Of a stretch of DNA of 64,000 bases, positions 1-64,000 are shown piece by piece (within the stretch, counting starts at the first letter, position 1; the number at the start of each line of letters is the position of its first letter). Under the pieces are notes generated by a model, which searched no databases, was not told where the DNA came from, and saw only the letters and a program-made list of their open reading frames with translations. Origin of the DNA: a bacterium. GTDB lineage: Bacteria; Vulcanimicrobiota; Vulcanimicrobiia; Vulcanimicrobiales; Vulcanimicrobiaceae. The stretch covers positions 105,001 to 169,000 of the forward strand of contig JAKBKY010000004.1 of NCBI GenBank assembly GCA_021832345.1. Direction: 5' to 3'. The translations under genes and the position numbers were made by a program.

Positions 1-1046
1 CGGACGCGCAGTTTCTCCAGGAACTGCTCGTAGACCGGCGCCTCGACGATCGCACGCGAACACGCCGAACACTTCTGCCCCTGAAAACCGAAAGCCGACA
101 CCGCAACGGCTTCCACGGCCGCGTCGAGGTCGGCATCGGCGGCAACGATGATCGAATCCTTACCGCCCATCTCGGCGACGACGCGCTTGATCCACTTCTG
201 CCCGGGCTGGGGCTTGGCCGCCAACTCGTTGATATGCAAGCCGACCTCTTTACTGCCGGTAAACGAGATGAAACGAATCTGCGGATGCGCCACCATCAGG
301 TCACCGATCGCTCGTCCCGATCCTGGAATGAAGTTGAGAACGCCTGCAGGCAGGCCGACCTCGTGCATCAGATCGACAAACCAGGCCGCAATGACCGGTG
401 AGTCGCTTGAGGGCTTGAGTACCACCGTATTACCGGTAACCACCGCTGCTGCCGTCATGCCGATCATGATCGCTGCAGCGAAGTTCCAGGGCGGAATCAC
501 GGCTCCGACACCCAGCGGAATGTAGACGAGTTCGTTTGCCTCGCCTGCGACCGGGACGACCGGTTGCGCCTCGGCATAGCGCAGCGCCTCGCGCGCATAG
601 AACTCCAGGAAGTCGATCGCCTCGGCGAGATCGCCGTCGGCCTCGCCCCAGCTCTTGCCGACCTCGCTCACCAGCAGCGCATCGTACTCAAACCTGCGCC
701 GGCGCATCAACTCTGCCGCAGCGAAGAGTACGCCGGCGCGCTCGAGCGCACTCGTCTTCTTCCAGGTCTCGAACGCCCGCGCTGCCGCGTCGATCGCTGC
801 GCGGGCATGATCGGGCCCGGCGCAGCTCACGACACCAACGGTGCGCGCCGGATCCGCAGGATTGATCGAGATGATCTTCTGCTCGGTCTCGATCCGCCGG
901 CCTTCGATCACTAAGGGATAGGATTGGCCGCCGCGAGCGGCAACCTGCGCCAATGCAGCCCGCATGGCTGCCGCCTCGCTCGGCTCACCGAACGTCTTGA
1001 TGGGCTCGTTGGTAAAGGGCGCGATGCGCTCGATGGTCGTACTCAC
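1..1046 (-). CDS. L-glutamate gamma-semialdehyde (1-pyrroline-5-carboxylate) dehydrogenase, C-terminus outside window
   Basis: NAD-dependent aldehyde dehydrogenase that oxidises glutamate-5-semialdehyde to glutamate, the last step of proline (and arginine) breakdown in the cytoplasm. Translating the minus strand from GTG at 1046 gives about 348 residues with ALDH landmarks: VIPPWNFAAAI (substrate/NAD pocket), NTVVLKPSS, FTGSKEVG, the general-base region AEMGGKDSI and the catalytic-Cys block FGFQGQKCSACSRAIV. The FQGQKCSA form is typical of the P5C dehydrogenase branch (RocA/PruA/PutA C-domain) rather than generic ALDH. An AGTGAGGA ribosome site precedes the GTG. The gene runs off the left edge, so the last 150 or so residues are not seen. 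It diverges from lhgO. Confidence 0.88.
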   Translation of the reverse strand, partial: MSTTIERIAPFTNEPIKTFGEPSEAAAMRAALAQVAARGGQSYPLVIEGRRIETEQKIISINPADPARTVGVVSCAGPDHARAAIDAAARAFETWKKTSALERAGVLFAAAELMRRRRFEYDALLVSEVGKSWGEADGDLAEAIDFLEFYAREALRYAEAQPVVPVAGEANELVYIPLGVGAVIPPWNFAAAIMIGMTAAAVVTGNTVVLKPSSDSPVIAAWFVDLMHEVGLPAGVLNFIPGSGRAIGDLMVAHPQIRFISFTGSKEVGLHINELAAKPQPGQKWIKRVVAEMGGKDSIIVAADADLDAAVEAVAVSAFGFQGQKCSACSRAIVEAPVYEQFLEKLRV

Positions 1047-1164
1047 GGGGTCCTCACTTTGGATGGAAGCGATCAGGTAGCTTGATTCTACCCGAGCCTG
1101 CCTACCCCGCTCTGCCACCAATCCGGTAGCGGAGCTGTGCCGGGCACAAGAGAACCCGGCCGCC

Positions 1165-2388
1165 ATGGTTTACGACATCGCCATCGTCGGCGGCGGAATC
1201 GTCGGGCTGGCCACGGGGCGAGAGCTGCTCGAACGCCACCCGCACCTCACGCTGCTCCTTCTGGAGAAGGACGACATCCTCAGCGCCCAGCAGACCGGGC
1301 ACAACTCAGGCGTCATTCACTCCGGCATCTACTACCAACCCGGTTCGCTCAAGGCGAGGCTCTGCGTCGAGGGACGGAAGGCGCTCTGGGCGTACTGCGA
1401 AGCGAAGGGTATCGAGTACCGGCGGGTCGGCAAGCTCATCGTCGCGACCGGCGAAGCCGAACTCCCTCGACTTGACGCGCTGCTTGCGCGTGGTATCGCT
1501 AACGGGATCGAGGACCTCGAACTGATCGATGCCGCCGGCATCACCGAGCGGGAACCGCATTGCAGGGGCATTCGAGCGATCTTTTCACCGGTCACCGGCA
1601 TCGTCGACTACGGGGTGGTCGCGCGCTCCTACGGCAACGACATTCGCCAAGCCGGCGGCGAGATACTTACCGGACACCAGGTTCGCAGCATCGAACGGCG
1701 CGGCTCAACCACGCTTCTGCGCACGAACGCGGGCGACTATGAAGCCACGAACGTCATCACCTGCGGCGGGCTGCAGTCGGATCGATTGGCGAAGATGACC
1801 GGCGGAAACGGCGATCCAAAGATCGTCCCGTTCCGCGGCGACTACCTGATGCTCAAGCCTGAGAAGCGATCGCTCGTCAGAGGCAACATCTACCCGGTCC
1901 CCGACCCAGCCTTTCCGTTCCTCGGCGTCCACTTTACGCCGCATATGAACGGCGACATTTGGTTGGGTCCCAATGCCGTACTCGCATTCTCGCGCGAAGG
2001 CTACTCGTTTGGGACGATCAACATCGGCGATCTGCTCGAGACGTTGACCTATCCGGGCTTCATCAAGTTAGCCGGAAAGTTCATGGCGACGGGAATGGGT
2101 GAGATGTATCGCGATGTGGTTCGTTCGGCATACGTGACCGCGCTGCAGCGCTATATCCCAGACCTACGCGTCGAAGACACCTTGCCCGGCCCCTCAGGCG
2201 TACGCGCACAAGCGATGATGAGCGATGGTTCTTTGGTCGACGACTTCGTCTTCGATGGATCAAACGCGGTCGTCCACGTCCGTAACGCTCCGTCCCCGGC
2301 TGCGACGTCGTCGCTCGCCATCGGCCGCTACATCGCCGGCGACGCCGACACGCGCTTTGGGCTGGGCACGACGCCGGCCGTTGTCTAA
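1165..2388 (+). CDS. lhgO: L-2-hydroxyglutarate oxidase (FAD-dependent)
   Basis: FAD enzyme of the DAO family that oxidises L-2-hydroxyglutarate to 2-oxoglutarate and usually passes electrons to quinone at the membrane. The 407-aa protein starts with a Rossmann dinucleotide fold (DIAIVGGGIVGLA, residues 4-16) and the LhgO-specific block HNSGVIHSGIYYQPGS, and ends with the family tail VHVRNAPSPAATSSLAIG near the C-terminus. Length matches the family (about 400 aa). L-2HG is a product of glutarate hydroxylation, so this gene fits with the glutaryl-CoA-dehydrogenase-like gene about 18 kb away and the P5C dehydrogenase next door in C5-dicarboxylate/glutamate metabolism (inference). The downstream GNAT gene overlaps its last codons. 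Confidence 0.9.
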   Translation: MVYDIAIVGGGIVGLATGRELLERHPHLTLLLLEKDDILSAQQTGHNSGVIHSGIYYQPGSLKARLCVEGRKALWAYCEAKGIEYRRVGKLIVATGEAELPRLDALLARGIANGIEDLELIDAAGITEREPHCRGIRAIFSPVTGIVDYGVVARSYGNDIRQAGGEILTGHQVRSIERRGSTTLLRTNAGDYEATNVITCGGLQSDRLAKMTGGNGDPKIVPFRGDYLMLKPEKRSLVRGNIYPVPDPAFPFLGVHFTPHMNGDIWLGPNAVLAFSREGYSFGTINIGDLLETLTYPGFIKLAGKFMATGMGEMYRDVVRSAYVTALQRYIPDLRVEDTLPGPSGVRAQAMMSDGSLVDDFVFDGSNAVVHVRNAPSPAATSSLAIGRYIAGDADTRFGLGTTPAVV

Positions 2389-2881
2389 GAACAAGGCACA
2401 GGTTCGTATCGAGCCCATGCGAGTCGAAGACATCGACACGGTCCTCGAGCTCTTCGAGGCCGTCGCTGCGGAACGCCGATACATCGGCACCGAGCCCGGC
2501 TTCGATCGTGCCGTCTATCGTGCGCGTCTTGCTGCCCGCGTTGACGATCGGCAGCGGCCAAGCTTCGTCGCTCGCATCGACGGCCGGCTTATCGGGCATC
2601 TCTCCATCTCCCAGCATCACGAGTTTGGACCCACCCTCGGCATGATGGTGGCGGCCGAGTATCGCGGTCGCGGCGTCGGTCGCGCGTTACTCCAGCAGGC
2701 ATGTGCGTGGGCCACGGCTGCCGGCTACCCGCTCAGCCTGCTCGTCTTTCCACACAACCACGCTGCGCGCGGGCTCTACCGTTCGATGGGATTTCTCGAA
2801 GTAGAGCGCTTCGAACGCGATGCCGTACGGGCGAATGGCGAAGTCTGGGACACGATCCTCATGCGCAAGACGTTTTCGTAA
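2381..2881 (+). CDS. GNAT-family N-acetyltransferase
   Basis: Predicted acetyl-CoA-dependent N-acetyltransferase, substrate unknown. The fold is visible as beta1 (VRIEPMRVEDIDTVLELF), then the acetyl-CoA binding motif A with R-G-x-G-V-G-R-A (YRGRGVGRALLQQA) and motif B with ARGLYRSMGFLEVERFE. I chose the TTG at 2381 because it keeps the conserved first beta strand and overlaps the lhgO stop, suggesting translational coupling. An ATG at 2417 would remove that strand. Neither start has a convincing Shine-Dalgarno. Product about 166 aa, normal for single-domain GNATs. It converges on rplQ. Confidence 0.75.
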   Translation: MSKNKAQVRIEPMRVEDIDTVLELFEAVAAERRYIGTEPGFDRAVYRARLAARVDDRQRPSFVARIDGRLIGHLSISQHHEFGPTLGMMVAAEYRGRGVGRALLQQACAWATAAGYPLSLLVFPHNHAARGLYRSMGFLEVERFERDAVRANGEVWDTILMRKTFS

Positions 2882-2969
2882 CGCCGAGCTGACCCGCATA
2901 GGCGTCCATGAGCGCATGAGAAAACGCACACGACGCCCCGGAGAAGCCGGACCGGCGAGCAGGGGATCG

Positions 2970-3323
2970 CTACTTAACCAGTTCGAGAATCGAGAGTTCC
3001 GCCGCATCGCCATGACGCACCCGCGACTTCATGATCCGGGTATATCCGCCCGCTCGTCCCTTCATCGCTGGAGCAATTTGCTCGACGAGCTTCTTCACCA
3101 CCGCGGGTTCAGTGAGGAACTCCGCGACATTACGTCGCGCAGCCAAGTCCCCGGCCATCGCAGTCGTAATCAACCTCTCGGCAACGCGGCTAATCTCTTT
3201 TGCCTTGGTCGTTGTCGTCTCTATTTTCTCATGCTTAAACAACGACGTTGCAAGATTCCGAAGGAGCGCCTTGCGATGCCCGTCCGTACGCGAAAGCCGT
3301 TTAGCCTTAATTTGATGCGGCAT
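2970..3323 (-). CDS. rplQ: 50S ribosomal protein L17
   Basis: Large-subunit protein near the peptide exit tunnel. The 117-aa product shows the L17 signatures THR-like DGHRKALLRNLATSLFKHEKI and TTTTKAKEISRVAERLIT. It is the last gene of the alpha operon (rpsK-rpsD-rpoA-rplQ), 15 bp after rpoA, as in most bacteria. The 88 bp to the convergent GNAT gene show no clear intrinsic terminator with a U-run. Confidence 0.97.
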   Translation of the reverse strand: MPHQIKAKRLSRTDGHRKALLRNLATSLFKHEKIETTTTKAKEISRVAERLITTAMAGDLAARRNVAEFLTEPAVVKKLVEQIAPAMKGRAGGYTRIMKSRVRHGDAAELSILELVK

Positions 3324-3338
3324 AATCTGTTCTTCTCG

Positions 3339-4265
3339 CTACGCCTGACGAAGCGAGAGTCCCCTCTCTGCAAGAACCTGTTGGATTTCGTCCAGCGACT
3401 TTCGGCCGAAATTGCGCATTTTCATGATCTCGTCTTCGGTGAGATCCAGCAACTCCGACACACGGGATATACCTGCTCGTTTCAAACAGTTGTATGAACG
3501 GACGGAAAGGTTGAGCGTCTCTACCGGAATATCCCACTCGCTCATGGGTGTCTCCGGCACCGGCTGCTCCGCCGTGGTGAAGCCGACGAACAGGTCGAGC
3601 TGCTCCTGGAGGATGCCGGCAGCCGTGGAGAGCGCATCATCTGGAGAGATTGATCCGTTTGTCTCAATCTCGAGCGTCAAGCGATCGTAGTCAACGCTCT
3701 GTCCTACTCGCGTATCATCAACCGTGAAATTCATCCGGCGAATGGGAGAGAAGATCGAATCCATTGGAATGAGGCCGATCACATGCTCCACATTACGCTG
3801 GCGATCTGCTGTGACATAGCCACGCCCTTTTTCCACGCCGATTTCCATGGTTAGCTTGGCGTCCTTCGACGACAAAGTGGCGATATGGTAGGACGAGTCG
3901 AGAACTTCGACATCGGCATCTTCGACGATATCGGCGGCTGTAACCTCACGCGGGCCGACGACCGAGAGCGCCAACACCTTGGGCTCGTCGGTACTGAGCC
4001 GAACCGGAAGCCCCTTAAGGTTAAGCATCAATGCGATGGTATCTTCAACGACGCCGGGTAGCGTTGAAAACTCATGCACGACGCCGTCGATCTTAACGTA
4101 GGTCACGGCTGCGCCTGGAATCGAGCTTAGGAGTATGCGCCGCAGTGCGTTGCCTAGGGTAATGCCAAAGCCACGCTCGAGCGGCTCGACCACGAACTTC
4201 GCGAAGTTCTCGCGACGCTCGCGTACTTCGATTGCCGCTCCGTGGGGCGTTTCCAAAACAGTCAT
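3339..4265 (-). CDS. rpoA: DNA-directed RNA polymerase subunit alpha
   Basis: Assembly platform of RNA polymerase. In the 308-aa protein the N-terminal dimerisation domain is recognised by ERGFGITLGNALRRILLSS and the C-terminal domain (about residues 240-308) by SYNCLKRAGISRVSELL and MRNFGRKSLDEIQ, the helix-hairpin-helix that contacts UP elements and activators. Length is close to the usual 310-330 aa. It lies between rpsD (103 bp upstream) and rplQ (15 bp downstream). Confidence 0.98.
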   Translation of the reverse strand: MTVLETPHGAAIEVRERRENFAKFVVEPLERGFGITLGNALRRILLSSIPGAAVTYVKIDGVVHEFSTLPGVVEDTIALMLNLKGLPVRLSTDEPKVLALSVVGPREVTAADIVEDADVEVLDSSYHIATLSSKDAKLTMEIGVEKGRGYVTADRQRNVEHVIGLIPMDSIFSPIRRMNFTVDDTRVGQSVDYDRLTLEIETNGSISPDDALSTAAGILQEQLDLFVGFTTAEQPVPETPMSEWDIPVETLNLSVRSYNCLKRAGISRVSELLDLTEDEIMKMRNFGRKSLDEIQQVLAERGLSLRQA

Positions 4266-4368
4266 GGTCTGCTGTAATTTCCTTTTTTGCCGTTTACGTT
4301 ATCCGCCCAAGCGTTTGGCTGAACCAGACGCTTCGACGATCGGACGCCTAACGGCAGCGTAGAGTAGA

Positions 4369-5025
4369 TTATCGACTATAAAACTCGACGATGAGTTGCT
4401 CGTCGACCGGCGTATCGATCTGCTCGCGTGCCGGTATATCTAAGACCTTGCCGCTCCAGTCTTGGTCGTTCCACTCCAGCCAATCGGGTGGCCGGCGATT
4501 GCGCGCGACTTCCGCATTGGCTTCGAACACCAGTGACTTCTTGCTGCGCTCACCGACCGATACGACGTCCCCGGGTTTCACGATATACGATGGAATGTTA
4601 ACCAGGCGGCCGTTCACGCGAAAGTGGCGGTGCGTCACTAGCTGACGCGCCTGCGCGCGGCTATTCGCCAGATTGAGGCGATAAACCACGTTATCGAGTC
4701 GGCGTTCCAACAACTGGAGAAACGTCTTGCCGGTTTGCCCCGGAACGCGTGCCGCCTCACGGAAGTAGTTCTCAAACTGCGTCTCATGCACGCCGTAATA
4801 GCGCCGCATCTTTTGCTTTTCGCGCAGTTGTCGTCCGAACTCCGAGACTTTATTCCGCGACTTCCCTGAGGTCTTCTGGCCGGGGGCGGTACCGCGACGC
4901 TCGACCGCGCACTTTTTCGTCAAGCAACGGTCGCCCTTCAGGAATAACTTCATCTTTTCGCCGGTCTTGCTCGCTGCCGTTTCGCGACGGCAAAGACGAC
5001 AAACGGACCCAATATAACGCGACAT
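4369..5025 (-). CDS. rpsD: 30S ribosomal protein S4
   Basis: Primary 16S rRNA-binding protein that nucleates 30S assembly. Start taken at [15 protein letters not shown] (ATG at 5025), giving 218 aa; an upstream in-frame extension has no S4 similarity. The N-terminus has the zinc-binding C+ form (CRLC, then GDRC and KKC), and the S4 RNA-binding domain follows with [28 protein letters not shown]. Located between rpsK and rpoA as in the standard alpha operon; in other bacteria S4 is the autogenous repressor of this operon. Confidence 0.97.
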
Positions 5026-5042
5026 ATTCTCTCTCGCCCTCC

Positions 5043-5438
5043 TTACACGCGCCGCCGCTTCGGCGGGCGACAACCGTTATGCGGAATGGGCGTAACATCT
5101 TTGATGAGCGTGATCTCCAGACCCGCGGCTTGCAGCGAGCGAATGGCCGCCTCGCGACCGGCACCGGGACCCTTGACGAGAACCTCGGTGGTCTTCATCC
5201 CATGTTCGATCGCCTTGCGCGCGGCGGCTTCTGCCGCCATCTGCGCGGCGAACGGCGTCGACTTCTTCGAGCCTTTAAAACCGAGATTGCCGGCTGATGC
5301 CCAAGAGATCACGTTGCCGTGACCGTCTGCAATCGTCACCAAGGTATTATTAAATGAGGCGTGGATGTGCGCAACACCTGAGGCAATATTCTTAAACTCG
5401 CGCTTGCGGCGCGTCTTGGTTTGTTTTTTTGCGGCCAA
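5043..5438 (-). CDS. rpsK: 30S ribosomal protein S11
   Basis: Platform protein of the 30S subunit that cradles the mRNA near the Shine-Dalgarno helix. The reading frame stays open upstream, but TTG at 5438 is the natural start: GGAG lies just upstream and the product begins [21 protein letters not shown], giving 131 aa, the normal S11 size. Conserved [27 protein letters not shown] and [18 protein letters not shown] are present. First gene of a transcription unit restarted by the promoter at 5598-5626 after the inserted beta-barrel gene. Confidence 0.96.
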
Positions 5439-5597
5439 CCTAAACTCCGACTCTCGTTTATCCTTCCCCGAACGACGGGGTGTCGTCGCCTCGACCCCAC
5501 AACGGAGGGTCTTCCGCGGGAATCTCATGCATCGGGCACTCGGCGATTGCGCCCGCAAGCAGAACGGTGTCGCCGGAGGGTCCGGCGCCAAGCGCTT

Positions 5598-5626
5598 ATG
5601 CTACCTGAACGGCCCCGCCCAGTCAA
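5598..5626 (-). promoter_or_regulatory. sigma70-type promoter for rpsK-rpsD-rpoA-rplQ
   Basis: On the minus strand TTGACT is followed by exactly 17 nt and TAGCAT (5/6 and 4/6 to consensus). Transcription would begin near 5591, leaving a leader of about 150 nt before the TTG of rpsK. The leader holds a 7-bp GC hairpin at 5569-5585 and could host S4-type autoregulation (inference). It lies just downstream of the inserted 441-aa gene and its terminator. Confidence 0.75.
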
Positions 5627-5659
5627 GGACCCCGTCCACAGGGCTGTGACAGAGAGCGA

Positions 5660-5685
5660 GGGACCCGGCCCGATGGCCGAGTCCC
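5660..5685 (-). terminator. Hairpin terminator after the 441-aa beta-barrel gene
   Basis: 11-bp stem (GGGACTCGGCC paired with GGCCGGGTCCC, one G-U) with a 4-nt loop, 26 nt after the stop codon on the minus strand. It is not followed by a U-run, so termination strength is uncertain. Confidence 0.6.
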
Positions 5686-5711
5686 TTTGGTCGTCCTGGT
5701 CGAACCTTCGA

Positions 5712-7037
5712 CTAGAACCTGATGCCGAGACCGACGTACGGCCCAGCCTCCGTGTAGCCGATGCCACCCGGGGTGTTCTGCTTAGCCGTGCCCTTGTTGC
5801 CGAGGAAGCCGAGGTCGAGGAAGACCGGGCTGTGCTGCGGACGGAACGTCACGCCGAGCTGGTACTTGAGGATGTTGTAGGCCAGCGTGTACGGGCCGGT
5901 TGGGCAGACGTTGATGCCGCAGTTGCCTTTGGCGTTGGGATAGTAGTAGGCGCTCCCGTAAATCGAGAAGTTCTTGTTGAGCGAGGGCAGTTTTTCTACC
6001 CCGTAACCGAACCCCTTGATGCGAGGATAACCGTAGTTCCCACTGTCGACGAGATATCCGACGCCGACGTAGATACGCGGGTTGGCGACCTTCAGGCCGA
6101 GACGGCCGTCAAAGTCGTAGTTCCGCACCTGGAAGGAGGGGACGTAGGTCTGCGTCATGGTGCCGATCGCCGTGACCATGCACTGCGGATCAGCAGCGCT
6201 GGTGCAGTTATGCGGATAGGTAAACTGGCGGTAATCACCTTCGATCATCCAGGGCAGGTTGAAGAGATTGAACTCAGCACCCGCTCGGACCGCGTACGAC
6301 GCGGTCTTGCCCGAGTTTCCTGGGCTGAACTCGTTGTAGACCTTCGGCCTGAGCATGTAGTCGCCGACGATGAAACGGTCCTGGTACGGGGTCGCGATCG
6401 GCGCCGGGGTCGGCGTCGGGGGGACCGTGGCAACAGGTGCCGGGGTCGGCGGTGGAGCGGTGGCCGGCGGCGGCGGGGTCGGCGGCAGATACCGCACGAC
6501 GACGATCCGACGGTTCGGCACCCACTGGACGTACGCGCCCATGCCTTCCGAGAGTACGCGAATAGGAACGAGAATGTGGCCCTTGTACATCATCGGCGGG
6601 ACGTCCAGTGGACGCGATTCGCCGTTGATAATGACCACCGGCTTGCCGAGCGTCACCTTGACGGAGGCGCCGGGTTTGCTGATGGTCACGGTCTTGGTCG
6701 ACCGGTTGTACTTCACCGTGGCACCCATCTGCTGGAACATCGAGCGCAGAGGGATGAGAACGGTGGTGCCACGGACTAATGCCGCCAGAACGCGCCCTTT
6801 GCGAAGGGTGTCCGGCTTGGCGTAGACGTGGTGGTTATTATACAGGATCGGATAGCGCCCCGACGGTGGGGAACCGAAATCCGCCGGCGGAGCCGCCGCA
6901 GTACCGCCCGAGGCCTGCGCAATCGCATTGGGTCCAACGTTGCCTTGCGATGCGTGGTTCGACGGGGCGGCGACTGCGTTGAGTCCCAGACCGGCTGCAA
7001 GCAGCACGGTGAGGACTCCAATGCTCAGTCGCTTCAA
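5712..7037 (-). CDS. Secreted copper-amine-oxidase-N-type domain protein with C-terminal outer-membrane beta-barrel
   Basis: 441 aa, starting at TTG 7037 behind a textbook AGGAGG. Order: Sec signal peptide (residues 1-24); two alpha/beta units of the copper amine oxidase N-terminal (stalk) fold at about 85-185 (VLIPLRSMFQQMGA, then ILVPIRVLSEGMGAYVQW); a Pro/Thr/Ala-rich linker at about 187-218; then some 220 residues of alternating amphipathic strands (NYDFDGRLGLKVANPRIYVG, YQLGVTFRP) ending GPYVGLGIRF, with a terminal Phe as in BAM-inserted barrels. Probable role: outer-membrane anchored surface protein binding peptidoglycan or polysaccharide (inference). It has no ribosomal function yet sits between rpsM and rpsK, framed by its own promoter and terminator. 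Confidence 0.8.
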   Translation of the reverse strand: MKRLSIGVLTVLLAAGLGLNAVAAPSNHASQGNVGPNAIAQASGGTAAAPPADFGSPPSGRYPILYNNHHVYAKPDTLRKGRVLAALVRGTTVLIPLRSMFQQMGATVKYNRSTKTVTISKPGASVKVTLGKPVVIINGESRPLDVPPMMYKGHILVPIRVLSEGMGAYVQWVPNRRIVVVRYLPPTPPPPATAPPPTPAPVATVPPTPTPAPIATPYQDRFIVGDYMLRPKVYNEFSPGNSGKTASYAVRAGAEFNLFNLPWMIEGDYRQFTYPHNCTSAADPQCMVTAIGTMTQTYVPSFQVRNYDFDGRLGLKVANPRIYVGVGYLVDSGNYGYPRIKGFGYGVEKLPSLNKNFSIYGSAYYYPNAKGNCGINVCPTGPYTLAYNILKYQLGVTFRPQHSPVFLDLGFLGNKGTAKQNTPGGIGYTEAGPYVGLGIRF

Positions 7038-7143
7038 GTTAGCCTCCTAAAGAGTATGTGGTGTGCTTGGCGCTAACGCCGAGCGAGTTTTGCCTTCCAG
7101 CTACCGGGATACACCCTTTGGAGTTCTCTCGTAAGCGGGAAGG

Positions 7144-7172
7144 AGTCTACTCTCTAAGAGCATACCCGGCAA
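7144..7172 (-). promoter_or_regulatory. Candidate promoter of the inserted beta-barrel gene
   Basis: Minus strand TTGCCG, 17-nt spacer, TAGACT, giving a 5' UTR of about 100 nt that ends in AGGAGG. Each hexamer matches consensus at 4 of 6. The rest of the 350-bp gap 7038-7387 holds only the terminator hairpin after rpsM. Confidence 0.45.
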
Positions 7173-7358
7173 GCGGAGAAGCCACACGCTTTCAAGCACA
7201 ATTTCCAGCGCTGCAGCGACGGCGACCTTGGCCCCAAGAGGGTTCCCGAACGTCCCGAGCCAGGATAGGGGTTCGCAGCGCCGGGACCACAATCTACGGG
7301 AGCACGTGGTCACGGCGCCACGATAGTCGCTCCGCGGGCTGGTCCCTCGAGAATACCG

Positions 7359-7382
7359 CGGGCCCGGCAGTTGCCGGGCCCG
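7359..7382 (-). terminator. Perfect GC hairpin directly after rpsM
   Basis: 10-bp perfect stem (CGGGCCCGGC / GCCGGGCCCG) with a 4-nt loop, starting 5 nt after the rpsM stop. There is no U-tract. Its position closes the spc-type operon before the inserted gene. Confidence 0.65.
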
Positions 7383-7387
7383 GGCGA

Positions 7388-7774
7388 TCACTTCTTCGTT
7401 ACGGTCTTCTTCTTCCCGGCAACCGTGCGCTTGGGGCCCTTACGGGTTCGCGCATTGGTCTTGGTTCGTTGGCCGCGCACCGGCAAACCGCGCCTGTGGC
7501 GCAGACCGCGATAGCAACCGATATCCATGAGCCGCTTGATGTTCGAGGAGACTTCACGCCGTAGATCGCCTTCGACCGTGATCGTCAACTGCTCGATCGC
7601 GTCACGGACGCGCTTCTCGTCGTCTTCGGTCATCTCTTTCACGCGCAGATCCGGGCTAATGCCTGTATGCGCCAACAGGCGGCGCGCCGTTGTTGGGCCG
7701 ATGCCGTAGATGTACGTCAACGCAATCTCGATGCGCTTTTCACGAGGAAGATCGATGCCGGAAATACGCGCCAT
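7388..7774 (-). CDS. rpsM: 30S ribosomal protein S13
   Basis: Head protein of the 30S subunit, contacting S19 and the P-site tRNA. 128 aa with [20 protein letters not shown] at the N-terminus, [13 protein letters not shown] (helix-two-turn-helix) and the basic tail [20 protein letters not shown] ending in a lysine-rich stretch. Three nt after rpmJ. S13 is normally followed at once by rpsK; here a hairpin and a 1.3-kb foreign gene intervene. Confidence 0.97.
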
Positions 7775-7777
7775 GTG

Positions 7778-7894
7778 TTACCCCTGTACCTGTTTGTGCT
7801 TCGGATTGACATCGCAAATCACGCGCACTTTGCCGTGACGGCGAATGATTTTGCACTTTTCGCAAATCTGTTTGACTGAAGGACGAACTTTCAT
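7778..7894 (-). CDS. rpmJ: 50S ribosomal protein L36
   Basis: Small zinc-ribbon protein of the 50S subunit, 38 aa: begins [19 protein letters not shown] and continues [18 protein letters not shown]. The C-x2-C ... C ... H zinc ligands of the C+ form are intact. It lies between map and rpmJ's usual partner rpsM. Usually infA stands between map and rpmJ; here only 30 bp separate them and infA is absent. Confidence 0.96.
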
Positions 7895-7924
7895 CTGATT
7901 ACCTTAACATCTGACGGCGAGCGC

Positions 7925-8716
7925 TCAACGGTGATTTCGATACTTTTCGGCGTCGGGGTGCTCCCCGATCTCGCGCAACGTGAGAATACGAGGCCCTGCC
8001 AACGTCACCGCGATGGTGTGTTCGAAATGCGCAGCGAGCATACCATCTGTGGTCACGACTGTCCAGCCGTCTTTGTGGATATCGACCTGGCGATCACCTT
8101 GGGTGATCATCGGCTCGACCGCTAAAACGAGGCCCGGGCGCAAGGCTGGTCCCGATCCCGCCTTGCCGTAGTTGGGGACCTGCGGCTCTTCGTGCATGGC
8201 ACGACCGACCCCGTGACCGACCAACTCCCGTACCACACCATACCCCTGGCCCTCGGCGTGTGCCTGGACGGCGGCCCCGATATCGCCCACGAACTTGCCG
8301 ACCTGCATCTGTTCGATCCCCAGCATTAGGCACTGCTGCGTCACGTCCAGCAGCCGAGCAGCCTCGGCCCCGACGGCGCCGACAGGCACCGTCACCGCAC
8401 TGTCGCTTACGTAACCCTCGTAGGTCGTCCCGATATCGATCGACAACAGGTCGCCCTCGCGCAGGGTGTAGTCACCCGGGATGCCATGCACGACCTCGGC
8501 GTTGACCGAGGTGCAGATCGAGGCCGGAAATCCACGATACCCCTTGAAGGTGGGCTCCCCGCCCCGGCTGCGGATACCACGCTCGGCCAACTCATCGAGG
8601 TCCCGAGTGGTCATACCCGGCTGCACCGCCTGCATGAGCTCACCCAAGACCGCTGCCGTGATCTTCCCGCTGCGGCGCATCGTTTCGATTTCGCGAGGCG
8701 ACTTCAACGTGATCAT
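7925..8716 (-). CDS. map: Methionine aminopeptidase, type I
   Basis: Dinuclear metal enzyme removing the initiator Met from nascent proteins. 263 aa. Metal ligands appear in the expected blocks: SIDIGTTYEGYVSDSA (two Asp), GHGVGRAMHEEPQVPNYG (His), AVEPM (Glu) and HFEHTIAV (Glu side); the substrate-side His is in GIPGDYTL context. No N-terminal zinc-finger extension. The ATG overlaps the adk stop by 4 bp, implying translational coupling, as in the canonical secY-adk-map order. Confidence 0.96.
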   Translation of the reverse strand: MITLKSPREIETMRRSGKITAAVLGELMQAVQPGMTTRDLDELAERGIRSRGGEPTFKGYRGFPASICTSVNAEVVHGIPGDYTLREGDLLSIDIGTTYEGYVSDSAVTVPVGAVGAEAARLLDVTQQCLMLGIEQMQVGKFVGDIGAAVQAHAEGQGYGVVRELVGHGVGRAMHEEPQVPNYGKAGSGPALRPGLVLAVEPMITQGDRQVDIHKDGWTVVTTDGMLAAHFEHTIAVTLAGPRILTLREIGEHPDAEKYRNHR

Positions 8717-9363
8717 CGCGCTCTCTGATGCAAGCCCAGCCCGGCGACCAGCGCCTTGGATACCGCGTCAACGCTCTGCGCCGCATCGATCAGAATGAGT
8801 CTGTTCCCGGCTTCGTAGTACGCCACGAGGGGAAGCGTCTGGCCTTCAAAGACGTCCAAGCGACGGGCGATCGTCTCGGGACGATCGTCTTCGCGCTGGA
8901 TCAACGGACCACCATCGACATCGTCGATTCCAGGGCGTTTGGGCGGATCGAAGGTGGCATGATAGACGCGTCCGCTCCGAGGGTTCGTCCAACGGCCGAG
9001 CAGACGCTCTTCCAGACGAGCCCTATCGAGCTTGAGATACGCCGCGATGGACAGAGGGCGCCGACGCGCCTCGAAGAGGGCATCCAGCGCTTGCGCTTGC
9101 GCGACGGTTCGCGGAAAGCCGTCGAAGAGCACCGGCTTGTCCGGCAGTTCGCTCTCGACCATCCGTATGATCACATCGTCGGGAACCAGTTCGCCGCGTT
9201 GCATGAAGCTCTCGGCCTCCTGCCCCAAGGTGGTGCCGCGAGCGCGGTGATCGCGCAACAGATCGCCGGTCGAGATCGCCGCGAAGCCGTACTCACGCTG
9301 GAGCAGTTGTGCCTGGGTACCCTTCCCCGCCCCGGGTGCTCCCAGGAGAATAACGTCAGGCAC
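8713..9363 (-). CDS. adk: Adenylate kinase
   Basis: Catalyses ATP + AMP = 2 ADP. P-loop near the N-terminus (ILLGAPGAGKGTQAQLL), AMP-binding STGDLLR, DGFPRT, and a long LID domain (GRWTNPRSGRVYH ... LIQREDDRPETI) without the zinc Cys set. I favour GTG at 9363, which begins VPDVILLG, the usual distance from the P-loop, giving 216 aa. An in-frame GTG at 9393 inside secY would add 10 residues. One bp lies between the secY stop and this start; the 3' end overlaps map. Confidence 0.95.
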   Translation of the reverse strand: MPDVILLGAPGAGKGTQAQLLQREYGFAAISTGDLLRDHRARGTTLGQEAESFMQRGELVPDDVIIRMVESELPDKPVLFDGFPRTVAQAQALDALFEARRRPLSIAAYLKLDRARLEERLLGRWTNPRSGRVYHATFDPPKRPGIDDVDGGPLIQREDDRPETIARRLDVFEGQTLPLVAYYEAGNRLILIDAAQSVDAVSKALVAGLGLHQRAR

Positions 9364-9364
9364 C

Positions 9365-10657
9365 TTAGCGCTTAATGAACCCACGATAGTCACGCATTGC
9401 GAGGCGAGCCTCGATCTGGGTGATCGTATCGAGGGCTACACCCACGACGATCAGCAGCGACGTGGAGCTCAGATAGAACGTCGTGATCGAAAGACCGCGT
9501 TGCAACGCCCCAGGCAGCACCGCGAGAATCCCTAAGAAAATCGCCGCTGCCGTCGTGATGCGCATCAATATCTTATTGAGGTGATCGACCGTTGGTTGGC
9601 CGGGCCGGATCCCAGGAATATAGGAGCCGGACTTCTTCAAATTGTCGGCGATATCGGTCGTATTGAGCACGATCGCCGAGTAGAAAAACGTGAAGATCAC
9701 AACCAAAAGGAAGTACACGATATTATAGACCAGGCCATTGGGCGTGAACCAGACGTTGAGAAACTGCGAAACGTTGACGATCCAGCCTGTTGCGCCGGGG
9801 CGATTGAACCACGACAACGCCTGCTGCGGTAGTAGTAGGATCGAGATCGCGAAGATAATCGAGATCACCCCTGCATTATTCAAACGAAGCGGGATGTAGG
9901 TCGAGCGCCCTGCAAACATCTTGCGGCCGACCACCCGGCGCGCTTGCTGAACGGGTACGCGCCGGTGGCCCTGGTAGAGGAAGACGATGCCGACGATAAC
10001 GACCAGCGAGATAACGATGTAAATGACGAGGTTCACAAGGCTCTCGCCACCCTGAGACGCAGAGGCATAGGTTTGAGCGATGTAAGTCGGATAGTTCAGG
10101 ACGATGCCGATAAAAATGATCAGCGAGACGCCGTTACCGATGCCTTTGTCGCTGATCTGCTCGCCGAGCCACATCAAGAACATCGTCCCGGCGACCATCG
10201 CCAGAACCGCGAAGACCAGATATGCAATGCTATTGTCGTAGAAGACGCCCGCATTACGCATGGCAACACCCATGAAGGTCGCTTCAAGCGTCGCTAGGAT
10301 GATCGTCAACCAACGGGTATATTGACTGATCGTCTTGCGTCCTTCCTCGCCGCCCTTCTTGGCCATCTCTTCGAGATGAGGAAGTACGACCGTCATCAAC
10401 TGCATGATAATCGACGCGTTGATAAAGGGGGTGATCCCCATCGCGATGATCGAGAGACGCTGCAAGGCGCCGCCCGAGAGAAACCCGAGCAGGTTATAGA
10501 AGGCACCACCCTGCAAGACGCGCTGCCACGCGGCCTCGTTCACGTTCGGAAGCTGAACGTGGATCATAAAGACGAACCACGCAAAAGCGAAGAACACGAA
10601 CAATATTCGTTTGCGAATATCAGGAACGAGCAACGCCGCACGCAGGTTATTGAACAC
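9365..10657 (-). CDS. secY: Protein translocase subunit SecY
   Basis: Central pore of the Sec translocon in the inner membrane. 430 aa with ten hydrophobic spans; conserved GITPFINASIIMQL (TM2/plug region), GIGNGVSLIIFIGI and ADNLKKSGSYIPGIRPG (cytosolic loop that docks SecA and the ribosome) are clear. Located downstream of rplO and coupled to adk, as in the usual spc operon. Confidence 0.97.
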   Translation of the reverse strand: MFNNLRAALLVPDIRKRILFVFFAFAWFVFMIHVQLPNVNEAAWQRVLQGGAFYNLLGFLSGGALQRLSIIAMGITPFINASIIMQLMTVVLPHLEEMAKKGGEEGRKTISQYTRWLTIILATLEATFMGVAMRNAGVFYDNSIAYLVFAVLAMVAGTMFLMWLGEQISDKGIGNGVSLIIFIGIVLNYPTYIAQTYASASQGGESLVNLVIYIVISLVVIVGIVFLYQGHRRVPVQQARRVVGRKMFAGRSTYIPLRLNNAGVISIIFAISILLLPQQALSWFNRPGATGWIVNVSQFLNVWFTPNGLVYNIVYFLLVVIFTFFYSAIVLNTTDIADNLKKSGSYIPGIRPGQPTVDHLNKILMRITTAAAIFLGILAVLPGALQRGLSITTFYLSSTSLLIVVGVALDTITQIEARLAMRDYRGFIKR

Positions 10658-10668
10658 GCAAAGTGCTC

Positions 10669-11187
10669 CTACTCGCCTTCGAATGTAGCGCCGGCGGCCT
10701 GTAAGGCCTCGCGCGCCGTTTGAGAGAAGAGAAGATCCCGAAAACGCAGTCCGCTCGGAAGCGTTTTGCCCGGCTTCGAGCCGCCGAGGATTTTAATGCC
10801 GTCCGACGCGCGCTTGATCAAGCCGCTCTCACGCAAGGTCTGCGGCGTCACCTCCGAGCTGGAATCCCAGTTCGACAATGCATGCAGATTGAGTACGGCA
10901 TAGGTCGTGCGGAAGTGCCCGGTATCGCGCGCCTTCTGCGAATAGCCACGACGATGGGGAAGCCGCCGAGCCCAAGGCGTCTGACCGCCTTCGAAGGCCG
11001 GCCCCTTGCCGCCGCCGGAGCGAACGGTTTGACCTTTGCCGCCCTCGCCGCCGGTTTTCACCATGCCCGAACCGTGACCGCGCCCGACGCGTACGCGCTT
11101 GGGACGACTGCCGCCGGCCGGTTTGAGTTGGGCGAGCGTCATGAGAGGCACCTTTGCCTCGGCCTTCTTCTTGGGTTCCTTTGCCAT
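10669..11187 (-). CDS. rplO: 50S ribosomal protein L15
   Basis: Late-assembly 50S protein. Start taken at MAKEPKKKAEAKVPLMTLAQL (ATG 11187), giving 172 aa; the longer open frame upstream is not L15-like. Glycine-rich VGRGHGSGMVKTGGEGGKGQ and FEGGQTPWARRLPHRRG are diagnostic. It has a short Lys/Ala-rich N-terminal extension before the usual L15 start. L30 (rpmD), normally between rpsE and rplO, is absent: only 16 bp separate them. Confidence 0.96.
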   Translation of the reverse strand: MAKEPKKKAEAKVPLMTLAQLKPAGGSRPKRVRVGRGHGSGMVKTGGEGGKGQTVRSGGGKGPAFEGGQTPWARRLPHRRGYSQKARDTGHFRTTYAVLNLHALSNWDSSSEVTPQTLRESGLIKRASDGIKILGGSKPGKTLPSGLRFRDLLFSQTAREALQAAGATFEGE

Positions 11188-11203
11188 CGTTCTATCCTCC
11201 GCG

Positions 11204-11716
11204 CTAAGCGGCGAAGATCTCCTTGACGGACTTGCCGCGAAGCGTTGCAACCTGTTCGGCGGTTCGCAAGGACTTCAATCCTTCGATCGTCGCATAGACG
11301 ACGTTGATCGGATTGTTCGACCCCAGCGACTTCGTCAGAATATCATGAATACCGGCCAACTCGAGAACGGCGCGCATCGAACCGCCGGCGATAACGCCGG
11401 TGCCCGGGGCTGCGGGCTTTAAGAGTACTCGCGCCGCACCGACCTGCTGGATGACCTGATGCGGAATGGTCTTATCGACCATCGGCACGGTCACGACGTT
11501 CTTCCTCGCCTGCTCCACGGCCTTACGAATAGCTTCGGGCACCTCGCCCGCCTTGCCGATCGCAAAGCCGACCTTGCCCTTTCGATCGCCGACGACGACC
11601 AGAGCGCTAAAGCTGAAGCGCTTGCCGCCCTTGACTACCTTTGCCACGCGATTGATGCGCACGACGGTCTCTTCAAATCCACTATTGTCGCGATCGCGAC
11701 CACCACGATAGTTCAT
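11204..11716 (-). CDS. rpsE: 30S ribosomal protein S5
   Basis: Decoding-fidelity protein at the mRNA entry channel. 170 aa with the double-stranded RNA-binding fold ([40 protein letters not shown]) and the C-terminal domain [20 protein letters not shown]. The start adjoins rplR directly (0-bp gap). Confidence 0.97.
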
Positions 11717-12082
11717 CTAGAACTCCAGTCCCGCTTCTCGCGCTGCATCGGCCAAAGCCGCAACGCGTCCATGATACTTGTAACCACCACGATCGAAGAC
11801 CACCTGCGATATTCCATACTCCTTCGCCTTGACAGCAATCGCCGTGCCGACCTTTTTCGCAGCATCCGTGTTGCTGCGCGAGGAGAGACCCTCGGCCAGT
11901 GATTTCTCGCGCGTTGAGGCTGCCGCCACGGTATGCCCTTTTGCATCGTCAACGAGCGTTGCGTAGATATGGTGCAGCGTGCGGCGAACCAACAGGCGCG
12001 GGCGCTCCGCCGTCCCAGCTACCTTCTTGCGGACGCGCAGGTGACGCTTTTGACGTGCCTGATCCTTAGAAGTGCGCGGCAT
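11717..12082 (-). CDS. rplR: 50S ribosomal protein L18
   Basis: 5S rRNA-binding protein of the central protuberance. 121 aa: [29 protein letters not shown] and the C-terminal [23 protein letters not shown] are classic L18. Its ATG overlaps the rplF stop in a TAATG arrangement. Confidence 0.97.
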
Positions 12083-12633
12083 TACTTCTTGCCTGCCTTT
12101 CCGGCCTTGCCGAGCTTCTTGCGAATCTGCTCGCCTTCATAACGTACACCTTTACCCTTATAGGGTTCCGGCGCACGCAAAGCACGAATCTCCGAAGCCA
12201 CTTGCCCGACCTGCTGCTTGTCGATCCCCTCAACGTGGATCTTGTTCTGTCCCTCGACCGAAAGCACGATGCCCTGCGGCGGCGAGTAGACAACCGGGTG
12301 CGAATACCCCAGCGTCAAGTTCAGCTTCTCACCCGCCTTGGCCGCGCGATAGCCGACGCCTTGAATCTCGAGACTCTTGCGAAAGCCCTTACTGACGCCT
12401 TCGACCATGTTCGCGATCAACGTGCGCGTGAGGCCGTGGGCCGACCGATGGGCTTTAGCATCACCTTTACGATCGACATAAATGTGCCCGGCCTCGACGC
12501 GAACGCCGACGACCTCGGAGAGGATATGCTGCCGCAACTCGCCTTTGGGGCCTTTGACAGAGACTTCCCCAGCCCCGACACTGATGTCGACACCAGCCGG
12601 AACGGGAACCGAAAGTTTTCCAATACGCGACAT
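12082..12633 (-). CDS. rplF: 50S ribosomal protein L6
   Basis: 50S protein near the factor-binding site. Start set at [15 protein letters not shown] (ATG 12633), 183 aa; an in-frame upstream start would add seven unrelated residues. The second L6 repeat ends with [20 protein letters not shown], the signature, and a lysine-rich tail. Fourteen bp after rpsH. Confidence 0.97.
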
Positions 12634-12647
12634 CGAGTGCTCCTCGC

Positions 12648-13049
12648 CTACCACACGTACGCTAGGACTTCACCACCGACACCGAGCTTGTTGGCTCGCT
12701 TGCCGGACATGATGCCCTGCGACGTTGAAATAATGACTAAGCCCAGTCCGCCGAGCACTCTCGGGATCTCCGTCTTGGGCGTGTACACGCGCAAACCCGG
12801 GCGCGAAATCCGCCGCAGACCCGTGATCACTTTTTCCTTTTCAGGACCGTATTTGAGACGAATGCGAATGGCGCCTTGCGGCCCCTCCGTCATGCGCTCG
12901 AAATCCACGATAAAGCCTTCGTCTTTGAGGATCTGCGCAATCGCTTGCTTGGTCCGCGACGCGGGAACGTCCACCGTTTCATGGTTGGCGGTGTTCGCGT
13001 TGCGGATGCGCGTAAGCATATCGGCAATAGGATCGGTAATGGCTGACAC
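12648..13049 (-). CDS. rpsH: 30S ribosomal protein S8
   Basis: Primary 16S rRNA-binding protein of the 30S body and, in E. coli, the repressor of the spc operon. 133 aa: [20 protein letters not shown] at the N-terminus and the C-terminal [20 protein letters not shown] signature with the terminal W. Sixteen bp after rpsN. Confidence 0.97.
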
Positions 13050-13065
13050 TTCTACTCTCCCCCCT

Positions 13066-13251
13066 CTACCACGAGGCCTTGGTCACGCCGGGCACGACGC
13101 CGCGATGGGCGTGCTCGCGGAAACAAATGCGACACATCGCGAACTTGCGCAAAAAGCCGCGAGGCCGGCCGCAGACCAAACAGCGATTATGCTGACGCGC
13201 CGAAAACTTCGGCGTGCGCCGCGCTTTGACGATCATACTCGTTTTGGCCAT
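13066..13251 (-). CDS. rpsN: 30S ribosomal protein S14, zinc-binding (type Z)
   Basis: Head protein of the 30S subunit. 61 aa with the two CxxC pairs of the zinc-dependent form: [10 protein letters not shown] and [13 protein letters not shown], and the terminal KASW. Type Z is the short form found in Gram-positives and many deep lineages. Its ATG overlaps the rplE stop by 1 bp. Confidence 0.97.
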
Positions 13252-13808
13252 TAGTTCCGCCCCTTCTGCACCGGCAGTCCCATTGCCGTAAGGAATTCAG
13301 AAGCCTCTTCGTCCGTCTTCGCAGAGGTCACGATCGTAATATCCATGCCGCGCGCCTTATCGATCTTGTCGAAGTTGACTTCGGGGAACACCAACTGTTC
13401 GCGCAGACCTAAATTATAGTTGCCCCGGCCATCGAACGATTTTGCCGGTAATCCACGAAAATCGCGAATGCGCGGCAGGACGACGCTAAAAAGCTTATCC
13501 AAAAAGACGTACATGCGCTCGCCGCGCAGAGTCACCTTCGCGCCGATATTCATGCCTTCGCGCAATTTAAACGCCGCGATAGACTTCTTGGCTTTCGTCA
13601 CGATGGGCTTCTGCCCGGTGATCGCCGCAAGTTCGGCCACCGCAGCATCGAGCGCCTTTGGATTGACGATCGCATCGCCCACGCTCATGTTCACAACGAC
13701 CTTCTTGAGCTTGGGAATCTGCTCGACGTTCTCATAGCCGAACTTCTCCTTTAGCGCGGGCCGCACGAGAGTTTGGTACTTTTCCTTCAACCGTAATGCC
13801 ATCGCCAC
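13251..13808 (-). CDS. rplE: 50S ribosomal protein L5
   Basis: 5S rRNA/P-site tRNA-contacting protein. 185 aa from GTG 13808 (an ATG two codons later, 13802, is equally possible; GGGGAG lies before both). Diagnostic motifs: [53 protein letters not shown]. The GTG overlaps the rplX stop. Confidence 0.97.
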
Positions 13809-14170
13809 TAGGCTCCCCTTACCGATTCACGAGCCGGCTCGCCGCACTTTACACAGATCCGCTGGCTCACCCCAGAGCTGCTCTTCCCACGGCGCAAGCG
13901 CGTGGACACCTTGCACTTATCGCATACATACGAGAGCGCCGAGATAGGGAGCGGGCTCTCCTTCTCGATAATGCCGCCGGTCTGCATGGAGCCACCCATG
14001 TTCTGGCCCTGTTGGCCTTGCTTCAGGTGACGCTTGACGACGTTGAGGCCTTCCACCGTGGCCTGTGCGGCCGTAGGGAATATGGCCTTAACAACGCCGG
14101 TCTTGCCCTTCTCGCGACCGCGACGAATTTGCACGGTGTCGCCCTTGAGAATGTGTGTTTTGCTTGACAT
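13808..14170 (-). CDS. rplX: 50S ribosomal protein L24
   Basis: Assembly-initiator of the 50S subunit near the tunnel exit. 120 aa with a KOW motif ([20 protein letters not shown]) and the bacterial L24 body ([14 protein letters not shown]...[19 protein letters not shown]). The C-terminus carries CDKC and CVKC pairs that could bind zinc, a feature seen in a subset of bacterial L24 proteins. Confidence 0.96.
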
Positions 14171-14175
14171 AATTT

Positions 14176-14553
14176 CTAGAGAACCTCCGGCGCGAGGGAA
14201 GCGATCTTCAGATAGCCGCGATCGCGCAGTTCGCGCATGACCGGGCCGAAGACGCGCGTGCCGCGTGGGTCAACGTTCTCCTTATCGCCCTTGAGGATCA
14301 CGCACGCGTTATCATCACATCGCACGACGGAGCCGTCGGTGCGACGAATCGGAGCCGTCGTGCGGACGATAACCGCCTTGACGACCTGCCCCTTCTTGAC
14401 CGCCGCACCGGGAATCGCACTCTTGACGGTACCGACCACGACATCGCCGATATGAGCGTAAACATGGCGGCTGCCGCCCTGAATATGGATCACGAGCAGC
14501 TCGCGCGCACCAGAGTTATCGGCCACCTTCAAGCGCGTTTCTTGCTGAATCAT
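14176..14553 (-). CDS. rplN: 50S ribosomal protein L14
   Basis: 50S interface protein contacting L19 and the 16S rRNA. 125 aa, starting [20 protein letters not shown] with [20 protein letters not shown] and [14 protein letters not shown]; all strong L14 signatures. Five bp before rplX, three bp after rpsQ. Confidence 0.97.
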
Positions 14554-14556
14554 GGG

Positions 14557-14826
14557 TTACTTGGCCCTCTCCACGATTTCAATCAAACGCCAGCGCTTGT
14601 CGCGCGAGAGCGGACGACACTCCATGATACGCACAAGATCGCCGACCTTGGCTTCGTTGCCCTCATCGTGCGCTTTGAAGCGCACGGATTTACGAATGAT
14701 CTTCCCATAGGTGCGGTGCGGCACGCGCGTCTCGGTCTCCACCACAATGGTCTTATCCATCTTGTCGGAGGCCACGCGTCCCTGTTTCACGCGGCGCGAA
14801 TGCCGCTCTACGTTAAGCTGCTCCAT
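14557..14826 (-). CDS. rpsQ: 30S ribosomal protein S17
   Basis: OB-fold primary rRNA-binding protein of the 30S subunit. 89 aa: [20 protein letters not shown], then [20 protein letters not shown]. The predicted start lies inside rpmC (14-bp overlap), suggesting coupled translation. Confidence 0.96.
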
Positions 14827-15034
14827 GCTGCTCCTCGGCCATTTGCTTGTCGGAGATCACCGTCTGAATCTGTGCATACGTACGCCGCATCGCGCGGATC
14901 TTACTAAAGTCCGTTAGGTGCCCCGTACGCAAAGCAAAGCGCAAATTAAACAGCTCGGCTTTGGCATCTCGCGCCTTCTGACGTAGCTCCGTCACGGTGA
15001 ACTCCCGCAACGTATCGAGCTCGCTTTTCTTCAT
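14813..15034 (-). CDS. rpmC: 50S ribosomal protein L29
   Basis: Two-helix protein at the tunnel exit where SRP and trigger factor dock. 73 aa with [20 protein letters not shown] and the usual [16 protein letters not shown]-terminal helix. It overlaps rplP by 4 bp and rpsQ by 14 bp. Confidence 0.95.
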
Positions 15035-15450
15035 ACCTGTGTCTCCTCGCGCGCCACTACTCTGGTGCCGATCGGCAACTTGGCCGCAGCCAAGCGAAGC
15101 GCTTCACGCGCCACGTCGGGCGCCACACCGGCAAGCTCGAAGAGCACCCGGCCCGGTCGTACGACCGCCACCCAGAACTCCGGATTACCCTTGCCCGAGC
15201 CCATGCGGACTTCCGCCGGTTTCTTCGTCGCAGGCTTATCGGGGAACACTTTAATCCAAACCTTGCCGCCACGCTTGATGTGCCGTGTCATCGCGATACG
15301 AGCGGCTTCGATTTGACGACTGGTCATCCAGCACGGCTCTAGCGCTTGCAGGCCGAACTCACCGAAAGTGAGGGTGCTCCCGCGCAGACTGCGCCCGGTC
15401 ATACGACCACGATGAACTTTGCGCCACTTGACGCGCTTGGGAGTTAACAT
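15031..15450 (-). CDS. rplP: 50S ribosomal protein L16
   Basis: A-site/central protuberance protein. 139 aa: [20 protein letters not shown] at the N-terminus, [20 protein letters not shown], and [20 protein letters not shown], the conserved loop near the peptidyl transferase centre. Adjacent to rpsC without a gap. Confidence 0.97.
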
Positions 15451-16338
15451 CTACTCTGTCACCTCCGTGCTCGGAGCCACGGGAGCCTGTAGCTCAAGGT
15501 TTGCCGATTCGAAGACAAACGCATCGGACGCCGGCTCAACGACAGGCGCCACCTCTGAGAGTACGATTTCCGGTGAGAGTACGCTTTCCGGTGCGAGCAC
15601 GACTTCCGGGCGAGGGCGAACGGGGCGAACGCGGTCACGGCGCTCCGGCGCGGGAGCGCCGGCGCTACGCCGATCGGAACGATCCACCCGGTTAAAGTCG
15701 CGCGACGTTTCTCCGATGATGTCGCCACGATAGATCCAGACCTTGACGCCGATACGCCCGAACGTCGTAAACGCTTCAACATTGGCATAATCGATATCGG
15801 CACGCAGCGTATGCAGCGGCACCTTGCCGTCGGCATTATGCTCCGTGCGCGCGATCTCAGCTCCGCCAAGACGACCGGAGACCTGTACTTTGACGCCGCG
15901 CGCGCCGGCTTTCATCGTCCGCATAATCGCCTGCTTCATGGCGCGACGAAAGGCAATGCGCTTCTCGAGCTGGTCCACGATATTCTGTGCAACGAGCCGA
16001 GCATCCATCTCCGGGTGCTTAATCTCCATCACGTTGACTTGGATGTTCTTCTTCGTCAAACGCTCGAGGCTCTTGCGAATGTCTTCGATCCCAACGCCGC
16101 GTTTGCCGATGATGATGCCGGGTTTGGCGGTGTTCACGATGACCCGCGCCTGATTGGCGCGCCGCTCGATTTCGATCTTGCTAATGCCGGCAGAACGCTG
16201 CCAACGCTTGGAAAGAAAGTCTCGGATCTTTACATCTTCATGTAACCAGTCGATGTAATGTTTCTTTTCGAACCAGCGGCTATCCCAGGTGCGATTGATG
16301 CCCAGGCGCAGTCCGGTGGGGTGAATCTTCTGACCCAT
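15451..16338 (-). CDS. rpsC: 30S ribosomal protein S3 with long low-complexity C-terminal tail
   Basis: mRNA-entry helicase-type protein. The first about 215 residues are a normal S3: [20 protein letters not shown], the KH domain ([20 protein letters not shown]) and [15 protein letters not shown]. It is 295 aa, longer than the typical 210-240: about 75 extra residues form a tail that is first Arg/Pro-rich, then acidic and Pro/Val-rich, built partly from a six-residue repeat encoded by the 18-nt tandem repeat at 15557-15610. The tail is presumably disordered; its role is unknown. Confidence 0.95.
15557..15610. repeat. Tandem repeat, 3 x 18 bp, inside the rpsC tail
   Basis: Three adjacent 18-nt units, gagagtacgatttccggt and two variants (two and five or so changes). 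On the minus strand they encode the hexapeptide series [18 protein letters not shown] in S3. In-frame length means copy-number change would lengthen or shorten the tail without a frameshift. Confidence 0.85.
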
Positions 16339-16351
16339 ATCGTTTCCTTAC

Positions 16352-16846
16352 CTAGTCCTGAGCCTGCGACGGTGATGCAGCCGGTTTGACCGGGGCCGCC
16401 TGCCGGGAGACCGGACGCCGCGTACGTGCCGTCACGGCCACTGAGGCTCCGGCCCGGCGCTTGCGCGGCTTGGCCGGTGGCTGCTCGCTGACCACCACGG
16501 TCACATGCGAGAGACGCTTGCGCTTGAAGTAGGCGCGCCCCTGAGCTCGTGGGTCGAGCCGTTTGGTAAAGCGCCCACCCGGCCCACCATCGACGGTGAT
16601 GTGCGTGATGTAGAGTTCGTCGGTATTGAGATCGTGATTGTTCCCGGCGTTGGCCACGGCACTACGCACCAAACGCTCAAGGGGCTTGGCCGCATAGACA
16701 TCGGCAAAACGCAACACCACGAGCGCCTCGCGCACGCTCTTCCCGCGAATGGCATCTGCCACGCGGCGAAGCTTGCGTGGAGCGGTCCGGGCAAACTTAA
16801 GCTTGGCGATCGCCGAGGGAGCGGCAGCTTCTACGACCGGCATCAC
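16352..16846 (-). CDS. rplV: 50S ribosomal protein L22 with C-terminal extension
   Basis: Lines the peptide exit tunnel. The 164-aa product has the L22 core ([63 protein letters not shown]), an Ala-rich leader of about 15 residues and a basic Pro/Ala/Arg tail of about 40 residues. Core L22 is about 110 aa, so both ends are extended. Overlaps rpsS by 4 bp. Confidence 0.95.
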
Positions 16847-17118
16847 TTCACGCTCGCTTTATCGCCGCCATGCCCGCGAAAGTTCCGCGTAGGCGCGAAC
16901 TCACCGAGCTTATGGCCGACCATATTCTCAGTCACGTAAACCGGAACGTGTGCCTTGCCGTTGTGGACGCCGATCGTATGGCCGACCATCGTCGGCACGA
17001 TCGTCGAGGCGCGGCTCCACGTCTTAATGACGCGCTTCTCGCGCGTTTCATTGAGCTGTTCAACTTTTTTCAGGAGGTGATCCGCTACAAACGGACCCTT
17101 CTTTAACGAACGACCCAT
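16843..17118 (-). CDS. rpsS: 30S ribosomal protein S19
   Basis: Head protein that contacts S13 and the A-site region. 91 aa: [20 protein letters not shown], then [20 protein letters not shown] and the C-terminal [17 protein letters not shown]. Four bp after rplB. Confidence 0.97.
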
Positions 17119-17122
17119 CGCG

Positions 17123-17947
17123 TTACGCCTTCCGTTTACGGACGATCATGTTGGCAGTGCGCTTATTCCGGCGCGTCTTCTTGCCCATCGTCATCTGGCC
17201 CCAGGGCGTCGTCGGAGGGCGGCCCGACGTCGAACGCGCTTCGCCGCCGCCATGAGGGTGATCGACCGGATTCATGGCGATACCGCGGACGGACGGCCGC
17301 TTGCCGAGGTGCCGCGAACGACCTGCCTTCCCGATGACTTGATTCTCGTGCTCCACGTTACCGAGTTGGCCGATCGTCGCACGACACTCAATGTGAATCT
17401 TGCGTACCTCACCCGACGGCATGCGGACCTGAGCGTACTCGGTCTCCTTTGCCATAAGCTGCGCGGAGACGCCGGCGCTACGCACCAACCGAGCGCCTTG
17501 ACCGGCACGCAACTCAAGGTTGTGAATCACGGTGCCGACCGGAATATTCTTAATGGGCAGGCAGTTGCCGATCTTGATATCGGCGCCGGACCCCGATTCC
17601 ACAACGTCGCCGACGCACAGGCCCGCAGGCGCGAGAATATACCGCTTTTCACCGTCACGATAGTGCAACAAAGCGATACGAGCCGAGCGATTCGGATCGT
17701 ATTCGATGGTCGCGACTTTCGCCGGGATCGCATCTTTGGTCCGCTTAAAGTCGATGATACGATACAGTTTGCGCGTTCCGCCACCACGATGACGCACCGT
17801 AATATGGCCGTTCACATTGCGCCCGGAGTGCTTCTTGCGCACCTCCAGCAACGAGCGTTCCGGCTCCACTTTCGAGAGGTCGGAAAAATCCATCGTCGTG
17901 ATGAAGCGCCGCGCAGGACTTGTCGGCTTGTAGGTTTTGACCGGCAT
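17123..17947 (-). CDS. rplB: 50S ribosomal protein L2
   Basis: Essential for subunit association and peptidyl-transferase architecture. 274 aa with [20 protein letters not shown], the OB/SH3 core, and the catalytic-region loop [19 protein letters not shown] that includes the universally conserved His. Thirty-seven bp after rplW. Confidence 0.98.
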
Positions 17948-17984
17948 GACTATACAACCCCGATATCGATACGATGCATGCGAA

Positions 17985-18293
17985 TCACTGCTCGAAGTAG
18001 TTCACGCCGCCAAGCTCGATCTTTTGACCGGCCTTGAGGGTGACTACCGCCTTCTTGAAATCGCTTTGCTTCCCAGTGGTCTTCGTGCCGCGGCGCGCCA
18101 CCGTGCGGGTTTTGCCTCGCACGTTGATGGTGTTCACCATGATGACGTTGACCTTAAAAATCGTCTCTACGGCATGGCGAATCTGCGTCTTGGTCGCACT
18201 CGGGTGCACGACGAATGTGTACTGATGACCAAGTGCGTTGCCCATTGACTTTTCGGAGATCCGAGGAGACACAATGACATCATGCGCATCCAT
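17985..18293 (-). CDS. rplW: 50S ribosomal protein L23
   Basis: Tunnel-exit docking site for trigger factor and SRP. 102 aa with [31 protein letters not shown] and the loop [11 protein letters not shown]. Two bp after rplD. Confidence 0.96.
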
Positions 18294-18295
18294 GC

Positions 18296-18958
18296 TTACG
18301 CACCTCCCTTAACGGCATCGCCAAACCGAGCGAGGAGCGCATCGTACGCTAGGCGCGTAAAGATCAGGCGCTTATAGCGCAGGATGTCCTTAACGTCCAA
18401 CGCTCCGACATGAGTCAAGCCCACGCGCGTTAAATTGCGTCCAACGCGCTCGAGAGCGACGCCCACGGGCTCGTCGATCCCATAGACCACCAGAGTATGT
18501 TCAGCGTCCTTGGCCTTCTTCACGTCACCGAAGAGCAACGTCGCGAACGCGGCCGTCTTGGTGAGGGCGAACCCCGTCACGTCGAGTACCGTCACGGCAT
18601 CTCCCGCCATACGATTGGCCAGAGCCGCAGCGAAGGCCAACCGGCGTTCCTTCTTGTTGAGGTCTTCGACATAGCTACGCGGCTGCGGGCCGAATACCAC
18701 GCCGCCGTGACGCCATTGCGGCGAGCGAATCGACCCCTGGCGCGCCCGGCCGGTACCCTTTTGGCGCCATGGCTTGCGGCCGCCGCCGGCGACATCGTCA
18801 CGCTTCTTCGTCGAGGCGGTGCCGGCGCGCGGATTGGCCAGCTCGCGATGCACCGCCCGAAAGATCGGGTGCGCCGTATCGCCAAAATCACCGGTCAGTC
18901 CTGCAGGAACGGGGAGTTCGGCGACCACCTTGCCGGCCGTATCAATCACCTGCGGCAT
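18296..18958 (-). CDS. rplD: 50S ribosomal protein L4
   Basis: Exit-tunnel constriction protein; in enterobacteria also the repressor of its operon. 220 aa with the extended loop KPWRQKGTGRARQGSIRSPQ and GGVVFGPQPRSY. Two bp after rplC. Confidence 0.97.
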   Translation of the reverse strand: MPQVIDTAGKVVAELPVPAGLTGDFGDTAHPIFRAVHRELANPRAGTASTKKRDDVAGGGRKPWRQKGTGRARQGSIRSPQWRHGGVVFGPQPRSYVEDLNKKERRLAFAAALANRMAGDAVTVLDVTGFALTKTAAFATLLFGDVKKAKDAEHTLVVYGIDEPVGVALERVGRNLTRVGLTHVGALDVKDILRYKRLIFTRLAYDALLARFGDAVKGGA

Positions 18959-18960
18959 GG

Positions 18961-19611
18961 CTATGACGCCTCCACTGCGGCGGGCAAGTTCGCGGACTTG
19001 CGACTTCTGCGCACAACGACGAGCGCATTCTTGGCACCCGGCACGGGGCCGCGGACGAGCAAGAGATTGCGCTCGACATCGGCGCGAACGATCTCTAAGT
19101 TCTGATGCGTCGTCCGATCCGTTCCGTAGTGCCCCGGGCGGCGACTACCGCGCACGGTACGCCCGGCGTTGGTGTCGCCGTTGCTGGCAGGCTGGCGATG
19201 GATCATCGAGCCGTGGCTCGCGCCACCACCCGAAAACTTGTGCCGCTTGATGCCGCCGGCGAAGCCATGCCCCTTCGAGATGCCGATCACGTCGACGCGA
19301 TCGCCCGCGACAAAGCTGCCGACGGTAACCGTCTGACCCACTTCAACGTCGTCGATGTCGTCCCGAAACTCGCGCACGAACCGCGACGGCTCGACGCCCT
19401 GTTTCTTGAAATGCCCGGCAAGGGCACGGGTCACGCGGCGCTTCTTGATTGCACCGAAGCCTAAAGCGACGGACTCGTAGCCGTGCTTCTCCTTCGTGCG
19501 CCGCTCAACCACCGTGCAGGGACCGGCTTCGATCACCGTGACCGGCACAAAGCGCCCGTCATCGGTGAACACGCTCGTCATCCCAACCTTGCGGCCAAGG
19601 ATGTTCTTCAT
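18961..19611 (-). CDS. rplC: 50S ribosomal protein L3
   Basis: Early-assembly 50S protein whose loop reaches the peptidyl-transferase centre. Start at MKNILGRKVGMTSVFTDDGR (ATG 19611), 216 aa; the upstream open frame is leader sequence. The core loop GGGASHGSMIHRQPAS and MAGR-type GTDRTTHQNLEIVRAD are present. First gene of the operon restarted by the promoter at 19724-19752; usually rpsJ is directly upstream, but here rpsJ is 2.9 kb away. Confidence 0.97.
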   Translation of the reverse strand: MKNILGRKVGMTSVFTDDGRFVPVTVIEAGPCTVVERRTKEKHGYESVALGFGAIKKRRVTRALAGHFKKQGVEPSRFVREFRDDIDDVEVGQTVTVGSFVAGDRVDVIGISKGHGFAGGIKRHKFSGGGASHGSMIHRQPASNGDTNAGRTVRGSRRPGHYGTDRTTHQNLEIVRADVERNLLLVRGPVPGAKNALVVVRRSRKSANLPAAVEAS

Positions 19612-19723
19612 GGTATCCTCGTCCTTGTTTATGAGACAAAAGCCACGGCCCCTGGCGTATCTCCTAGAATCCTTCCGGACGCACGCTCTAAAGCGGCAGC
19701 CGGCGTTGGACCGCAACCTGGGA

Positions 19724-19752
19724 ACTATACCAGGGGGGAGTACAGCCGTCAA
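19724..19752 (-). promoter_or_regulatory. Strong sigma70-type promoter for rplC operon
   Basis: Minus strand TTGACG, exactly 17 nt, TATAGT (5/6 and 5/6). It resembles the rpsL promoter closely: both have TTGACGGC at the -35 and CCTGGTATAGT at the -10. Start predicted near 19717, leaving a leader of about 105 nt before rplC. It lies in the 161-bp gap after the gcdH-like gene. Confidence 0.8.
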
Positions 19753-19772
19753 GTCGATAGATCGCTACGTCC

Positions 19773-20957
19773 TTAGACGAAGGCGGAGCTGCCGGTAATA
19801 GCCTGGCCGAGGATCAAGGTGTGGACCTCGCTCGTCCCCTCGTAGGTAAGTACCGACTCGAGATTATTCATATGCCGAATCACCGGATACTCCAGCGTCA
19901 CGCCATTGGCACCGAGGACGCTCCTCGCCGACCGCGCAATCGCTAGCGCCTCGCGAACGTTGTTGAGCTTGCCGAAGCTCACCTGGGACGGGTGCAGGGT
20001 CCCGGCGTCCTTCATCCGTCCCAGGTGCAGCGCGAGCAGCGTCCCTTTGTTGACCTCAAGCGCCATCTCCACAAGCTTCGCCTGAGTGAGCTGAAAGGAG
20101 CTGATCGGGCGTCCGAACTGCACGCGCGTCTTACTATACTCGAGCGCCGCCGCGTAGCAGGCCCGAGCGGCGCCCATCGCGCCCCAAGTGATGCCGAAAC
20201 GCGCTTCGTTCAAGCACGCAAGCGGCCCACTTAAGCCCCGCGCCTCCGGCAAGAGGGCATCGGCCGGCAGGCGACACTCGTCCAGAACCAACTCGCTCGT
20301 GACCGACGCGCGAAGCGAGAGCTTCTTCTCAATGTTCCGGGCGGAGAATCCCGGAGTAGCACTCTCCACGATGAACCCGCGAATGCCGTCGTCCGTCTGT
20401 GCCCAGATGATCGCCAGATCCGCGATGCCGCCGCTGGTGATCCACATCTTCGTGCCGCTGAGCAGCCAATCCGATCCAGCGCGTCGCGCACGGGTGCGCA
20501 TCGCGGAAGGATCGCTGCCGAAGTCCGGCTCCGTCAGACCGAAACAGCCGATGAGTTCGCCTGCGGCCATGCGCGGCAGATAGCGTTCCTTCTGCTCGTC
20601 GCTGCCGAAGCGATAGATGGCGAACATCGCCAAGGAGCCCTGCACCGAGGCAAAGCTACGCACCCCGGAATCTCCCGCCTCAAGCTCCAGGCAAGCTAAG
20701 CCGTACGCGACGGCGCTTGCACCGGCACATCCATATCCGTGCAGATGCATGCCGAGGACGCCAAGAGCGCCGAGTTCTTGGGCGAGCTCCCGCGGGAGGA
20801 TGCCCTCCTCAAACCACGTCGCGATACGTGGAAGAATGCGATCGGCGACGAAGTCGGCTACCGTCCGGCGGACCAGCCGCTCTTCGTCGGTGAGCTGCGC
20901 ATCCAGACCCAAGAAATCGAGCGCGTCAGGAAGCGGGACTCGCATCGATTCCGTCAT
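19773..20957 (-). CDS. Acyl-CoA dehydrogenase, probably glutaryl-CoA dehydrogenase
   Basis: FAD enzyme oxidising (and in the glutaryl branch decarboxylating) an acyl-CoA. 394 aa, full ACAD fold. Glutaryl-CoA-type landmarks: [19 protein letters not shown], whose Arg matches the carboxylate-binding Arg of [29 protein letters not shown], and [19 protein letters not shown] with the catalytic Glu. It would work in lysine/tryptophan/glutarate catabolism and so connects to lhgO. It is last in a three-gene cluster wedged between rpsJ and rplC; its ATG overlaps the AKR stop by 4 bp. Family assignment is firm; the glutaryl specificity is inferred from motifs. Confidence 0.85.
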
Positions 20958-21943
20958 CGATTCACGAAGCTCATATCGGCATAGCGTGAACCGGCCGCCG
21001 CACCAATCGGGAAAACCGCGTCGATCTCCTCAAGCTCATCCGGCGTGAGCGCAATCGAGAGCGCGCCGAGATTCTCTTCCAGGTAGCTCACGCGCTTGGT
21101 CCCGGGGATCGGAAGCACATCCTCACCTTGCGCTAACAGCCACGCAAGCGCGAGCTGCGACGGCGTACATCCCCTAGCCGCGGCCAGCGACCTCACCCGG
21201 TCGACGAGCTGCAAATTCTTGCCGAAATTCTCGCCGACGAAACGCGGCGATGTGCGGCGGTAATCGTCGGGGCCGAAATCGTCCGGTGTCCGAATCGCTC
21301 CCGTCAAGAAGCCCCGGCCGAGCGGGCTGTATGCAACGAGCGCGATGCCGAGTTCCCGTGCGGTCGAGAGCATGCCGTTCTCTTCAGGGTCGCGCGACCA
21401 CAGCGACCACTCGTTCTGCACTGCGCAGACCCGATGGGCCGCGTGCGCACGGCGCATATTCTCTGCACTCGCTTCCGAGAGCCCGAGGTAGCGAACTTTC
21501 CCCGCACGAACCAACTCGCCCATCGCTCCGACCGTCTCTTCGATCGGCACCGCCGTGTCGACACGATGCTGATAGTACAGGTCGATGTGATCGACTCGCA
21601 AGCGGCGCAGCGAGGCTTCGCAGGCGCGCTTGACGTACGCCGGAGATCCGTCCATGCGCCGCGCCGTCGGATCGTTCGGATCGCGCACGATGCCGAACTT
21701 CGTCGCCAGGAAGACGCCCTCGCGCTTACCGGCGATCGCTTTGCCGACCAACTCCTCGTTATCGCCGAGCCCATAGATATCCGCGGTATCCAGCAGGGTC
21801 ACACCAAGCTCGAGCGCCCGGTGGATCGTGCGGATCGATTGTGCCTCATCGGCTTCACCGTAGAACTCGGACATGCCCATGCAGCCCAAGCCGAGAGCCG
21901 ATACGGGGGGACCGTCTGTCCCAAGGTGCCGTTGTTCCATCAT
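20954..21943 (-). CDS. Aldo/keto reductase
   Basis: NADPH-dependent (beta/alpha)8 oxidoreductase. 329 aa. The catalytic tetrad is visible: Asp52 in LLDTADIYG, Tyr57, Lys82 in LATKFGI and His126 in LYYQHRVD. C-terminal cofactor-binding [17 protein letters not shown]. It belongs to the AKR group that includes YajO/IolS/auxin-induced-like proteins; substrate unknown. Coupled to the downstream acyl-CoA dehydrogenase by a 4-bp overlap and 17 bp after the SRPBCC gene. Confidence 0.9.
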
Positions 21944-21960
21944 CTCCTCCCCGACAGCAC

Positions 21961-22386
21961 CTAGCGTTTCAGGACGCGAGCGAGCTTCTCAAAGAGCGCA
22001 TCGATCGAGCGGGCGTGCTGATCCTCGACGCGCCGCCAGAAGAGCCGGCCTTCGGATTCGGAAAGTTCGGCTTCCACCCGATGGGCAAGCGTCGTCTCCT
22101 TCGCTTCACTGGTTAGGTAGAAGCCATGATGCCCGGTGACCCCATCATTAAGAAAGCGCCAGAGAATTCGCTCCTCTGGGACGACCTCTTCCAAAACGCC
22201 GTGAACCCCCAGGTGCCACTCCTCGGTCTTCCCGGGGAGCAACGGCCCCGGCGAGCGCATGAACGGCTGGGAGGCGAACGGCCAAATCTGGTCGCCCGAG
22301 GTACCCATCTCTTCGAGCAGATGGAAGATCCGGCGCTTGGTGCCGTGAAACGTGCGAGCGCGTTGTACCTGAAGCGGGATCGGCAT
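21961..22386 (-). CDS. SRPBCC (START-like) superfamily protein
   Basis: About 141 aa, helix-grip ligand-binding fold suggested by the N-terminal [17 protein letters not shown] (beta1-helix pattern), the middle strands [14 protein letters not shown] and the long C-terminal helix [16 protein letters not shown]. No catalytic residues can be assigned. I prefer ATG 22386, which has AAAGAAG upstream; a TTG at 22404 would add six residues. Located between rpsJ and the AKR/acyl-CoA dehydrogenase pair. Confidence 0.65.
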
Positions 22387-22432
22387 AGAATCTTCTTTCG
22401 TCAAAGGCGCGACGCTCCCCGCGAGATATGCG

Positions 22433-22462
22433 AGCGGGCCGCACGCACACGTGCAGCCCGCT
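22433..22462 (-). terminator. 13-bp hairpin downstream of rpsJ
   Basis: Nearly perfect 13-bp stem (AGCGGGCTGCACG / CGTGCGGCCCGCT, one G-U) with a TGTG loop, 28 bp after the rpsJ stop. No U-tract follows, so it could be a terminator or an mRNA-stability/attenuation element separating rpsJ from the metabolic genes. Confidence 0.55.
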
Positions 22463-22490
22463 GAACGGGACCTCGCCGCAATGGGCCACC

Positions 22491-22799
22491 TTAGGCCTTC
22501 AGTTCGATATCCACACCCGCCGGCAGGTCCAGATGCATGAGCGCATCCATCGTCTTGGGTGAGGCCTGGAGAATATCGATCAAGCGCTTGTGCGTACGCA
22601 TCTCGAAGTGCTCTCGGCTCTTCTTGTCATTGTTCGTCGAACGCTGAACGCAGAACCGATTGATCTCCGTCGGCAGAGGCACCGGCCCACTGACAAACGC
22701 CCCCGTCCGCTTCGCCGTATCGACAATCCGCTCGGCAGATTGGTCGAGGACTTTGTGATCGTACGCTTTCAGTCGAATACGAATTTTTTGTTGCGACAT
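22491..22799 (-). CDS. rpsJ: 30S ribosomal protein S10
   Basis: Head protein of the 30S subunit and, with NusB, transcription factor NusE. 102 aa from ATG 22799: [52 protein letters not shown]. An ATG two codons upstream (22805) is also possible. It stays next to tuf, but rplC, its usual downstream neighbour, is displaced by three metabolic genes. Confidence 0.97.
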
Positions 22800-22806
22800 C
22801 GTCATT

Positions 22807-22835
22807 TCTCTAATCTGAAGGACCTAAGTTGTCAA
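22807..22835 (-). promoter_or_regulatory. Possible promoter in front of rpsJ
   Basis: Minus strand TTGACA (6/6), 17 nt, TAGAGA (3/6). The start site would fall within a base or two of the rpsJ ATG. The poor -10 keeps this tentative. Confidence 0.3.
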
Positions 22836-22842
22836 AGTGCTC

Positions 22843-22866
22843 TTCGCCGGATAGCGCGCCGGCGAA
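22843..22866 (-). terminator. Hairpin after tuf
   Basis: Perfect 8-bp stem TTCGCCGG / CCGGCGAA with an 8-nt loop, 26 bp after the tuf stop. No U-run; it could give partial termination before rpsJ. Confidence 0.5.
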
Positions 22867-22892
22867 CGCGTTGGAGTCTCTTTGAGGAACGC

Positions 22893-24092
22893 TTAGTCAG
22901 CCACCGACGTCACGACGCCGGCACCAACGGTACGGCCACCCTCACGAATGGCGAAACGCAAACCTTCTTCACAAGCAATCGGCGTGATCAACTCCACGCT
23001 TATCGTGACGTTGTCGCCCGGCATCACCATCTCGACGCCTTCCGGCAACTGAATGGTGCCGGTGACGTCGGTGGTGCGGAAGTAGAACTGCGGACGGTAG
23101 TTCCCGAAGAACGGGGTATGACGCCCGCCCTCTTCCTTGGAGAGAACGTAGACTTCAGCCTTGAACTTCCTGTGCGGTTTGACTGAGCCGGGCTTCGCCA
23201 GCACTTGCCCGCGCTCGATCTCGTTACGATCGATACCGCGCAACAGAACGCCGATGTTGTCGCCCGCGATTCCTGAATCCAGGAGCTTGCGGAACATCTC
23301 GATGCCGGTGACCACGGTCTTTCTCGTCTCTTCCTGCAAACCGACGATCTCAATCTCTTCGCCGACCTTGACCTGACCGCGCTCCACGCGTCCCGTTCCG
23401 ACGGTTCCGCGGCCCGTAATCGTAAAGACGTCTTCGACGGGCATCAGGAACGGTTTATCCACTTGACGTTCCGGCTGGGGGATGTAGTCGTCAATGGTAT
23501 CCATCAACTTGAAGATCGCGTCGGTGTCGGGATCGCCGCGACGGCCGCTCGAATTGAGCGCCTTTAGGGCGGATCCACGGATAATCGGCGTGTCGTCGCC
23601 GGGGAAATCGTACTTGCTCAACAGCTCGCGGATCTCCATCTCGACCAATTCGAGCAGCTCCTCGTCGTCGACCATGTCGACTTTATTGAGAAATACCACG
23701 ATGCGCGGTACGCCGACCTGACGCATGAGCAGAATGTGTTCGCGCGTCTGCGGCATCGGCCCGTCCGTAGCGGAGACGACGAGGACGGCTCCGTCCATCT
23801 GCGCGGCGCCGGTAATCATGTTCTTGATGTAGTCGGCGTGCCCCGGGCAATCGACATGCGCGTAATGGCGCTTTGCCGTTTCGTACTCTTGATGCGAGAT
23901 CGCGATCGTAATGCCGCGTTCTTTTTCCTCAGGAGCATTGTCGATCTCATCCACATTGCGCGCCTTGGCGAGCCCTTCGGTCGCAAGACAGTGCGTGATC
24001 GCAGCGGTAAGAGTCGTCTTGCCATGGTCGACGTGACCCGTCGTGCCGATGTTGACATGCGGTTTGGTGCGCTCGAATTTCGCCTTCGCCAT
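22893..24092 (-). CDS. tuf: Elongation factor Tu
   Basis: GTPase delivering aminoacyl-tRNA. 399 aa with G1 [12 protein letters not shown]3 [13 protein letters not shown]4 NKVDMVD, G5 SALKALN-type region, and domain II/III motifs [17 protein letters not shown] and [20 protein letters not shown]. Standard length and position, after fusA (25 bp). Confidence 0.98.
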
Positions 24093-24117
24093 GATGTAGT
24101 TCTCTCGTTCCCCTTAC

Positions 24118-26214
24118 TTAGACGGTCGCCGGTTTCTTGCTGCCGGACTTTGCAATGATCTCTTCCTCGATGGACTTGGGAGCCTTCTCGTAATGAGCAA
24201 ACTCCATCGTATAGGTTGCGCGGCCCTGCGTTGCCGAACGCATATCGGTTGCGTAGCCGAACATCTCGGAGAGCGGAACGTTCGCAGTGATGACCTGCGC
24301 ACCGCCCGGTGCCTCTTCGGTAGACTGGATCATGCCCCGGCGCCGGTTGATGTCGCCGGTGATGGCGCCCATGTAATCCTTGGGCGTCGTAACTTCGACC
24401 TTCATGATCGGCTCAAGGAGGATCGGACCCGCCGCACGATTAGCCTCTTTGAACCCCATCGACGCCGCAATCTTAAAGGCCATCTCCGAGGAGTCGACAT
24501 CGTGGTACGAGCCGTCGAAGGCCGTCACCTTGAAGTCGAGGACCGGGTAGCCGGCCAGAACGCCGCTTGTCGATGCCTCGGCGATGCCTTGTTCGACAGC
24601 TTTGCTATATTCCTTTGGAACCGTGCCGCCGACGATCGCCCATTTGAAGACGAAACCGCTTCCCGGCTCCTGGGGCTCCAGACGCAACCATACGTCGCCA
24701 TACTGGCCCTTGCCGCCGGACTGCCGAACGAACTTCCCCTGCTTTTCGACCTTCTTGGTGATCGCTTCTTTATACGCAACCTGCGGCTTGCCGACGTTTG
24801 CTTCCACCTTGAACTCGCGGCGCAAGCGATCCAGGATGATCTCGAGGTGCAACTCCCCCATCCCCGAGATGATGGTCTGTTGCGTCTCTTCATCCGTACG
24901 CATCCGAAAGGTCGGGTCTTCTTGGGCGAGACGAGTGAGCGCTTGGCCCAGCTTATCCTGATCGACCTTGGACTTCGGCTCGATCGCCTGGGAGATCACG
25001 GGCTCCGGGAAGGTGATCGACTCCAGGGTGATCGGCGACTTTTCGTCGCAGAGCGTGTCGCCCGTGCGCGTATCCGAGAGCCCAACGGCCGCGGCGATGT
25101 CACCGGCACCGATCGAGTCGATATCCTCCCGATGGTTTGCGTGCATGCGCAGGATCCGACCGATACGCTCCTTGCGCCCGGTACGCGAGTTGAGCACGTA
25201 GCTGCCCTTGTTGAGCGTCCCTGAATAGACGCGGAAGTACGTCAGATTCCCGTAGGGATCGGTGGCAATCTTAAAGGCCAGCGCGCAGAACGGCTGGCTG
25301 TCGTCGGGCACGCGCACGAGCTCTTCGCCGCTCTTTGTGTCGGTGCCGACGATCGGCTTGGCATCGATCGGCGAGGGCAGGTAGTCGACGACGGCGTCGA
25401 GCAAGGGCTGCACACCCTTATTTTTGAAGGCCGAGCCGCAGAGCATCGGCAGAACGGTGCCGGAGATCGTCGCCTTGCGCAGCGCGGTTTTCATGCGCTC
25501 GATCGGCAGATCTTTCCCCTCGAAGAACAGCTCCAGGAGTTCGTCGTCCTGCTCGGCGATCGCCTCGACCAGCTCTCGGCGCCACTTCATGGCGACCTGT
25601 CGCAAGTCGCCCTCGACCTCTTCTTCGTCCATGGCGGAACCGAGGTCATCGGCATAGACGATTTTCTTCATTGTGAAGAGGTCGACGATGCCCTTAAAGG
25701 TATCCTCGGCGCCGATCGGCACCTGAATCGGTACCGCGCGCGCCCCCAGACGCTCGCGAACCTTATCCACAACGTTGAAGAAGTCCGCGCCCACGCGATC
25801 CATCTTGTTGACGAAGATGATGCGCGGGACGCGATACTTGTTGGCCTGACGCCAGACGGTCTCGGACTGCGGTTGAACCGCCGCCACGGAGTCGAAGAGC
25901 GCGACCAAGCCGTCGAGGACGCGCAACGACCGCTCGACCTCGACCGTGAAGTCAACGTGGCCTGGCGTATCGATAATATTAACACGCGTGTCGCGCCAGG
26001 TGCAGGCCGTTGCCGCTGAGGTGATCGTGATGCCGCGCTCTTGCTCCTGGACCATCCAGTCCATCGTCGCGGCGCCGTCGTGGACCTCCCCGATCTTATG
26101 CAGACGCCCGGTATAGTACAGAATGCGCTCGGTACAGGTCGTCTTCCCGGCATCGATGTGTGCCGCGATGCCGATGTTGCGAGTTCGTTCGAGGAGATAC
26201 TCCCTGGCTGCCAT
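24118..26214 (-). CDS. fusA: Elongation factor G
   Basis: Ribosomal translocase GTPase. 698 aa: P-loop [20 protein letters not shown], switch [27 protein letters not shown], domain [18 protein letters not shown] and domain [21 protein letters not shown]. Full length, between rpsG (18 bp upstream) and tuf. Confidence 0.98.
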
Positions 26215-26232
26215 GATATTACCCTTGCCCGA

Positions 26233-26703
26233 TTACCAGCGGTAGTGCGCGAACGCCTTGTTGGCTTCCGCCATCTTGTGCGTATCTTCGCGCTTCTTGA
26301 TCGTCGGGCCCGTGTTGTTGGAGGCATCCAAGAGCTCGCCTGCGAGCTTCTCCTCCATCGAACGGCCGGCGCGTGCGCGCGCAAATCCAATCAGCCAGCG
26401 CATCGCCATCGCCTGACGACGATCGGGACGCACCTCCATCGGAACCTGGTAGGTTGCGCCACCGACGCGTCGCGGGCGAACTTCGACTAGCGGCATCGCG
26501 TTTGAGAGCGCCTGCGAAAAGATATCCATCGGATCCCGGCCGGTCTTCTCGGCGACGATGTTGAGCGCGCCATAGGTGATGCGCTCCGCCGTCGACTTCT
26601 TGCCGCAGAGCATGATCTTATTAATGAAGCGCGCCAGCACTTTCGAGTTGAACTTCGGGTCGGGCAGAATCTGCCGTTTCGGGGCGGGTCCTTTGCGTGG
26701 CAT
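26233..26703 (-). CDS. rpsG: 30S ribosomal protein S7
   Basis: Nucleates assembly of the 30S head. 156 aa: [40 protein letters not shown], and the C-terminal [13 protein letters not shown]. Nine bp after rpsL. Confidence 0.97.
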
Positions 26704-26712
26704 CTCTACTCT

Positions 26713-27153
26713 CTACTTCTTCTTATCGCGCTTGGCGCCGTACTTCGAGCGGCCTTGCTTGCGGTTGGCAGCTCCCGCCGTGTCCAGCGTGCCGCGAATG
26801 ATGTGGTAGCGAACGCCCGGAAGATCCTTCACGCGGCCGCCGCGCACGAGCACCACCGAGTGCTCCTGCAAGTTGTGACCGATGCCGGGAATGTAGGCGG
26901 TGACCTCTTCGCCGTTGGTAAGACGAACGCGAGCGACCTTGCGCAAGGCCGAGTTCGGCTTCTTCGGGGTCACGGTCTTGACTTGGGTGCAGACGCCGCG
27001 CCGCTGCGGATTGCCGGTGACTTCGAAGCTGCGCGCCGGCAGATCCGGATGCCCCGGCTTCGGGCCGGTCAGGATCATGCGGAAAGCACGCGTCTTGACC
27101 CGCTTTTCCATCTTTTCGCGCCCACTGCGCACCAGTTGATTGATCGTCGGCAT
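26713..27153 (-). CDS. rpsL: 30S ribosomal protein S12 with N-terminal insertion
   Basis: Decoding-centre protein. The core is standard ([51 protein letters not shown]), with wild-type Lys at the positions equivalent to E. coli K43 and K88. The 146-aa protein carries about 21 extra residues between NQLVRSGRE and NPQRRG compared with the usual 123-137 aa S12; the extra segment includes [20 protein letters not shown]. The frame is uninterrupted across it. First gene of the str operon. Confidence 0.96.
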
Positions 27154-27228
27154 CGAACTCCTACACTATCATACGATAGCGCCACACAGAAACGCGGCCG
27201 CACCGCGTGGGCGCGCCCGAACCACGAC

Positions 27229-27257
27229 ACTATACCAGGGCGACCGTATGCCGTCAA
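27229..27257 (-). promoter_or_regulatory. Strong sigma70-type promoter of the str operon
   Basis: Minus strand TTGACG, 17 nt, TATAGT. Start predicted near 27222, about 70 nt before rpsL. Spacer ends CCCTGG, the same bases found in the rplC promoter. Confidence 0.8.
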
Positions 27258-27560
27258 CGACAGATAGTTGCGGGGGGAGTCGGAATCTGCTCGTCGGCGA
27301 CGCAACGACGCGCGGGAAGACGATCCCCGTCCAGAGCGCCCAGAGACCATAGACCACCATCGCCGCATGCGCGAATCCCGCATTCGGTTTCATTATCGAG
27401 GCGCCCTCAAGATACCCCAGCGCCACGAGGGGCGCCGGGAAGGAATGGTGGCGCCGGCCACTGTCAGAGACCGCGAAAACGAGGATCGCCGGCACTTGAT
27501 TTGACGTCAAAGCAACCGAGCGGTAGCCCGGAGCGACCGCGGTAGCCTTATGGGCGCCTT
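27258..27560. other. Intergenic region between the divergent str operon and prepilin genes
   Basis: No convincing gene was found in the 407 bp between rpsL and the prepilin gene. Apart from the rpsL promoter it contains the perfect 12-bp palindrome TTTGACGTCAAA at 27500-27511, about 50 bp before the prepilin start. A TTGACG inside that palindrome is followed 17 nt later by TAGCCC, a poor -10. Confidence 0.5.
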
Positions 27561-28037
27561 ATGTCCGTTGGCGCATCGGCTCGGGCACTGCGCCGTGACG
27601 TGAGCGGGCAACGCGGAACCTCTCTGGTTGAAGTGATCGTCGCCCTGGGACTCGTCGCCGTCGTGGGCGGCGCGCTGGTCTATGCCGTCGGCGCCCTGGC
27701 TCACCTCTCGCCCGATCCTGCGCGCACCGCCTTGACCGCCTACGGGCGTCGGGAACTCGCCATCGCGGCTGCGCTCGAAAAGTACGCGGGAAATCGCGTA
27801 CAGCCCAGAAGCGTCCAGACCAGCATACCGCTGCCCGCCGGCACGCCGATGCCCATCAGTGCAAGCCTATCGGTGACGCTCCAAGCGGACGGCACGCGCA
27901 CCCTCACGGTTACGGCGTGGCCGCAGGGCAACACCAGCCAACGCGTTCGCCGCACACTCGTCGTGCCTGCACCTGCGCCGATCCCGGGAAGCTCCGTTCT
28001 CCTTCCCGTCACCAGCGCTCCGACGGGCGCACCGTGA
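27561..28037 (+). CDS. Type IV prepilin-like / type II pseudopilin-like protein
   Basis: 158 aa. A basic leader ending ...SGQRG is followed by TSLVEVIVALGLVAVVGGAL: Gly at -1, Glu at +5 and a 20-residue hydrophobic helix, the class III (PilD-type) processing signature. The rest is a small Pro/Thr-rich domain with a strand pattern (SASLSVTLQADGTRTLTVTA). Expected to be cleaved and assembled as a minor pilin/pseudopilin. A GTG at 27600 would give a six-residue leader. The next gene starts one nt after its stop. Confidence 0.72.
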   Translation: MSVGASARALRRDVSGQRGTSLVEVIVALGLVAVVGGALVYAVGALAHLSPDPARTALTAYGRRELAIAAALEKYAGNRVQPRSVQTSIPLPAGTPMPISASLSVTLQADGTRTLTVTAWPQGNTSQRVRRTLVVPAPAPIPGSSVLLPVTSAPTGAP

Positions 28038-28038
28038 G

Positions 28039-28722
28039 ATGTTGCTCCGCACGCTGCTCTTACTGGCGCTGGTCAGCGTACTCTCGATCATCCTACTCGA
28101 GAGTACGCTTGCCCTAGCGGCCGCGACGTTGCACACGGCAGCAGAGCGCAGCGCAGATCGCGCCTACGAGCAGGCGCGCGCAGCCCTGCAAACGTTCGTC
28201 GCAAACCAACTGGCCGGCGGCGCATCCCCGACTGCGGGGACCTTTGCCGTCCCTCCACCCACGCGCTCGTGCGCCGCGCCGACAGGCAAGAGCCAAGGGT
28301 GCGGGCTCTCGATTCAGGTCACGCTGCGCAACAGCACCCTCGGCGGCGTCAGCGCGCCGGCTCCAAACTGCCTCCCGCTCTGCGCGCACGACGTCCAGAC
28401 CAACGATGCCGTCGCCGAAGGGAGGGCTGCGTTCTCCATCGGCGTTGAGGTCACCGATGCGACGGGCCGGCTCCTGGCATCGCGTCAACGCTTCGTCCTG
28501 CTGCGAACGCTGCGTGTAACCCCATTTACGGAGTTCGTAGGCTCGCGCGACGCCGGCGACGATGCCTTTGCTGCCGGCAGCAGCGAAGGTGACGATGGCG
28601 GACCGACGCGCGTCAATGTCCTGTACCGCAACACCACCACAGGCGCGAGCCTCTCCGGCGATGCGCTCAAAGAGCGCGCCTGGAACAACGGCGATGCGCG
28701 AAGCAACGCCTGGGCTCCTTAA
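28039..28722 (+). CDS. Membrane-anchored protein in prepilin pair, function unknown
   Basis: 227 aa. One N-terminal membrane span (LLLLALVSVLSIILLESTLA) continues into an amphipathic helix rich in Ala/Arg (HTAAERSADRAYEQARAALQ), then a beta-rich extracytoplasmic domain with four Cys in two close groups (SCAAPTGKSQGC, NCLPLCAH) that could form disulfides. The architecture recalls PilX/GspK-like minor pilin components but has no clear cleavage site. It follows the prepilin gene by one nt, so the two are surely cotranscribed. Confidence 0.6.
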   Translation: MLLRTLLLLALVSVLSIILLESTLALAAATLHTAAERSADRAYEQARAALQTFVANQLAGGASPTAGTFAVPPPTRSCAAPTGKSQGCGLSIQVTLRNSTLGGVSAPAPNCLPLCAHDVQTNDAVAEGRAAFSIGVEVTDATGRLLASRQRFVLLRTLRVTPFTEFVGSRDAGDDAFAAGSSEGDDGGPTRVNVLYRNTTTGASLSGDALKERAWNNGDARSNAWAP

Positions 28723-28804
28723 TCGGCGGCGCTACGCAAAGCGCTCCCGTGCCGGCTTCCCCGGCGCTCGGTGGCGCAAAGTTCCACGATGATCGCGCCG
28801 GGCC

Positions 28805-28833
28805 TTGAACACAACGCTGGGAAACGCTAATCT
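28805..28833 (+). promoter_or_regulatory. Candidate promoter for the 176-aa secreted protein
   Basis: TTGAAC (5/6), 17 nt, TAATCT (3/6), about 45 bp before the ATG at 28885, which has AAAGGACGAG upstream. Weak -10. Confidence 0.35.
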
Positions 28834-28884
28834 GGCGGGGAAGAGTCGCCCAGATGGGGACTATCGACTGAAAGGACGAGACAC

Positions 28885-29415
28885 ATGAAATCGCGCTCCC
28901 TGTTCGTCGCGTTGTTCGCTATCCTCTCGCTGCTGATCCCGATCTCTGCGGTCGGCGCGATAAAGAATGCGCCCTTGCACAAGTACTTCATGGCCGGCAC
29001 CGTTCGTTTGCGCATCGACAAAGTAGAGACGTATCCAGGATCGGCCGCGCAGAGTGTCCCCGTCATCGCGGGCCAGGGGCTAAGCGGCCCCGGCTTCGTG
29101 GTCGTGACTGCGACGGCTCAGAACCCGAGCGGCACCGACGAGACGGCGATTCCGCACATGGAAGTGGGCTTCGAACTCAAAGACGGCTCGCAGATGAACG
29201 AATATACTCCAGACGCGATGAATCTGCCGGGGAGCAAGGTGCCCGCACCGACGAATCTGCATCCCAAGCAGCACGTGCGGTTTAGCTGGGTGATCAGCAA
29301 CTGGACGGGTCAGCCGCCGACGAAAATGTTTTTGAAGGTCTGGGATCAATCGGGCTATCCCGGCTACTGGTTCCGTATTCAGTTGCGACCGAAGGACATC
29401 GTTCCCCACACCTAA
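28885..29415 (+). CDS. Secreted protein of unknown function
   Basis: 176 aa. Sec signal peptide (residues 1-25, cleavage near AVGA/IKNA), then a beta-rich domain: a GTVRLRIDKVETYPG opening strand, VVVTATAQNPSGTDE, and a late HVRFSWVISNWTGQPPTKMF. The TAQNPSG strand recalls the DUF4352/TRF2-like immunoglobulin-type fold of exported proteins, but I cannot assign a family with confidence. A hairpin follows the stop, so it is probably a single-gene unit. Confidence 0.6.
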   Translation: MKSRSLFVALFAILSLLIPISAVGAIKNAPLHKYFMAGTVRLRIDKVETYPGSAAQSVPVIAGQGLSGPGFVVVTATAQNPSGTDETAIPHMEVGFELKDGSQMNEYTPDAMNLPGSKVPAPTNLHPKQHVRFSWVISNWTGQPPTKMFLKVWDQSGYPGYWFRIQLRPKDIVPHT

Positions 29416-29439
29416 CGGCGCCGATTCCTCGCTGAATCA

Positions 29440-29460
29440 GGGGGCGTTCGATGCGCCCCC
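29440..29460 (+). terminator. Hairpin after the 176-aa gene
   Basis: GGGGGCG paired with CGCCCCC around a 7-nt loop, 25 bp after the stop. No U-run. Confidence 0.5.
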
Positions 29461-29609
29461 CTCGCGCGCTCGCGCTGCACTCACGCCGCTTCGCTGGCGA
29501 CCGGTCACGCAACATCTATCGCTCTCTCAACGATGGCGGCGGGCCGTCGCATGGAGCGCGCGGATGGCCTGCGGGAGTACACGGGCGCTCGGAGAACCCT
29601 CCAAGCGGC

Positions 29610-29804
29610 ATGAAGCATCGCGCGTGGTACCTGCTGCTCGTGTTTCCCTTTATTGGGCTCCTGTGGCCGGCACTCTACAACCGTGCCTCGCCCGCACTCC
29701 TGGGGCTGCCGTTCTTCTACTGGTATCAACTGGCATGGGTGATCCTAACCTCACTCATCCTGGGAGCGGTCTATCTCCTGTGCCGGGAGCACCCCGATGT
29801 CTAA
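29610..29804 (+). CDS. DUF3311-type small membrane protein (symporter partner), copy 1
   Basis: 64 aa with two hydrophobic helices: WYLLLVFPFIGLLWPALYNR and FYWYQLAWVILTSLILGAVY. The pattern FP..G.LWP.LYNR.SP.LLGLPFFYWYQ is the DUF3311 signature, a small integral protein normally encoded just before a sodium:solute symporter. Its end overlaps the symporter start by 8 bp, which fits a two-subunit transporter. Confidence 0.8.
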   Translation: MKHRAWYLLLVFPFIGLLWPALYNRASPALLGLPFFYWYQLAWVILTSLILGAVYLLCREHPDV

Positions 29805-31287
29805 CGGCGATCTGATCTTCGTCCTCCTCGTCGCCGGCGTCACGCTCTTAGGCTTCGTTGCCGCGCGTTGGGGGCACTCCACGATGCGCACGCTTGACGA
29901 GTGGGCGCTCGGTGGGCGACGCTTCGGCACCCTTGTCTCCTGGTTTCTGCTGGGTGGTGATCTCTATACCGCCTACACCTTTATCGCCGTACCGGCCTTG
30001 GTCTATGGCGTCGGTGCGCTGGGGTTCTTCGCCGTCCCGTACGCCACCATCGCCTACCCCATCGTCTTTCTCATCATGACGCGTTTTTGGACGGTCGCGA
30101 AGCGACGCGGGTACGTCACCGCAGCGGATTTTGTGCGCGATCGCTACGGAAATCGATCCCTTGAAATCGCGGTCGCTGCCACCGGCATCCTCGCCGCAGC
30201 TCCCTACATCGCGCTGCAGTTGGTCGGAATGAAGACGGTGTTCTACGAACTCGGCGGAGTCTTTGCGCTGGGCGGTGGAGCCTTTGCGCTCGTCGCCGCC
30301 TTTGCGCTGTTGGCGGCGTATACCTACACGAGCGGCCTACGCGCACCCGCGCTGATCGCCTTCGTCAAAGATGCGCTCATCTACATCACGGTCATTGCGG
30401 CGATCGTCGTGATCCCAGCCAAGCTCGGGGGCTTTGCGCACGTCTTTGCCGCGGCGCACACGGCCTTTGCCGCTCGCACGAAACCCGTTGCGCTACTGCT
30501 TGGCCCGCAACAGTTCTTTCTCTACGCGAGTTGGGCGCTCGGCTCGAGCCTTTCGCTCTTCATCTACCCGCACTCGATCACGAGCGTCCTCTCGGCCAAG
30601 AGCGCCGACGTCATCCGGCGCAACTCCGTGCTCCTGCCGATCTATTCGCTGCTCCTAGGCCTGCTCGCACTCTTGGGCGTCTGCGCCGTGGCCGCCGGCA
30701 TCACCACCTCCAACTCGAACCTCGTCGTGCCCATGCTCCTGGTTACGTACTTCCCGAACTGGTTTGTCGGGGTCGGTTTCGCCGCCATCGTTATCGGCGC
30801 GCTCGTCCCGGCCGCCATCATGGCGATCGGCGCTGCCAATCTCTTTGCCAGCAACCTCTTCTCCGAGTTTACACCCTCACGCCCGGCGGGTGAGGTCTCG
30901 GTTGCGAAGTGGCTATGCCTAGCCGTCTGCGCCTTTGCGTTGCTCTTCGTCCTCTTCGCTAACGTCCGTTACGCCATCTACTTTCAACTCTTAGGCGGCG
31001 GATGGATGTTGCAGACCTTTCCTGCATTCGTCTTCGGGCTCTACAGCCGGCGGCTGCACCCTAAGGCACTCTTGCTCGGCTGGCTCGTCGGTATGATGGC
31101 GACAACATGGATGGCGATCTCCGCCGGCTTCACCCCGGCGTTCGCCCTGCACCTCTTCGGCATGACGCTCGTCGGATTTAACGCACTCTACGCCCTGATC
31201 CTCAATCTGCTGACGGTTGCGCTCGCCGGTGCCGTCTTGCGCACGCAGCATGTCGCCGACGGTACCCTGCCGGCGGACTATGCATGA
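29797..31287 (+). CDS. Sodium:solute symporter family transporter (MctP-like), copy 1
   Basis: 496 aa, about 13 membrane helices, SSS/SLC5 family. Conserved: EWALGGRRFGTLVSWFLLGG on helix 1, FVRDRYGNRSLE, PYIALQLVGMKTVFYELGG, and AIVIGALVPAAIMAIGAANL on a later core helix. With its DUF3311 partner it resembles MctP-type carriers of lactate/acetate/alanine; substrate here unknown. Translation is coupled to the DUF3311 gene. A second such pair lies at 37.4-39.1 kb. Confidence 0.85.
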   Translation: MSNGDLIFVLLVAGVTLLGFVAARWGHSTMRTLDEWALGGRRFGTLVSWFLLGGDLYTAYTFIAVPALVYGVGALGFFAVPYATIAYPIVFLIMTRFWTVAKRRGYVTAADFVRDRYGNRSLEIAVAATGILAAAPYIALQLVGMKTVFYELGGVFALGGGAFALVAAFALLAAYTYTSGLRAPALIAFVKDALIYITVIAAIVVIPAKLGGFAHVFAAAHTAFAARTKPVALLLGPQQFFLYASWALGSSLSLFIYPHSITSVLSAKSADVIRRNSVLLPIYSLLLGLLALLGVCAVAAGITTSNSNLVVPMLLVTYFPNWFVGVGFAAIVIGALVPAAIMAIGAANLFASNLFSEFTPSRPAGEVSVAKWLCLAVCAFALLFVLFANVRYAIYFQLLGGGWMLQTFPAFVFGLYSRRLHPKALLLGWLVGMMATTWMAISAGFTPAFALHLFGMTLVGFNALYALILNLLTVALAGAVLRTQHVADGTLPADYA

Positions 31288-31384
31288 GCCGGACGATCCG
31301 GCCGCATGGCTGGTCGCGCCCGCGCGGCGTCGTCTGCCTTCTTTCATTGTGCGACGCCACCCCTTCATCACATCGCCGGGTCCG

Positions 31385-31433
31385 CAAGGCCGGAAACCGA
31401 CAATCCGGGATCGAAAAGCTTGGATATATGGAG
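31385..31433. repeat. Left arm of an inverted repeat flanking a lipoprotein gene
   Basis: A 49-bp arm. Its first 21 bp (31385-31405) are a perfect inverted copy of 32278-32298; the remainder (AAAAGCTTGG ... TATGGAG) matches the other arm imperfectly. It ends 11 bp before the lipoprotein ATG. Confidence 0.8.
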
Positions 31434-31444
31434 AATATCGGGTA

Positions 31445-32242
31445 ATGTCGCGTACGCTCTTTGCATCGCTCTTGCTTTTGTTGCTCGGCGTCGCCTGCGG
31501 TGGCGGGGGGACGCCCACCACATCTCCGCGGACGCCGCTCGCGATCACCGTCAATGGCAGACCGGCCGCCGAGGTCACGCTGATACCAGTGACCTTCCTT
31601 ACGATGAACAGCAATATCGCAACGCTCGGCGTCTCGGGCGGACCCGGAGGATCGGTTCAGTGGAGTGTTGCGTCGGGCAGCTCCGCGGTACTCGGCTCCA
31701 CCAATCCGAGTTACATGATGGGCTCGCCGACGCCGCCTCCAAACGGCATCTTCGTGATGATGGCTCCGGTGGTAAACCACATTCTCCCGACCGGGGTGAC
31801 GACGATCGTCGCTCGTTCCGGCAATGCGACGGCATCGATCCCCGTCTATTCGTACGGCCAGCTCGACCTCGGCTGCGGCCTCCGCTATCAACCCGCCTAC
31901 TCGTTCGATCCCGGAAGCGTCGCGAACGGAAGTTCGAGCGACCTGTACATCACCGAACCTCCGACGACCGGCGACCCGTTCGATCCGTGTCCGGCACTCG
32001 GACTAACGTCGAGCACGACGACGATTCACTTCCCATACGGCGGCGTTCTGCTCTCCGTCGCGGCTGATACGTTCCCGCAGATAACGGCGACGCAGTGGAG
32101 CGACGCGCAGACACAGGCCCCCGAGAACGACGTTTTCAACGCCGTTTTGCTCTTTAAAACCAAGGGCGGCGCGACCGTCAAGGCGATGCTGCCGGTCGGC
32201 CCGGTCGAAGTCACCGGAGCGAATGGAGCGTTTCCCTATTAA
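31445..32242 (+). CDS. Putative lipoprotein of unknown function
   Basis: 265 aa from ATG 31445. Lipoprotein signal: MSRTLFASLLLLLLGVAC with lipobox G-V-A-C at residues 15-18, then GGGGTPTTSP linker. The mature part is beta-rich: PLAITVNGRPAAEVTL, GPGGSVQWSVASGSSAVLGS, and a SYGQLDLGCGLRYQPAYSFD segment followed by a PFDPCP Cys. Resembles Ig-like/big-type surface domains but no family is assigned. It sits exactly between two arms of an inverted repeat. Confidence 0.6.
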   Translation: MSRTLFASLLLLLLGVACGGGGTPTTSPRTPLAITVNGRPAAEVTLIPVTFLTMNSNIATLGVSGGPGGSVQWSVASGSSAVLGSTNPSYMMGSPTPPPNGIFVMMAPVVNHILPTGVTTIVARSGNATASIPVYSYGQLDLGCGLRYQPAYSFDPGSVANGSSSDLYITEPPTTGDPFDPCPALGLTSSTTTIHFPYGGVLLSVAADTFPQITATQWSDAQTQAPENDVFNAVLLFKTKGGATVKAMLPVGPVEVTGANGAFPY

Positions 32243-32250
32243 CCGGGATG

Positions 32251-32298
32251 CTCCATAAGGCCGAGCTTTTGAGTCCAGATTGTCGGTTTCCGGCCTTG
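32251..32298. repeat. Right arm of the inverted repeat flanking the lipoprotein gene
   Basis: Mirror copy of 31385-31433; the outermost 21 bp (32278-32298) are identical in reverse complement. It begins 8 bp after the lipoprotein stop. The rest of the 348-bp gap to the next gene contains only the terminator at 32531-32563. Confidence 0.8.
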
Positions 32299-32530
32299 GG
32301 AACACCACCCGGCGCTCTGGTGACGGAGGATCACAAAGCCGCAACAAACGAACGATTTGGGGATATGCGGCCACCCCAGCCCGCGATCGCACCCGCCGAG
32401 GACGATGTGGCCGGTGCCGCGATTCCGCAATGACCCAGCAGCGTGGCTGCAGCTCGGGGGGCTGACGGCCGGCAAAGCACGTCGGCTCGCCGTTGCGAAG
32501 GATTTGTCGGGGATGCACAACGCGAAGGAG

Positions 32531-32563
32531 AGAGAGCCCCGTGCGATCGGCACGGGGCTCTCT
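32531..32563 (-). terminator. Strong hairpin terminator between convergent genes
   Basis: Perfect 14-bp stem AGAGAGCCCCGTGC / GCACGGGGCTCTCT, 5-nt loop. On the minus strand it lies 27 bp after the 176-aa gene and is followed by CTCTCCTTC. It may work in both directions. Confidence 0.8.
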
Positions 32564-32590
32564 TACACTCAACCGCTACAGCTTACGGCT

Positions 32591-33121
32591 CTAGCTGCAG
32601 ATGCTGCGAACCTTCGTGACGCGCAACGTGGCCTTATTGACCCGATACGAGGCTCCGAATCCACAACCATCGATCGTCGTGGGCGGCATTTTTGGCGGTG
32701 CACCTTCGACTGTTATGTTAATAAGAACGTAGTCAGTCCTGTTAACAAAAGATACTGCGAACTTTCCATCGTTGTATTTGCTGAGATGTTCGGCGTTGAG
32801 CGGGACTGTGTTCTTAAAGCGATTCATCGCCAAGACGAGTGCCGAGGTAACGTTACGATTCAATACGACATCCGGCTGTCGGCTTGGAACACTCCCGAGC
32901 GAAATGGTTCGCGTCGGGGAGATGATGCGGATGACATCTGCGCCCTGTCCGTGCCAAATATCAATCGTGGTAGTCTTGGATGGGGCGCCTTGCACGGCGT
33001 GAACAATCTGCAAAACGTCAGTACCCGGTAAGAGGGCACTGGTACTCTGTGCCAAGGCTCCGGCCGTCAACGCAGCACAAAGGCAGCCTGCTGCAAGAAC
33101 TGATTTTAGCATGCGGTCCAT
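32591..33121 (-). CDS. Small secreted protein, second gene of JAMM-like lipoprotein operon
   Basis: 176 aa from ATG 33121 (AGGAGG 9 nt upstream). Signal peptide MDRMLKSVLAAGCLCAALTA...ALAQ. Mature part shows KTTTIDIWHGQGADVIRIIS and DYVLINITVEGAPPKMPPTT, plus two Cys (DGCGFGASY and a penultimate-region Cys) that could pair. No family recognised. Its start overlaps the 3' end of the upstream lipoprotein gene by 16 bp, so the two are translated together and probably act together (for example partner, inhibitor or substrate of the JAMM-like protein). Confidence 0.65.
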   Translation of the reverse strand: MDRMLKSVLAAGCLCAALTAGALAQSTSALLPGTDVLQIVHAVQGAPSKTTTIDIWHGQGADVIRIISPTRTISLGSVPSRQPDVVLNRNVTSALVLAMNRFKNTVPLNAEHLSKYNDGKFAVSFVNRTDYVLINITVEGAPPKMPPTTIDGCGFGASYRVNKATLRVTKVRSICS

Positions 33122-34167
33122 GACAATTGTCCTCCTTCGCTTCCGTTTTGGTAGCCATTGCTTGTACCGATTTGACCGCCCGGTTGCCATGAGCCCCAAT
33201 TATAGGCGGGGCCAGCACTCGGGTCTGAGGCGTACATCTGGACTTCACTCAGGACGGACATCGCGATGCCATACGAGTTCGCGTACTGTTCATCAGGAAC
33301 GCTGAAGAGTGTGTTCGTGTATGGTGTATCCCCTGGATAAGACCTCGCACCGGCCGCAGCAGAATCGATGCCCGAAGGGTCCCCCGTGTTCATGTAGTTT
33401 GTCGGATGCGTATGCGCGATGCCGACCACCGTATAGCCTGTGGCCGGCGCTGGCGGAGCGCCAATCGTTGCGTTGCCGGCGGAGTCCGTGCTGACGTATT
33501 GGACCGGGGTATACATCGTTTGCCCGCTTGCATTTTGCTCGACGAACGAATAGGCCTCTTCGTTCATATTCTGGGCATTTTGAAACGCATTCGTCATTTG
33601 CTTCAACGCCGTATCAAGCGCATTCGTTGCTGGGTTTGTGCTTGAAGAGCAACCGTTTGGCGTTATGGGAGGATGCCCGCCACCACCCGGTGGGAGCGGC
33701 GATGCGGGGGGCTTAGGGTTAGGATAGCCTCCTGGAGGAGTCGGGTTGCAGGTCCAGCAGCCACCCGGTGGGTTACCGCCACCGCCCGGTGCGGGTGTGC
33801 CGCCACCGGTGCCACTCGGTGGGTTACTGCCGCCACCGCCACCACAGTTGGTGCCGCAAGGATAAAATCCACCGCCGCCGGATGGCGATGGCGTCGGCAC
33901 CGGGCAAGCCAGCGTATGCGGCCCTCTGCTTTGCATCGGCGTGCCTGAGCATGCCGTGACCGGCGTATGACCAATGGAATGACCGACAGCCCCAGCGGGA
34001 GGAGCTGTCGCCGAGGGCTTGCCCACCGGAACGTTGGCATGGGCGGGCATCTGCGTTGTGGGCAGCGGCGTGGTTGGGAGCGCGTTCGTACCGCCGGCGC
34101 ACGCGGCTAGGACCGCGGCCAGCGAAACGGCTAACGCACCTGCCGCAAGTCGTTGAAAACGTCTCAA
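33106..34167 (-). CDS. Surface lipoprotein with Gly/Pro-rich stalk and JAMM/DUF4329-like domain
   Basis: 353 aa from TTG 34167 (GAGGA upstream). Lipobox L-A-A-C at 20-23; a low-complexity stalk (about 25-175) of Pro, Gly, Ser and Thr with several Cys pairs (CGTNC, CWTC); then a globular domain of about 180 residues. Key residues: Glu203/204 in NEEAYSF, H252-T-H254-P in VVGIAHTHPTN, and S265-G-I-D268 in DPSGIDS. This follows the E...HxH...SxxD order of JAMM metallo-isopeptidases, with a longer gap (10 instead of 7) before the Ser, closest to DUF4329-type domains found in secreted effectors. Activity is inferred, not certain. Confidence 0.65.
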   Translation of the reverse strand: MRRFQRLAAGALAVSLAAVLAACAGGTNALPTTPLPTTQMPAHANVPVGKPSATAPPAGAVGHSIGHTPVTACSGTPMQSRGPHTLACPVPTPSPSGGGGFYPCGTNCGGGGGSNPPSGTGGGTPAPGGGGNPPGGCWTCNPTPPGGYPNPKPPASPLPPGGGGHPPITPNGCSSSTNPATNALDTALKQMTNAFQNAQNMNEEAYSFVEQNASGQTMYTPVQYVSTDSAGNATIGAPPAPATGYTVVGIAHTHPTNYMNTGDPSGIDSAAAGARSYPGDTPYTNTLFSVPDEQYANSYGIAMSVLSEVQMYASDPSAGPAYNWGSWQPGGQIGTSNGYQNGSEGGQLSWTAC

Positions 34168-34681
34168 AACTCATCCTCACAAAAAGGAAAAAGTTGAACA
34201 CGCATCGGAGTGCCTTGCACAGCACGCCGAACATCGTCTGCCAGGGACATGCGTTCCCCGACCGTGTCAAGGTAGCGTAAAGGTAGCAGGGGGGGGGTAT
34301 GACCTTTGTCGCTCAGAGTTGCCAGGATGCAGTGGCGATTTCGGGCGCGCTGGGGACATCCCCAAATCGGACGATTTGGTGATAGACGAAACCGCCCACC
34401 AGCCGCAAACCCGTGTGAAATCGAACGCGGGGCCCGCAACGGCACCGAAGGATCTTCGGCAAATCTGGCGCTCGACCCGCGATTCGTTCGTTTTAGGCCG
34501 CTGCGTGTTTGCGCGGTCGCTGATCTTGACTTTCGCAACCTCCTGCGGATCGACGTTTTCCAATCCTTGTAATACGCGATTGTGTCTTAGCCATGCATTT
34601 TCTCCCAAAGCCGCACGAGTTCGTCGCTCTCGTTCACGTCGCGCGCCGCTCCGGCAGCGTGCCGAGTCCTCGCCGGAGCAC
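34168..34681. other. 514-bp intergenic stretch with a G9 tract
   Basis: No convincing gene. A run of nine G at 34289-34297 lies about 125 bp upstream of the lipoprotein start. A short inverted block, GGGGACATCCCC, is at about 34350. Short open frames here lack family features and codon character. Confidence 0.5.
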
Positions 34682-36322
34682 TCATGGCGCCGGTGATGAA
34701 CGCTCCTGCGCGGCCTGCTCCCTCAGCCTAAAGCGCTGCACCTTGCCCGTCGGCGTACGCGGAAGCTCCGTCACAAATTCGATCTCACGCGGCGCTTTGA
34801 ATGGCGCGATGCACGAACGCGCATACTCTCGGAGCGTTACGCCCATCTCCGGGCTCGGCGCACAGTCGCCTGCCAAGACAACGTACGCCTTGACGATGTG
34901 GGTATCGTGCGCGGGGTCGGGCTTAGCGATGACCGCACACTCCAGCACGTCGGGATGAGTGAGCAAAGCCTCTTCGACCTCAGGACCCGAGATGTTATAG
35001 CCGGCCGAAACGATCATGTCGTCGGTGCGCGCAACGTAGAAGAAGTAGCCGTCGGCATCCATGCGGTAGGCATCGCCCGGATAGTTCCAGCCATGCTGCA
35101 CGTAGTCGGCCTGGCGCACGTCGTCGAGATAACGGCAGCCCGTCGGGCCCTTCACCGCCAAGCGTCCGATCTGCCCAACCGGAGACGGATTTCCTTCCTC
35201 GTCGTGAATCTGCGCGATGTACCCGGGCACCACGCGTCCCGTCGAACCGGGCCGCGTCTGTTCGCTCGGCGAGGCAATGAAGATGTGCAGCATCTCGGTG
35301 CTTCCGATGCCGTCGATGATGCGCAGGCCGGTGGCCGCATGCCAACCTTCCCAGACGGACTTGGATAGCGTCTCGCCCGCACTGACGCACGTTCGAAGCG
35401 AGGAGATATCGAACTGCGAACAGAGGGTGGTCATCGCGCGATAGGCGATCGGCGCCGTGAAGAGGACGCTCGCACGATGCGTCTGCACGGCATGAAGCAG
35501 CTCTTGCGGGCCGGCCTTGGCCGGCAGCAGGGTTGCGGCGCCTAGATCGAGGGGAAAGAGCAACAGGCCGCCGAGGCCGAACGTGAAGCCCAGCGGCGGC
35601 GAGCCGCAGAACAGGTCGTCGGGACCGGCCCGTAAGATGTGGCGGCCAAAGGTATCGCAGGTGGCCAGCAGATCGCGATGGGTCTGCATCGCCGCCTTCG
35701 GTTGCCCGGTCGTACCCGAGGTGAAGGTGATCAAGGCGATATCTTCGGCAGCCGTATCGACGTTGGTAAAGGTCGATGCTTTGGTGCGCATACGCGCTTG
35801 CAGATCGTCTGGGCGCTCGTCCCCAAACGTGAGAACCGCAACTCCAGGCAGATCCTCGCAGGCAGCCAACACCTCCGCCTCGAGACTCGCCTCGACGAGC
35901 ATATGGTGAATCTGCGCCTTGTGCGCGATCCGCCGTAGCTCACCGGCGCGATAGAGCGGCATCGTCGTCACCGCAATCGCTCCTGCCTTGAGAACCGCGA
36001 ACCAGCAGGCGACAAGCATGGCGCAGTTCGTTGCGCGCAGCAACACGCGATGGCCCGGCAACACCCCGAGATCTTCCACCAACACGCGCGCGATGCGATT
36101 GGCCTGGCCTGCCAGGTCATCGTAGCTCCAGGTCGCCTGCGGGCTCACAATGCAACGCCGCGCCCCGCGACCTTCGGCAACGTGTCGGTCCAGGAAGCGA
36201 ACCGAGGCATTCAAGCGCGCAGGATACTGCAGTTCCGGCAGGTCGAAGCGCAGTTCCGGCATCAGATGCGGTGCAGGCAATCGATCCGCCGCAAACGTAT
36301 CCACGTGGGCACTCTCAAGCAT
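34682..36322 (-). CDS. AMP-forming acyl-CoA ligase of the benzoate / 2-aminobenzoate-CoA ligase family
   Basis: Activates an (aromatic) acid to its CoA thioester via an acyl-adenylate. 546 aa. ANL motifs: A3 ITFTSGTTGQPKAAMQTHRD, A5 IDGIGSTEMLHIF, A7 YPGDAYRMDADGYFFYVAR, A8 DDMIVSAGYNISGPEVEEAL and A10 PRTPTGKVQRFRLRE with the catalytic Lys. DGIGSTEMLHIFIAS and TGCRYLDD are characteristic of the benzoate-CoA ligase branch. Twenty-four bp after an SDR gene, same operon. The precise substrate cannot be read from sequence. Confidence 0.85.
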   Translation of the reverse strand: MLESAHVDTFAADRLPAPHLMPELRFDLPELQYPARLNASVRFLDRHVAEGRGARRCIVSPQATWSYDDLAGQANRIARVLVEDLGVLPGHRVLLRATNCAMLVACWFAVLKAGAIAVTTMPLYRAGELRRIAHKAQIHHMLVEASLEAEVLAACEDLPGVAVLTFGDERPDDLQARMRTKASTFTNVDTAAEDIALITFTSGTTGQPKAAMQTHRDLLATCDTFGRHILRAGPDDLFCGSPPLGFTFGLGGLLLFPLDLGAATLLPAKAGPQELLHAVQTHRASVLFTAPIAYRAMTTLCSQFDISSLRTCVSAGETLSKSVWEGWHAATGLRIIDGIGSTEMLHIFIASPSEQTRPGSTGRVVPGYIAQIHDEEGNPSPVGQIGRLAVKGPTGCRYLDDVRQADYVQHGWNYPGDAYRMDADGYFFYVARTDDMIVSAGYNISGPEVEEALLTHPDVLECAVIAKPDPAHDTHIVKAYVVLAGDCAPSPEMGVTLREYARSCIAPFKAPREIEFVTELPRTPTGKVQRFRLREQAAQERSSPAP

Positions 36323-36346
36323 ATCGATCCTACTTCTGAGTCCGGC

Positions 36347-37141
36347 TCACGCGAGCGTTCCACCCGGAATCACCACACACTGCCCCGTCTGGTCGCCGTC
36401 GCAGAGCGCCAGCACCGCGCCGGCAACCTCGTCGACGCTCGCCAAACGCCCCTGGGGATTGGTTGCGGCCAACTGCTGCTCCGCTTGCCGTGCGTCGACC
36501 TGCGTGAGGCGCACGATGTTGGCTACGGCCTGGGCCATCATCTCCGTCCGCGTATAACCCGGGCAGACCGCATTCACCGTTACGCCGCTATCCGCAAGCT
36601 CGGCGGCAGCCGCCCGGGTGAGGCCGACCACCCCGTGTTTGCCGGCACAGTATGCGGCGAGATAGGGCGCACCCCCTAAACCGGCGATCGATGCGACGTT
36701 GACGATCCGCCCGAAGTGCGCCGCGCGCATCTCGCCGACCACCTCGCGCATGCCGAGAAACGTAGCGGTGAGGTTGGTCGCGATGATCCGATCCCAGAGC
36801 TCGGTCGTCGTCCGGCTCAAGGGCGCCGACTCCGCAATGCCGGCGTTATTGACGAGCACCTCGATCGGGCCGTGCAGCGAACGCGCTTGCGCAAACGCGC
36901 GTACGAGCTGCGCTTCTTCACTGATGTCCGCGTCGATGCAGGTGAGCCCGTCGACGTGGGCGGCTCGGGTAGCAGCGCGACTCACGACGGTCACCCGGGC
37001 ACCACGCCCGGCAAGTGCACGCGCGATCGCAAGCCCAATCCCGCGACTGCCTCCCGTCACAAGGGCGTGTCGCTCCGCAAGCTCGCTGCCCGTCTCGGTG
37101 ACGGCCGGCACCGGCATTTGGGCCTCAGATGACATGCCCAT
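36347..37141 (-). CDS. Short-chain dehydrogenase/reductase
   Basis: 264 aa from ATG 37141 (ATG 37135 also possible). Classical SDR: TGGSRGIGLAIA cofactor loop, VLVNNAGIAES, catalytic Ser in VASIAGLGG, Y-C-A-G-K active-site pair, and VNAVCPGYTRTEM. Sequence style matches FabG/hydroxyacyl-CoA dehydrogenase types, so with the adjacent CoA ligase it probably handles a CoA-bound intermediate (inference). First gene of a two-gene operon. Confidence 0.85.
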   Translation of the reverse strand: MGMSSEAQMPVPAVTETGSELAERHALVTGGSRGIGLAIARALAGRGARVTVVSRAATRAAHVDGLTCIDADISEEAQLVRAFAQARSLHGPIEVLVNNAGIAESAPLSRTTTELWDRIIATNLTATFLGMREVVGEMRAAHFGRIVNVASIAGLGGAPYLAAYCAGKHGVVGLTRAAAAELADSGVTVNAVCPGYTRTEMMAQAVANIVRLTQVDARQAEQQLAATNPQGRLASVDEVAGAVLALCDGDQTGQCVVIPGGTLA

Positions 37142-37387
37142 CGAGTTCGCGCCCCCGTGCAAGATTCCGTCCCGGTTGGGCCTTCCCCGGAAGGTCCTGA
37201 ACGGGGCATGGCACCTGCGAGCACCGCAGCTCTGCCGTAGCGTGGAGCGTCCAATAGGGGTTCGCCAGATGCGGCATTCACTTGATCGGCCTCGGTGACG
37301 TTGCCCACCGCCATCGCGGCGATCCCAACTTCGTTGCGAATATGAACGTCGAAGGGTTTCAGCGCCCAAGGCTCCTATAGGGCGTCC

Positions 37388-37621
37388 GTGAACTCTTCGT
37401 CACCGCAGGAGCGAACTCGGCCGCGGCAGCGGTGGCGGGAGGCGCTACGTGTCGGCATCGCCCTGCTTCCCGTGCTGATGCTCTCGATCGCGGTGCCGTT
37501 TGTTAATCGCATCGATCCGCGCATCTTTGGGCTACCCTTCGTGCTGGCCTGGATCCTCGCGTGGGTGTTGGCGACACCCGCAGCGCTGCTGTTGGTGCAT
37601 CGCTTGGAGCGTCGGCCGTGA
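37388..37621 (+). CDS. DUF3311-type small membrane protein, copy 2
   Basis: 77 aa from GTG 37388. A polar Arg-rich N-terminus, then two membrane helices (GIALLPVLMLSIAVPFVNRI; PFVLAWILAWVLATPAALLL). The core PFVNRIDPRIFGLPFVLAW matches the DUF3311 pattern of the first copy (PALYNRASPALLGLPFFYWY). Its TGA overlaps the symporter GTG by 3 bp. Confidence 0.75.
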   Translation: MNSSSPQERTRPRQRWREALRVGIALLPVLMLSIAVPFVNRIDPRIFGLPFVLAWILAWVLATPAALLLVHRLERRP

Positions 37622-39075
37622 GTGCGCCGCTCCTGGCGCTGGGTATCGTCGGCATGGTCATCGCCGGCACGATCGGCTTCGCACTGGTGAGCCAACGGCG
37701 TTTCGCCACCGATCCGCAGTCCTACATCGTAGGTGGGCGCAGGTTCGGCGCGATCTTCCTGTGGGTGCTCCTCGCCGGAGAAGTCTATACGAGCTTCACG
37801 TTTCTAGGCGCAGCGGGCTGGGCGTACGGGTATGGAGCGCCAGCCTACTATATCCTGGCGTACGGCGCCTGCGGCTACGTCTTAGGCTACTTCTTTCTGC
37901 CTGCGGTCTGGCGCATCGGGAAGGAGCGCGGTCTGCTCACCGCACCCGACTTCTTTGCCGATCGCTACGCCAACCGGCAGCTCGGAGTCGCGGTGGGGGT
38001 TCTGCAGGTGATCCTGACGGTGCCCTACATCACACTCCAACTGACGGGGCTGCAGATCTTACTGAGCATCGCCGGTTACGGGCAGATCGACGCGACTTTG
38101 GCCGTCGGCATCGCCTTCGTCACGGTCGCACTCTTTGTCTACCTCACGGGGTTGCGCGGCACGGCCTGGGCGAGCGTCATCAAGGACGCTTTGGTTCTGG
38201 GCGCGGTACTCTTTGCCGGGATCGCGATTCCCATTCGCTTCTTCGGTTCACCTGCAGCGATGTTCACTGCGTTGCTCGCGACACACCCCGGCCGGCTCAC
38301 CCTGGCAGGAGGCACACACCCCCTGGGTGACGTCTGGTACGTCTCGACCGTGCTGCTGACGAGCATTGGCTTCTACATGGGACCGCACTCCATCGCCGCC
38401 GCGTATAGTGCGCGCGACGGCGAGACTTTACGGCGCAACGCCATCTTCCTACCGCTCTATCAGCCCGTGCTCTTGCTGGTCTTCTTCGCCGGATTTTCGG
38501 CGCTGCTCATCGTGCCTGGGCTGCATGGAACGCAGGTGGACCAATCGTTTCTGCTCGTCGTCGCACGGTACTACCCGGCATGGCTTCTCGGAGGCATCGC
38601 CGCTGCCGGTGCCCTCGCTGCGCTCGTTCCGGCCTCTGCGCTTCTCCTAGCCTGCGGCAGTATCGTCTCAAAGAACATTCTCGGTGACGGCTTGGGCTTG
38701 GCACAGACCGGCCGCACCCGCTTGGCCGCGACGCGCTTTTCGGTGCTCGCGGTCGCGCTCTTGGCACTCGGCTTATGGCTCGTCGCCCGCACGACGCTGG
38801 TCGAACTCTTGCTGCTCTACTACAACGGCGTAACGCAGCTCATGCCCGGCTTCGTGGCCGCATTCTGGTGGCGAGCCGTCAGCGCACCGGCCGTCATCGC
38901 CGGCATCATCGCCGGGGAGATCACCGCGACGGTCTTGGCCTATACGGCGATTCCGTTCCAGGGCATCAATCCGGGGTTGCTGGCACTCCTGGTCAACGTG
39001 ACGCTCCTGTGCGCGATCACGCTGCTTCTCCCACGCAAAGAGCCCGCCGCAGAAGCGACGGGCTCTTTGCCTTAG
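37618..39075 (+). CDS. Sodium:solute symporter family transporter, copy 2
   Basis: 485 aa starting at GTG 37618 inside the end of the DUF3311 gene. About 13 helices, same SSS subfamily as the protein at 29.8-31.3 kb: SYIVGGRRFGAIFLWVLLAG, FFADRYANRQLGVAVG, YITLQLTGLQILLSIAG, GAHSIAAAYSARDGETLRRN-type helix (here MGPHSIAAAY) and AGALAALVPASALLLACGSI. Paralogue, not a recent duplicate, as the sequences differ throughout. A terminator hairpin is embedded in its last codons. Confidence 0.85.
   Translation: MSAPLLALGIVGMVIAGTIGFALVSQRRFATDPQSYIVGGRRFGAIFLWVLLAGEVYTSFTFLGAAGWAYGYGAPAYYILAYGACGYVLGYFFLPAVWRIGKERGLLTAPDFFADRYANRQLGVAVGVLQVILTVPYITLQLTGLQILLSIAGYGQIDATLAVGIAFVTVALFVYLTGLRGTAWASVIKDALVLGAVLFAGIAIPIRFFGSPAAMFTALLATHPGRLTLAGGTHPLGDVWYVSTVLLTSIGFYMGPHSIAAAYSARDGETLRRNAIFLPLYQPVLLLVFFAGFSALLIVPGLHGTQVDQSFLLVVARYYPAWLLGGIAAAGALAALVPASALLLACGSIVSKNILGDGLGLAQTGRTRLAATRFSVLAVALLALGLWLVARTTLVELLLLYYNGVTQLMPGFVAAFWWRAVSAPAVIAGIIAGEITATVLAYTAIPFQGINPGLLALLVNVTLLCAITLLLPRKEPAAEATGSLP
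39037..39068 (+). terminator. Intrinsic terminator overlapping the symporter 3' end
   Basis: AAAGAGCCCG and CGGGCTCTTT form a perfect 10-bp stem around a 12-nt loop inside the last codons. It would stop transcription toward the convergent zinc-ribbon gene. Confidence 0.7.
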
Positions 39076-39093
39076 GCCTAAACCCTCGAAGGA

Positions 39094-39408
39094 CTAGCGG
39101 TAGCTCGGGCGCGACTGAAAACAGTCGCGGCAGAAGACCGGTTTGTCGCCGCGCGGGTTGAACGGCACTTCGGCGACGCCGCCGCAGGTGCTGCAGGTCG
39201 CGGTGAACATCTCACGCGCCCGCTGGCCGCCGCCCATACCGCCGCCGCCACCGCCTGATCCGCGGGTCGCTTTGCGAGCCGAACGGCAGTCGGGACAACG
39301 GTTTGGTTTATTCTGAAAGCCCTTGCTTTCGTAGAAGCGCTGCTCTCCAGCGCTAAACACGAACTGCCTACCGCAGTCCACACAATTCAACATTTCGTCA
39401 ACGTACAC
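39094..39408 (-). CDS. Double zinc-ribbon protein (CxxC-x17-CxxC type)
   Basis: 104 aa from GTG 39408 (AAGGAG 8 nt upstream). Two ribbons joined by a Gly-rich linker: LNCVDCGRQFVFSAGEQRFY ... RCPDC, then ATCSTCGGVAEVPFNPRG ... FCRDC. This matches the probable zinc-ribbon (zf-trcl) plus CxxC-x17-CxxC pairing found in small proteins of many candidate-phylum genomes. Possibly nucleic-acid or protein binding; exact role unknown. Convergent with the symporter. Confidence 0.8.
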   Translation of the reverse strand: MYVDEMLNCVDCGRQFVFSAGEQRFYESKGFQNKPNRCPDCRSARKATRGSGGGGGGMGGGQRAREMFTATCSTCGGVAEVPFNPRGDKPVFCRDCFQSRPSYR

Positions 39409-39519
39409 GAACGAGACTCCTTGACAACAAATAACTGTACATGGTTGGTGGATTCGACTCGCTTGGTACGTTTGGGATGCGACCGTGCGGACTTCGAAAC
39501 CTTGTATACCCCATGAATC

Positions 39520-39933
39520 CTACCATGCCAGAGGGGTGATTGCAACGCTACGCCGCCCGCAGAACTCGAAAGCATGCCCTAGCTCCTCGAAGAAGTAGGG
39601 CTGATTGCCTTCGAATCGGTGGCCAACGAGTTGGAAGACCCATCCAAGGAGGAGTGCTGCCAAGCTAACCGTCCAGGGTAGCGGGACCGCCACGGCATAG
39701 AACGCCGCAAAGACGACCACCGTAATGACGGCGCCGCGAGCGTCGATCGCGGCATAATAGGCTAGGAGAGCGGCCGCGACCGGAATCGCGAGGCCAAGCG
39801 GACCCACTCGCATCAGAGCGAGAAGGCCCTCCAATCCTAGGACGATCAGCGGAATCCCGAAGGCGTGACAAAACCGATTACGGCGAGCGGTGTGATACGT
39901 CGCATACTCGGCAAAGAGTCCGGTCTTAGTCAT
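39520..39933 (-). CDS. Mpo1-like (DUF962) membrane protein
   Basis: 137 aa from ATG 39933. N-terminal YATYHTARRNRFCHAFGIPL and C-terminal GHRFEGNQPYFFEE are the two conserved blocks of the DUF962/Mpo1 family, with the His residues that bind Fe(II) in yeast Mpo1, a 2-hydroxy fatty acid dioxygenase. Three to four hydrophobic helices lie between them. The upstream open frame has no family similarity and was left out. Function in bacteria is not established. Confidence 0.85.
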   Translation of the reverse strand: MTKTGLFAEYATYHTARRNRFCHAFGIPLIVLGLEGLLALMRVGPLGLAIPVAAALLAYYAAIDARGAVITVVVFAAFYAVAVPLPWTVSLAALLLGWVFQLVGHRFEGNQPYFFEELGHAFEFCGRRSVAITPLAW

Positions 39934-40075
39934 GGCATCGGTTTTCCAGGAGATCGAAGGCTCGGTAGATGCTGCGCACCAAACAAAAGTCCTGCCTGCG
40001 ACACTCTCCGCTGGGACCCTCATCCGTGGCATCCCGGAGCCTGGCCGTGGCGCTGCGCAGGCTAGGCCTCCGGCG

Positions 40076-41491
40076 CTAGGCCTCCCTCGATCCCTCGATC
40101 ACGACTTTCACGGTCGTCCCTCGTCCCGGAGCGCTCTCGATCGTCATCGTACCGCCGGCGCGCTCGACCGCGCGCTGGGCGATAGCCAGGCCCAGGCCGC
40201 TTCCGGCGATCTCGCCGCGGAGTTCGCCGCGATAGAAGCGTTCGAATGCGTGCAGGCGCTCCGCTTCGGTCATCCCCGGGCCATCATCGCGCACCGAGAT
40301 AACCGTTACGCCGCCGGCACACTCTGCGCGCAGATGAATCGGCGCCTGCGGAGCGTACTTGATGGCATTCTCCACGACGTTCCAGATCGCTTCGCCAAGC
40401 TCGCTGCGATCGCCCGTGATGACGATCGAGCCGTCCACGCTGTAGTCGATCACGCGCTCTTCATCGAGTCTGCGAGCGGCCTCGCACTGACTTCGGAGCA
40501 GATCGGCAACATCGATCCTCTCCGCACGCGGCGGCGCCTCGGAATCCAGTCGTGCCAGGCGCATCAAGCGATCGATCAGGCTGCGCATATGCTCTTTTTC
40601 GAGCGCCATCGTCGCAAGAATCTGACGGGCGACCTTCGGCTCTTCTACCGCACCGCGACGCAACACGTCGATATACCCGCCGATGACGGTCAGCGGCGTT
40701 CGCAGTTCGTGCCCGGCATCGGCCACGAACTGGCGCATACGATCTTCCGTCATCCGGCGCTCCTCGATCGCGGAGGCGACCCCGGAGGCCGCATCGTTGT
40801 ACGCAGAGGTCAAGGTGGCAATTTCATCGCCTCCGGCGGCGATGAAGCGGCGCCGCGTGAAATCGCCGCCCGCCAGCGAACGCAACGACGCGGTGACCTG
40901 CGCGATCGGCTCTAAGGCCTGACGAGCAAAGAACTGGCCGACAAACCAGGAGAGCGCGATCGCCAGAACGCCGATCGTCGCCACGACACGCCAGTACGGA
41001 ATCAGCCAGAGAAGCAAGAGTTCCAAAGACGGCGCAAACGCCACGTAACCGCCGTCGACGGCGGTGAGCGCAAACGGCGCAGGATGGTGCCGATGGCCGG
41101 CTCGCCCTCGCGGGGCATGCGCCCCACCGCGTGGCGCCAGATGTACCTTCCCTGCCAATACGCGGTCGAGGATCGGGGGGCGCAGGGTCTTGTCTCCCGC
41201 CAGGAACACGCCGTGCCGGTCGAAGACCGCGATGCGCAGACCGATGCCCGAGAGCGCCGTCACGATCTTGGGTGCGGCCTGCCGCAAGGTTAACCCTTCG
41301 GCATGGTACTCGTCAGCGAGCAGGCGCGCCTCCCGGTGCTTGGCGATGACGATGTCACCCGTAAAGCCGGCAAGCTCAACCACCAGCGCGATCGATGAGG
41401 CAAAGACCACCAAGAGAATCGTCACGCCGAGCAACGTCGCGTAGAGCGTTGCAAGACGCGAGGCGAGCGACGGCTTACGAAAGCGGGTCAC
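40076..41491 (-). CDS. HAMP sensor histidine kinase with His-rich periplasmic domain
   Basis: 471 aa. TM1 about 17-40, periplasmic domain 41-155, TM2 about 157-185, HAMP to about 240, then DHp with phospho-acceptor His261 (AGHELRTPL), N box WNVVENAIKYAP, G1 DDGPGM and G2 GSGLGLAIA. The periplasmic loop contains a His cluster (H117, H125, H133, H135, H136 in GGAHAPRGRAGHRHHPAP), suggesting metal or pH sensing (inference). It overlaps the response-regulator gene by 4 bp. Confidence 0.9.
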   Translation of the reverse strand: MTRFRKPSLASRLATLYATLLGVTILLVVFASSIALVVELAGFTGDIVIAKHREARLLADEYHAEGLTLRQAAPKIVTALSGIGLRIAVFDRHGVFLAGDKTLRPPILDRVLAGKVHLAPRGGAHAPRGRAGHRHHPAPFALTAVDGGYVAFAPSLELLLLWLIPYWRVVATIGVLAIALSWFVGQFFARQALEPIAQVTASLRSLAGGDFTRRRFIAAGGDEIATLTSAYNDAASGVASAIEERRMTEDRMRQFVADAGHELRTPLTVIGGYIDVLRRGAVEEPKVARQILATMALEKEHMRSLIDRLMRLARLDSEAPPRAERIDVADLLRSQCEAARRLDEERVIDYSVDGSIVITGDRSELGEAIWNVVENAIKYAPQAPIHLRAECAGGVTVISVRDDGPGMTEAERLHAFERFYRGELRGEIAGSGLGLAIAQRAVERAGGTMTIESAPGRGTTVKVVIEGSREA

Positions 41492-42162
41492 GACAATCCG
41501 TATCCAACGCCTCGCACAGTACGCACGAATGAGGTGCCGCCGTCGACTCGGTCGATCTTGGCACGCAGGTAGGAGATATACGTCTCGACGATATTGGGTC
41601 CGCCCTCGAAATCGTGTCCCCAGACGAGCTCGAGCAGATGCTCCTTCCCAAAGACACGTCGTGGATCGCGCATGAAGACGCTGAGCAACTCAAACTCGCG
41701 TTGGGTCAGGTCAAGCCGATCCTTGCCGCGCCAGGCTTCGTGCGCGGTTATATTGAGCGCCAGATCACGCCAGCGCAGAATGTTCTCTTCGAGGAGCTGA
41801 GGCCGGCGCAGTTTGGCCTGCAAGCGCGCGAGCAACTCCTCAAAGGCAAACGGCTTGACCAGGTAGTCGTCGGCTCCCGCACGGAGCGCCAGAACTTTGT
41901 CGCCGAGTTCACCTTTCGCCGTCAGCATCACGATCGGCGCCTGAGTTACCTCGCGAAGCAACGGAACCAACGCAATGCCGTCGATCTTCGGCATCATGAT
42001 ATCGAGCACGATCACCTCAGGCTCCCAGGCACGCGCGATATCGAGCGCTGCGGTACCCTCGCCGGCGGTACGCACCTCAAAACCCTCACGGCTGAGCCCA
42101 AGCTCAAGCATCTCTCGCACCATGCGGTCGTCGTCGACGACGAGGACCCGCGCATTTTGCAC
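41488..42162 (-). CDS. OmpR/PhoB-family response regulator
   Basis: 224 aa from GTG 42162. Receiver domain with DDD acidic pocket (residues 10-12), phospho-acceptor Asp54 (VLDIMMPKIDG), Thr in MLTAKG and Lys in YLVKPFAF; C-terminal winged helix LTQREFELLSVFMRDPRRVF ... FVRTVRGVGYGL. Partner of the His-rich kinase. It begins only 15 bp after the tnpB stop, so its own promoter is not visible and expression may depend on read-through from tnpB or a promoter inside it. Confidence 0.93.
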   Translation of the reverse strand: MQNARVLVVDDDRMVREMLELGLSREGFEVRTAGEGTAALDIARAWEPEVIVLDIMMPKIDGIALVPLLREVTQAPIVMLTAKGELGDKVLALRAGADDYLVKPFAFEELLARLQAKLRRPQLLEENILRWRDLALNITAHEAWRGKDRLDLTQREFELLSVFMRDPRRVFGKEHLLELVWGHDFEGGPNIVETYISYLRAKIDRVDGGTSFVRTVRGVGYGLS

Positions 42163-42177
42163 CTTCGTTGTGTGTGC

Positions 42178-43422
42178 CTACGCCGCGCATCGTGCGCGAC
42201 GACCGGCGTCCTCGGCCGGGTATGGCTCACTCGTGAGCGCCAACTGCGCTCGTCTCCGGATCACCAGCGCTGCGTTCACGTCGGCGTGATTGGCATAACC
42301 ACACGCAACACAACGAAAACGCCTTCTCCGGCGACTCTCGCGCGCAACGTGCCCGCACCGCGAGCACTCTTGCGACGAGAATCTCGGGTCCACCAGCACC
42401 ACACGCCGAGCAGCCTCTTCCGCTTTCTCGGCGATCAATTGGTGCAGCAGACCAAATCCCGCGTCGAGCACGACGCGATTCAAGCCCGCCTTGGCCGCCA
42501 CGTTGCAGCCCGGCTGTTCGACGGTGCCCTTGGCGCTGCGCGTCATGTTCCGCAGGCGCAACGCCTCCAAGCCGATCACGTCGGCACGATTGACAATCTG
42601 TCGTGCGACCTTGTGCGCGTAGTCCCGCCGCGCGTTGGCTTCGCGTTCCTTGGCGCGTGCAAGCCGCTTGACGGCCGCGATGCGCTTGGGATCGCGCTTG
42701 TTCATGCAGCGTCGGTTGCGCTCAATGCCTACGTAGACGCTGGCCGCATCGAGATCGCGCTGCAGGCGGGTCGTGGCGGCACGCCGCTTCTCGCCCACCG
42801 CGAGGTTACGGATCAGATCGCCATCGCTGGTCGCCGCCAGGATGTGAACGCCACGATCAACGCCAAACACAACGCCCATAGCGGGCAACGGCTGCACGTT
42901 GCGCTCGCACTCGAAGCAGGCGTACCAACGATCGTTGCGCTCGACCAGCCAGGCGCGACCGAAGTCCGGCACGGCGCGGCCTTTGCGCAGTTTGACGCTG
43001 CCGACGCCGGGCACCGTGACGCGCCGCTGCACCGCATCGAACTTCAGCGCCCTGCTCCCATGCGGGAACGTGATCTGCTTCCATCTGACGGCAGGCTTGA
43101 ATCTTGGGAAGCCCGACACCTCGCCGTGCTTACAGCGCCGGAAGAAGGCCTGCATCGCCAGGTCGAGCCGCCGCAGCACGGCGTCTTCGCACTCGCGATA
43201 GACCGCCGCCAAGCGTGTGTCCAGCCGGTGAATCGGCTTGCGCAACGCCGTCAGTTCGGCGTACTGCATTTTCATCGAGACCGCCACACCGCGCAGACGA
43301 TAGGCGTCCCGGCGCTCTTGCAGCGCAGCGTTGTAGAGTTCACGCGTGACGCCGAGCATGAAGCGCAGCGCCTGTGCTTGACACGCCGTTGGATAGAGCC
43401 GGATGCGTTCGATACGCTTCAC
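42178..43422 (-). CDS. tnpB: TnpB, IS200/IS605-family RNA-guided nuclease
   Basis: 414 aa from GTG 43422 (product VKRIERIRLYPTACQAQALR, the normal TnpB start). RuvC residues all present: Asp189 in VFGVDRG, Glu286 in IGLEALRL, Asp381 in NHADVNAAL; the Cys4 zinc finger is CSRC ... CVAC at 353/356/371/374. So it is predicted to be catalytically intact. No TnpA transposase and no clear IS ends were seen. Only 15 bp separate its stop from the response regulator, whereas mobile copies usually have an omega-RNA/right end downstream. Mobile remnant or domesticated copy. Confidence 0.9.
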   Translation of the reverse strand: MKRIERIRLYPTACQAQALRFMLGVTRELYNAALQERRDAYRLRGVAVSMKMQYAELTALRKPIHRLDTRLAAVYRECEDAVLRRLDLAMQAFFRRCKHGEVSGFPRFKPAVRWKQITFPHGSRALKFDAVQRRVTVPGVGSVKLRKGRAVPDFGRAWLVERNDRWYACFECERNVQPLPAMGVVFGVDRGVHILAATSDGDLIRNLAVGEKRRAATTRLQRDLDAASVYVGIERNRRCMNKRDPKRIAAVKRLARAKEREANARRDYAHKVARQIVNRADVIGLEALRLRNMTRSAKGTVEQPGCNVAAKAGLNRVVLDAGFGLLHQLIAEKAEEAARRVVLVDPRFSSQECSRCGHVARESRRRRRFRCVACGYANHADVNAALVIRRRAQLALTSEPYPAEDAGRRARCAA

Positions 43423-43632
43423 GAGAGCGAGCTTACCACGGCCGAGCGCCAGACGCCTGGCACACCCCGCATGAACGATGCCGCCGTTCGTGCCGATCCA
43501 TGCGCCGCTTCGCTTCGCAGGGCACCACGCACCGAAAGAGGTCGGCGCTTGCGGCGGGGTCGTTCGCATCCTACTCGCTACCACGGTTGCCATTACGATG
43601 CATCCTCTCCCATCTTCCTGTGGAGGGACTTA

Positions 43633-43799
43633 AAGGGCGCCTCGATACATCCAGGTGCTCGGATTGGACGCTCGGGAAATGCAGATGCGAGGAGGGTGCG
43701 AGGGAGCATATACAGCGTGATCTGTGACTGAGCACACGACGAAGCAGGTGCGTTCTCCGAGGGTTCAAGACGAGTGCCTGGATGTATCGAGGCGCCCTT
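43633..43799. repeat. 167-nt palindromic repeat element (MITE/REP-like)
   Basis: Outer 23 bp arms, 43633-43655 and 43777-43799, are perfect reverse complements (aagggcgcctcgatacatcc and onward); similarity continues inward imperfectly for about 25 more bp (CTCGxxTTGxACxCTCGG). The whole could fold into one long hairpin. A truncated related sequence lies at 62759-62784. The element fills part of the 450-bp gap between tnpB and the HD-GYP gene; 43423-43632 shows nothing else recognisable beyond possible IS left-end sequence. Confidence 0.8.
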
Positions 43800-43805
43800 A
43801 AAGTA

Positions 43806-43829
43806 AAGAGCCGTCTTGCGACGGCTCTT
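43806..43829 (-). terminator. Intrinsic terminator of the HD-GYP gene
   Basis: Minus strand AAGAGCCGTC, GCAA loop, GACGGCTCTT followed by TACTTT: 10-bp perfect stem with a T-rich tail, 43 bp after the stop. Confidence 0.85.
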
Positions 43830-43872
43830 GCCCACACCGGGTACGTGCTCCTCGCCCACGGCGAGGCGCCGC

Positions 43873-44889
43873 TTACGCAGACGACGTAAGGTTCGAGCGC
43901 GCGTGAGATGCGCTCGAACTTGAGGTGTGCAGCAGCCCCAGCATCGCCGCAACCACCTCGCAATCCCACTGCGAACCGCTGCCGGACTCAAGCACCTCAA
44001 GCGCTTGTCTGGGAGCAAGCGCGAAGCGAAACGGACGCTCGCTGATCATCGCTTGGAAGGCATCGGCGACGGCCACGATACGCGCTTCGAAGGGAATGTG
44101 CTCGCCACCAAGCCGATCCGGGTAGCCGGCGCCGTCCCAGCGTTCATGGTGCGCTCGCACCACGATGGCACAGGGCTGTAAGGACGGGATATGGTCGAGG
44201 ATGCGCGCGCCCGCTGCGGAGTGATCGCACATGGTCTCCCATTCGCGTGCCGTCAGTTGGCCGGGCTTGCGGAGAATCCGAGCGGGCGTGCCGACCTTGC
44301 CGATATCGTGGAGCAGGCCACACCGGGTCGTAAAGACGATGTGCTCCTCGCTCAAGCCCATCGCCACGCAGAGCCGCCGCGTCCACTGGGCCGTCGCCTG
44401 CGAATGGCGACACGTCAGCATATCCTGCTCCGCGAGCATCGCCAAGAGCGCACGGGCGCTCTCTTCAGCCGGCGAGGCTTGCACGAGCGCCGCTGTCGAC
44501 GGGATCCTCTGGAGCCCGCGGGCAACCTCACCGGCAAGGATCTCCAGAAATGCCGGCAAGCAGCCGGCGCCCACGTCAAACGCATTCGACCGATCGGTGA
44601 TGGTCGCAACCACGGCTTGGACTACACGCAGCGCGCCTGCGCTCCCCAGACGCCGCCCATCGGCTTGCGCCCAGGCGGCGATTCCGACAGGCCGGGCCAG
44701 CGACAAGGACATGCAGAAGCGCCCGAGCAGGCGTTGAGTGCTCCGCAAGGCGACCGGATCGCTCGCAAGTTCGGAGTCGCTCAGAGACTCTCTGGTCCGA
44801 AGAGCGAGAGCGGGCAGCTCATCCTGTAACGCCTGCCCAACCTCGGCCAGCGTTCGTACATCCGTGGAGGTTGCGCTCATCACGTTCAA
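43873..44889 (-). CDS. HD-GYP-type phosphodiesterase domain protein
   Basis: 338 aa. The N-terminal about 165 residues are helical without a recognised family; the C-terminal domain is HD-GYP: GLLHDIGKVGTPARIL (HD), HHERWDGAGYPDRLGG (GYP region, complete), IPFEARIVAVADAFQAMISE. Such domains hydrolyse cyclic di-GMP or related dinucleotides. Starts in frame at TTG 44889, GTG 44883 and ATG 44880; none has a good ribosome site. It stands 15 bp downstream of a 22-aa peptide gene. Confidence 0.85.
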   Translation of the reverse strand: MNVMSATSTDVRTLAEVGQALQDELPALALRTRESLSDSELASDPVALRSTQRLLGRFCMSLSLARPVGIAAWAQADGRRLGSAGALRVVQAVVATITDRSNAFDVGAGCLPAFLEILAGEVARGLQRIPSTAALVQASPAEESARALLAMLAEQDMLTCRHSQATAQWTRRLCVAMGLSEEHIVFTTRCGLLHDIGKVGTPARILRKPGQLTAREWETMCDHSAAGARILDHIPSLQPCAIVVRAHHERWDGAGYPDRLGGEHIPFEARIVAVADAFQAMISERPFRFALAPRQALEVLESGSGSQWDCEVVAAMLGLLHTSSSSASHARSNLTSSA

Positions 44890-44904
44890 GTGCGGAAAGA
44901 AGGG

Positions 44905-44973
44905 CTAGCCGCCCATCGGGGTCGGCGGAATGACGATCGCGGCAACGATGGCCAAAGCGAGCAGGACGATCAT
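44905..44973 (-). CDS. 22-aa hydrophobic peptide
   Basis: Translation: MIVLLALAIVAAIVIPPTP then MGG, stop. AAGGAG lies 8 nt before the ATG, stronger than the ribosome site of any neighbour. One membrane helix of about 14 residues and a Pro-containing tail. It precedes the HD-GYP gene by 15 bp on the same strand. No known family; it may be a leader/coupling peptide or a small membrane protein. Confidence 0.55.
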   Translation of the reverse strand: MIVLLALAIVAAIVIPPTPMGG

Positions 44974-45076
44974 ACGGAGGCTCCTTAGCAGAACGAACAA
45001 AAGCTGATCTGCTTCCGACGATAGCCGTGGAGGCCGCTATGGTCCCTAGTGAGTTTTCACTAGGCCGTTTCTTGAG

Positions 45077-47710
45077 TCACGCTCCATCGAGAACGCCCAG
45101 GCGCCGTGCGACCGTAATCGCCTCGCTGCGGCCGTGACACCCGAGCTTCTCGATGGCATTCTGGACGTGCGCTTGGATCGTATGGACGCTGCGGCCGGTC
45201 TCCGCAGCGATCTCCTTGGCCTTGCGCCCGCCGGCCAGGCGACGCAGAACGTCGACCTCCGCAGGCGTCAAGACGGCCTGCTCACGGGTGCCCGTCTGCG
45301 CCAAACGATCGATCAGGGCCTCGCAGAGACGCGCATACCCCCCGTAGCCCAGAGCATGAAACGCGTCGCAGCTTTCGCGAGCGCGCTCCCAATCCGCCGA
45401 TGGGTGGTGCGCGCACGCCAAGAGCATACTGACGGCGCGCTCGAGCGCCTGGATAACCGCCGACGGCCGGCCTGGCCCGATGCGCAACAGTCGCGACGCG
45501 GACGTACTGCGCCCGGCCACCACCTCTGCGAGCGCACAGAAGAGCGCCGCATGCCGGCCATATTCGCCACCGGCCGCCCGTCCTTCATCGCCCTGCAACG
45601 ATGCGGTAATGTGCTCCACCAGAAGGCCTGCCTCGCGACTACGCCCGTCCGCCGCGAAGTAGACGGCGCAGAGTGCGCCGCAGACCAATCGCGCCGACGG
45701 GTGCGCCAGGCGATCCCACGCGGCCGCCGCAAGGCGGTGCGCATCGCTAAAGTTCCCTTCCCAGGCCAGACGATGAGCTCGCAACACCGCCAAGTACACG
45801 GAGCGCGCTGGGTCGCTTGTGCGCAGTTGCGCTAAGCGCTCCTCATAGAACACCGCGCGCTCGCGATCTCCGCGGCGAATCTCGCCGTCGAGCAACTGCA
45901 CGTAGGCGGTATGGAGATCCAAGACATCACCGGCTTTAGCGGCAGCCTCGGCCGCCTGTTGTGCATACCAACTCTCCGCCGCCAGATCGTTCTCCGCAAC
46001 GATCGCGGTCGTCGAGAGCCCCGTAAATGCACGCGCCGCCAGCGAATGGAGTCCAAGCGACGAAGCCAGATCGGCCGCGCCGGCATAGCGCTGCTTGGCA
46101 AGCTCGTATTCCTCAAGTTCGAAGGCAACAATGCCGAGACGCTGCAGAACGCCCGCCCGCACCGCTTCATCCTCAACATCTTCGAGGAAGATCTCAGCCG
46201 CCGCAGCCGCGCTCCGCGCCGCTTCGGTCTCGCCTGCGCGCGCATGGATTGCGGCGAGCGTCGCTTCGAGTTCGGCTCGCAGGTCAACGGAGAGTTGCGC
46301 CTCCTGCCGCAGCGGCTCCAAGATCGCCCCGGGGTGCCGGCCTTGGTTGAAGAGCAACGAACTCAGTTTGAGCGCCACGCGAGCTCGCAGGGAGACAGGT
46401 AGGCCTGCGGCCAGGGCCCGACGCATCAACGACTGGGCTCGATCGAAGCGCCCCGCATGAGATTCGAGCAGTCCGCGTAGCGCCAAAACGATGCCGTCAG
46501 ATCGCAAGCGGGTCTGCCCGAGCGCAGTGATTGCGCGCCCGACCGTGTCGGCGTAGCCTTGTTCCAGCAACTCAAAACCATGCGCGCGCAAGCAACGCCC
46601 GACCTCATCGTCTGCACCGGCATCAACATAGAGGCCGAGCGCGGCCGCGCGTTTGCCGGTAGCCTCCAGGGCCTTGGCGGCGCGCAGGCGATAGGCGAGC
46701 ATGCTGCTCGCCCCGTCGATGGAGAGTTCGTGTGTAAGGAAATCGCGAAAGAGTTCGTGACACCCATAGACACCCGGACGCTCTTCATAGATGAACGCCA
46801 CTCGACGATGCAACTCTTCAAGCATCGCCAGCGGGCGCTCAAAGCCCGCGCGCTCAAGGATCGTAACTTCGATTTGCGGCAGCATCGAGGCCACCGCCAA
46901 CATCACGCGCTCATCGTCGGATAACGAGCGATAGACTTGCTCGGCGAGATAGCGATAGATCAGCTCCCGCGTCGTTGCGCGCACGTTGCGCAAATCCGAA
47001 GAGTGCGTGGAACTACGCAACGCAAAACCGAGTGCCGTCGGCCAGCCGTCGGTCAACGTCAGCAAATCGTTGAGCTCCTCATCGCGAACGGCAACGCGCA
47101 ACGCTCTGGCCGCAGTCCGTGCCTCCTCGGCCGTGAAGCGCAGATCGCGATCGTCGACGGCGAGATCGGCGTCTTGGTAGGCTAACCACGTGCCGATCGG
47201 TAAGCCGAGTGGAGAGCGCGATGAGATCACCCACCGTACGCGCGTCTTGGTTCGCTCGATCAACGTTTCCAACAAGCGACTGATCTCGGGTTCGTTCTCA
47301 CCTCGATGCAGATCGTCGATGGCGATGGTCCCGCGAAAGGCCGCCAGATGCGCCTGTAACCAGACCGCCAGATCCAGGCCCGGTGTAGCTGACGAGCGAC
47401 TGCGCTCATAGGCTCCGGAGCAGGTTTTACGAGCGTCCGGCGCACAGCCCACCAACGCATCGGCGAACCCACGCACGAACCCAAGCAAGGCTCCGTGCTC
47501 CGCTTGTAGGTCGTAGCGCACGACCGGTTCCTCGACGGTTTCGAGAAACTGCCGCAACGCGATCGTCTTGCCGTAGCCGGCCGGCGCGAGTAGCAGAACG
47601 ATGCGCTGCGCCGCGGCCGCAGCGATACGATCCAACACGCGCGGACGCGCTATCGGGCGAAATGCGCCACCCGTTTCGATGCGGCCATCGGGGCCGACGG
47701 CACGAATCAC
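45077..47710 (-). CDS. MalT-like LuxR-family transcriptional regulator (STAND NTPase)
   Basis: 877 aa. N-terminal NTPase with Walker A LAPAGYGKT (residues 41-49) and Walker B-like TIAIDDLHRGE; winged-helix and TPR-like helical repeats through the middle; C-terminal LuxR/GerE HTH LTPAEVDVLRRLAGGRKAKEIA ... VQNAIEKLGCHGRSEA. This is the MalT layout, in which ligand and ATP drive oligomerisation and transcription activation. Inducer unknown. Last gene of a three-gene operon, overlapping the ABM gene by 4 bp. Confidence 0.88.
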   Translation of the reverse strand: MIRAVGPDGRIETGGAFRPIARPRVLDRIAAAAAQRIVLLLAPAGYGKTIALRQFLETVEEPVVRYDLQAEHGALLGFVRGFADALVGCAPDARKTCSGAYERSRSSATPGLDLAVWLQAHLAAFRGTIAIDDLHRGENEPEISRLLETLIERTKTRVRWVISSRSPLGLPIGTWLAYQDADLAVDDRDLRFTAEEARTAARALRVAVRDEELNDLLTLTDGWPTALGFALRSSTHSSDLRNVRATTRELIYRYLAEQVYRSLSDDERVMLAVASMLPQIEVTILERAGFERPLAMLEELHRRVAFIYEERPGVYGCHELFRDFLTHELSIDGASSMLAYRLRAAKALEATGKRAAALGLYVDAGADDEVGRCLRAHGFELLEQGYADTVGRAITALGQTRLRSDGIVLALRGLLESHAGRFDRAQSLMRRALAAGLPVSLRARVALKLSSLLFNQGRHPGAILEPLRQEAQLSVDLRAELEATLAAIHARAGETEAARSAAAAAEIFLEDVEDEAVRAGVLQRLGIVAFELEEYELAKQRYAGAADLASSLGLHSLAARAFTGLSTTAIVAENDLAAESWYAQQAAEAAAKAGDVLDLHTAYVQLLDGEIRRGDRERAVFYEERLAQLRTSDPARSVYLAVLRAHRLAWEGNFSDAHRLAAAAWDRLAHPSARLVCGALCAVYFAADGRSREAGLLVEHITASLQGDEGRAAGGEYGRHAALFCALAEVVAGRSTSASRLLRIGPGRPSAVIQALERAVSMLLACAHHPSADWERARESCDAFHALGYGGYARLCEALIDRLAQTGTREQAVLTPAEVDVLRRLAGGRKAKEIAAETGRSVHTIQAHVQNAIEKLGCHGRSEAITVARRLGVLDGA

Positions 47711-48021
47711 GTTTCGTACTCCTGCGGACCCTCGTAGATGCCCAAAAGCAGCTCTTCCAAAACCAACCAGCGCAGTTGCTTCTCCAAGCGTATCACTTCA
47801 TCGGCGAAGGTACTCCGAAAGGCATCCCAATCGGCCTTCGAGTGCCACACGTCGACCGTCAGGTAGGTTGCATCCTCTTCCCGACGCCGAAATAGGCGCG
47901 TCCGTCGAAAGCCTGGATGACGCGCGAAGAGCTGTGCCCACGGACCGGTGGGGCCGAACGCATGCTCGAAGGCGCGGGCCTGCGCTGGATGGACGCGATA
48001 GCGATAGAACACTTCGATCAT
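47707..48021 (-). CDS. ABM-fold (dimeric alpha/beta barrel) protein
   Basis: 104 aa. Strand-helix pattern of the antibiotic biosynthesis monooxygenase family: IEVFYRYRVHPAQARAFEHA, HPGFRRTRLFRRREEDATYL, DVWHSKADWDAFRSTFADEV. Such proteins are small oxygenases, haem-degrading enzymes or ligand-binding dimers. It overlaps both large regulator genes by 4 bp each, so it probably shares their signal, as enzyme or sensor (inference). Confidence 0.75.
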   Translation of the reverse strand: MIEVFYRYRVHPAQARAFEHAFGPTGPWAQLFARHPGFRRTRLFRRREEDATYLTVDVWHSKADWDAFRSTFADEVIRLEKQLRWLVLEELLLGIYEGPQEYET

Positions 48022-50870
48022 CCGGTCAGCAGCCGGCTCAACGAAGGCGACGGATCACACTGAAGTTCGGCACGCAGGATATCACGATACTGCCGATAGT
48101 GACGTAGTGCGCCCGGGCGATCGCCCAGGACCAAATATGCGCGAATCGCGAGTTCGCGTGCGGGTTCGTCGCAAGGATCGACCGCGATCATCTGCTGCGC
48201 CAGTTCGAGTGCGCCGTGCCCATCCCCCCGTGCTAACGCATCGCCCGCAAGGAGCGCCGCCACCTCAGAGCAAAGCGCATCGAGCCGTCGACGCACCGGT
48301 TCAAACCAGCTCCATTCCGAGGTTCTCTCGGGTCGCCTGTGGCGCAATCGTTGCAAGAGTGTCGAGAGCGCCGATCGGTCGCCCTCACCGATGGGCCGTG
48401 CCCTGCGCTCGGCGAACGCGCGCTCGATCTCCCAGAGATCCACCTGCGCCTCCGGATGCAGCCGGTAGCCGTCCTCGCCGCGCAGCACCGCATCCTCGCG
48501 CCCCAAACGTGCGCGCAAACGGTAGAGACAGACGCCTAACGCATTGCGCGCGGCATAGCCGTCGAGATCGGGCCATAGCAGTTCGGCCAATCGTTCGCGC
48601 GATATGGCGTCACGGCGCATCGCCAACGCAGCGAGCAACGCCCACTCTCGCTCCGAGAGCACCACCGCGCGTCCTTCGCAGGTGACCACCCCCGAACAGA
48701 GTTCCACCGCAAGGATGCTGGGCCGCACCGCGCGATCTCTGCGCATGCGGCGAGCGAACGGTTGGAGCGGACCGCAGTCGCCCTGACCCTGCGCAAGCAC
48801 CTCTATCGCCGACTCCAACGCCGAGGACTGACACACGGCGGCAGCCTCCCGGGCCCGCTGGAAGGCCGCCTGATCCGCAGGTTCGGTCACCAGTGCGACA
48901 GCGAACGCGGCGAGCGCTTCGAGGAAAGCCGACCCGGCATCGTGCCCGATCGCCAGCGCCGATGCCGCCGAGAGCGCCGCGGCCTCTCGCTGCGCGTGAT
49001 TCGCGGCCTCCAGCAGGCGTCCGTAGACGACATAGCGCGGCAGGTCCGCATCCGTAGGCTGCGCGTCCTTCCCGGCGGCAACGGCGGCAAAGTATGCAAA
49101 CGCCACCAGGTGGTGCGCGGCTACGCATTCGGCGAGTTCGCAGGCGTAGCGCGCGAAGAGAGCTTCTTCGCCCGCAAGCCATGCGCCGAAGACCGCTTCG
49201 GCCAAGGCGAACGCCACGACGTTGGCAAGCGCAGACGAGCGCGAATGCTCCAACGCGCGTTCCAAGAGGCGCCGCTCCGCAGGGCGCTCACCGCGAGCGC
49301 GAGCAATCTCACACGCCAGCGACAGATAGATGCCGCAGGTCGCAACGTGCATCCCACTGGTCACCGGCATGGCAGCGAGCAAGTAGCGCTCGGCGTCTGC
49401 GATCCGCCCCAACCCCGCGAAGAGAATGCCTCGCATGTGGTCGATATATCCGAAGAATTGCGCACGCTGCTCAGATGCCGGAGCGTTCTCTTGGACGAAG
49501 CGGTCGAGCAATTCGAGCCCATCTTCGGTCATGCCGAGATACGCCATCAAACGCACCCGGAAGACCATGATGTAAAAGCGTTCCATAGCACCGGTCGCGC
49601 GGGGCAGTGTGCGCCAGACCGATTCGGCTTCCTCCAAGAGTTCCGCCGTATCGACAGAGAAGAGTCGCAGCAGGGCGGTCATGGACCAGAGACGCGGATG
49701 CCGCTTGACGAGTTGCTGATCGAGCGACGCCAGTACGCGCGCGTACTCCATGTCGAGGGCATCACCGGTGAACTCGTGACGCCCTAGAGCCGCTGCTGCC
49801 GATTGCTGCTCTCGCGCGGCCACGTAGAGCTGCGCCGAGCGGATAAACTCACGTTGCGCTTCGCGCTCTTGCGCGCAGCGCAGGAGCAACGCGTCGCATC
49901 GCTCCGCTCGATGCTCGACGAGAACCGCAGCGAGTAGCGGATGCACACGAAGTCGGTCCATTGAATCGAGCGCAACGAACGGCGAGCTGCGGGCAAGCTC
50001 TCGTACAATTGCCGCGCTCTGTGGGTTACCGAGGGCCAGCGCAACGTCACGCGCCGTGGGTTCCGGGATACAAGCCGCGGCTAGAAGCGCGTCGCGTTGA
50101 GCCGCGTCTAATGAAACCAGCACCGCATCCATCAGATAGTCGTGCAACTCGTCAAACGCGATGTGACCGAAGTGGTCGAGCAGCGTTTCGAGCCGCCCTT
50201 CCTGCGCAAAACGAGCAAAGAGGCGAACTGCGGTCGGCCAACCCTCAGAGAGGGCCGTTACGCGCTCTATCGTTCCAGGACGGAGGGGATAGAGGTCGAG
50301 CATTCTACGCACTTCATCGGCATCGAATGTGAGGTCATCGGCGCGGAGTACCAGAAGGGCGTGAGGCGGCACGACGCGCGTCAGATGGAGGCGCAGCGGC
50401 ACACGCGAGCAGATCACCACGGTCCGCGAAGGCGGCGTCTGCGCGAGCAGCTTTATGAAAAACTCGCGTGCCGAAGCGACGCCCTCAAAGGCTTCGGCAT
50501 GATCGAACGCGAGCACGGTGCCCGCACCCGGTGCTCGCCAGGCCTCTAGAGCCAGCCGGAGGCGCTCGTGTTCGCCGACGGCGCCATCGGCAAGCTGCAA
50601 CTCACGTTGCGCCAGCGCCGGTTCGCGCTCGGGTTGTTCCAGCGCTAGGGTCGGGATGAGACGACGCGCCACGTCCAGGGCGTCGCGAACCCCGCCACAA
50701 TCGCAGACGACCGCAGCTCGCTGCCCAAGATACTGCCGTAGCAAGGTCGTCTTCCCAAAGCCAGCCGGCGCATACATGGCCACAACCGACGGGCGCAACC
50801 GCTCCAAGCGCTCCAAGAGGCGGTCACGTACGAGCTCCCCAGGGGAGGCAGCAGCGGGCGATACCGGCAT
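48018..50870 (-). CDS. Large ATPase regulator with winged-helix plus BTAD domain
   Basis: 950 aa. Walker A APAGFGKTTLLRQYL (residues 34-48) starts a STAND/MalT-like NTPase; long helical repeats follow; from about residue 690 a SARP-type C-terminus appears: a trans-reg winged helix (LSEREWALLAALAMRRDAIS, LAELLWPDLDGYAARNALGV, CLYRLRARLG) and a bacterial transcriptional activator (BTAD) TPR domain (ELAQQMIAVDPCDEPARELA, RALRHYRQYRDILRAEL-like). DNA-binding is thus C-terminal but of a different class from the LuxR HTH of its operon partner. Confidence 0.85.
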   Translation of the reverse strand: MPVSPAAASPGELVRDRLLERLERLRPSVVAMYAPAGFGKTTLLRQYLGQRAAVVCDCGGVRDALDVARRLIPTLALEQPEREPALAQRELQLADGAVGEHERLRLALEAWRAPGAGTVLAFDHAEAFEGVASAREFFIKLLAQTPPSRTVVICSRVPLRLHLTRVVPPHALLVLRADDLTFDADEVRRMLDLYPLRPGTIERVTALSEGWPTAVRLFARFAQEGRLETLLDHFGHIAFDELHDYLMDAVLVSLDAAQRDALLAAACIPEPTARDVALALGNPQSAAIVRELARSSPFVALDSMDRLRVHPLLAAVLVEHRAERCDALLLRCAQEREAQREFIRSAQLYVAAREQQSAAAALGRHEFTGDALDMEYARVLASLDQQLVKRHPRLWSMTALLRLFSVDTAELLEEAESVWRTLPRATGAMERFYIMVFRVRLMAYLGMTEDGLELLDRFVQENAPASEQRAQFFGYIDHMRGILFAGLGRIADAERYLLAAMPVTSGMHVATCGIYLSLACEIARARGERPAERRLLERALEHSRSSALANVVAFALAEAVFGAWLAGEEALFARYACELAECVAAHHLVAFAYFAAVAAGKDAQPTDADLPRYVVYGRLLEAANHAQREAAALSAASALAIGHDAGSAFLEALAAFAVALVTEPADQAAFQRAREAAAVCQSSALESAIEVLAQGQGDCGPLQPFARRMRRDRAVRPSILAVELCSGVVTCEGRAVVLSEREWALLAALAMRRDAISRERLAELLWPDLDGYAARNALGVCLYRLRARLGREDAVLRGEDGYRLHPEAQVDLWEIERAFAERRARPIGEGDRSALSTLLQRLRHRRPERTSEWSWFEPVRRRLDALCSEVAALLAGDALARGDGHGALELAQQMIAVDPCDEPARELAIRAYLVLGDRPGALRHYRQYRDILRAELQCDPSPSLSRLLTG

Positions 50871-50971
50871 ACTCTAGCCTCCCGCATCGGCATGCATCCT
50901 TCCTTCGTCCTAGGCGTAATGGCCCTGTAATCGCGCTCCGCTATCCTCATGGCACGAAGGAGACCATCACC

Positions 50972-51577
50972 GTGCTTATCGAGCCCTCCGTCCCAACCAT
51001 ACCCGTCCGCGTCCGGGTCGTAGCGCAGGACCCCACGATGGCCTCTCTCCTCGCACGGCTTCTGGACCTCGACCGGCGCATCGCCGTTGCACCCGTAGCG
51101 ATGGCCGGCGCAGCGATCGCCCCGCAACCGCCAAGCGACGTCACCGTGCTCCTGAGCTCGGTCGAACGGGCCGGTCCTTTCGAACGATATCAGCCTCGCA
51201 CCAACCCTCGGGAACGACTGCTCCTGCTGGACGAACTGCGTGAGCGCACTATCGGCGAACTGCTTGACGCCATTAGTTCCCTGGCGCCGACGCTCCATCA
51301 GCACTACGACACGCGCAAAGCACCGCAGACGCAGGCATACGAACCCGAACGCTCGACCCGCGCAGTCAGGGTGGCGCTTGGGCAGGCGCGGCTCTCGCCG
51401 CGCGAAGTGCAGATCACCCGCCTGATCTGCCAGGGTCTCTCCAACAAGGACATCGGCAAAGAGCTGGGGCTCAGCGATAAGACGATCAAGAACCACGTCT
51501 CGCATATTCTGGCGAAAACGAAGACCCCCGCGCGCACGGCACTCGCGGTCGCGGCACTACGGGCGGGCATCGTCTAG
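50972..51577 (+). CDS. LuxR/NarL-type regulator with degenerate receiver-like N-terminus
   Basis: 201 aa from GTG 50972 (AAGGAG upstream). The N-terminal about 115 residues have receiver-like beta/alpha spacing (PVRVRVVAQDPTMASLLARL, SDVTVLLSSV) but no phospho-acceptor Asp motif. The C-terminus is a complete GerE HTH: LSPREVQITRLICQGLSNKD, LGLSDKTIKNHVSHILAKT. Divergent from the BTAD regulator operon with a 101-bp gap, so it may regulate it. Confidence 0.8.
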   Translation: MLIEPSVPTIPVRVRVVAQDPTMASLLARLLDLDRRIAVAPVAMAGAAIAPQPPSDVTVLLSSVERAGPFERYQPRTNPRERLLLLDELRERTIGELLDAISSLAPTLHQHYDTRKAPQTQAYEPERSTRAVRVALGQARLSPREVQITRLICQGLSNKDIGKELGLSDKTIKNHVSHILAKTKTPARTALAVAALRAGIV

Positions 51578-51596
51578 CCGGCGACCTCTCTTGCGC

Positions 51597-52121
51597 CTAC
51601 GCGGCGCAGGCTGCTCCCTGCGCCGCGAGAGCCAGCGTCATCGCGCAGCCGTCAGTAAGGTCGTAGATCACCACGCCCGTCGGCGCTCGTCCCGGGCGAG
51701 CCCCGGCGGCAGTGCGAATGGCGCGGTAGGCATCCAGCCGTCGCGCTCCCGTCGGGAGTGTGCGAATCAGCACCGCATAGGTCGCGCCGCGCCTTCCCCG
51801 CACGAGTGCATCGAAGGGCCGCGCGCTGCGGCCCACCGCGATGATCTCGCGCCGGCGCAAGGCAAAGAGTCGCCGCGCGAAGCGCGACGCTAAGAAGCGG
51901 CGCAGGGACGCAGAGATGCGGTCGCGTTGCGCAAAGAGCAGTGCCGGCCGTACGCCGTCGCTCGCCTGCGCCTGGACGATGCGCTCGAAACGAATCAGCG
52001 CATCGGTCACGAGATTCTGTTGAGTCGGCCGACTGCCCGCGACCAGCGCTGCAACGATAGAGCCACGCAGCGCGGTGTCCGCGAAGCGAGGGAGGCGCCA
52101 AGCAAGCAAGATGGGGTCCAT
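51597..52121 (-). CDS. Hypothetical Arg/Ala-rich protein
   Basis: 174 aa, strongly basic in the middle (SLRRFLASRFARRLFALRRR) and ending GVVIYDLTDGCAMTLALAAQ. No signal peptide, no membrane helix, no recognised domain. It follows rpoC by 48 bp on the same strand, and its start codon is buried in the hairpin 52114-52141. Reading-frame length and continuity support a gene, but it could be a GC-rich spurious frame. Confidence 0.45.
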   Translation of the reverse strand: MDPILLAWRLPRFADTALRGSIVAALVAGSRPTQQNLVTDALIRFERIVQAQASDGVRPALLFAQRDRISASLRRFLASRFARRLFALRRREIIAVGRSARPFDALVRGRRGATYAVLIRTLPTGARRLDAYRAIRTAAGARPGRAPTGVVIYDLTDGCAMTLALAAQGAACAA

Positions 52122-52141
52122 AACGCGGCCATTATGGACCC
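52114..52141 (-). promoter_or_regulatory. Hairpin sequestering the start codon of the gene after rpoC
   Basis: Perfect 10-bp stem GGGTCCATAA / TTATGGACCC with an 8-nt loop. The ATG and next codon of the 174-aa gene lie in the 3' arm. Could be rpoC terminator, a translation block, or both; no U-tract follows. Confidence 0.6.
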
Positions 52142-52169
52142 TTGCGGTGTCAGATGGGTGGCACCGTTC

Positions 52170-55100
52170 CTAGAGTTCTTCGGGGTTGATCCCTTGGACG
52201 CCGGCCTTATCGTACTGGGTCTTGGCCGCGGGAGCGTGGACGTTGAGGTGCTCCTCGTACTCGCCTTCGTACTGAACCGTGAGCGGTTCGCGACTGCGTT
52301 CGTAGGCATTGACCAAGCGCGACGTACTGTCGGCCGCCCCCATCACCTCGGCCAATGCCGCCTCGTCGGCGGTCATTCCGGCGTAGAGCTCATCGTGTTG
52401 ATGGCGCGGACGACCATCAGCGTCGATATCCTGGCCAAGCGGCTCGATCTCGATGTTACGGTAGCGCGACATCCCAGTCCCGGCCGGAATAAGCTTGCCG
52501 ATGATGACGTTCTCTTTTAAGCCGAGCAAGGGGTCATGCTTGCCCTTGATAGCAGCGTCGGTCAGCACCCTCGTCGTCTCCTGGAAGCTCGCCGCCGAGA
52601 GGAACGAGTCGGTGGCCAAAGACGCCTTGGTGACGCCGAGCAAGACGGGGTTGGCCTGGGCTTTGGGCTTGCCTTCGGAGACCACGCGCTCGTTTGTTTC
52701 ATGGAAGTTCGAGAGTTCGATCAGTTGACCCGGCAGGAAGTTGGTCGCTCCGCCGTCGGTGATCTTCACTTTGCGAAGCATCGAGCGAACGATGACCTCG
52801 ATGTGCTTATCGTTGATATCGACACCTTGCGAACGATAGACCTTCTGCACTTCCTGCACGAGGTAGTTCTGCAAGGCCGTTTCACCGGCATAATGCAGCA
52901 CTTCATGCGGGTTGAGCGGACCTTCGAGTAAGACCGTTCCTTCGTCAACCATCTGTCCATCGGTAACGTGAAAGACGACATTGGAACGCATGATCCAGAA
53001 GTCGCAATCGACGACCTTCCCCGTCTCCATGCCGGCAGTGACGGCTAATTTTTCAGCCGCACTATAGTAGTCCCACAGCCCCTTCGACTTGTCGTTGGCA
53101 AAGAATGAACGGCGAGCGACCTCTCCGTTCTCATCGAGAATCCGCAGACGAAGGCGCTGGCCTTTACCGCCCTCCACCTCGGAGCGCGTGATCTCTACGC
53201 GACCCTTGGCTCCTGCAATCAGCGAGCTGCCGGTGGGAACGCGTGCTTCGAAGATCTCCTCGACGCGCGGCAGACCCGTGATGATGTCTTCGGTCGCAAC
53301 GCCGCCGGTGTGGAAGGTGCGCAACGTCAACTGCGTCCCGGGTTCACCGATCGACTGCGCCGCGATGATCCCCACGGCCGTGCCGATATCCGTCTTACCC
53401 CCGGTCGCCAGATCGCGTCCATAGCATAACGCGCAGACGCCGTAGCGTGCCTGGCAGGTAAGCACCGAGCGGATCCGCACCGAGCTAATGCCCGCCTCGA
53501 CGATCTGCTTGGCCTTCTCTTCGTCGATCTCCTCACCTCGTTTGACGATCGTGGTGGTCGGCTTCTTGGGGTCCCTGCGATATTCGTCGGCCGCACGGCG
53601 ACCGATGATGCGATCGGTCAGCGGCTCGATGATCTCCTTGCCGATCCGGATGTCTCCGACCAGGATAGCGTTGGCCGTCCCGCAGTCTTCCTCACGAATG
53701 ATCACATCCTGAGCGACGTCGACCAGACGGCGAGTCAGATAGCCGGAGTCGGCCGTACGTAATGCGGTATCGGCTAGACCTTTGCGGGCACCGTGCGTGG
53801 AGATAAAATACTCCAGGACCGTCAAACCTTCTTTGAGGGAAGCCTTTACGGGGATCTCCAAGATGCGTCCTGACGGGTCGGACATGAGCCCACGCATACC
53901 ACCAAGCTGCTTCACCTGAGCGATCGATCCGCGCGCTCCGGAGGTTGCCATCATGAAGACCGGGTTGAGCGGATTCTGCGCAGCCTGCATCGCCGCCGTC
54001 ACTTCATCGGACGCCTTCGACCAGATTTCGATGGTTTTGTTGTAACGCTCTTCTTCGGAGATAAATCCCTGTTCGTAGTCTTTGTGCTGCGCGTCCACTT
54101 GAGTTTGTGCCGCACCGATGATGTCGTGCTTTTCCTGGGGGACGACAATATCGCTGATCGAGACCGTGGTTCCGGAGAGCGTTGCGTAGTGAAAACCTAG
54201 CTCTTTGATAGCATCGAGAAAACGAGCCGTCTCCGCATTGCCGTAGCGACGATAGCAATCGGTGATAAGGCGCTTGAGCGCACCCTTATCCACGATGGCA
54301 TTGACAAAATCATGCTTCCACTTTTCAGGGAAGGCGTTGTTGAAGATCACGCGACCAACGGTGGTCTTGATCATCGCACCCTTCCAGCGGACATACATCC
54401 AGGTCTGCAGGTGAATGTTCCCGGTTTCGTAGGCCGTAATGGCTTCGCTTGGATCCGAAAACGTCGGCAGAACGCCAGGCTGATCGGCCGACGGCGCGTA
54501 CTCCTTCTTTTTTAGCACATCGTTCCCGTGCACGATATCGTCGAAGTCCTCGACGATGGGCGCCTTGGCCGGCCCCTTATACTCGTCGCGTTGAAACGTG
54601 ATGTAGTAGAGGCCAAGCACCATATCTTGCGTCGGGATCGACACAGGGTTGCCGTATGCGGGCAACAAGATATTGTTGGAGGAGAGCATCAATATCCGCG
54701 CTTCGGCTTGCGCCGCAGCAGACAAGGGAAGATGCACGGCCATCTGGTCGCCGTCGAAGTCTGCGTTGTACGGCGCGCAGACCAATGGGTGAAGCTGAAT
54801 GGCCTTGCCTTCAACCAGAACCGGCTCGAACGCTTGAATTCCAAGACGATGCAACGTAGGTGCGCGATTGAGCAGGACCGGGTGCTCGCGAATGACCTCT
54901 TCGAGAACGTCCCACACTTCCGGGCGGACACGTTCGACCATACGCTTGGCGCTCTTGATGTTATGCGCTTGGCCGCGATCGACCAACTTCTTCATTACGA
55001 ACGGTTTGAAGAGTTCCAGCGCCATCTCTTTGGGCAAGCCGCACTGATGCAGCTTGAGATTGGGGCCAACGACGATGACCGATCGGCCCGAGTAATCGAC

Positions 55101-56111
55101 ACGTTTTCCAAGGAGGTTCTGGCGGAAGCGTCCCTGTTTACCCTTGAGGATATCCGACAGGGATTTCAAGGGACGATTGTTCGGGCCGGTAACCGGACGA
55201 CCCCGGCGACCATTATCGATCAGCGCATCGACGGCTTCTTGCAGCATGCGCTTCTCATTTTTAATGATGATGTCGGGCGCATTGAGCTCGAGCAAACGAC
55301 GAAGACGATTGTTCCGATTAATCACGCGACGATAGAGGTCGTTCAGATCGGACGTTGCAAAGCGACCACCGTCAAGTTGCACCATCGGGCGCAACTCGGG
55401 AGCGATCACCGGCACCGCTTCGAGAATCATCCAGTCCGGCTTGTTTCCGCTATTAATGAAGGCTTCGACGACCTCTAGCCGCTTGATCGCCTTGAGGCGC
55501 TTCTGCCCGGTAGCCTCGCGAAACTCCTTGCGCAGGTGTTCTTGGAGTTTGCGCAGGTTGAGGTTGCGCAACAGCGAGCGCACCGATTCCGCACCGGTGC
55601 CTGCTTTGAAGCGTTCCTTATACTTGTCGCGGGCTTCGCGATACTTTTGGTCCGAAAGGACTTCGCGCTCGGCAAAGGGCGAGTCACCTGGATCGATCAC
55701 CACATAGGCGGCGTAGTAGATCACCTTCTCTAGCTGCCGCGGAGACATATCGAGCAGAATCCCAATACGGCTGGGAACGCCCTTGAGATACCAGATATGG
55801 CTGACGGGGGTCGCCAACTCAATGTGACCCATGCGTTCGCGGCGCACTTTTGCCCGCGTGATTTCGACGCCGCATCGGTCGCAGATCATGCCCTTGAAGC
55901 GGATGCGCTTATACTTACCGCAGTGGCACTCCCAATCTTTGGTTGGGCCGAAGATCTTCTCGCAGAACAAGCCGTCGCGTTCGGGCTTGAGCGTACGATA
56001 GTTAATCGTTTCGGGCTTCTTTACTTCACCGAACGACCAGGCGCGAATCTGCTCCGGAGATGCCAAGCCGATCCGCATGGCATCGAAGTTATTGACGTCG
56101 ATCAGGTTCAC
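52170..56111 (-). CDS. rpoC: DNA-directed RNA polymerase subunit beta'
   Basis: 1313 aa from GTG 56111 (GGGAG 7 nt upstream). N-terminal zinc finger ([13 protein letters not shown] ... CDRC), clamp and lid, catalytic Mg site [10 protein letters not shown], bridge helix/trigger loop region ([18 protein letters not shown]) and C-terminal [18 protein letters not shown] tail. Slightly shorter than E. coli (1407 aa) with no large lineage insert seen. rpoB is not upstream: the next gene in that direction is a cytochrome c 190 bp away, and a separate promoter is present. Confidence 0.98.
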
Positions 56112-56245
56112 GAAAATCTCCCGCGTGGCAACCCTCCCCGGCGCACGATACCTAGGCTATGCAACGAGAAGGCGGGAGCGGCGCGGCGCGCCACCCCCGA
56201 CCGCATTCCATCCAAGTTATCGCTGGGCACGGGGCACAGAACGTC

Positions 56246-56274
56246 AGTATATCATGAGGGCCTAACCCCAACAA
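56246..56274 (-). promoter_or_regulatory. Promoter of rpoC
   Basis: Minus strand TTGTTG (4/6), 17 nt, TATACT (5/6), in the 190-bp gap before rpoC. Predicted leader about 125 nt, ending GGGAG before the GTG start. Confidence 0.65.
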
Positions 56275-56301
56275 GGCACCGCACGAAGGTTATGGAGCAC
56301 C

Positions 56302-56817
56302 CTAGCCATGGGGCATCGGACTGGCCGGGCCGGGCAGGACCTCTCGGTGGAACTGTAGGGGCGAGGACGGCACGGGCATCGGGGAGAGGCTGGGGGTCGG
56401 GCGCACCGGTGAAGCGAGCGATCTCTGGGCGGCAGCAAACGTGAGCTTGTGCCCGGTTGCTCGATAGCCGTTCTTGCTGAGAAGATAGGCCATGATCGCC
56501 GTATACTGGCGATGCGTCAGCGAAGCCGGAGCGTTGAGGGGCATCTGTTGGGTGATCCCACGCAAGAGCTCCCCCACCGTCGCTTTGGTGTCTCTGACCA
56601 ATACTCGGAAGCCAAAGCCCGTCAGCGCAGGCCCTGTACCGCCTTCAAGGTAGCTCCCATGACAGGCGGCACATGAGGCCCGATAGAGCGCCATGCCCGC
56701 CTTGCTCTGACCTGCCGTGAAGGCGACGGTGGGGCGGTCGGCCGCCGCGAGACCCCCGGCGCCGAGCAAGCAGGCCGAGAGTATCAGCGTAAGGGTGAGG
56801 CGATGAGCTGGTTTCAC
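56302..56817 (-). CDS. Exported c-type cytochrome, monohaem
   Basis: 171 aa from GTG 56817. Signal sequence LTLTLILSACLLGAGGLAAA; the LSAC could also act as a lipobox, making this a lipoprotein. One haem-binding site, C49-A-A-C52-H53 (YRASCAACHGSYLEGGTGP), and a probable distal Met in QQMPLNAPASLT, followed by a class I cytochrome helix (YTAIMAYLLSKNGY) and a Pro/Ser-rich tail. Electron carrier in the periplasm; partner unknown. Confidence 0.8.
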   Translation of the reverse strand: MKPAHRLTLTLILSACLLGAGGLAAADRPTVAFTAGQSKAGMALYRASCAACHGSYLEGGTGPALTGFGFRVLVRDTKATVGELLRGITQQMPLNAPASLTHRQYTAIMAYLLSKNGYRATGHKLTFAAAQRSLASPVRPTPSLSPMPVPSSPLQFHREVLPGPASPMPHG

Positions 56818-56979
56818 GAAAACACCGTTCTCGCCGACGCCGCTGTGTTCCCCATGGCCGCGCCCATGACCGCGGATCCTAGCGTTTCGTTGATTACCGA
56901 GCAGGGAAACGTTCCTCCGAGACCTCTCGTTTTTATGATACCTACGTCGCACGGGCGACATTCATTCGGAGGAACCATC

Positions 56980-57441
56980 ATGACGCTTCGCCGACTTATC
57001 GCCGCCATCAGTCTCACGGCTCTGCTTGCCACGATGGCACCGGTAGCGCCGGTCCTGGCGAATGGCGCAGCCAGTACGCGCAACATCATCTTGGGGCTCG
57101 GAGCGGCAACGTACCTCCTGATCCAGCACAACCGCAAGGTCCACGAACAGCAAGCCCAGCAAGCGCGCCGGCAGGCGGCGCTCGCACAGCAGCGCAACGA
57201 TGCCTGGGCCGCGTATAACGCTGAAAAGCGCGCCTATGAGAACGAGGTTGCGGTGGCGTCGGCCCTCAAGCGTGAGGTAGCCTACCAGCACAACGTCGTC
57301 ATGCAACAGGGCCGTGAGTTGGCTTCGATAGGCATGCAACAGAGCGTGGTCACCCAACGCGTCGCCGTTGCCAACCCGAAGAAGGGCCAGCCGACCACAC
57401 GGCAGGTGGCGCTCGTCTCCTACGGCTGGGGGACGCTGTAA
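56980..57441 (+). CDS. Secreted protein with central coiled-coil, unknown function
   Basis: 153 aa from ATG 56980 (GGAGGAACC upstream). Signal peptide MTLRRLIAAISLTALLATMA to about residue 30, a short hydrophobic stretch NIILGLGAATYLLIQHN, then a Gln/Ala/Arg-rich helix likely coiled-coil (HEQQAQQARRQAALAQQRND) and a C-terminal strand region ending YGWGTL. No family recognised. Probably cotranscribed with the lipoprotein gene 3 bp downstream. Confidence 0.6.
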   Translation: MTLRRLIAAISLTALLATMAPVAPVLANGAASTRNIILGLGAATYLLIQHNRKVHEQQAQQARRQAALAQQRNDAWAAYNAEKRAYENEVAVASALKREVAYQHNVVMQQGRELASIGMQQSVVTQRVAVANPKKGQPTTRQVALVSYGWGTL

Positions 57442-57444
57442 CGC

Positions 57445-57819
57445 ATGCGTCTACGAACGACTGTCCTTACGGCACTTGCCCTCGCCGCCCTCAGCGCATG
57501 CGGCGCGAACTCATCCGGATCGGCACAACGTCTGGCCGACGGCGCAACGCGCGCGATCTATGCCGACAGCTACGCCGGGGTCGTCAAAGACCTTGGCCCC
57601 AACGTCAGTCGTACGGTGACGCGCGCCTCCGTCGGAGCCATCTCCGATAAGATGCACGCTCTCGGCAGCTATCAGGGTCTCACCTTGCTCGCAAGCAACC
57701 CGGCGAAGAGTGAGTTCACCTACCGAGCAGCGTTCCAAAAGGGGAGCATGAACGTCGAAGTACGGCTCGACAACAACGGCAAGCTCGCCGCGTACCGCGT
57801 CTTCCCGACAGCGTCCTAA
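57445..57819 (+). CDS. Small lipoprotein, unknown function
   Basis: 124 aa. Lipobox L-S-A-C (ALAALSACGANSSG, Cys19). The mature part has one helix (AIYADSYAGVVKDLGPNVSR) and a strand-rich end (EFTYRAAFQKGSMNVEVRLD ... YRVFPTAS). Possibly a periplasmic accessory protein. Its stop overlaps the convergent EAL gene by 4 bp. Confidence 0.6.
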   Translation: MRLRTTVLTALALAALSACGANSSGSAQRLADGATRAIYADSYAGVVKDLGPNVSRTVTRASVGAISDKMHALGSYQGLTLLASNPAKSEFTYRAAFQKGSMNVEVRLDNNGKLAAYRVFPTAS

Positions 57820-60059
57820 GGAGCGACCACTCCGGAGCCGAATCCGGATGTCAACGAGAGCAGTTCGGCTATGCGCTCACCCGGCATCGGGTGGCCGAAC
57901 GCGTAGCCCTGCGCCGTATCACAACCCATCTCCAGGATGACACCGGCTTGGAGCATGTTCTCAACTCCTTCGGCGATCACTCGTAAGCCCAGTTCATCGC
58001 CCAGGCGCACGATGGCCCGTGCGACGGCCCGTGCTTTGGCATCCACTTCGCTGCGCGCGACAAACGACTGGTCGATCTTCAGAATATCGACCGGAATCTC
58101 GCGCAAGCGACTCAAGCTCGAACCGCCCGTGCCGAAGTCATCGATGGCAACGCCGACTCCCGTCGAACGCAGGCGACGCGTCTGTGCGGCCACCGTTTGG
58201 TCGTAGCCGGCGACAATCCGTTCGCTGATCTCGACCACCAGCGCGCGCGCCGGCAGGCCCGCGCGCCGCAGGGCCGCGGTCACCCGTTGCTCAAAGAACA
58301 CATCGGCGAGCTGCCGTTCGAAGATATTGACGAACACGCGCAGGTCCGCTACCTCGTGACGCCAGTACTTGGTAGCCGCAAGAGCTTCATCGAGCATCCA
58401 CCAACCGACGTGCTCGGCAATCGCCAAGCGCTCCAAGAGATCCAGAAAATCTGCCGGGAGAATGATGCCGCGTGTGGGATGCTGCCACCGCATGAGCGCT
58501 TCAACGCCGACCATCCGCCACGCGGCGGATGCGGCCTCACGCTGATAGATCGGCTGATAGAAGGCACGGAACTCGCCCAACTCCAACGCGCGGTGCAGTT
58601 CGGCCAGCAGCGTGGGTGCAAGGCCGGCGGACGCATCGAACGGTTCCGGCGCCCCGCGCCGACGCCGCTTCGCGCGATCGAGCGCGGCATCAGCCTCACG
58701 CAACAGGCGCAACCCGTCAGCAGCGCCTCCTTGGGCCCGCCCAGTGGTCAGGGAGAGATGCAGTTGCAATCGAGCCTCTCCGACGGCGAACGGCGCCGCC
58801 GCGCTCTGGAGCATCGCCGTGATAACGCCGTCCAGTCGCAACGGCTCGTCGGTGACGACCGCGAACTCGTCGGCTGAGAGTCGCACGATGATCTCACGGT
58901 CGCTCACCACGCCGGCCAAGCGTCGCGCAAGTTCGACCAAGACGGCATCGGCAGCCTCGCGCCCGATCCCTTCGTTGAGCAGTCGCATCTCATCGACGTC
59001 CACGACCCCAAGGCCGACTTCGCTCTCGTCGCGCTCCCGGCACCATGCCAGCAGACGACGCACGTTGCCTAGACCCGTCAGTTCGTCGATTTCGGCGCGT
59101 TCGCGCAGACGCCGCTCAAGTTGCGTACGCTCCAGTGCCAACGCACCGAGAACCAATGCGACGACGGCGCTCGCGCCGATAAACGCCTGCAACGCAATGA
59201 GATTGCGTTCGGGAACGTGCAGTACGGCCTGCAGAACCGTGGCGCTCGCATCGGCGACGAGTACCGTCAACATCGCTCCACGCATCCCGTCACGAATGGC
59301 CAGCCACGCGAGGGGCAGGAACGGATAGACGAAGACCGGCTGCGCAAGACTGCCGAACGGCGGCACATAGCACAGCACGACGCTCCCCACGACGGCACAG
59401 AGAACGATGCCGTCTTCGCCGCGAACGACGCGCCCTCCAAGCCGCCCCGAGCCGCGCCCCAGCAGCCACGCGAGAGCGGCCACCAACGGCGGGAAGAGGA
59501 CCAACAGGCCGACGGCATCGCCGACGACAAAGCGAACGTACTGCACAGCGAAGCTCGACCAAGCAATATGCCCAAGCCACGCCTGCGGAATGACGGCGAC
59601 GACGGCGATAAGCGCCGGTCCGATGACGGCGCCGACGGCAACGAACAGCAAGACATCTCGCACCGTGCGCAACGGAAAGCCGACGCCGATCTTCTCGACG
59701 AGCAGACGATAGAGCCCCGCGTACCCAAGGGCGATGGTCGTCTGCAGAACGAGCGCTGCGAGCAGCGTGTAGGGTGCCGAGTGCGTGAAATGCCAGCCGA
59801 TCGCACCGGCTACGACGATAACCGGCCAGTACCGTACGCCGAGCGCATAGAAGAGCGCGAGGTCGAGAGCGGTGCCCAGGTACCACGGACTGAAGCCCAC
59901 TTGCGTGACGTAGGCATCGCTGAGCGCATCCGCTGCCACCCAAACGGCGACGAAGATCGCCAGCGCAAGCGGAATACGCCACGTTGCAGGAATCCGTTCC
60001 GCCCAGGCGCGTGCCATGCCTGGGTATTCACTATAGGCCGGAAGTCCCCCCTCCGACAC
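57816..60059 (-). CDS. MASE1-GGDEF-EAL protein; GGDEF degenerate, EAL intact
   Basis: 747 aa. MASE1-type integral sensor (about residues 25-310, eight or so helices: LALAIFVAVWVAADALS, YLGTALDLALFYALG), then GGDEF domain where the signature is changed to SADEF (IVRLSADEFAVVT), then EAL with catalytic set intact: EALMRWQHP, VNIFERQL Asn, VEISERI, AIDDFGTGGSSL, DILKIDQSF Lys and VIAEGVE. Predicted cyclic di-GMP phosphodiesterase rather than cyclase. It begins 5 bp after copA, on the same strand, and appears to be part of the copper operon. Confidence 0.88.
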   Translation of the reverse strand: MSEGGLPAYSEYPGMARAWAERIPATWRIPLALAIFVAVWVAADALSDAYVTQVGFSPWYLGTALDLALFYALGVRYWPVIVVAGAIGWHFTHSAPYTLLAALVLQTTIALGYAGLYRLLVEKIGVGFPLRTVRDVLLFVAVGAVIGPALIAVVAVIPQAWLGHIAWSSFAVQYVRFVVGDAVGLLVLFPPLVAALAWLLGRGSGRLGGRVVRGEDGIVLCAVVGSVVLCYVPPFGSLAQPVFVYPFLPLAWLAIRDGMRGAMLTVLVADASATVLQAVLHVPERNLIALQAFIGASAVVALVLGALALERTQLERRLRERAEIDELTGLGNVRRLLAWCRERDESEVGLGVVDVDEMRLLNEGIGREAADAVLVELARRLAGVVSDREIIVRLSADEFAVVTDEPLRLDGVITAMLQSAAAPFAVGEARLQLHLSLTTGRAQGGAADGLRLLREADAALDRAKRRRRGAPEPFDASAGLAPTLLAELHRALELGEFRAFYQPIYQREAASAAWRMVGVEALMRWQHPTRGIILPADFLDLLERLAIAEHVGWWMLDEALAATKYWRHEVADLRVFVNIFERQLADVFFEQRVTAALRRAGLPARALVVEISERIVAGYDQTVAAQTRRLRSTGVGVAIDDFGTGGSSLSRLREIPVDILKIDQSFVARSEVDAKARAVARAIVRLGDELGLRVIAEGVENMLQAGVILEMGCDTAQGYAFGHPMPGERIAELLSLTSGFGSGVVAP

Positions 60060-60064
60060 CGCCG

Positions 60065-62206
60065 TTAGATGCGGTAGCGCAGTGCCAAGGAGTTCCCGAC
60101 CACGAAGAGGCTTGAGAAGCCCATCGCCGCAGCGGCGAGCATCGGTGCAACGATGCCCATCGCTGCCAGCGGCACCAGCACGACGTTGTACGCGAACGCC
60201 CAGAAGAGGTTGCCGGAGATGGTCCTCGCGGTGGCGCGAGAGAGTTTGATCGCAAAGCCGACCGCTCGTGGATCGTTGCTGATGATCGCCGCTTGCGCAG
60301 TTTCCATGGCAACCTGAGTGCCCCCGCCCATCGCCATCCCGACATCCGCGCGGGCCAGCGCCGGGGCATCGTTGATACCGTCTCCGATGAAGACGACGCG
60401 TGCTCCGGAGGACGCCAGCGCCGCAACGAAGACCCCCTTCTCTTCCGGGCCCACGCGCGCTTGCCAGTCCAAGATACCAACCCGCTGCGCCACCTGCTGC
60501 GTCGGGTCATCGGCATCGCCGCTGACCAAGTGAACCTTTAGCCCCAGCCGGTGCAGGTCGGCAACCGCCTCAATCGCTTCGTCGCGCACCCGATCGGCAA
60601 ACACGATTGAGCCGAGGAGCGTACGCTCACGCGCAAGCAGGACCGCTCCCGAGCCGTCGCTACGCAGAGGCTCGCCGACGCTAACGCCACGGAGTTGGAG
60701 AAAGGCCGGCGTTCCGAGCGCGACGTTGCTCCCGCCCACGCGTGCGTGTAAGCCGCCACCGCGCTGGGCAACGACATCCTCGGCTGACGGCACATCGACC
60801 GCACGCCGCTGCGCTTCCCGCAGGACGGCCGCCGCCAACGGATGTGACGAGCTGCCTTCCAGTGCGGCAGCAAGCGCAATGACCTCGTCATCGGTCGCGC
60901 CGTTCCAGGACGCTACCTGCGTAATATCGGGGCGACCCAGCGTCAGGGTTCCCGTCTTATCGAAGACCACATCCGTCGTGCGGCCCAAGCGTTCCAGCGC
61001 ACCCGCATCCCGAAAGAGTACGCCGCGCTGCGCGCCGATGCCGACCCCCGCGACAACGGCGGTCGGCGTCGCGAGCCCAAGCGCACACGGACAGGCTACC
61101 ACCAGGACCGCTACCGCGATGATGGCTGCCTCGATCCAGCCGTGCCCGCTCCAGATCCACACGAGCAGCGTTCCGGTCGCAATCGTCAAGATCGTGGGAA
61201 CGAAGATCGAAGCGACGCGATCGGCGATGCGTTGAATCGGCGGCGTCGAACCGGCGGCAGCAGCAACGACCTGCATGATCTTGGCCAGCGTCGTTCCGGC
61301 ACCGACGGCCGTGGCCCGAATCGCAAGCGAACCGTCGCCGTTGATCGTTCCGGCATGAACCTCGCTGCCCGGTTCGACATCGACGGGCCAGGGCTCGCCG
61401 CTCAACATCGCCGCGTCCACGCTGCTATGGCCTTCAAGAACGACTCCATCAACGGGAACCGCTTCGCCGGCCGGCACGATGAGCACGTCGCCAACCTGCA
61501 CGCGCTCCGTAGGGACCTGCGTCATCGCGCCATCTGCACCGCGCAGGCGAGCGGTTGCCGGACGCAAGTGTAGGAGGGAACGCATGGCGGCGTTACTGCG
61601 TCCCTTTGCCGCCATTTCGAGATACTTCCCAACGAAAATCAGTGTGATGATCCCGCTTGCCGACTCGTAGTACGTCGGTCGCCCCGTCAGCGTAGCGTAG
61701 ATCGATAGCCCGAAGGCCGCGGTCGACCCCAAGGAGACCAACGTATCCATATTCGTCGTGCCGTGACGGGCCGCTGAAATCGCCCCGCGGTGAAAGGTCC
61801 ATCCAACAACCGCCCAGACCGGAAGGGTGAGTGCAAAGAGGAGCCACTGCTTGCCCGGAAAGTCACCGACGAACATGCTCAGAACCACGGTCGGGAGGCT
61901 CAGCGCAACGGCGAAGATCAGCAGCCGTCGCCGGCGCAGCACATCCTCATCGCGCCGCTGCTCGTCCGCGTCATCACCTGCGGCGTCTAGCTCAGTGACC
62001 AGACGGGCGCCATATCCTGCGCTTTCGACGGCTTCCAGCAGCCGTTGCGCCGGCAGCGCTGATGCCAGTTCGACGACGGCGCGCTCCGTAGCCAGGTTTA
62101 CGCCGACATCGGTGACACCATCGATCCGCTGCAACGCTCGCCTGACGTGCGTCGTACACGATGCACACGTCATGCCGCTGACCGCGATCTCCAAACGAGT
62201 ACTCAC
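60065..62206 (-). CDS. copA: Copper-exporting P1B-type ATPase
   Basis: 713 aa. One N-terminal heavy-metal domain with C14-A-S-C17 (GMTCASCTTHVRRAL), eight predicted helices, the CPC metal site (VVACPCALGLATP), phosphorylation DKTGTLT, HP-motif region SSSHPLAAAVL, and MVTGD-like VHLVSGDADD with GDGINDAPALARADVGMAMG. CPC plus MxxSS-type helix 8 suits Cu(I) export. Its ATG overlaps copZ by 4 bp. Confidence 0.92.
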   Translation of the reverse strand: MSTRLEIAVSGMTCASCTTHVRRALQRIDGVTDVGVNLATERAVVELASALPAQRLLEAVESAGYGARLVTELDAAGDDADEQRRDEDVLRRRRLLIFAVALSLPTVVLSMFVGDFPGKQWLLFALTLPVWAVVGWTFHRGAISAARHGTTNMDTLVSLGSTAAFGLSIYATLTGRPTYYESASGIITLIFVGKYLEMAAKGRSNAAMRSLLHLRPATARLRGADGAMTQVPTERVQVGDVLIVPAGEAVPVDGVVLEGHSSVDAAMLSGEPWPVDVEPGSEVHAGTINGDGSLAIRATAVGAGTTLAKIMQVVAAAAGSTPPIQRIADRVASIFVPTILTIATGTLLVWIWSGHGWIEAAIIAVAVLVVACPCALGLATPTAVVAGVGIGAQRGVLFRDAGALERLGRTTDVVFDKTGTLTLGRPDITQVASWNGATDDEVIALAAALEGSSSHPLAAAVLREAQRRAVDVPSAEDVVAQRGGGLHARVGGSNVALGTPAFLQLRGVSVGEPLRSDGSGAVLLARERTLLGSIVFADRVRDEAIEAVADLHRLGLKVHLVSGDADDPTQQVAQRVGILDWQARVGPEEKGVFVAALASSGARVVFIGDGINDAPALARADVGMAMGGGTQVAMETAQAAIISNDPRAVGFAIKLSRATARTISGNLFWAFAYNVVLVPLAAMGIVAPMLAAAAMGFSSLFVVGNSLALRYRI

Positions 62207-62406
62207 GCGAGGTCGTAGCCTTCTTCTTGCAAGGCAGCAGCGAGCGCAGCTCGACTGACGGGCGTCTCGCTCTCGACGACCAGCTCGCTCGCCGAAAGGT
62301 TGACTTCTGCGCGTTCGACGCCCGAAACGCTCATCGCCGCTACCTGCACGTGACGCGCACAGTTTTCACACGTCATGCCGGTGACGGTATACTGATTCTT
62401 CTGCAT
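62203..62406 (-). CDS. copZ: Copper chaperone, HMA-domain
   Basis: 67 aa, single ferredoxin-like HMA domain with the metal site GMTCENCARHVQ and the family tail ALAALQEEGYDL. Carries Cu(I) to CopA. Twelve bp after csoR and overlapping copA by 4 bp, so a fixed csoR-copZ-copA unit. Confidence 0.9.
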   Translation of the reverse strand: MQKNQYTVTGMTCENCARHVQVAAMSVSGVERAEVNLSASELVVESETPVSRAALAAALQEEGYDLA

Positions 62407-62418
62407 AGCTCCTCTTCA

Positions 62419-62697
62419 TCAAAGCAGGTCGCGCGTAAAGGCGAGCGCACCCATCAGTTCATCGATCGCCCCATCCTCCCGACCATCGAGAACGGCTTGT
62501 CGCATACACGTGCGAAAGTGATTACGTAGCTCAATGCGCCCTATCTTATCCAAAGCGGCGCGCAGAGCAGAGACTTGTTTGACGACATCCACGCAGTAGG
62601 CGTCGTCTTCGATCATGCGGAGAACTCCGTCTATGTGTCCGCGTACGGAGCGCAGGCGAGCGAGCACGTCGGCCTTTTCGTTTGGGGGGAGAGTCAT
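62419..62697 (-). CDS. csoR: CsoR-type copper-sensing repressor
   Basis: 92 aa, all-helical DUF156 family. The Cu(I) triad Cys35-His60-Cys64 (DAYCVDVVKQ; LRNHFRTCMRQ) is complete, and the spacing is that of CsoR rather than RcnR/FrmR. Apo-protein binds G-tract palindromes and releases on copper binding. A matching operator lies 11 bp upstream, inside the promoter. Predicted mRNA start is at the ATG itself. Confidence 0.92.
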   Translation of the reverse strand: MTLPPNEKADVLARLRSVRGHIDGVLRMIEDDAYCVDVVKQVSALRAALDKIGRIELRNHFRTCMRQAVLDGREDGAIDELMGALAFTRDLL

Positions 62698-62703
62698 GGC
62701 TCT

Positions 62704-62733
62704 ATCCTACCCCTCCCGGGGTGGGTAAGTCAA
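62704..62733 (-). promoter_or_regulatory. csoR-copZ-copA promoter, predicted leaderless
   Basis: Minus strand TTGACT, 18 nt, TAGGAT. Exactly six nt separate the -10 from the csoR ATG, so transcription should start at or next to the A of ATG, leaving no room for a Shine-Dalgarno. Confidence 0.65.
62708..62727. promoter_or_regulatory. CsoR operator
   Basis: TACCCctcccggggtGGGTA, an inverted TACCC/GGGTA pair with a C/G-rich centre, like known CsoR boxes. It fills the spacer between -35 and -10, so bound CsoR would block polymerase. Confidence 0.7.
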
Positions 62734-62758
62734 CGCTGACTTCCCCACGAACTCGCTT

Positions 62759-62784
62759 AGGGCGCCTCGATCTCCAGGTGCCCT
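62759..62784 (-). terminator. REP-related hairpin terminator after the DUF4382 lipoprotein gene
   Basis: AGGGC-A-CCT ... AGG-C-GCCCT stem directly after the stop codon. Its sequence agggcgcctcgat ... ccaggtgccct is a shortened relative of the arms of the palindrome at 43633-43799. Confidence 0.55.
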
Positions 62785-63708
62785 TTAGTCGCTCAGGGTA
62801 ACCGTGGTGGCTTGACCCGCCGTCACGATGACGGGGTTGGCAACCGTGACCGGAGCCGTGCCATCCGCGCCGGTAGCGGTCTCGCTCTGACCGGCTAGGT
62901 TGGTCCAGCTATTCTCGATCACCAGGGTATATGTGCCGGTCGGCAAGGCATTGATTTGGAAGTTGCCGTTGGCATCGGTCACGCCCGAGTTGACCGGCTG
63001 GCCGTTCTGCTCTGCCAGGATCTCGGCATTGTCGACCGCCGTGTTCGCGACGTTCTTGACCGAACCGGAGATCGAACCGGCCAAGCTCTGCGGGGTCGCC
63101 ACCAGAACCGGCTTCATGATCCACCCCCCATTGCCGGTCGCAACCAGCGACTCAGCCGCATTGAAGTCGATGAGAAAGCCGTAGGAAGCGCCGGCCTGCG
63201 CCCTGAGGCCGATGTTGACCTTCACCCCTGCCGTTCCCGGGCCATCCCCGTTATCGGTGGAGGTGTTGCCGCCGAAGCCCATGCCGGTGGCACTCGGGAT
63301 GGAGAGCGGGTAGGTCGTGCCGTTGATGACCACGCTGTTGTTATTCGGCGATGAGTCATCCAGCACGAAGCGCATCTGCTGGTACTGCCCCGCGGGGAAG
63401 GTGGCGGTCCCCAAAGCAAAGGGGGAAGTCTGGTAGTTGAGCAGATTGATCTGCTCCGAAGGCGAGAAGGTCACGAGTGTCTGGTTGCCGCCGTTGCCCA
63501 CCAACTCGACCTTGGCGATGTCGATATTCACGGCTGATACCGTACCGGTTGAACTTTGGAACGGCGCGTCCATGATGCTCACGCTCATGGTGGAAATCCC
63601 GCCACCGGACGTATTGGACGGCGTGGTCCCACCACCGCCGCAAGCGGCGAACGCCAATAAGGATAGCCCTGCGGCCAAGCGGCCGACGATTCCAAGGCGA
63701 TGCAACAT
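62785..63708 (-). CDS. DUF4382 lipoprotein with carboxypeptidase-regulatory-like domain
   Basis: 307 aa. Lipobox F-A-A-C (LSLLAFAACGGGG, Cys23), then a DUF4382 domain (MSVSIMDAPFQSSTGTVSAV, IDIAKVELVG, YQQMRFVLDD, GYSLPS-like TYPLSIPSATG, GGWIMKPVLVA) and a C-terminal SGSVKNVANTAVDNAEILAE ... GNFQINALPTGTYTLVIEN, a CarboxypepD-reg-like/SpaA-type beta sandwich. Exported surface protein, possibly carbohydrate- or cell-wall-associated. GGAAG precedes the ATG. Confidence 0.82.
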   Translation of the reverse strand: MLHRLGIVGRLAAGLSLLAFAACGGGGTTPSNTSGGGISTMSVSIMDAPFQSSTGTVSAVNIDIAKVELVGNGGNQTLVTFSPSEQINLLNYQTSPFALGTATFPAGQYQQMRFVLDDSSPNNNSVVINGTTYPLSIPSATGMGFGGNTSTDNGDGPGTAGVKVNIGLRAQAGASYGFLIDFNAAESLVATGNGGWIMKPVLVATPQSLAGSISGSVKNVANTAVDNAEILAEQNGQPVNSGVTDANGNFQINALPTGTYTLVIENSWTNLAGQSETATGADGTAPVTVANPVIVTAGQATTVTLSD

Positions 63709-63740
63709 AGCGTTCTTCCTCCGATGAAACGCTCACGGCG

Positions 63741-63758
63741 TTGGGTTATTATACCCAA
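63741..63758 (-). promoter_or_regulatory. Palindrome over a TATAAT box upstream of the DUF4382 gene
   Basis: TTGGGT and ACCCAA arms enclose six nt; on the minus strand the centre is part of a consensus TATAAT. No good -35 at 17 nt. Looks like an operator overlapping a -10 element. Confidence 0.45.
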
Positions 63759-63894
63759 TGCACCAGCCATCAAGCGCAGCACCTGAAGAGGGTTTCCGGA
63801 CACATGCCGTCGTCCGGGGCACAAGCACATACGAGACCCAGCAACTGCCGGATCCCGTGTTTGCTTTATCTCGCGGTTGGCTTACTTTGAGGGG

Positions 63895-64000
63895 CTAGAA
63901 CTCTTCTTCGGTGTGGGTGTGCCCGTCGGCGAACCGATCGCTCTCCTCATCCTCAAAGCCCGCCGGCTCTTCGCTCTCCGAAGGCTCGTCTTCGTCCTCG
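63895..64000 (-). CDS. Acidic C-terminal tail of an unidentified protein, truncated by window end
   Basis: Reading the minus strand gives 34 residues of a strongly acidic tail (EDEDEPSESEEPAG ... DRFADGHTHTEEEF) and a TAG stop. The N-terminus lies outside the window, so no family can be given. Confidence 0.5.
   Translation of the reverse strand, partial: EDEDEPSESEEPAGFEDEESDRFADGHTHTEEEF

Follow-up and report, generated by a model that had tools for sequence, protein, structure and literature searches.

Bacteria keep the gene order rpsM-rpsK-rpsD with great constancy. In the window (the whole stretch of 64,000 nucleotides analysed here), rpsM (S13; 7388-7774, minus strand) and rpsK (S11; 5043-5438, minus strand, with a TTG start at 5438 and followed by rpsD, rpoA and rplQ) are separated by an unrelated gene, and the question is what this gene encodes, whether it belongs to the ribosomal transcript and how the junction tolerates it. 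The window is part of contig C5; the genome, 2.34 Mb in size and 98% complete, comes from an uncultured family, labelled f1 here, and the relatives of the inserted protein drawn from named collections are MAGs of Candidatus Eremiobacterota (now Vulcanimicrobiota).

The gene (5712-7037, minus strand) encodes a protein of 441 amino acids and, as the initial annotation had it, begins with TTG, preceded by an AGGAGG site. A signal peptide of about residues 1-24 (6966-7037), highly conserved in the family, was recognised by inspection of the family alignment. Residues 86-180 (6498-6782) matched the Cu_amine_oxidN1 profile PF07833 with an E-value of 2.3e-24 and 85.8 bits (curated cut-off 24.2), and no other domain in the Pfam scan of the protein passed its cut-off. 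This stalk domain was retained in all 49 aligned family members and is the best-conserved portion of the protein, with many invariant residues. A profile search of the PDB returned significant E-values only for domain D1 of bacterial copper amine oxidases; the catalytic domain of these enzymes, with its topaquinone and copper ligands, was not found in the protein, where the N1 domain alone matches. Pfam scans likewise detected no SLH domain in the protein or its 48 relatives and no OmpA C-terminal domain (PF00691) in the protein or its relatives. In place of a coiled-coil stalk, which is absent, there is a proline-rich linker (residues 184-216, 6390-6488) seen in the alignment, with low pLDDT at residues 187-201.

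The single-sequence AlphaFold model of the protein was useless (pLDDT 33), and an AlphaFold2 model based on the 49-sequence alignment was used instead. Residues 221-441 (5715-6377, minus strand) formed strands of membrane length with block pLDDT values of about 82-98. Foldseek comparison of this part with the PDB gave solely outer-membrane barrels as top matches (OpcA with an E-value of 1.2e-6, OmpT and OmpG), and the TM-score against OpcA was 0.59 when normalised to OpcA. The chain ends in ...GLGIRF, with a terminal F; a signal peptide, a terminal aromatic residue and a predicted, putatively closed antiparallel barrel are the features of outer-membrane beta-barrels. Residues 221-441 are thus predicted to be a small outer-membrane beta-barrel, and the combination of signal peptide and barrel would place the protein in the outer membrane and Cu_amine_oxidN1 in the periplasm on its proline-rich linker. 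The signal peptide, stalk and C-terminal barrel named in the initial annotation were all recovered; its view that such a domain fusion is unusual does not hold within the phylum, where homologues at E<=1e-10 were present in 139 of 149 genomes, some of these matches covering the stalk domain only.

The spacing between rpsM and rpsK was then compared in 97 genomes of the phylum. Of 54 family f1 genomes, 51 have a gap of 1.9-39 kb and the remaining three one of 191-284 bp, against 582-585 bp in the sister family and 14-172 bp in all other families measured. In the sister family, a conserved ORF of 122-128 aa without Pfam match (L109-L111) fills the 582-bp gap. The stalk-barrel gene lies within the gap in 36 genomes of family f1 belonging to several genera, commonly preceded by DUF72, NTP_transf_3 and MFS genes and sometimes followed by a patatin-like gene. 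The survey of related genomes that had been proposed as a check thus bears out the locus: the gene and its position are beyond chance and conserved across genera. Other genera carry unrelated cargo in the same gap (DUF2079 and others), and therefore it is the site, not the function, that is conserved. Genus g37 appears as an insertion hotspot, where the gaps span 15-39 kb and contain numerous unrelated genes (L105, L106 and L107/L108, the latter being genome G119 with about 39 kb).

Among the barrel-bearing loci, the gap of the window is the smallest. Just upstream of the barrel gene, at 7161-7247 (minus strand), lies what is probably left of an MFS transporter gene, namely its C-terminal end; relatives have the gene intact at this place. 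The remnant matches positions 377-406 of the 410 positions of the MFS profile with 6.3 bits, compared to 3.3 bits for the highest-scoring among 1,800 shuffles, a weak match at the expected position. A search of the rest of the window genome for a homologue of this MFS gene, which had no positive control, found none. Given the 30-residue match to the end of the profile, neighbouring genes were probably deleted in the window.

Does the barrel gene belong to the ribosomal transcript? Directly 3' of the rpsM stop codon there is a terminator-like hairpin (7350-7387, minus strand; -31.2 kcal/mol, z -3.7) with no clear U tract, and comparable hairpins occur 3' of rpsM in many family members. A terminator hairpin also follows the barrel gene (5660-5685, minus strand; z -2.9); over 37 loci, the best hairpin 3' of the barrel stop had a mean energy of -29.7 kcal/mol versus -17.3 kcal/mol for shuffled sequences, and no shuffle reached the observed mean. 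Terminators on both sides had already been proposed, together with a pair of promoters. One of the pair could be located, the rpsK operon promoter TTGACT-17-TAGCAT (5598-5626, minus strand), which belongs to a block conserved in relatives as TTGACC-17/18-GGTAAGATA followed by CTTGGCGCC; for the barrel gene itself no convincing consensus promoter was found. The first hairpin of the rpsK transcript (5570-5592, minus strand), present also in relatives, has a loop of the CUCUCU type or CCUCC, which could pair with the rpsK Shine-Dalgarno sequence. Because of the hairpins after rpsM and after the barrel gene and the separate promoter of rpsK, we regard the barrel gene as a separate unit, probably outside the ribosomal transcript. 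The initial annotation suggested expression with the translation machinery; on such a view, envelope growth would be coupled to translation capacity. The barrel is indeed kept in this position in 36 genomes of several genera, as co-regulation with the ribosomal genes would have it, but it is bracketed by hairpins, rpsK has its independent promoter and the same gap carries unrelated cargo in other genera, which makes this coupling very improbable.

The most novel element of the interval, on which the initial annotation was silent, is a structured RNA leader of rpsK (5456-5559, minus strand; match to covariance model R1). It belongs to a block common to family f1 and its sister family upstream of rpsK, with an invariant TCGCCG and a near-invariant AGGCGACGACA. 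The alignment and its pair counts define three stems on the minus strand: P2 (5533-5555; 5555-5549 with 5539-5533), closing an invariant UCGCC loop at 5546-5542, P3 (5493-5524; 5524-5520 with 5497-5493) and P4 (5466-5480; 5480-5477 with 5469-5466). In the 39 distinct leader sequences, 91.5% of the cells over P2, P3, P4 and the loop pairing were paired. Changes on both sides occurred in 14 of 21 pairs, amounting to 88 such cells compared to 21.5 in shuffled alignments (0 of 500 shuffles reaching this value), and sliding the pairing partners abolished the signal. A covariance-model alignment of 52 leaders, an alignment that is itself fitted to the structure, gave the same result. In folding energy, the leader did not fall below shuffled sequences (z -0.01). 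An invariant GGCGA (5486-5490, minus strand) is complementary to the P2 loop and can pair with it in 39 of 39 sequences; since this pairing is possible in all of them but invariant, and thus without covariation, the UCGCC:GGCGA pseudoknot is put forward as a proposal only. The P4 loop, of UCGU type, is complementary to an ACGA just upstream, with which it may form a second pseudoknot; UCGU was present in this loop in 31 of 48 leaders, where 3.6 were expected.

Among the 85 genomes of family f1 and its sister in which rpsK was found, 62 carry the leader, 5-53 nt upstream of rpsK. Each genome has a single strong copy, save for G079, whose two copies include one at the end of a contig; the remaining strong matches were located at contig ends or, in the case of G059, ahead of a masked rpsK. 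The 23 genomes without leader comprise 14 of genus g5, 8 of genus g35 and G108. In these (for example L061, L070 and L161) the rpsK promoter is kept, mostly together with the CTTGGCGCC start, and there is a short hairpin only; their rpsK operon evidently manages without the leader. The leader model reported no match in the other families searched. Rfam scans gave two chance matches at E>5 only for the window interval and none at E<=1 for five relatives, the known S4 leader family in Rfam did not match the rpsK leader, and a literature search for riboswitches in Eremiobacterota found no paper. A likeness of GGCGACGA to a stretch of 16S rRNA was judged to be within chance and was not used. What characterises an r-leader is an RNA that is conserved, covaries and lies in the 5' UTR of a ribosomal protein operon, and such an RNA was found here. 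We describe the leader as a previously uncatalogued, strongly covarying RNA that probably regulates the rpsK operon; it enlarges the set of r-leaders, and does so in a phylum for which hardly any genetics exists.

Since the ribosomal genes downstream have their own promoter and RNA leader, the gap probably tolerates insertions. The leader is present in genomes with a short gap (G035, G083) as well as in the sister family, and by parsimony the promoter and leader most likely came first and the cargo later. The whole family keeps the rpsM-rpsK junction broken and filled with cargo, and the leader offers a concrete, testable reason for this tolerance.

As to what the leader senses, S4 is the ribosomal protein that represses the alpha operon of E. 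coli, via a pseudoknot (PMC10931766, PMC7247131). The rpsK operon contains rpsD, and for this reason we infer S4, by analogy and with somewhat better than even confidence, as the likeliest ligand: S4 in excess would occupy the leader and thereby stop translation of rpsK. That the leader instead binds another ligand (S11, L17 or a small molecule), or merely stabilises the mRNA, is a reading we lean against without dismissing it, as none of the S4 leaders in Rfam matched, whereas the leader does precede an operon with rpsD, whose product usually autoregulates it (PMC10931766; PMC7247131).

How long the barrel gene has resided in the gap can be judged from its paralogues. The window genome carries an 85%-identical copy on contig C9 and a third, more distant copy with 51% identity (C5:194260-195447 of G000, L054), the latter near cytochrome-oxidase-like and Crp-like genes as seen by inspection. 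Two syntenic paralogue types could be distinguished, type A at the rps locus (the window gene) and type B, the C9 type, beside tolC/hlyD. Type B has a context common to many relatives, namely a tolC-like gene, an hlyD-like gene, a FlK-type thioesterase, the barrel, an unknown ORF and a gene judged nitrilase-like by inspection. Nearly all B copies start with TTG and the rps-locus copies mostly with GTG, and the signal peptide is very conserved (L007-L102). In the whole-protein tree the rps-locus copies group far above chance but do not form one clade (10 changes vs 24.5 shuffled), and the A and B copies of the window genome pair with each other. The two sequences are unevenly alike: at the DNA level, the segment 6321-7037 (minus strand) and the paralogue at C9:6768 (L053 6768-7484) are about 97% identical, with the similarity starting exactly at the start codon and none upstream of it, while past about 6321, over the barrel, identity is mostly 60-88%. 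Third positions of shared residues agreed to 92-97% in the 5' half versus 64% in the barrel. From this DNA comparison, 6321-7037 is a gene-conversion tract by which the stalk half was homogenised, the barrel half being diverged. High synonymous identity in the 5' half was seen in the window genome only, among 11 A/B pairs, and gene conversion as a general rule between A and B copies was therefore rejected. If the C9 copy had been transposed to the rps locus recently, a 97% identical 5' half, the TTG start of C9-type copies and the pairing of both copies in whole-protein trees would also result. We consider such a move unlikely, since the similarity begins precisely at the start codon, the barrel halves are much older and the probable MFS remnant sits where relatives have their MFS gene, from which residence at the rps locus appears to be old.

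It remains to ask what the stalk-barrel does. To our knowledge, no experiment shows PF07833 binding peptidoglycan, and a literature search for Cu_amine_oxidN1 in the envelope found nothing relevant. An outer membrane and thin peptidoglycan have been seen in cultured Vulcanimicrobium (PMC9758169). In the window genome, Omp85 is present, SLH proteins were not found and the sole PF00691 match adjoins fliM, hence its single OmpA domain is flagellar, presumably MotB. Long SLH proteins occur in 14 of 57 near-complete genomes of family f1 and were never seen together with an rps-locus barrel (36 genomes); the two that were read have the layout of OmpM, combining SLH with a stretch that resembles a coiled coil and a long portion rich in beta structure. 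OmpM-like proteins are thus restricted to some members of the family (L162 and L163 together with further genomes of genera g9-g37), in a distribution complementary to the rps-locus barrel. This complementarity is suggestive only, because about two changes suffice to explain it on a weakly supported rpsM+rpsK tree. A strict one-for-one replacement of OmpM was rejected, as OmpM genomes also carry stalk-barrel homologues elsewhere.

With no SLH protein or OmpM and no non-flagellar OmpA domain in the window genome, the envelope-tethering role suggested by the initial annotation is plausible. We infer, as our best guess and at just short of even confidence, an OmpM-like protein that would link the outer membrane to the cell wall via a non-SLH, wall-facing domain, possibly serving as a small channel too. 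Alternatively, the protein could be an ordinary small porin or surface protein of the outer membrane, with Cu_amine_oxidN1 as a mere spacer without tethering function and its diversity in the surface loops of the barrel. The barrel halves do diverge faster than the stalks between copies, the best folds are OpcA (an adhesin) and the OmpT and OmpG types, many genomes keep both copies and the B copy adjoins an efflux outer-membrane gene. A mere spacer, however, fits poorly with a stalk domain that is the most conserved part, rich in invariant residues and kept in 49 of 49 members, and we hold this second role to be a sizeable possibility that falls clearly short of even. If the stalk-barrel is a tether, it would represent a further solution to connecting outer membrane and wall, beside OmpM, in diderm Terrabacteria, in a family in which only some clades have OmpM.

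Taken together, the interval rather probably holds two independent elements, a stalk-barrel unit that may tether the outer membrane to the wall and an rpsK promoter and leader that may serve S4 autoregulation. A split of the alpha operon would have created a cargo site between rpsM and rpsK, occupied as its own transcription unit by one of two paralogues, the one that belongs to the rps locus, and the rpsK-rpsD-rpoA-rplQ operon, with its separate promoter, would be autoregulated by a ribosomal protein through its structured 5' leader. The original observation is thus confirmed and its interpretation supported in part; besides the leader, the family-wide gap, the probable MFS remnant and the 97%-identical 5' half of the paralogue go beyond the initial annotation. 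More speculatively, and in our view doubtfully, this order of Eremiobacterota may have split the alpha operon with a new, possibly pseudoknotted class of S4 r-leader before rpsK, and one clade may have given up an ancestral OmpM tether in favour of the Cu_amine_oxidN1 stalk-barrel, a copy of which would have come to lie in the resulting gap.

Compared to known systems, the stalk shares the Cu_amine_oxidN1 domain with D1 of E. coli copper amine oxidase, in a weak sequence match, but lacks the catalytic domain. Like OmpA and Pal, the protein is an outer-membrane protein whose periplasmic domain may face peptidoglycan, yet it has no PF00691 and its domain order is the reverse of OmpA. OmpM, the SLH-linker-barrel tether of the outer membrane in Negativicutes and other Terrabacteria (PMC10628300), likewise has a periplasmic N-terminal domain, a linker and a C-terminal outer-membrane barrel on one chain, in diderms of the same broad grouping; the stalk-barrel, however, has Cu_amine_oxidN1 and a proline-rich linker instead of SLH and coiled coil, and a smaller barrel of about 220 aa. 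As for the leader, known S4 r-leaders are found upstream of rpsM/rpsK/rpsD, and those ahead of rpsM or rpsD in other phyla are of unrelated structure (PMC10931766, PMC7247131); they include the Alpha_RBS of E. coli, the Bacilli rpsD leader and those of Clostridia, Fusobacteriales, Flavobacteria and Bacteroidia (PMC7247131). The leader described here differs from these in its structure, in its place before rpsK rather than before rpsM or rpsD and in matching no Rfam model, but like them it is a structured 5' leader of an rpsD-containing operon, and with the E. coli leader it would share a pseudoknot.
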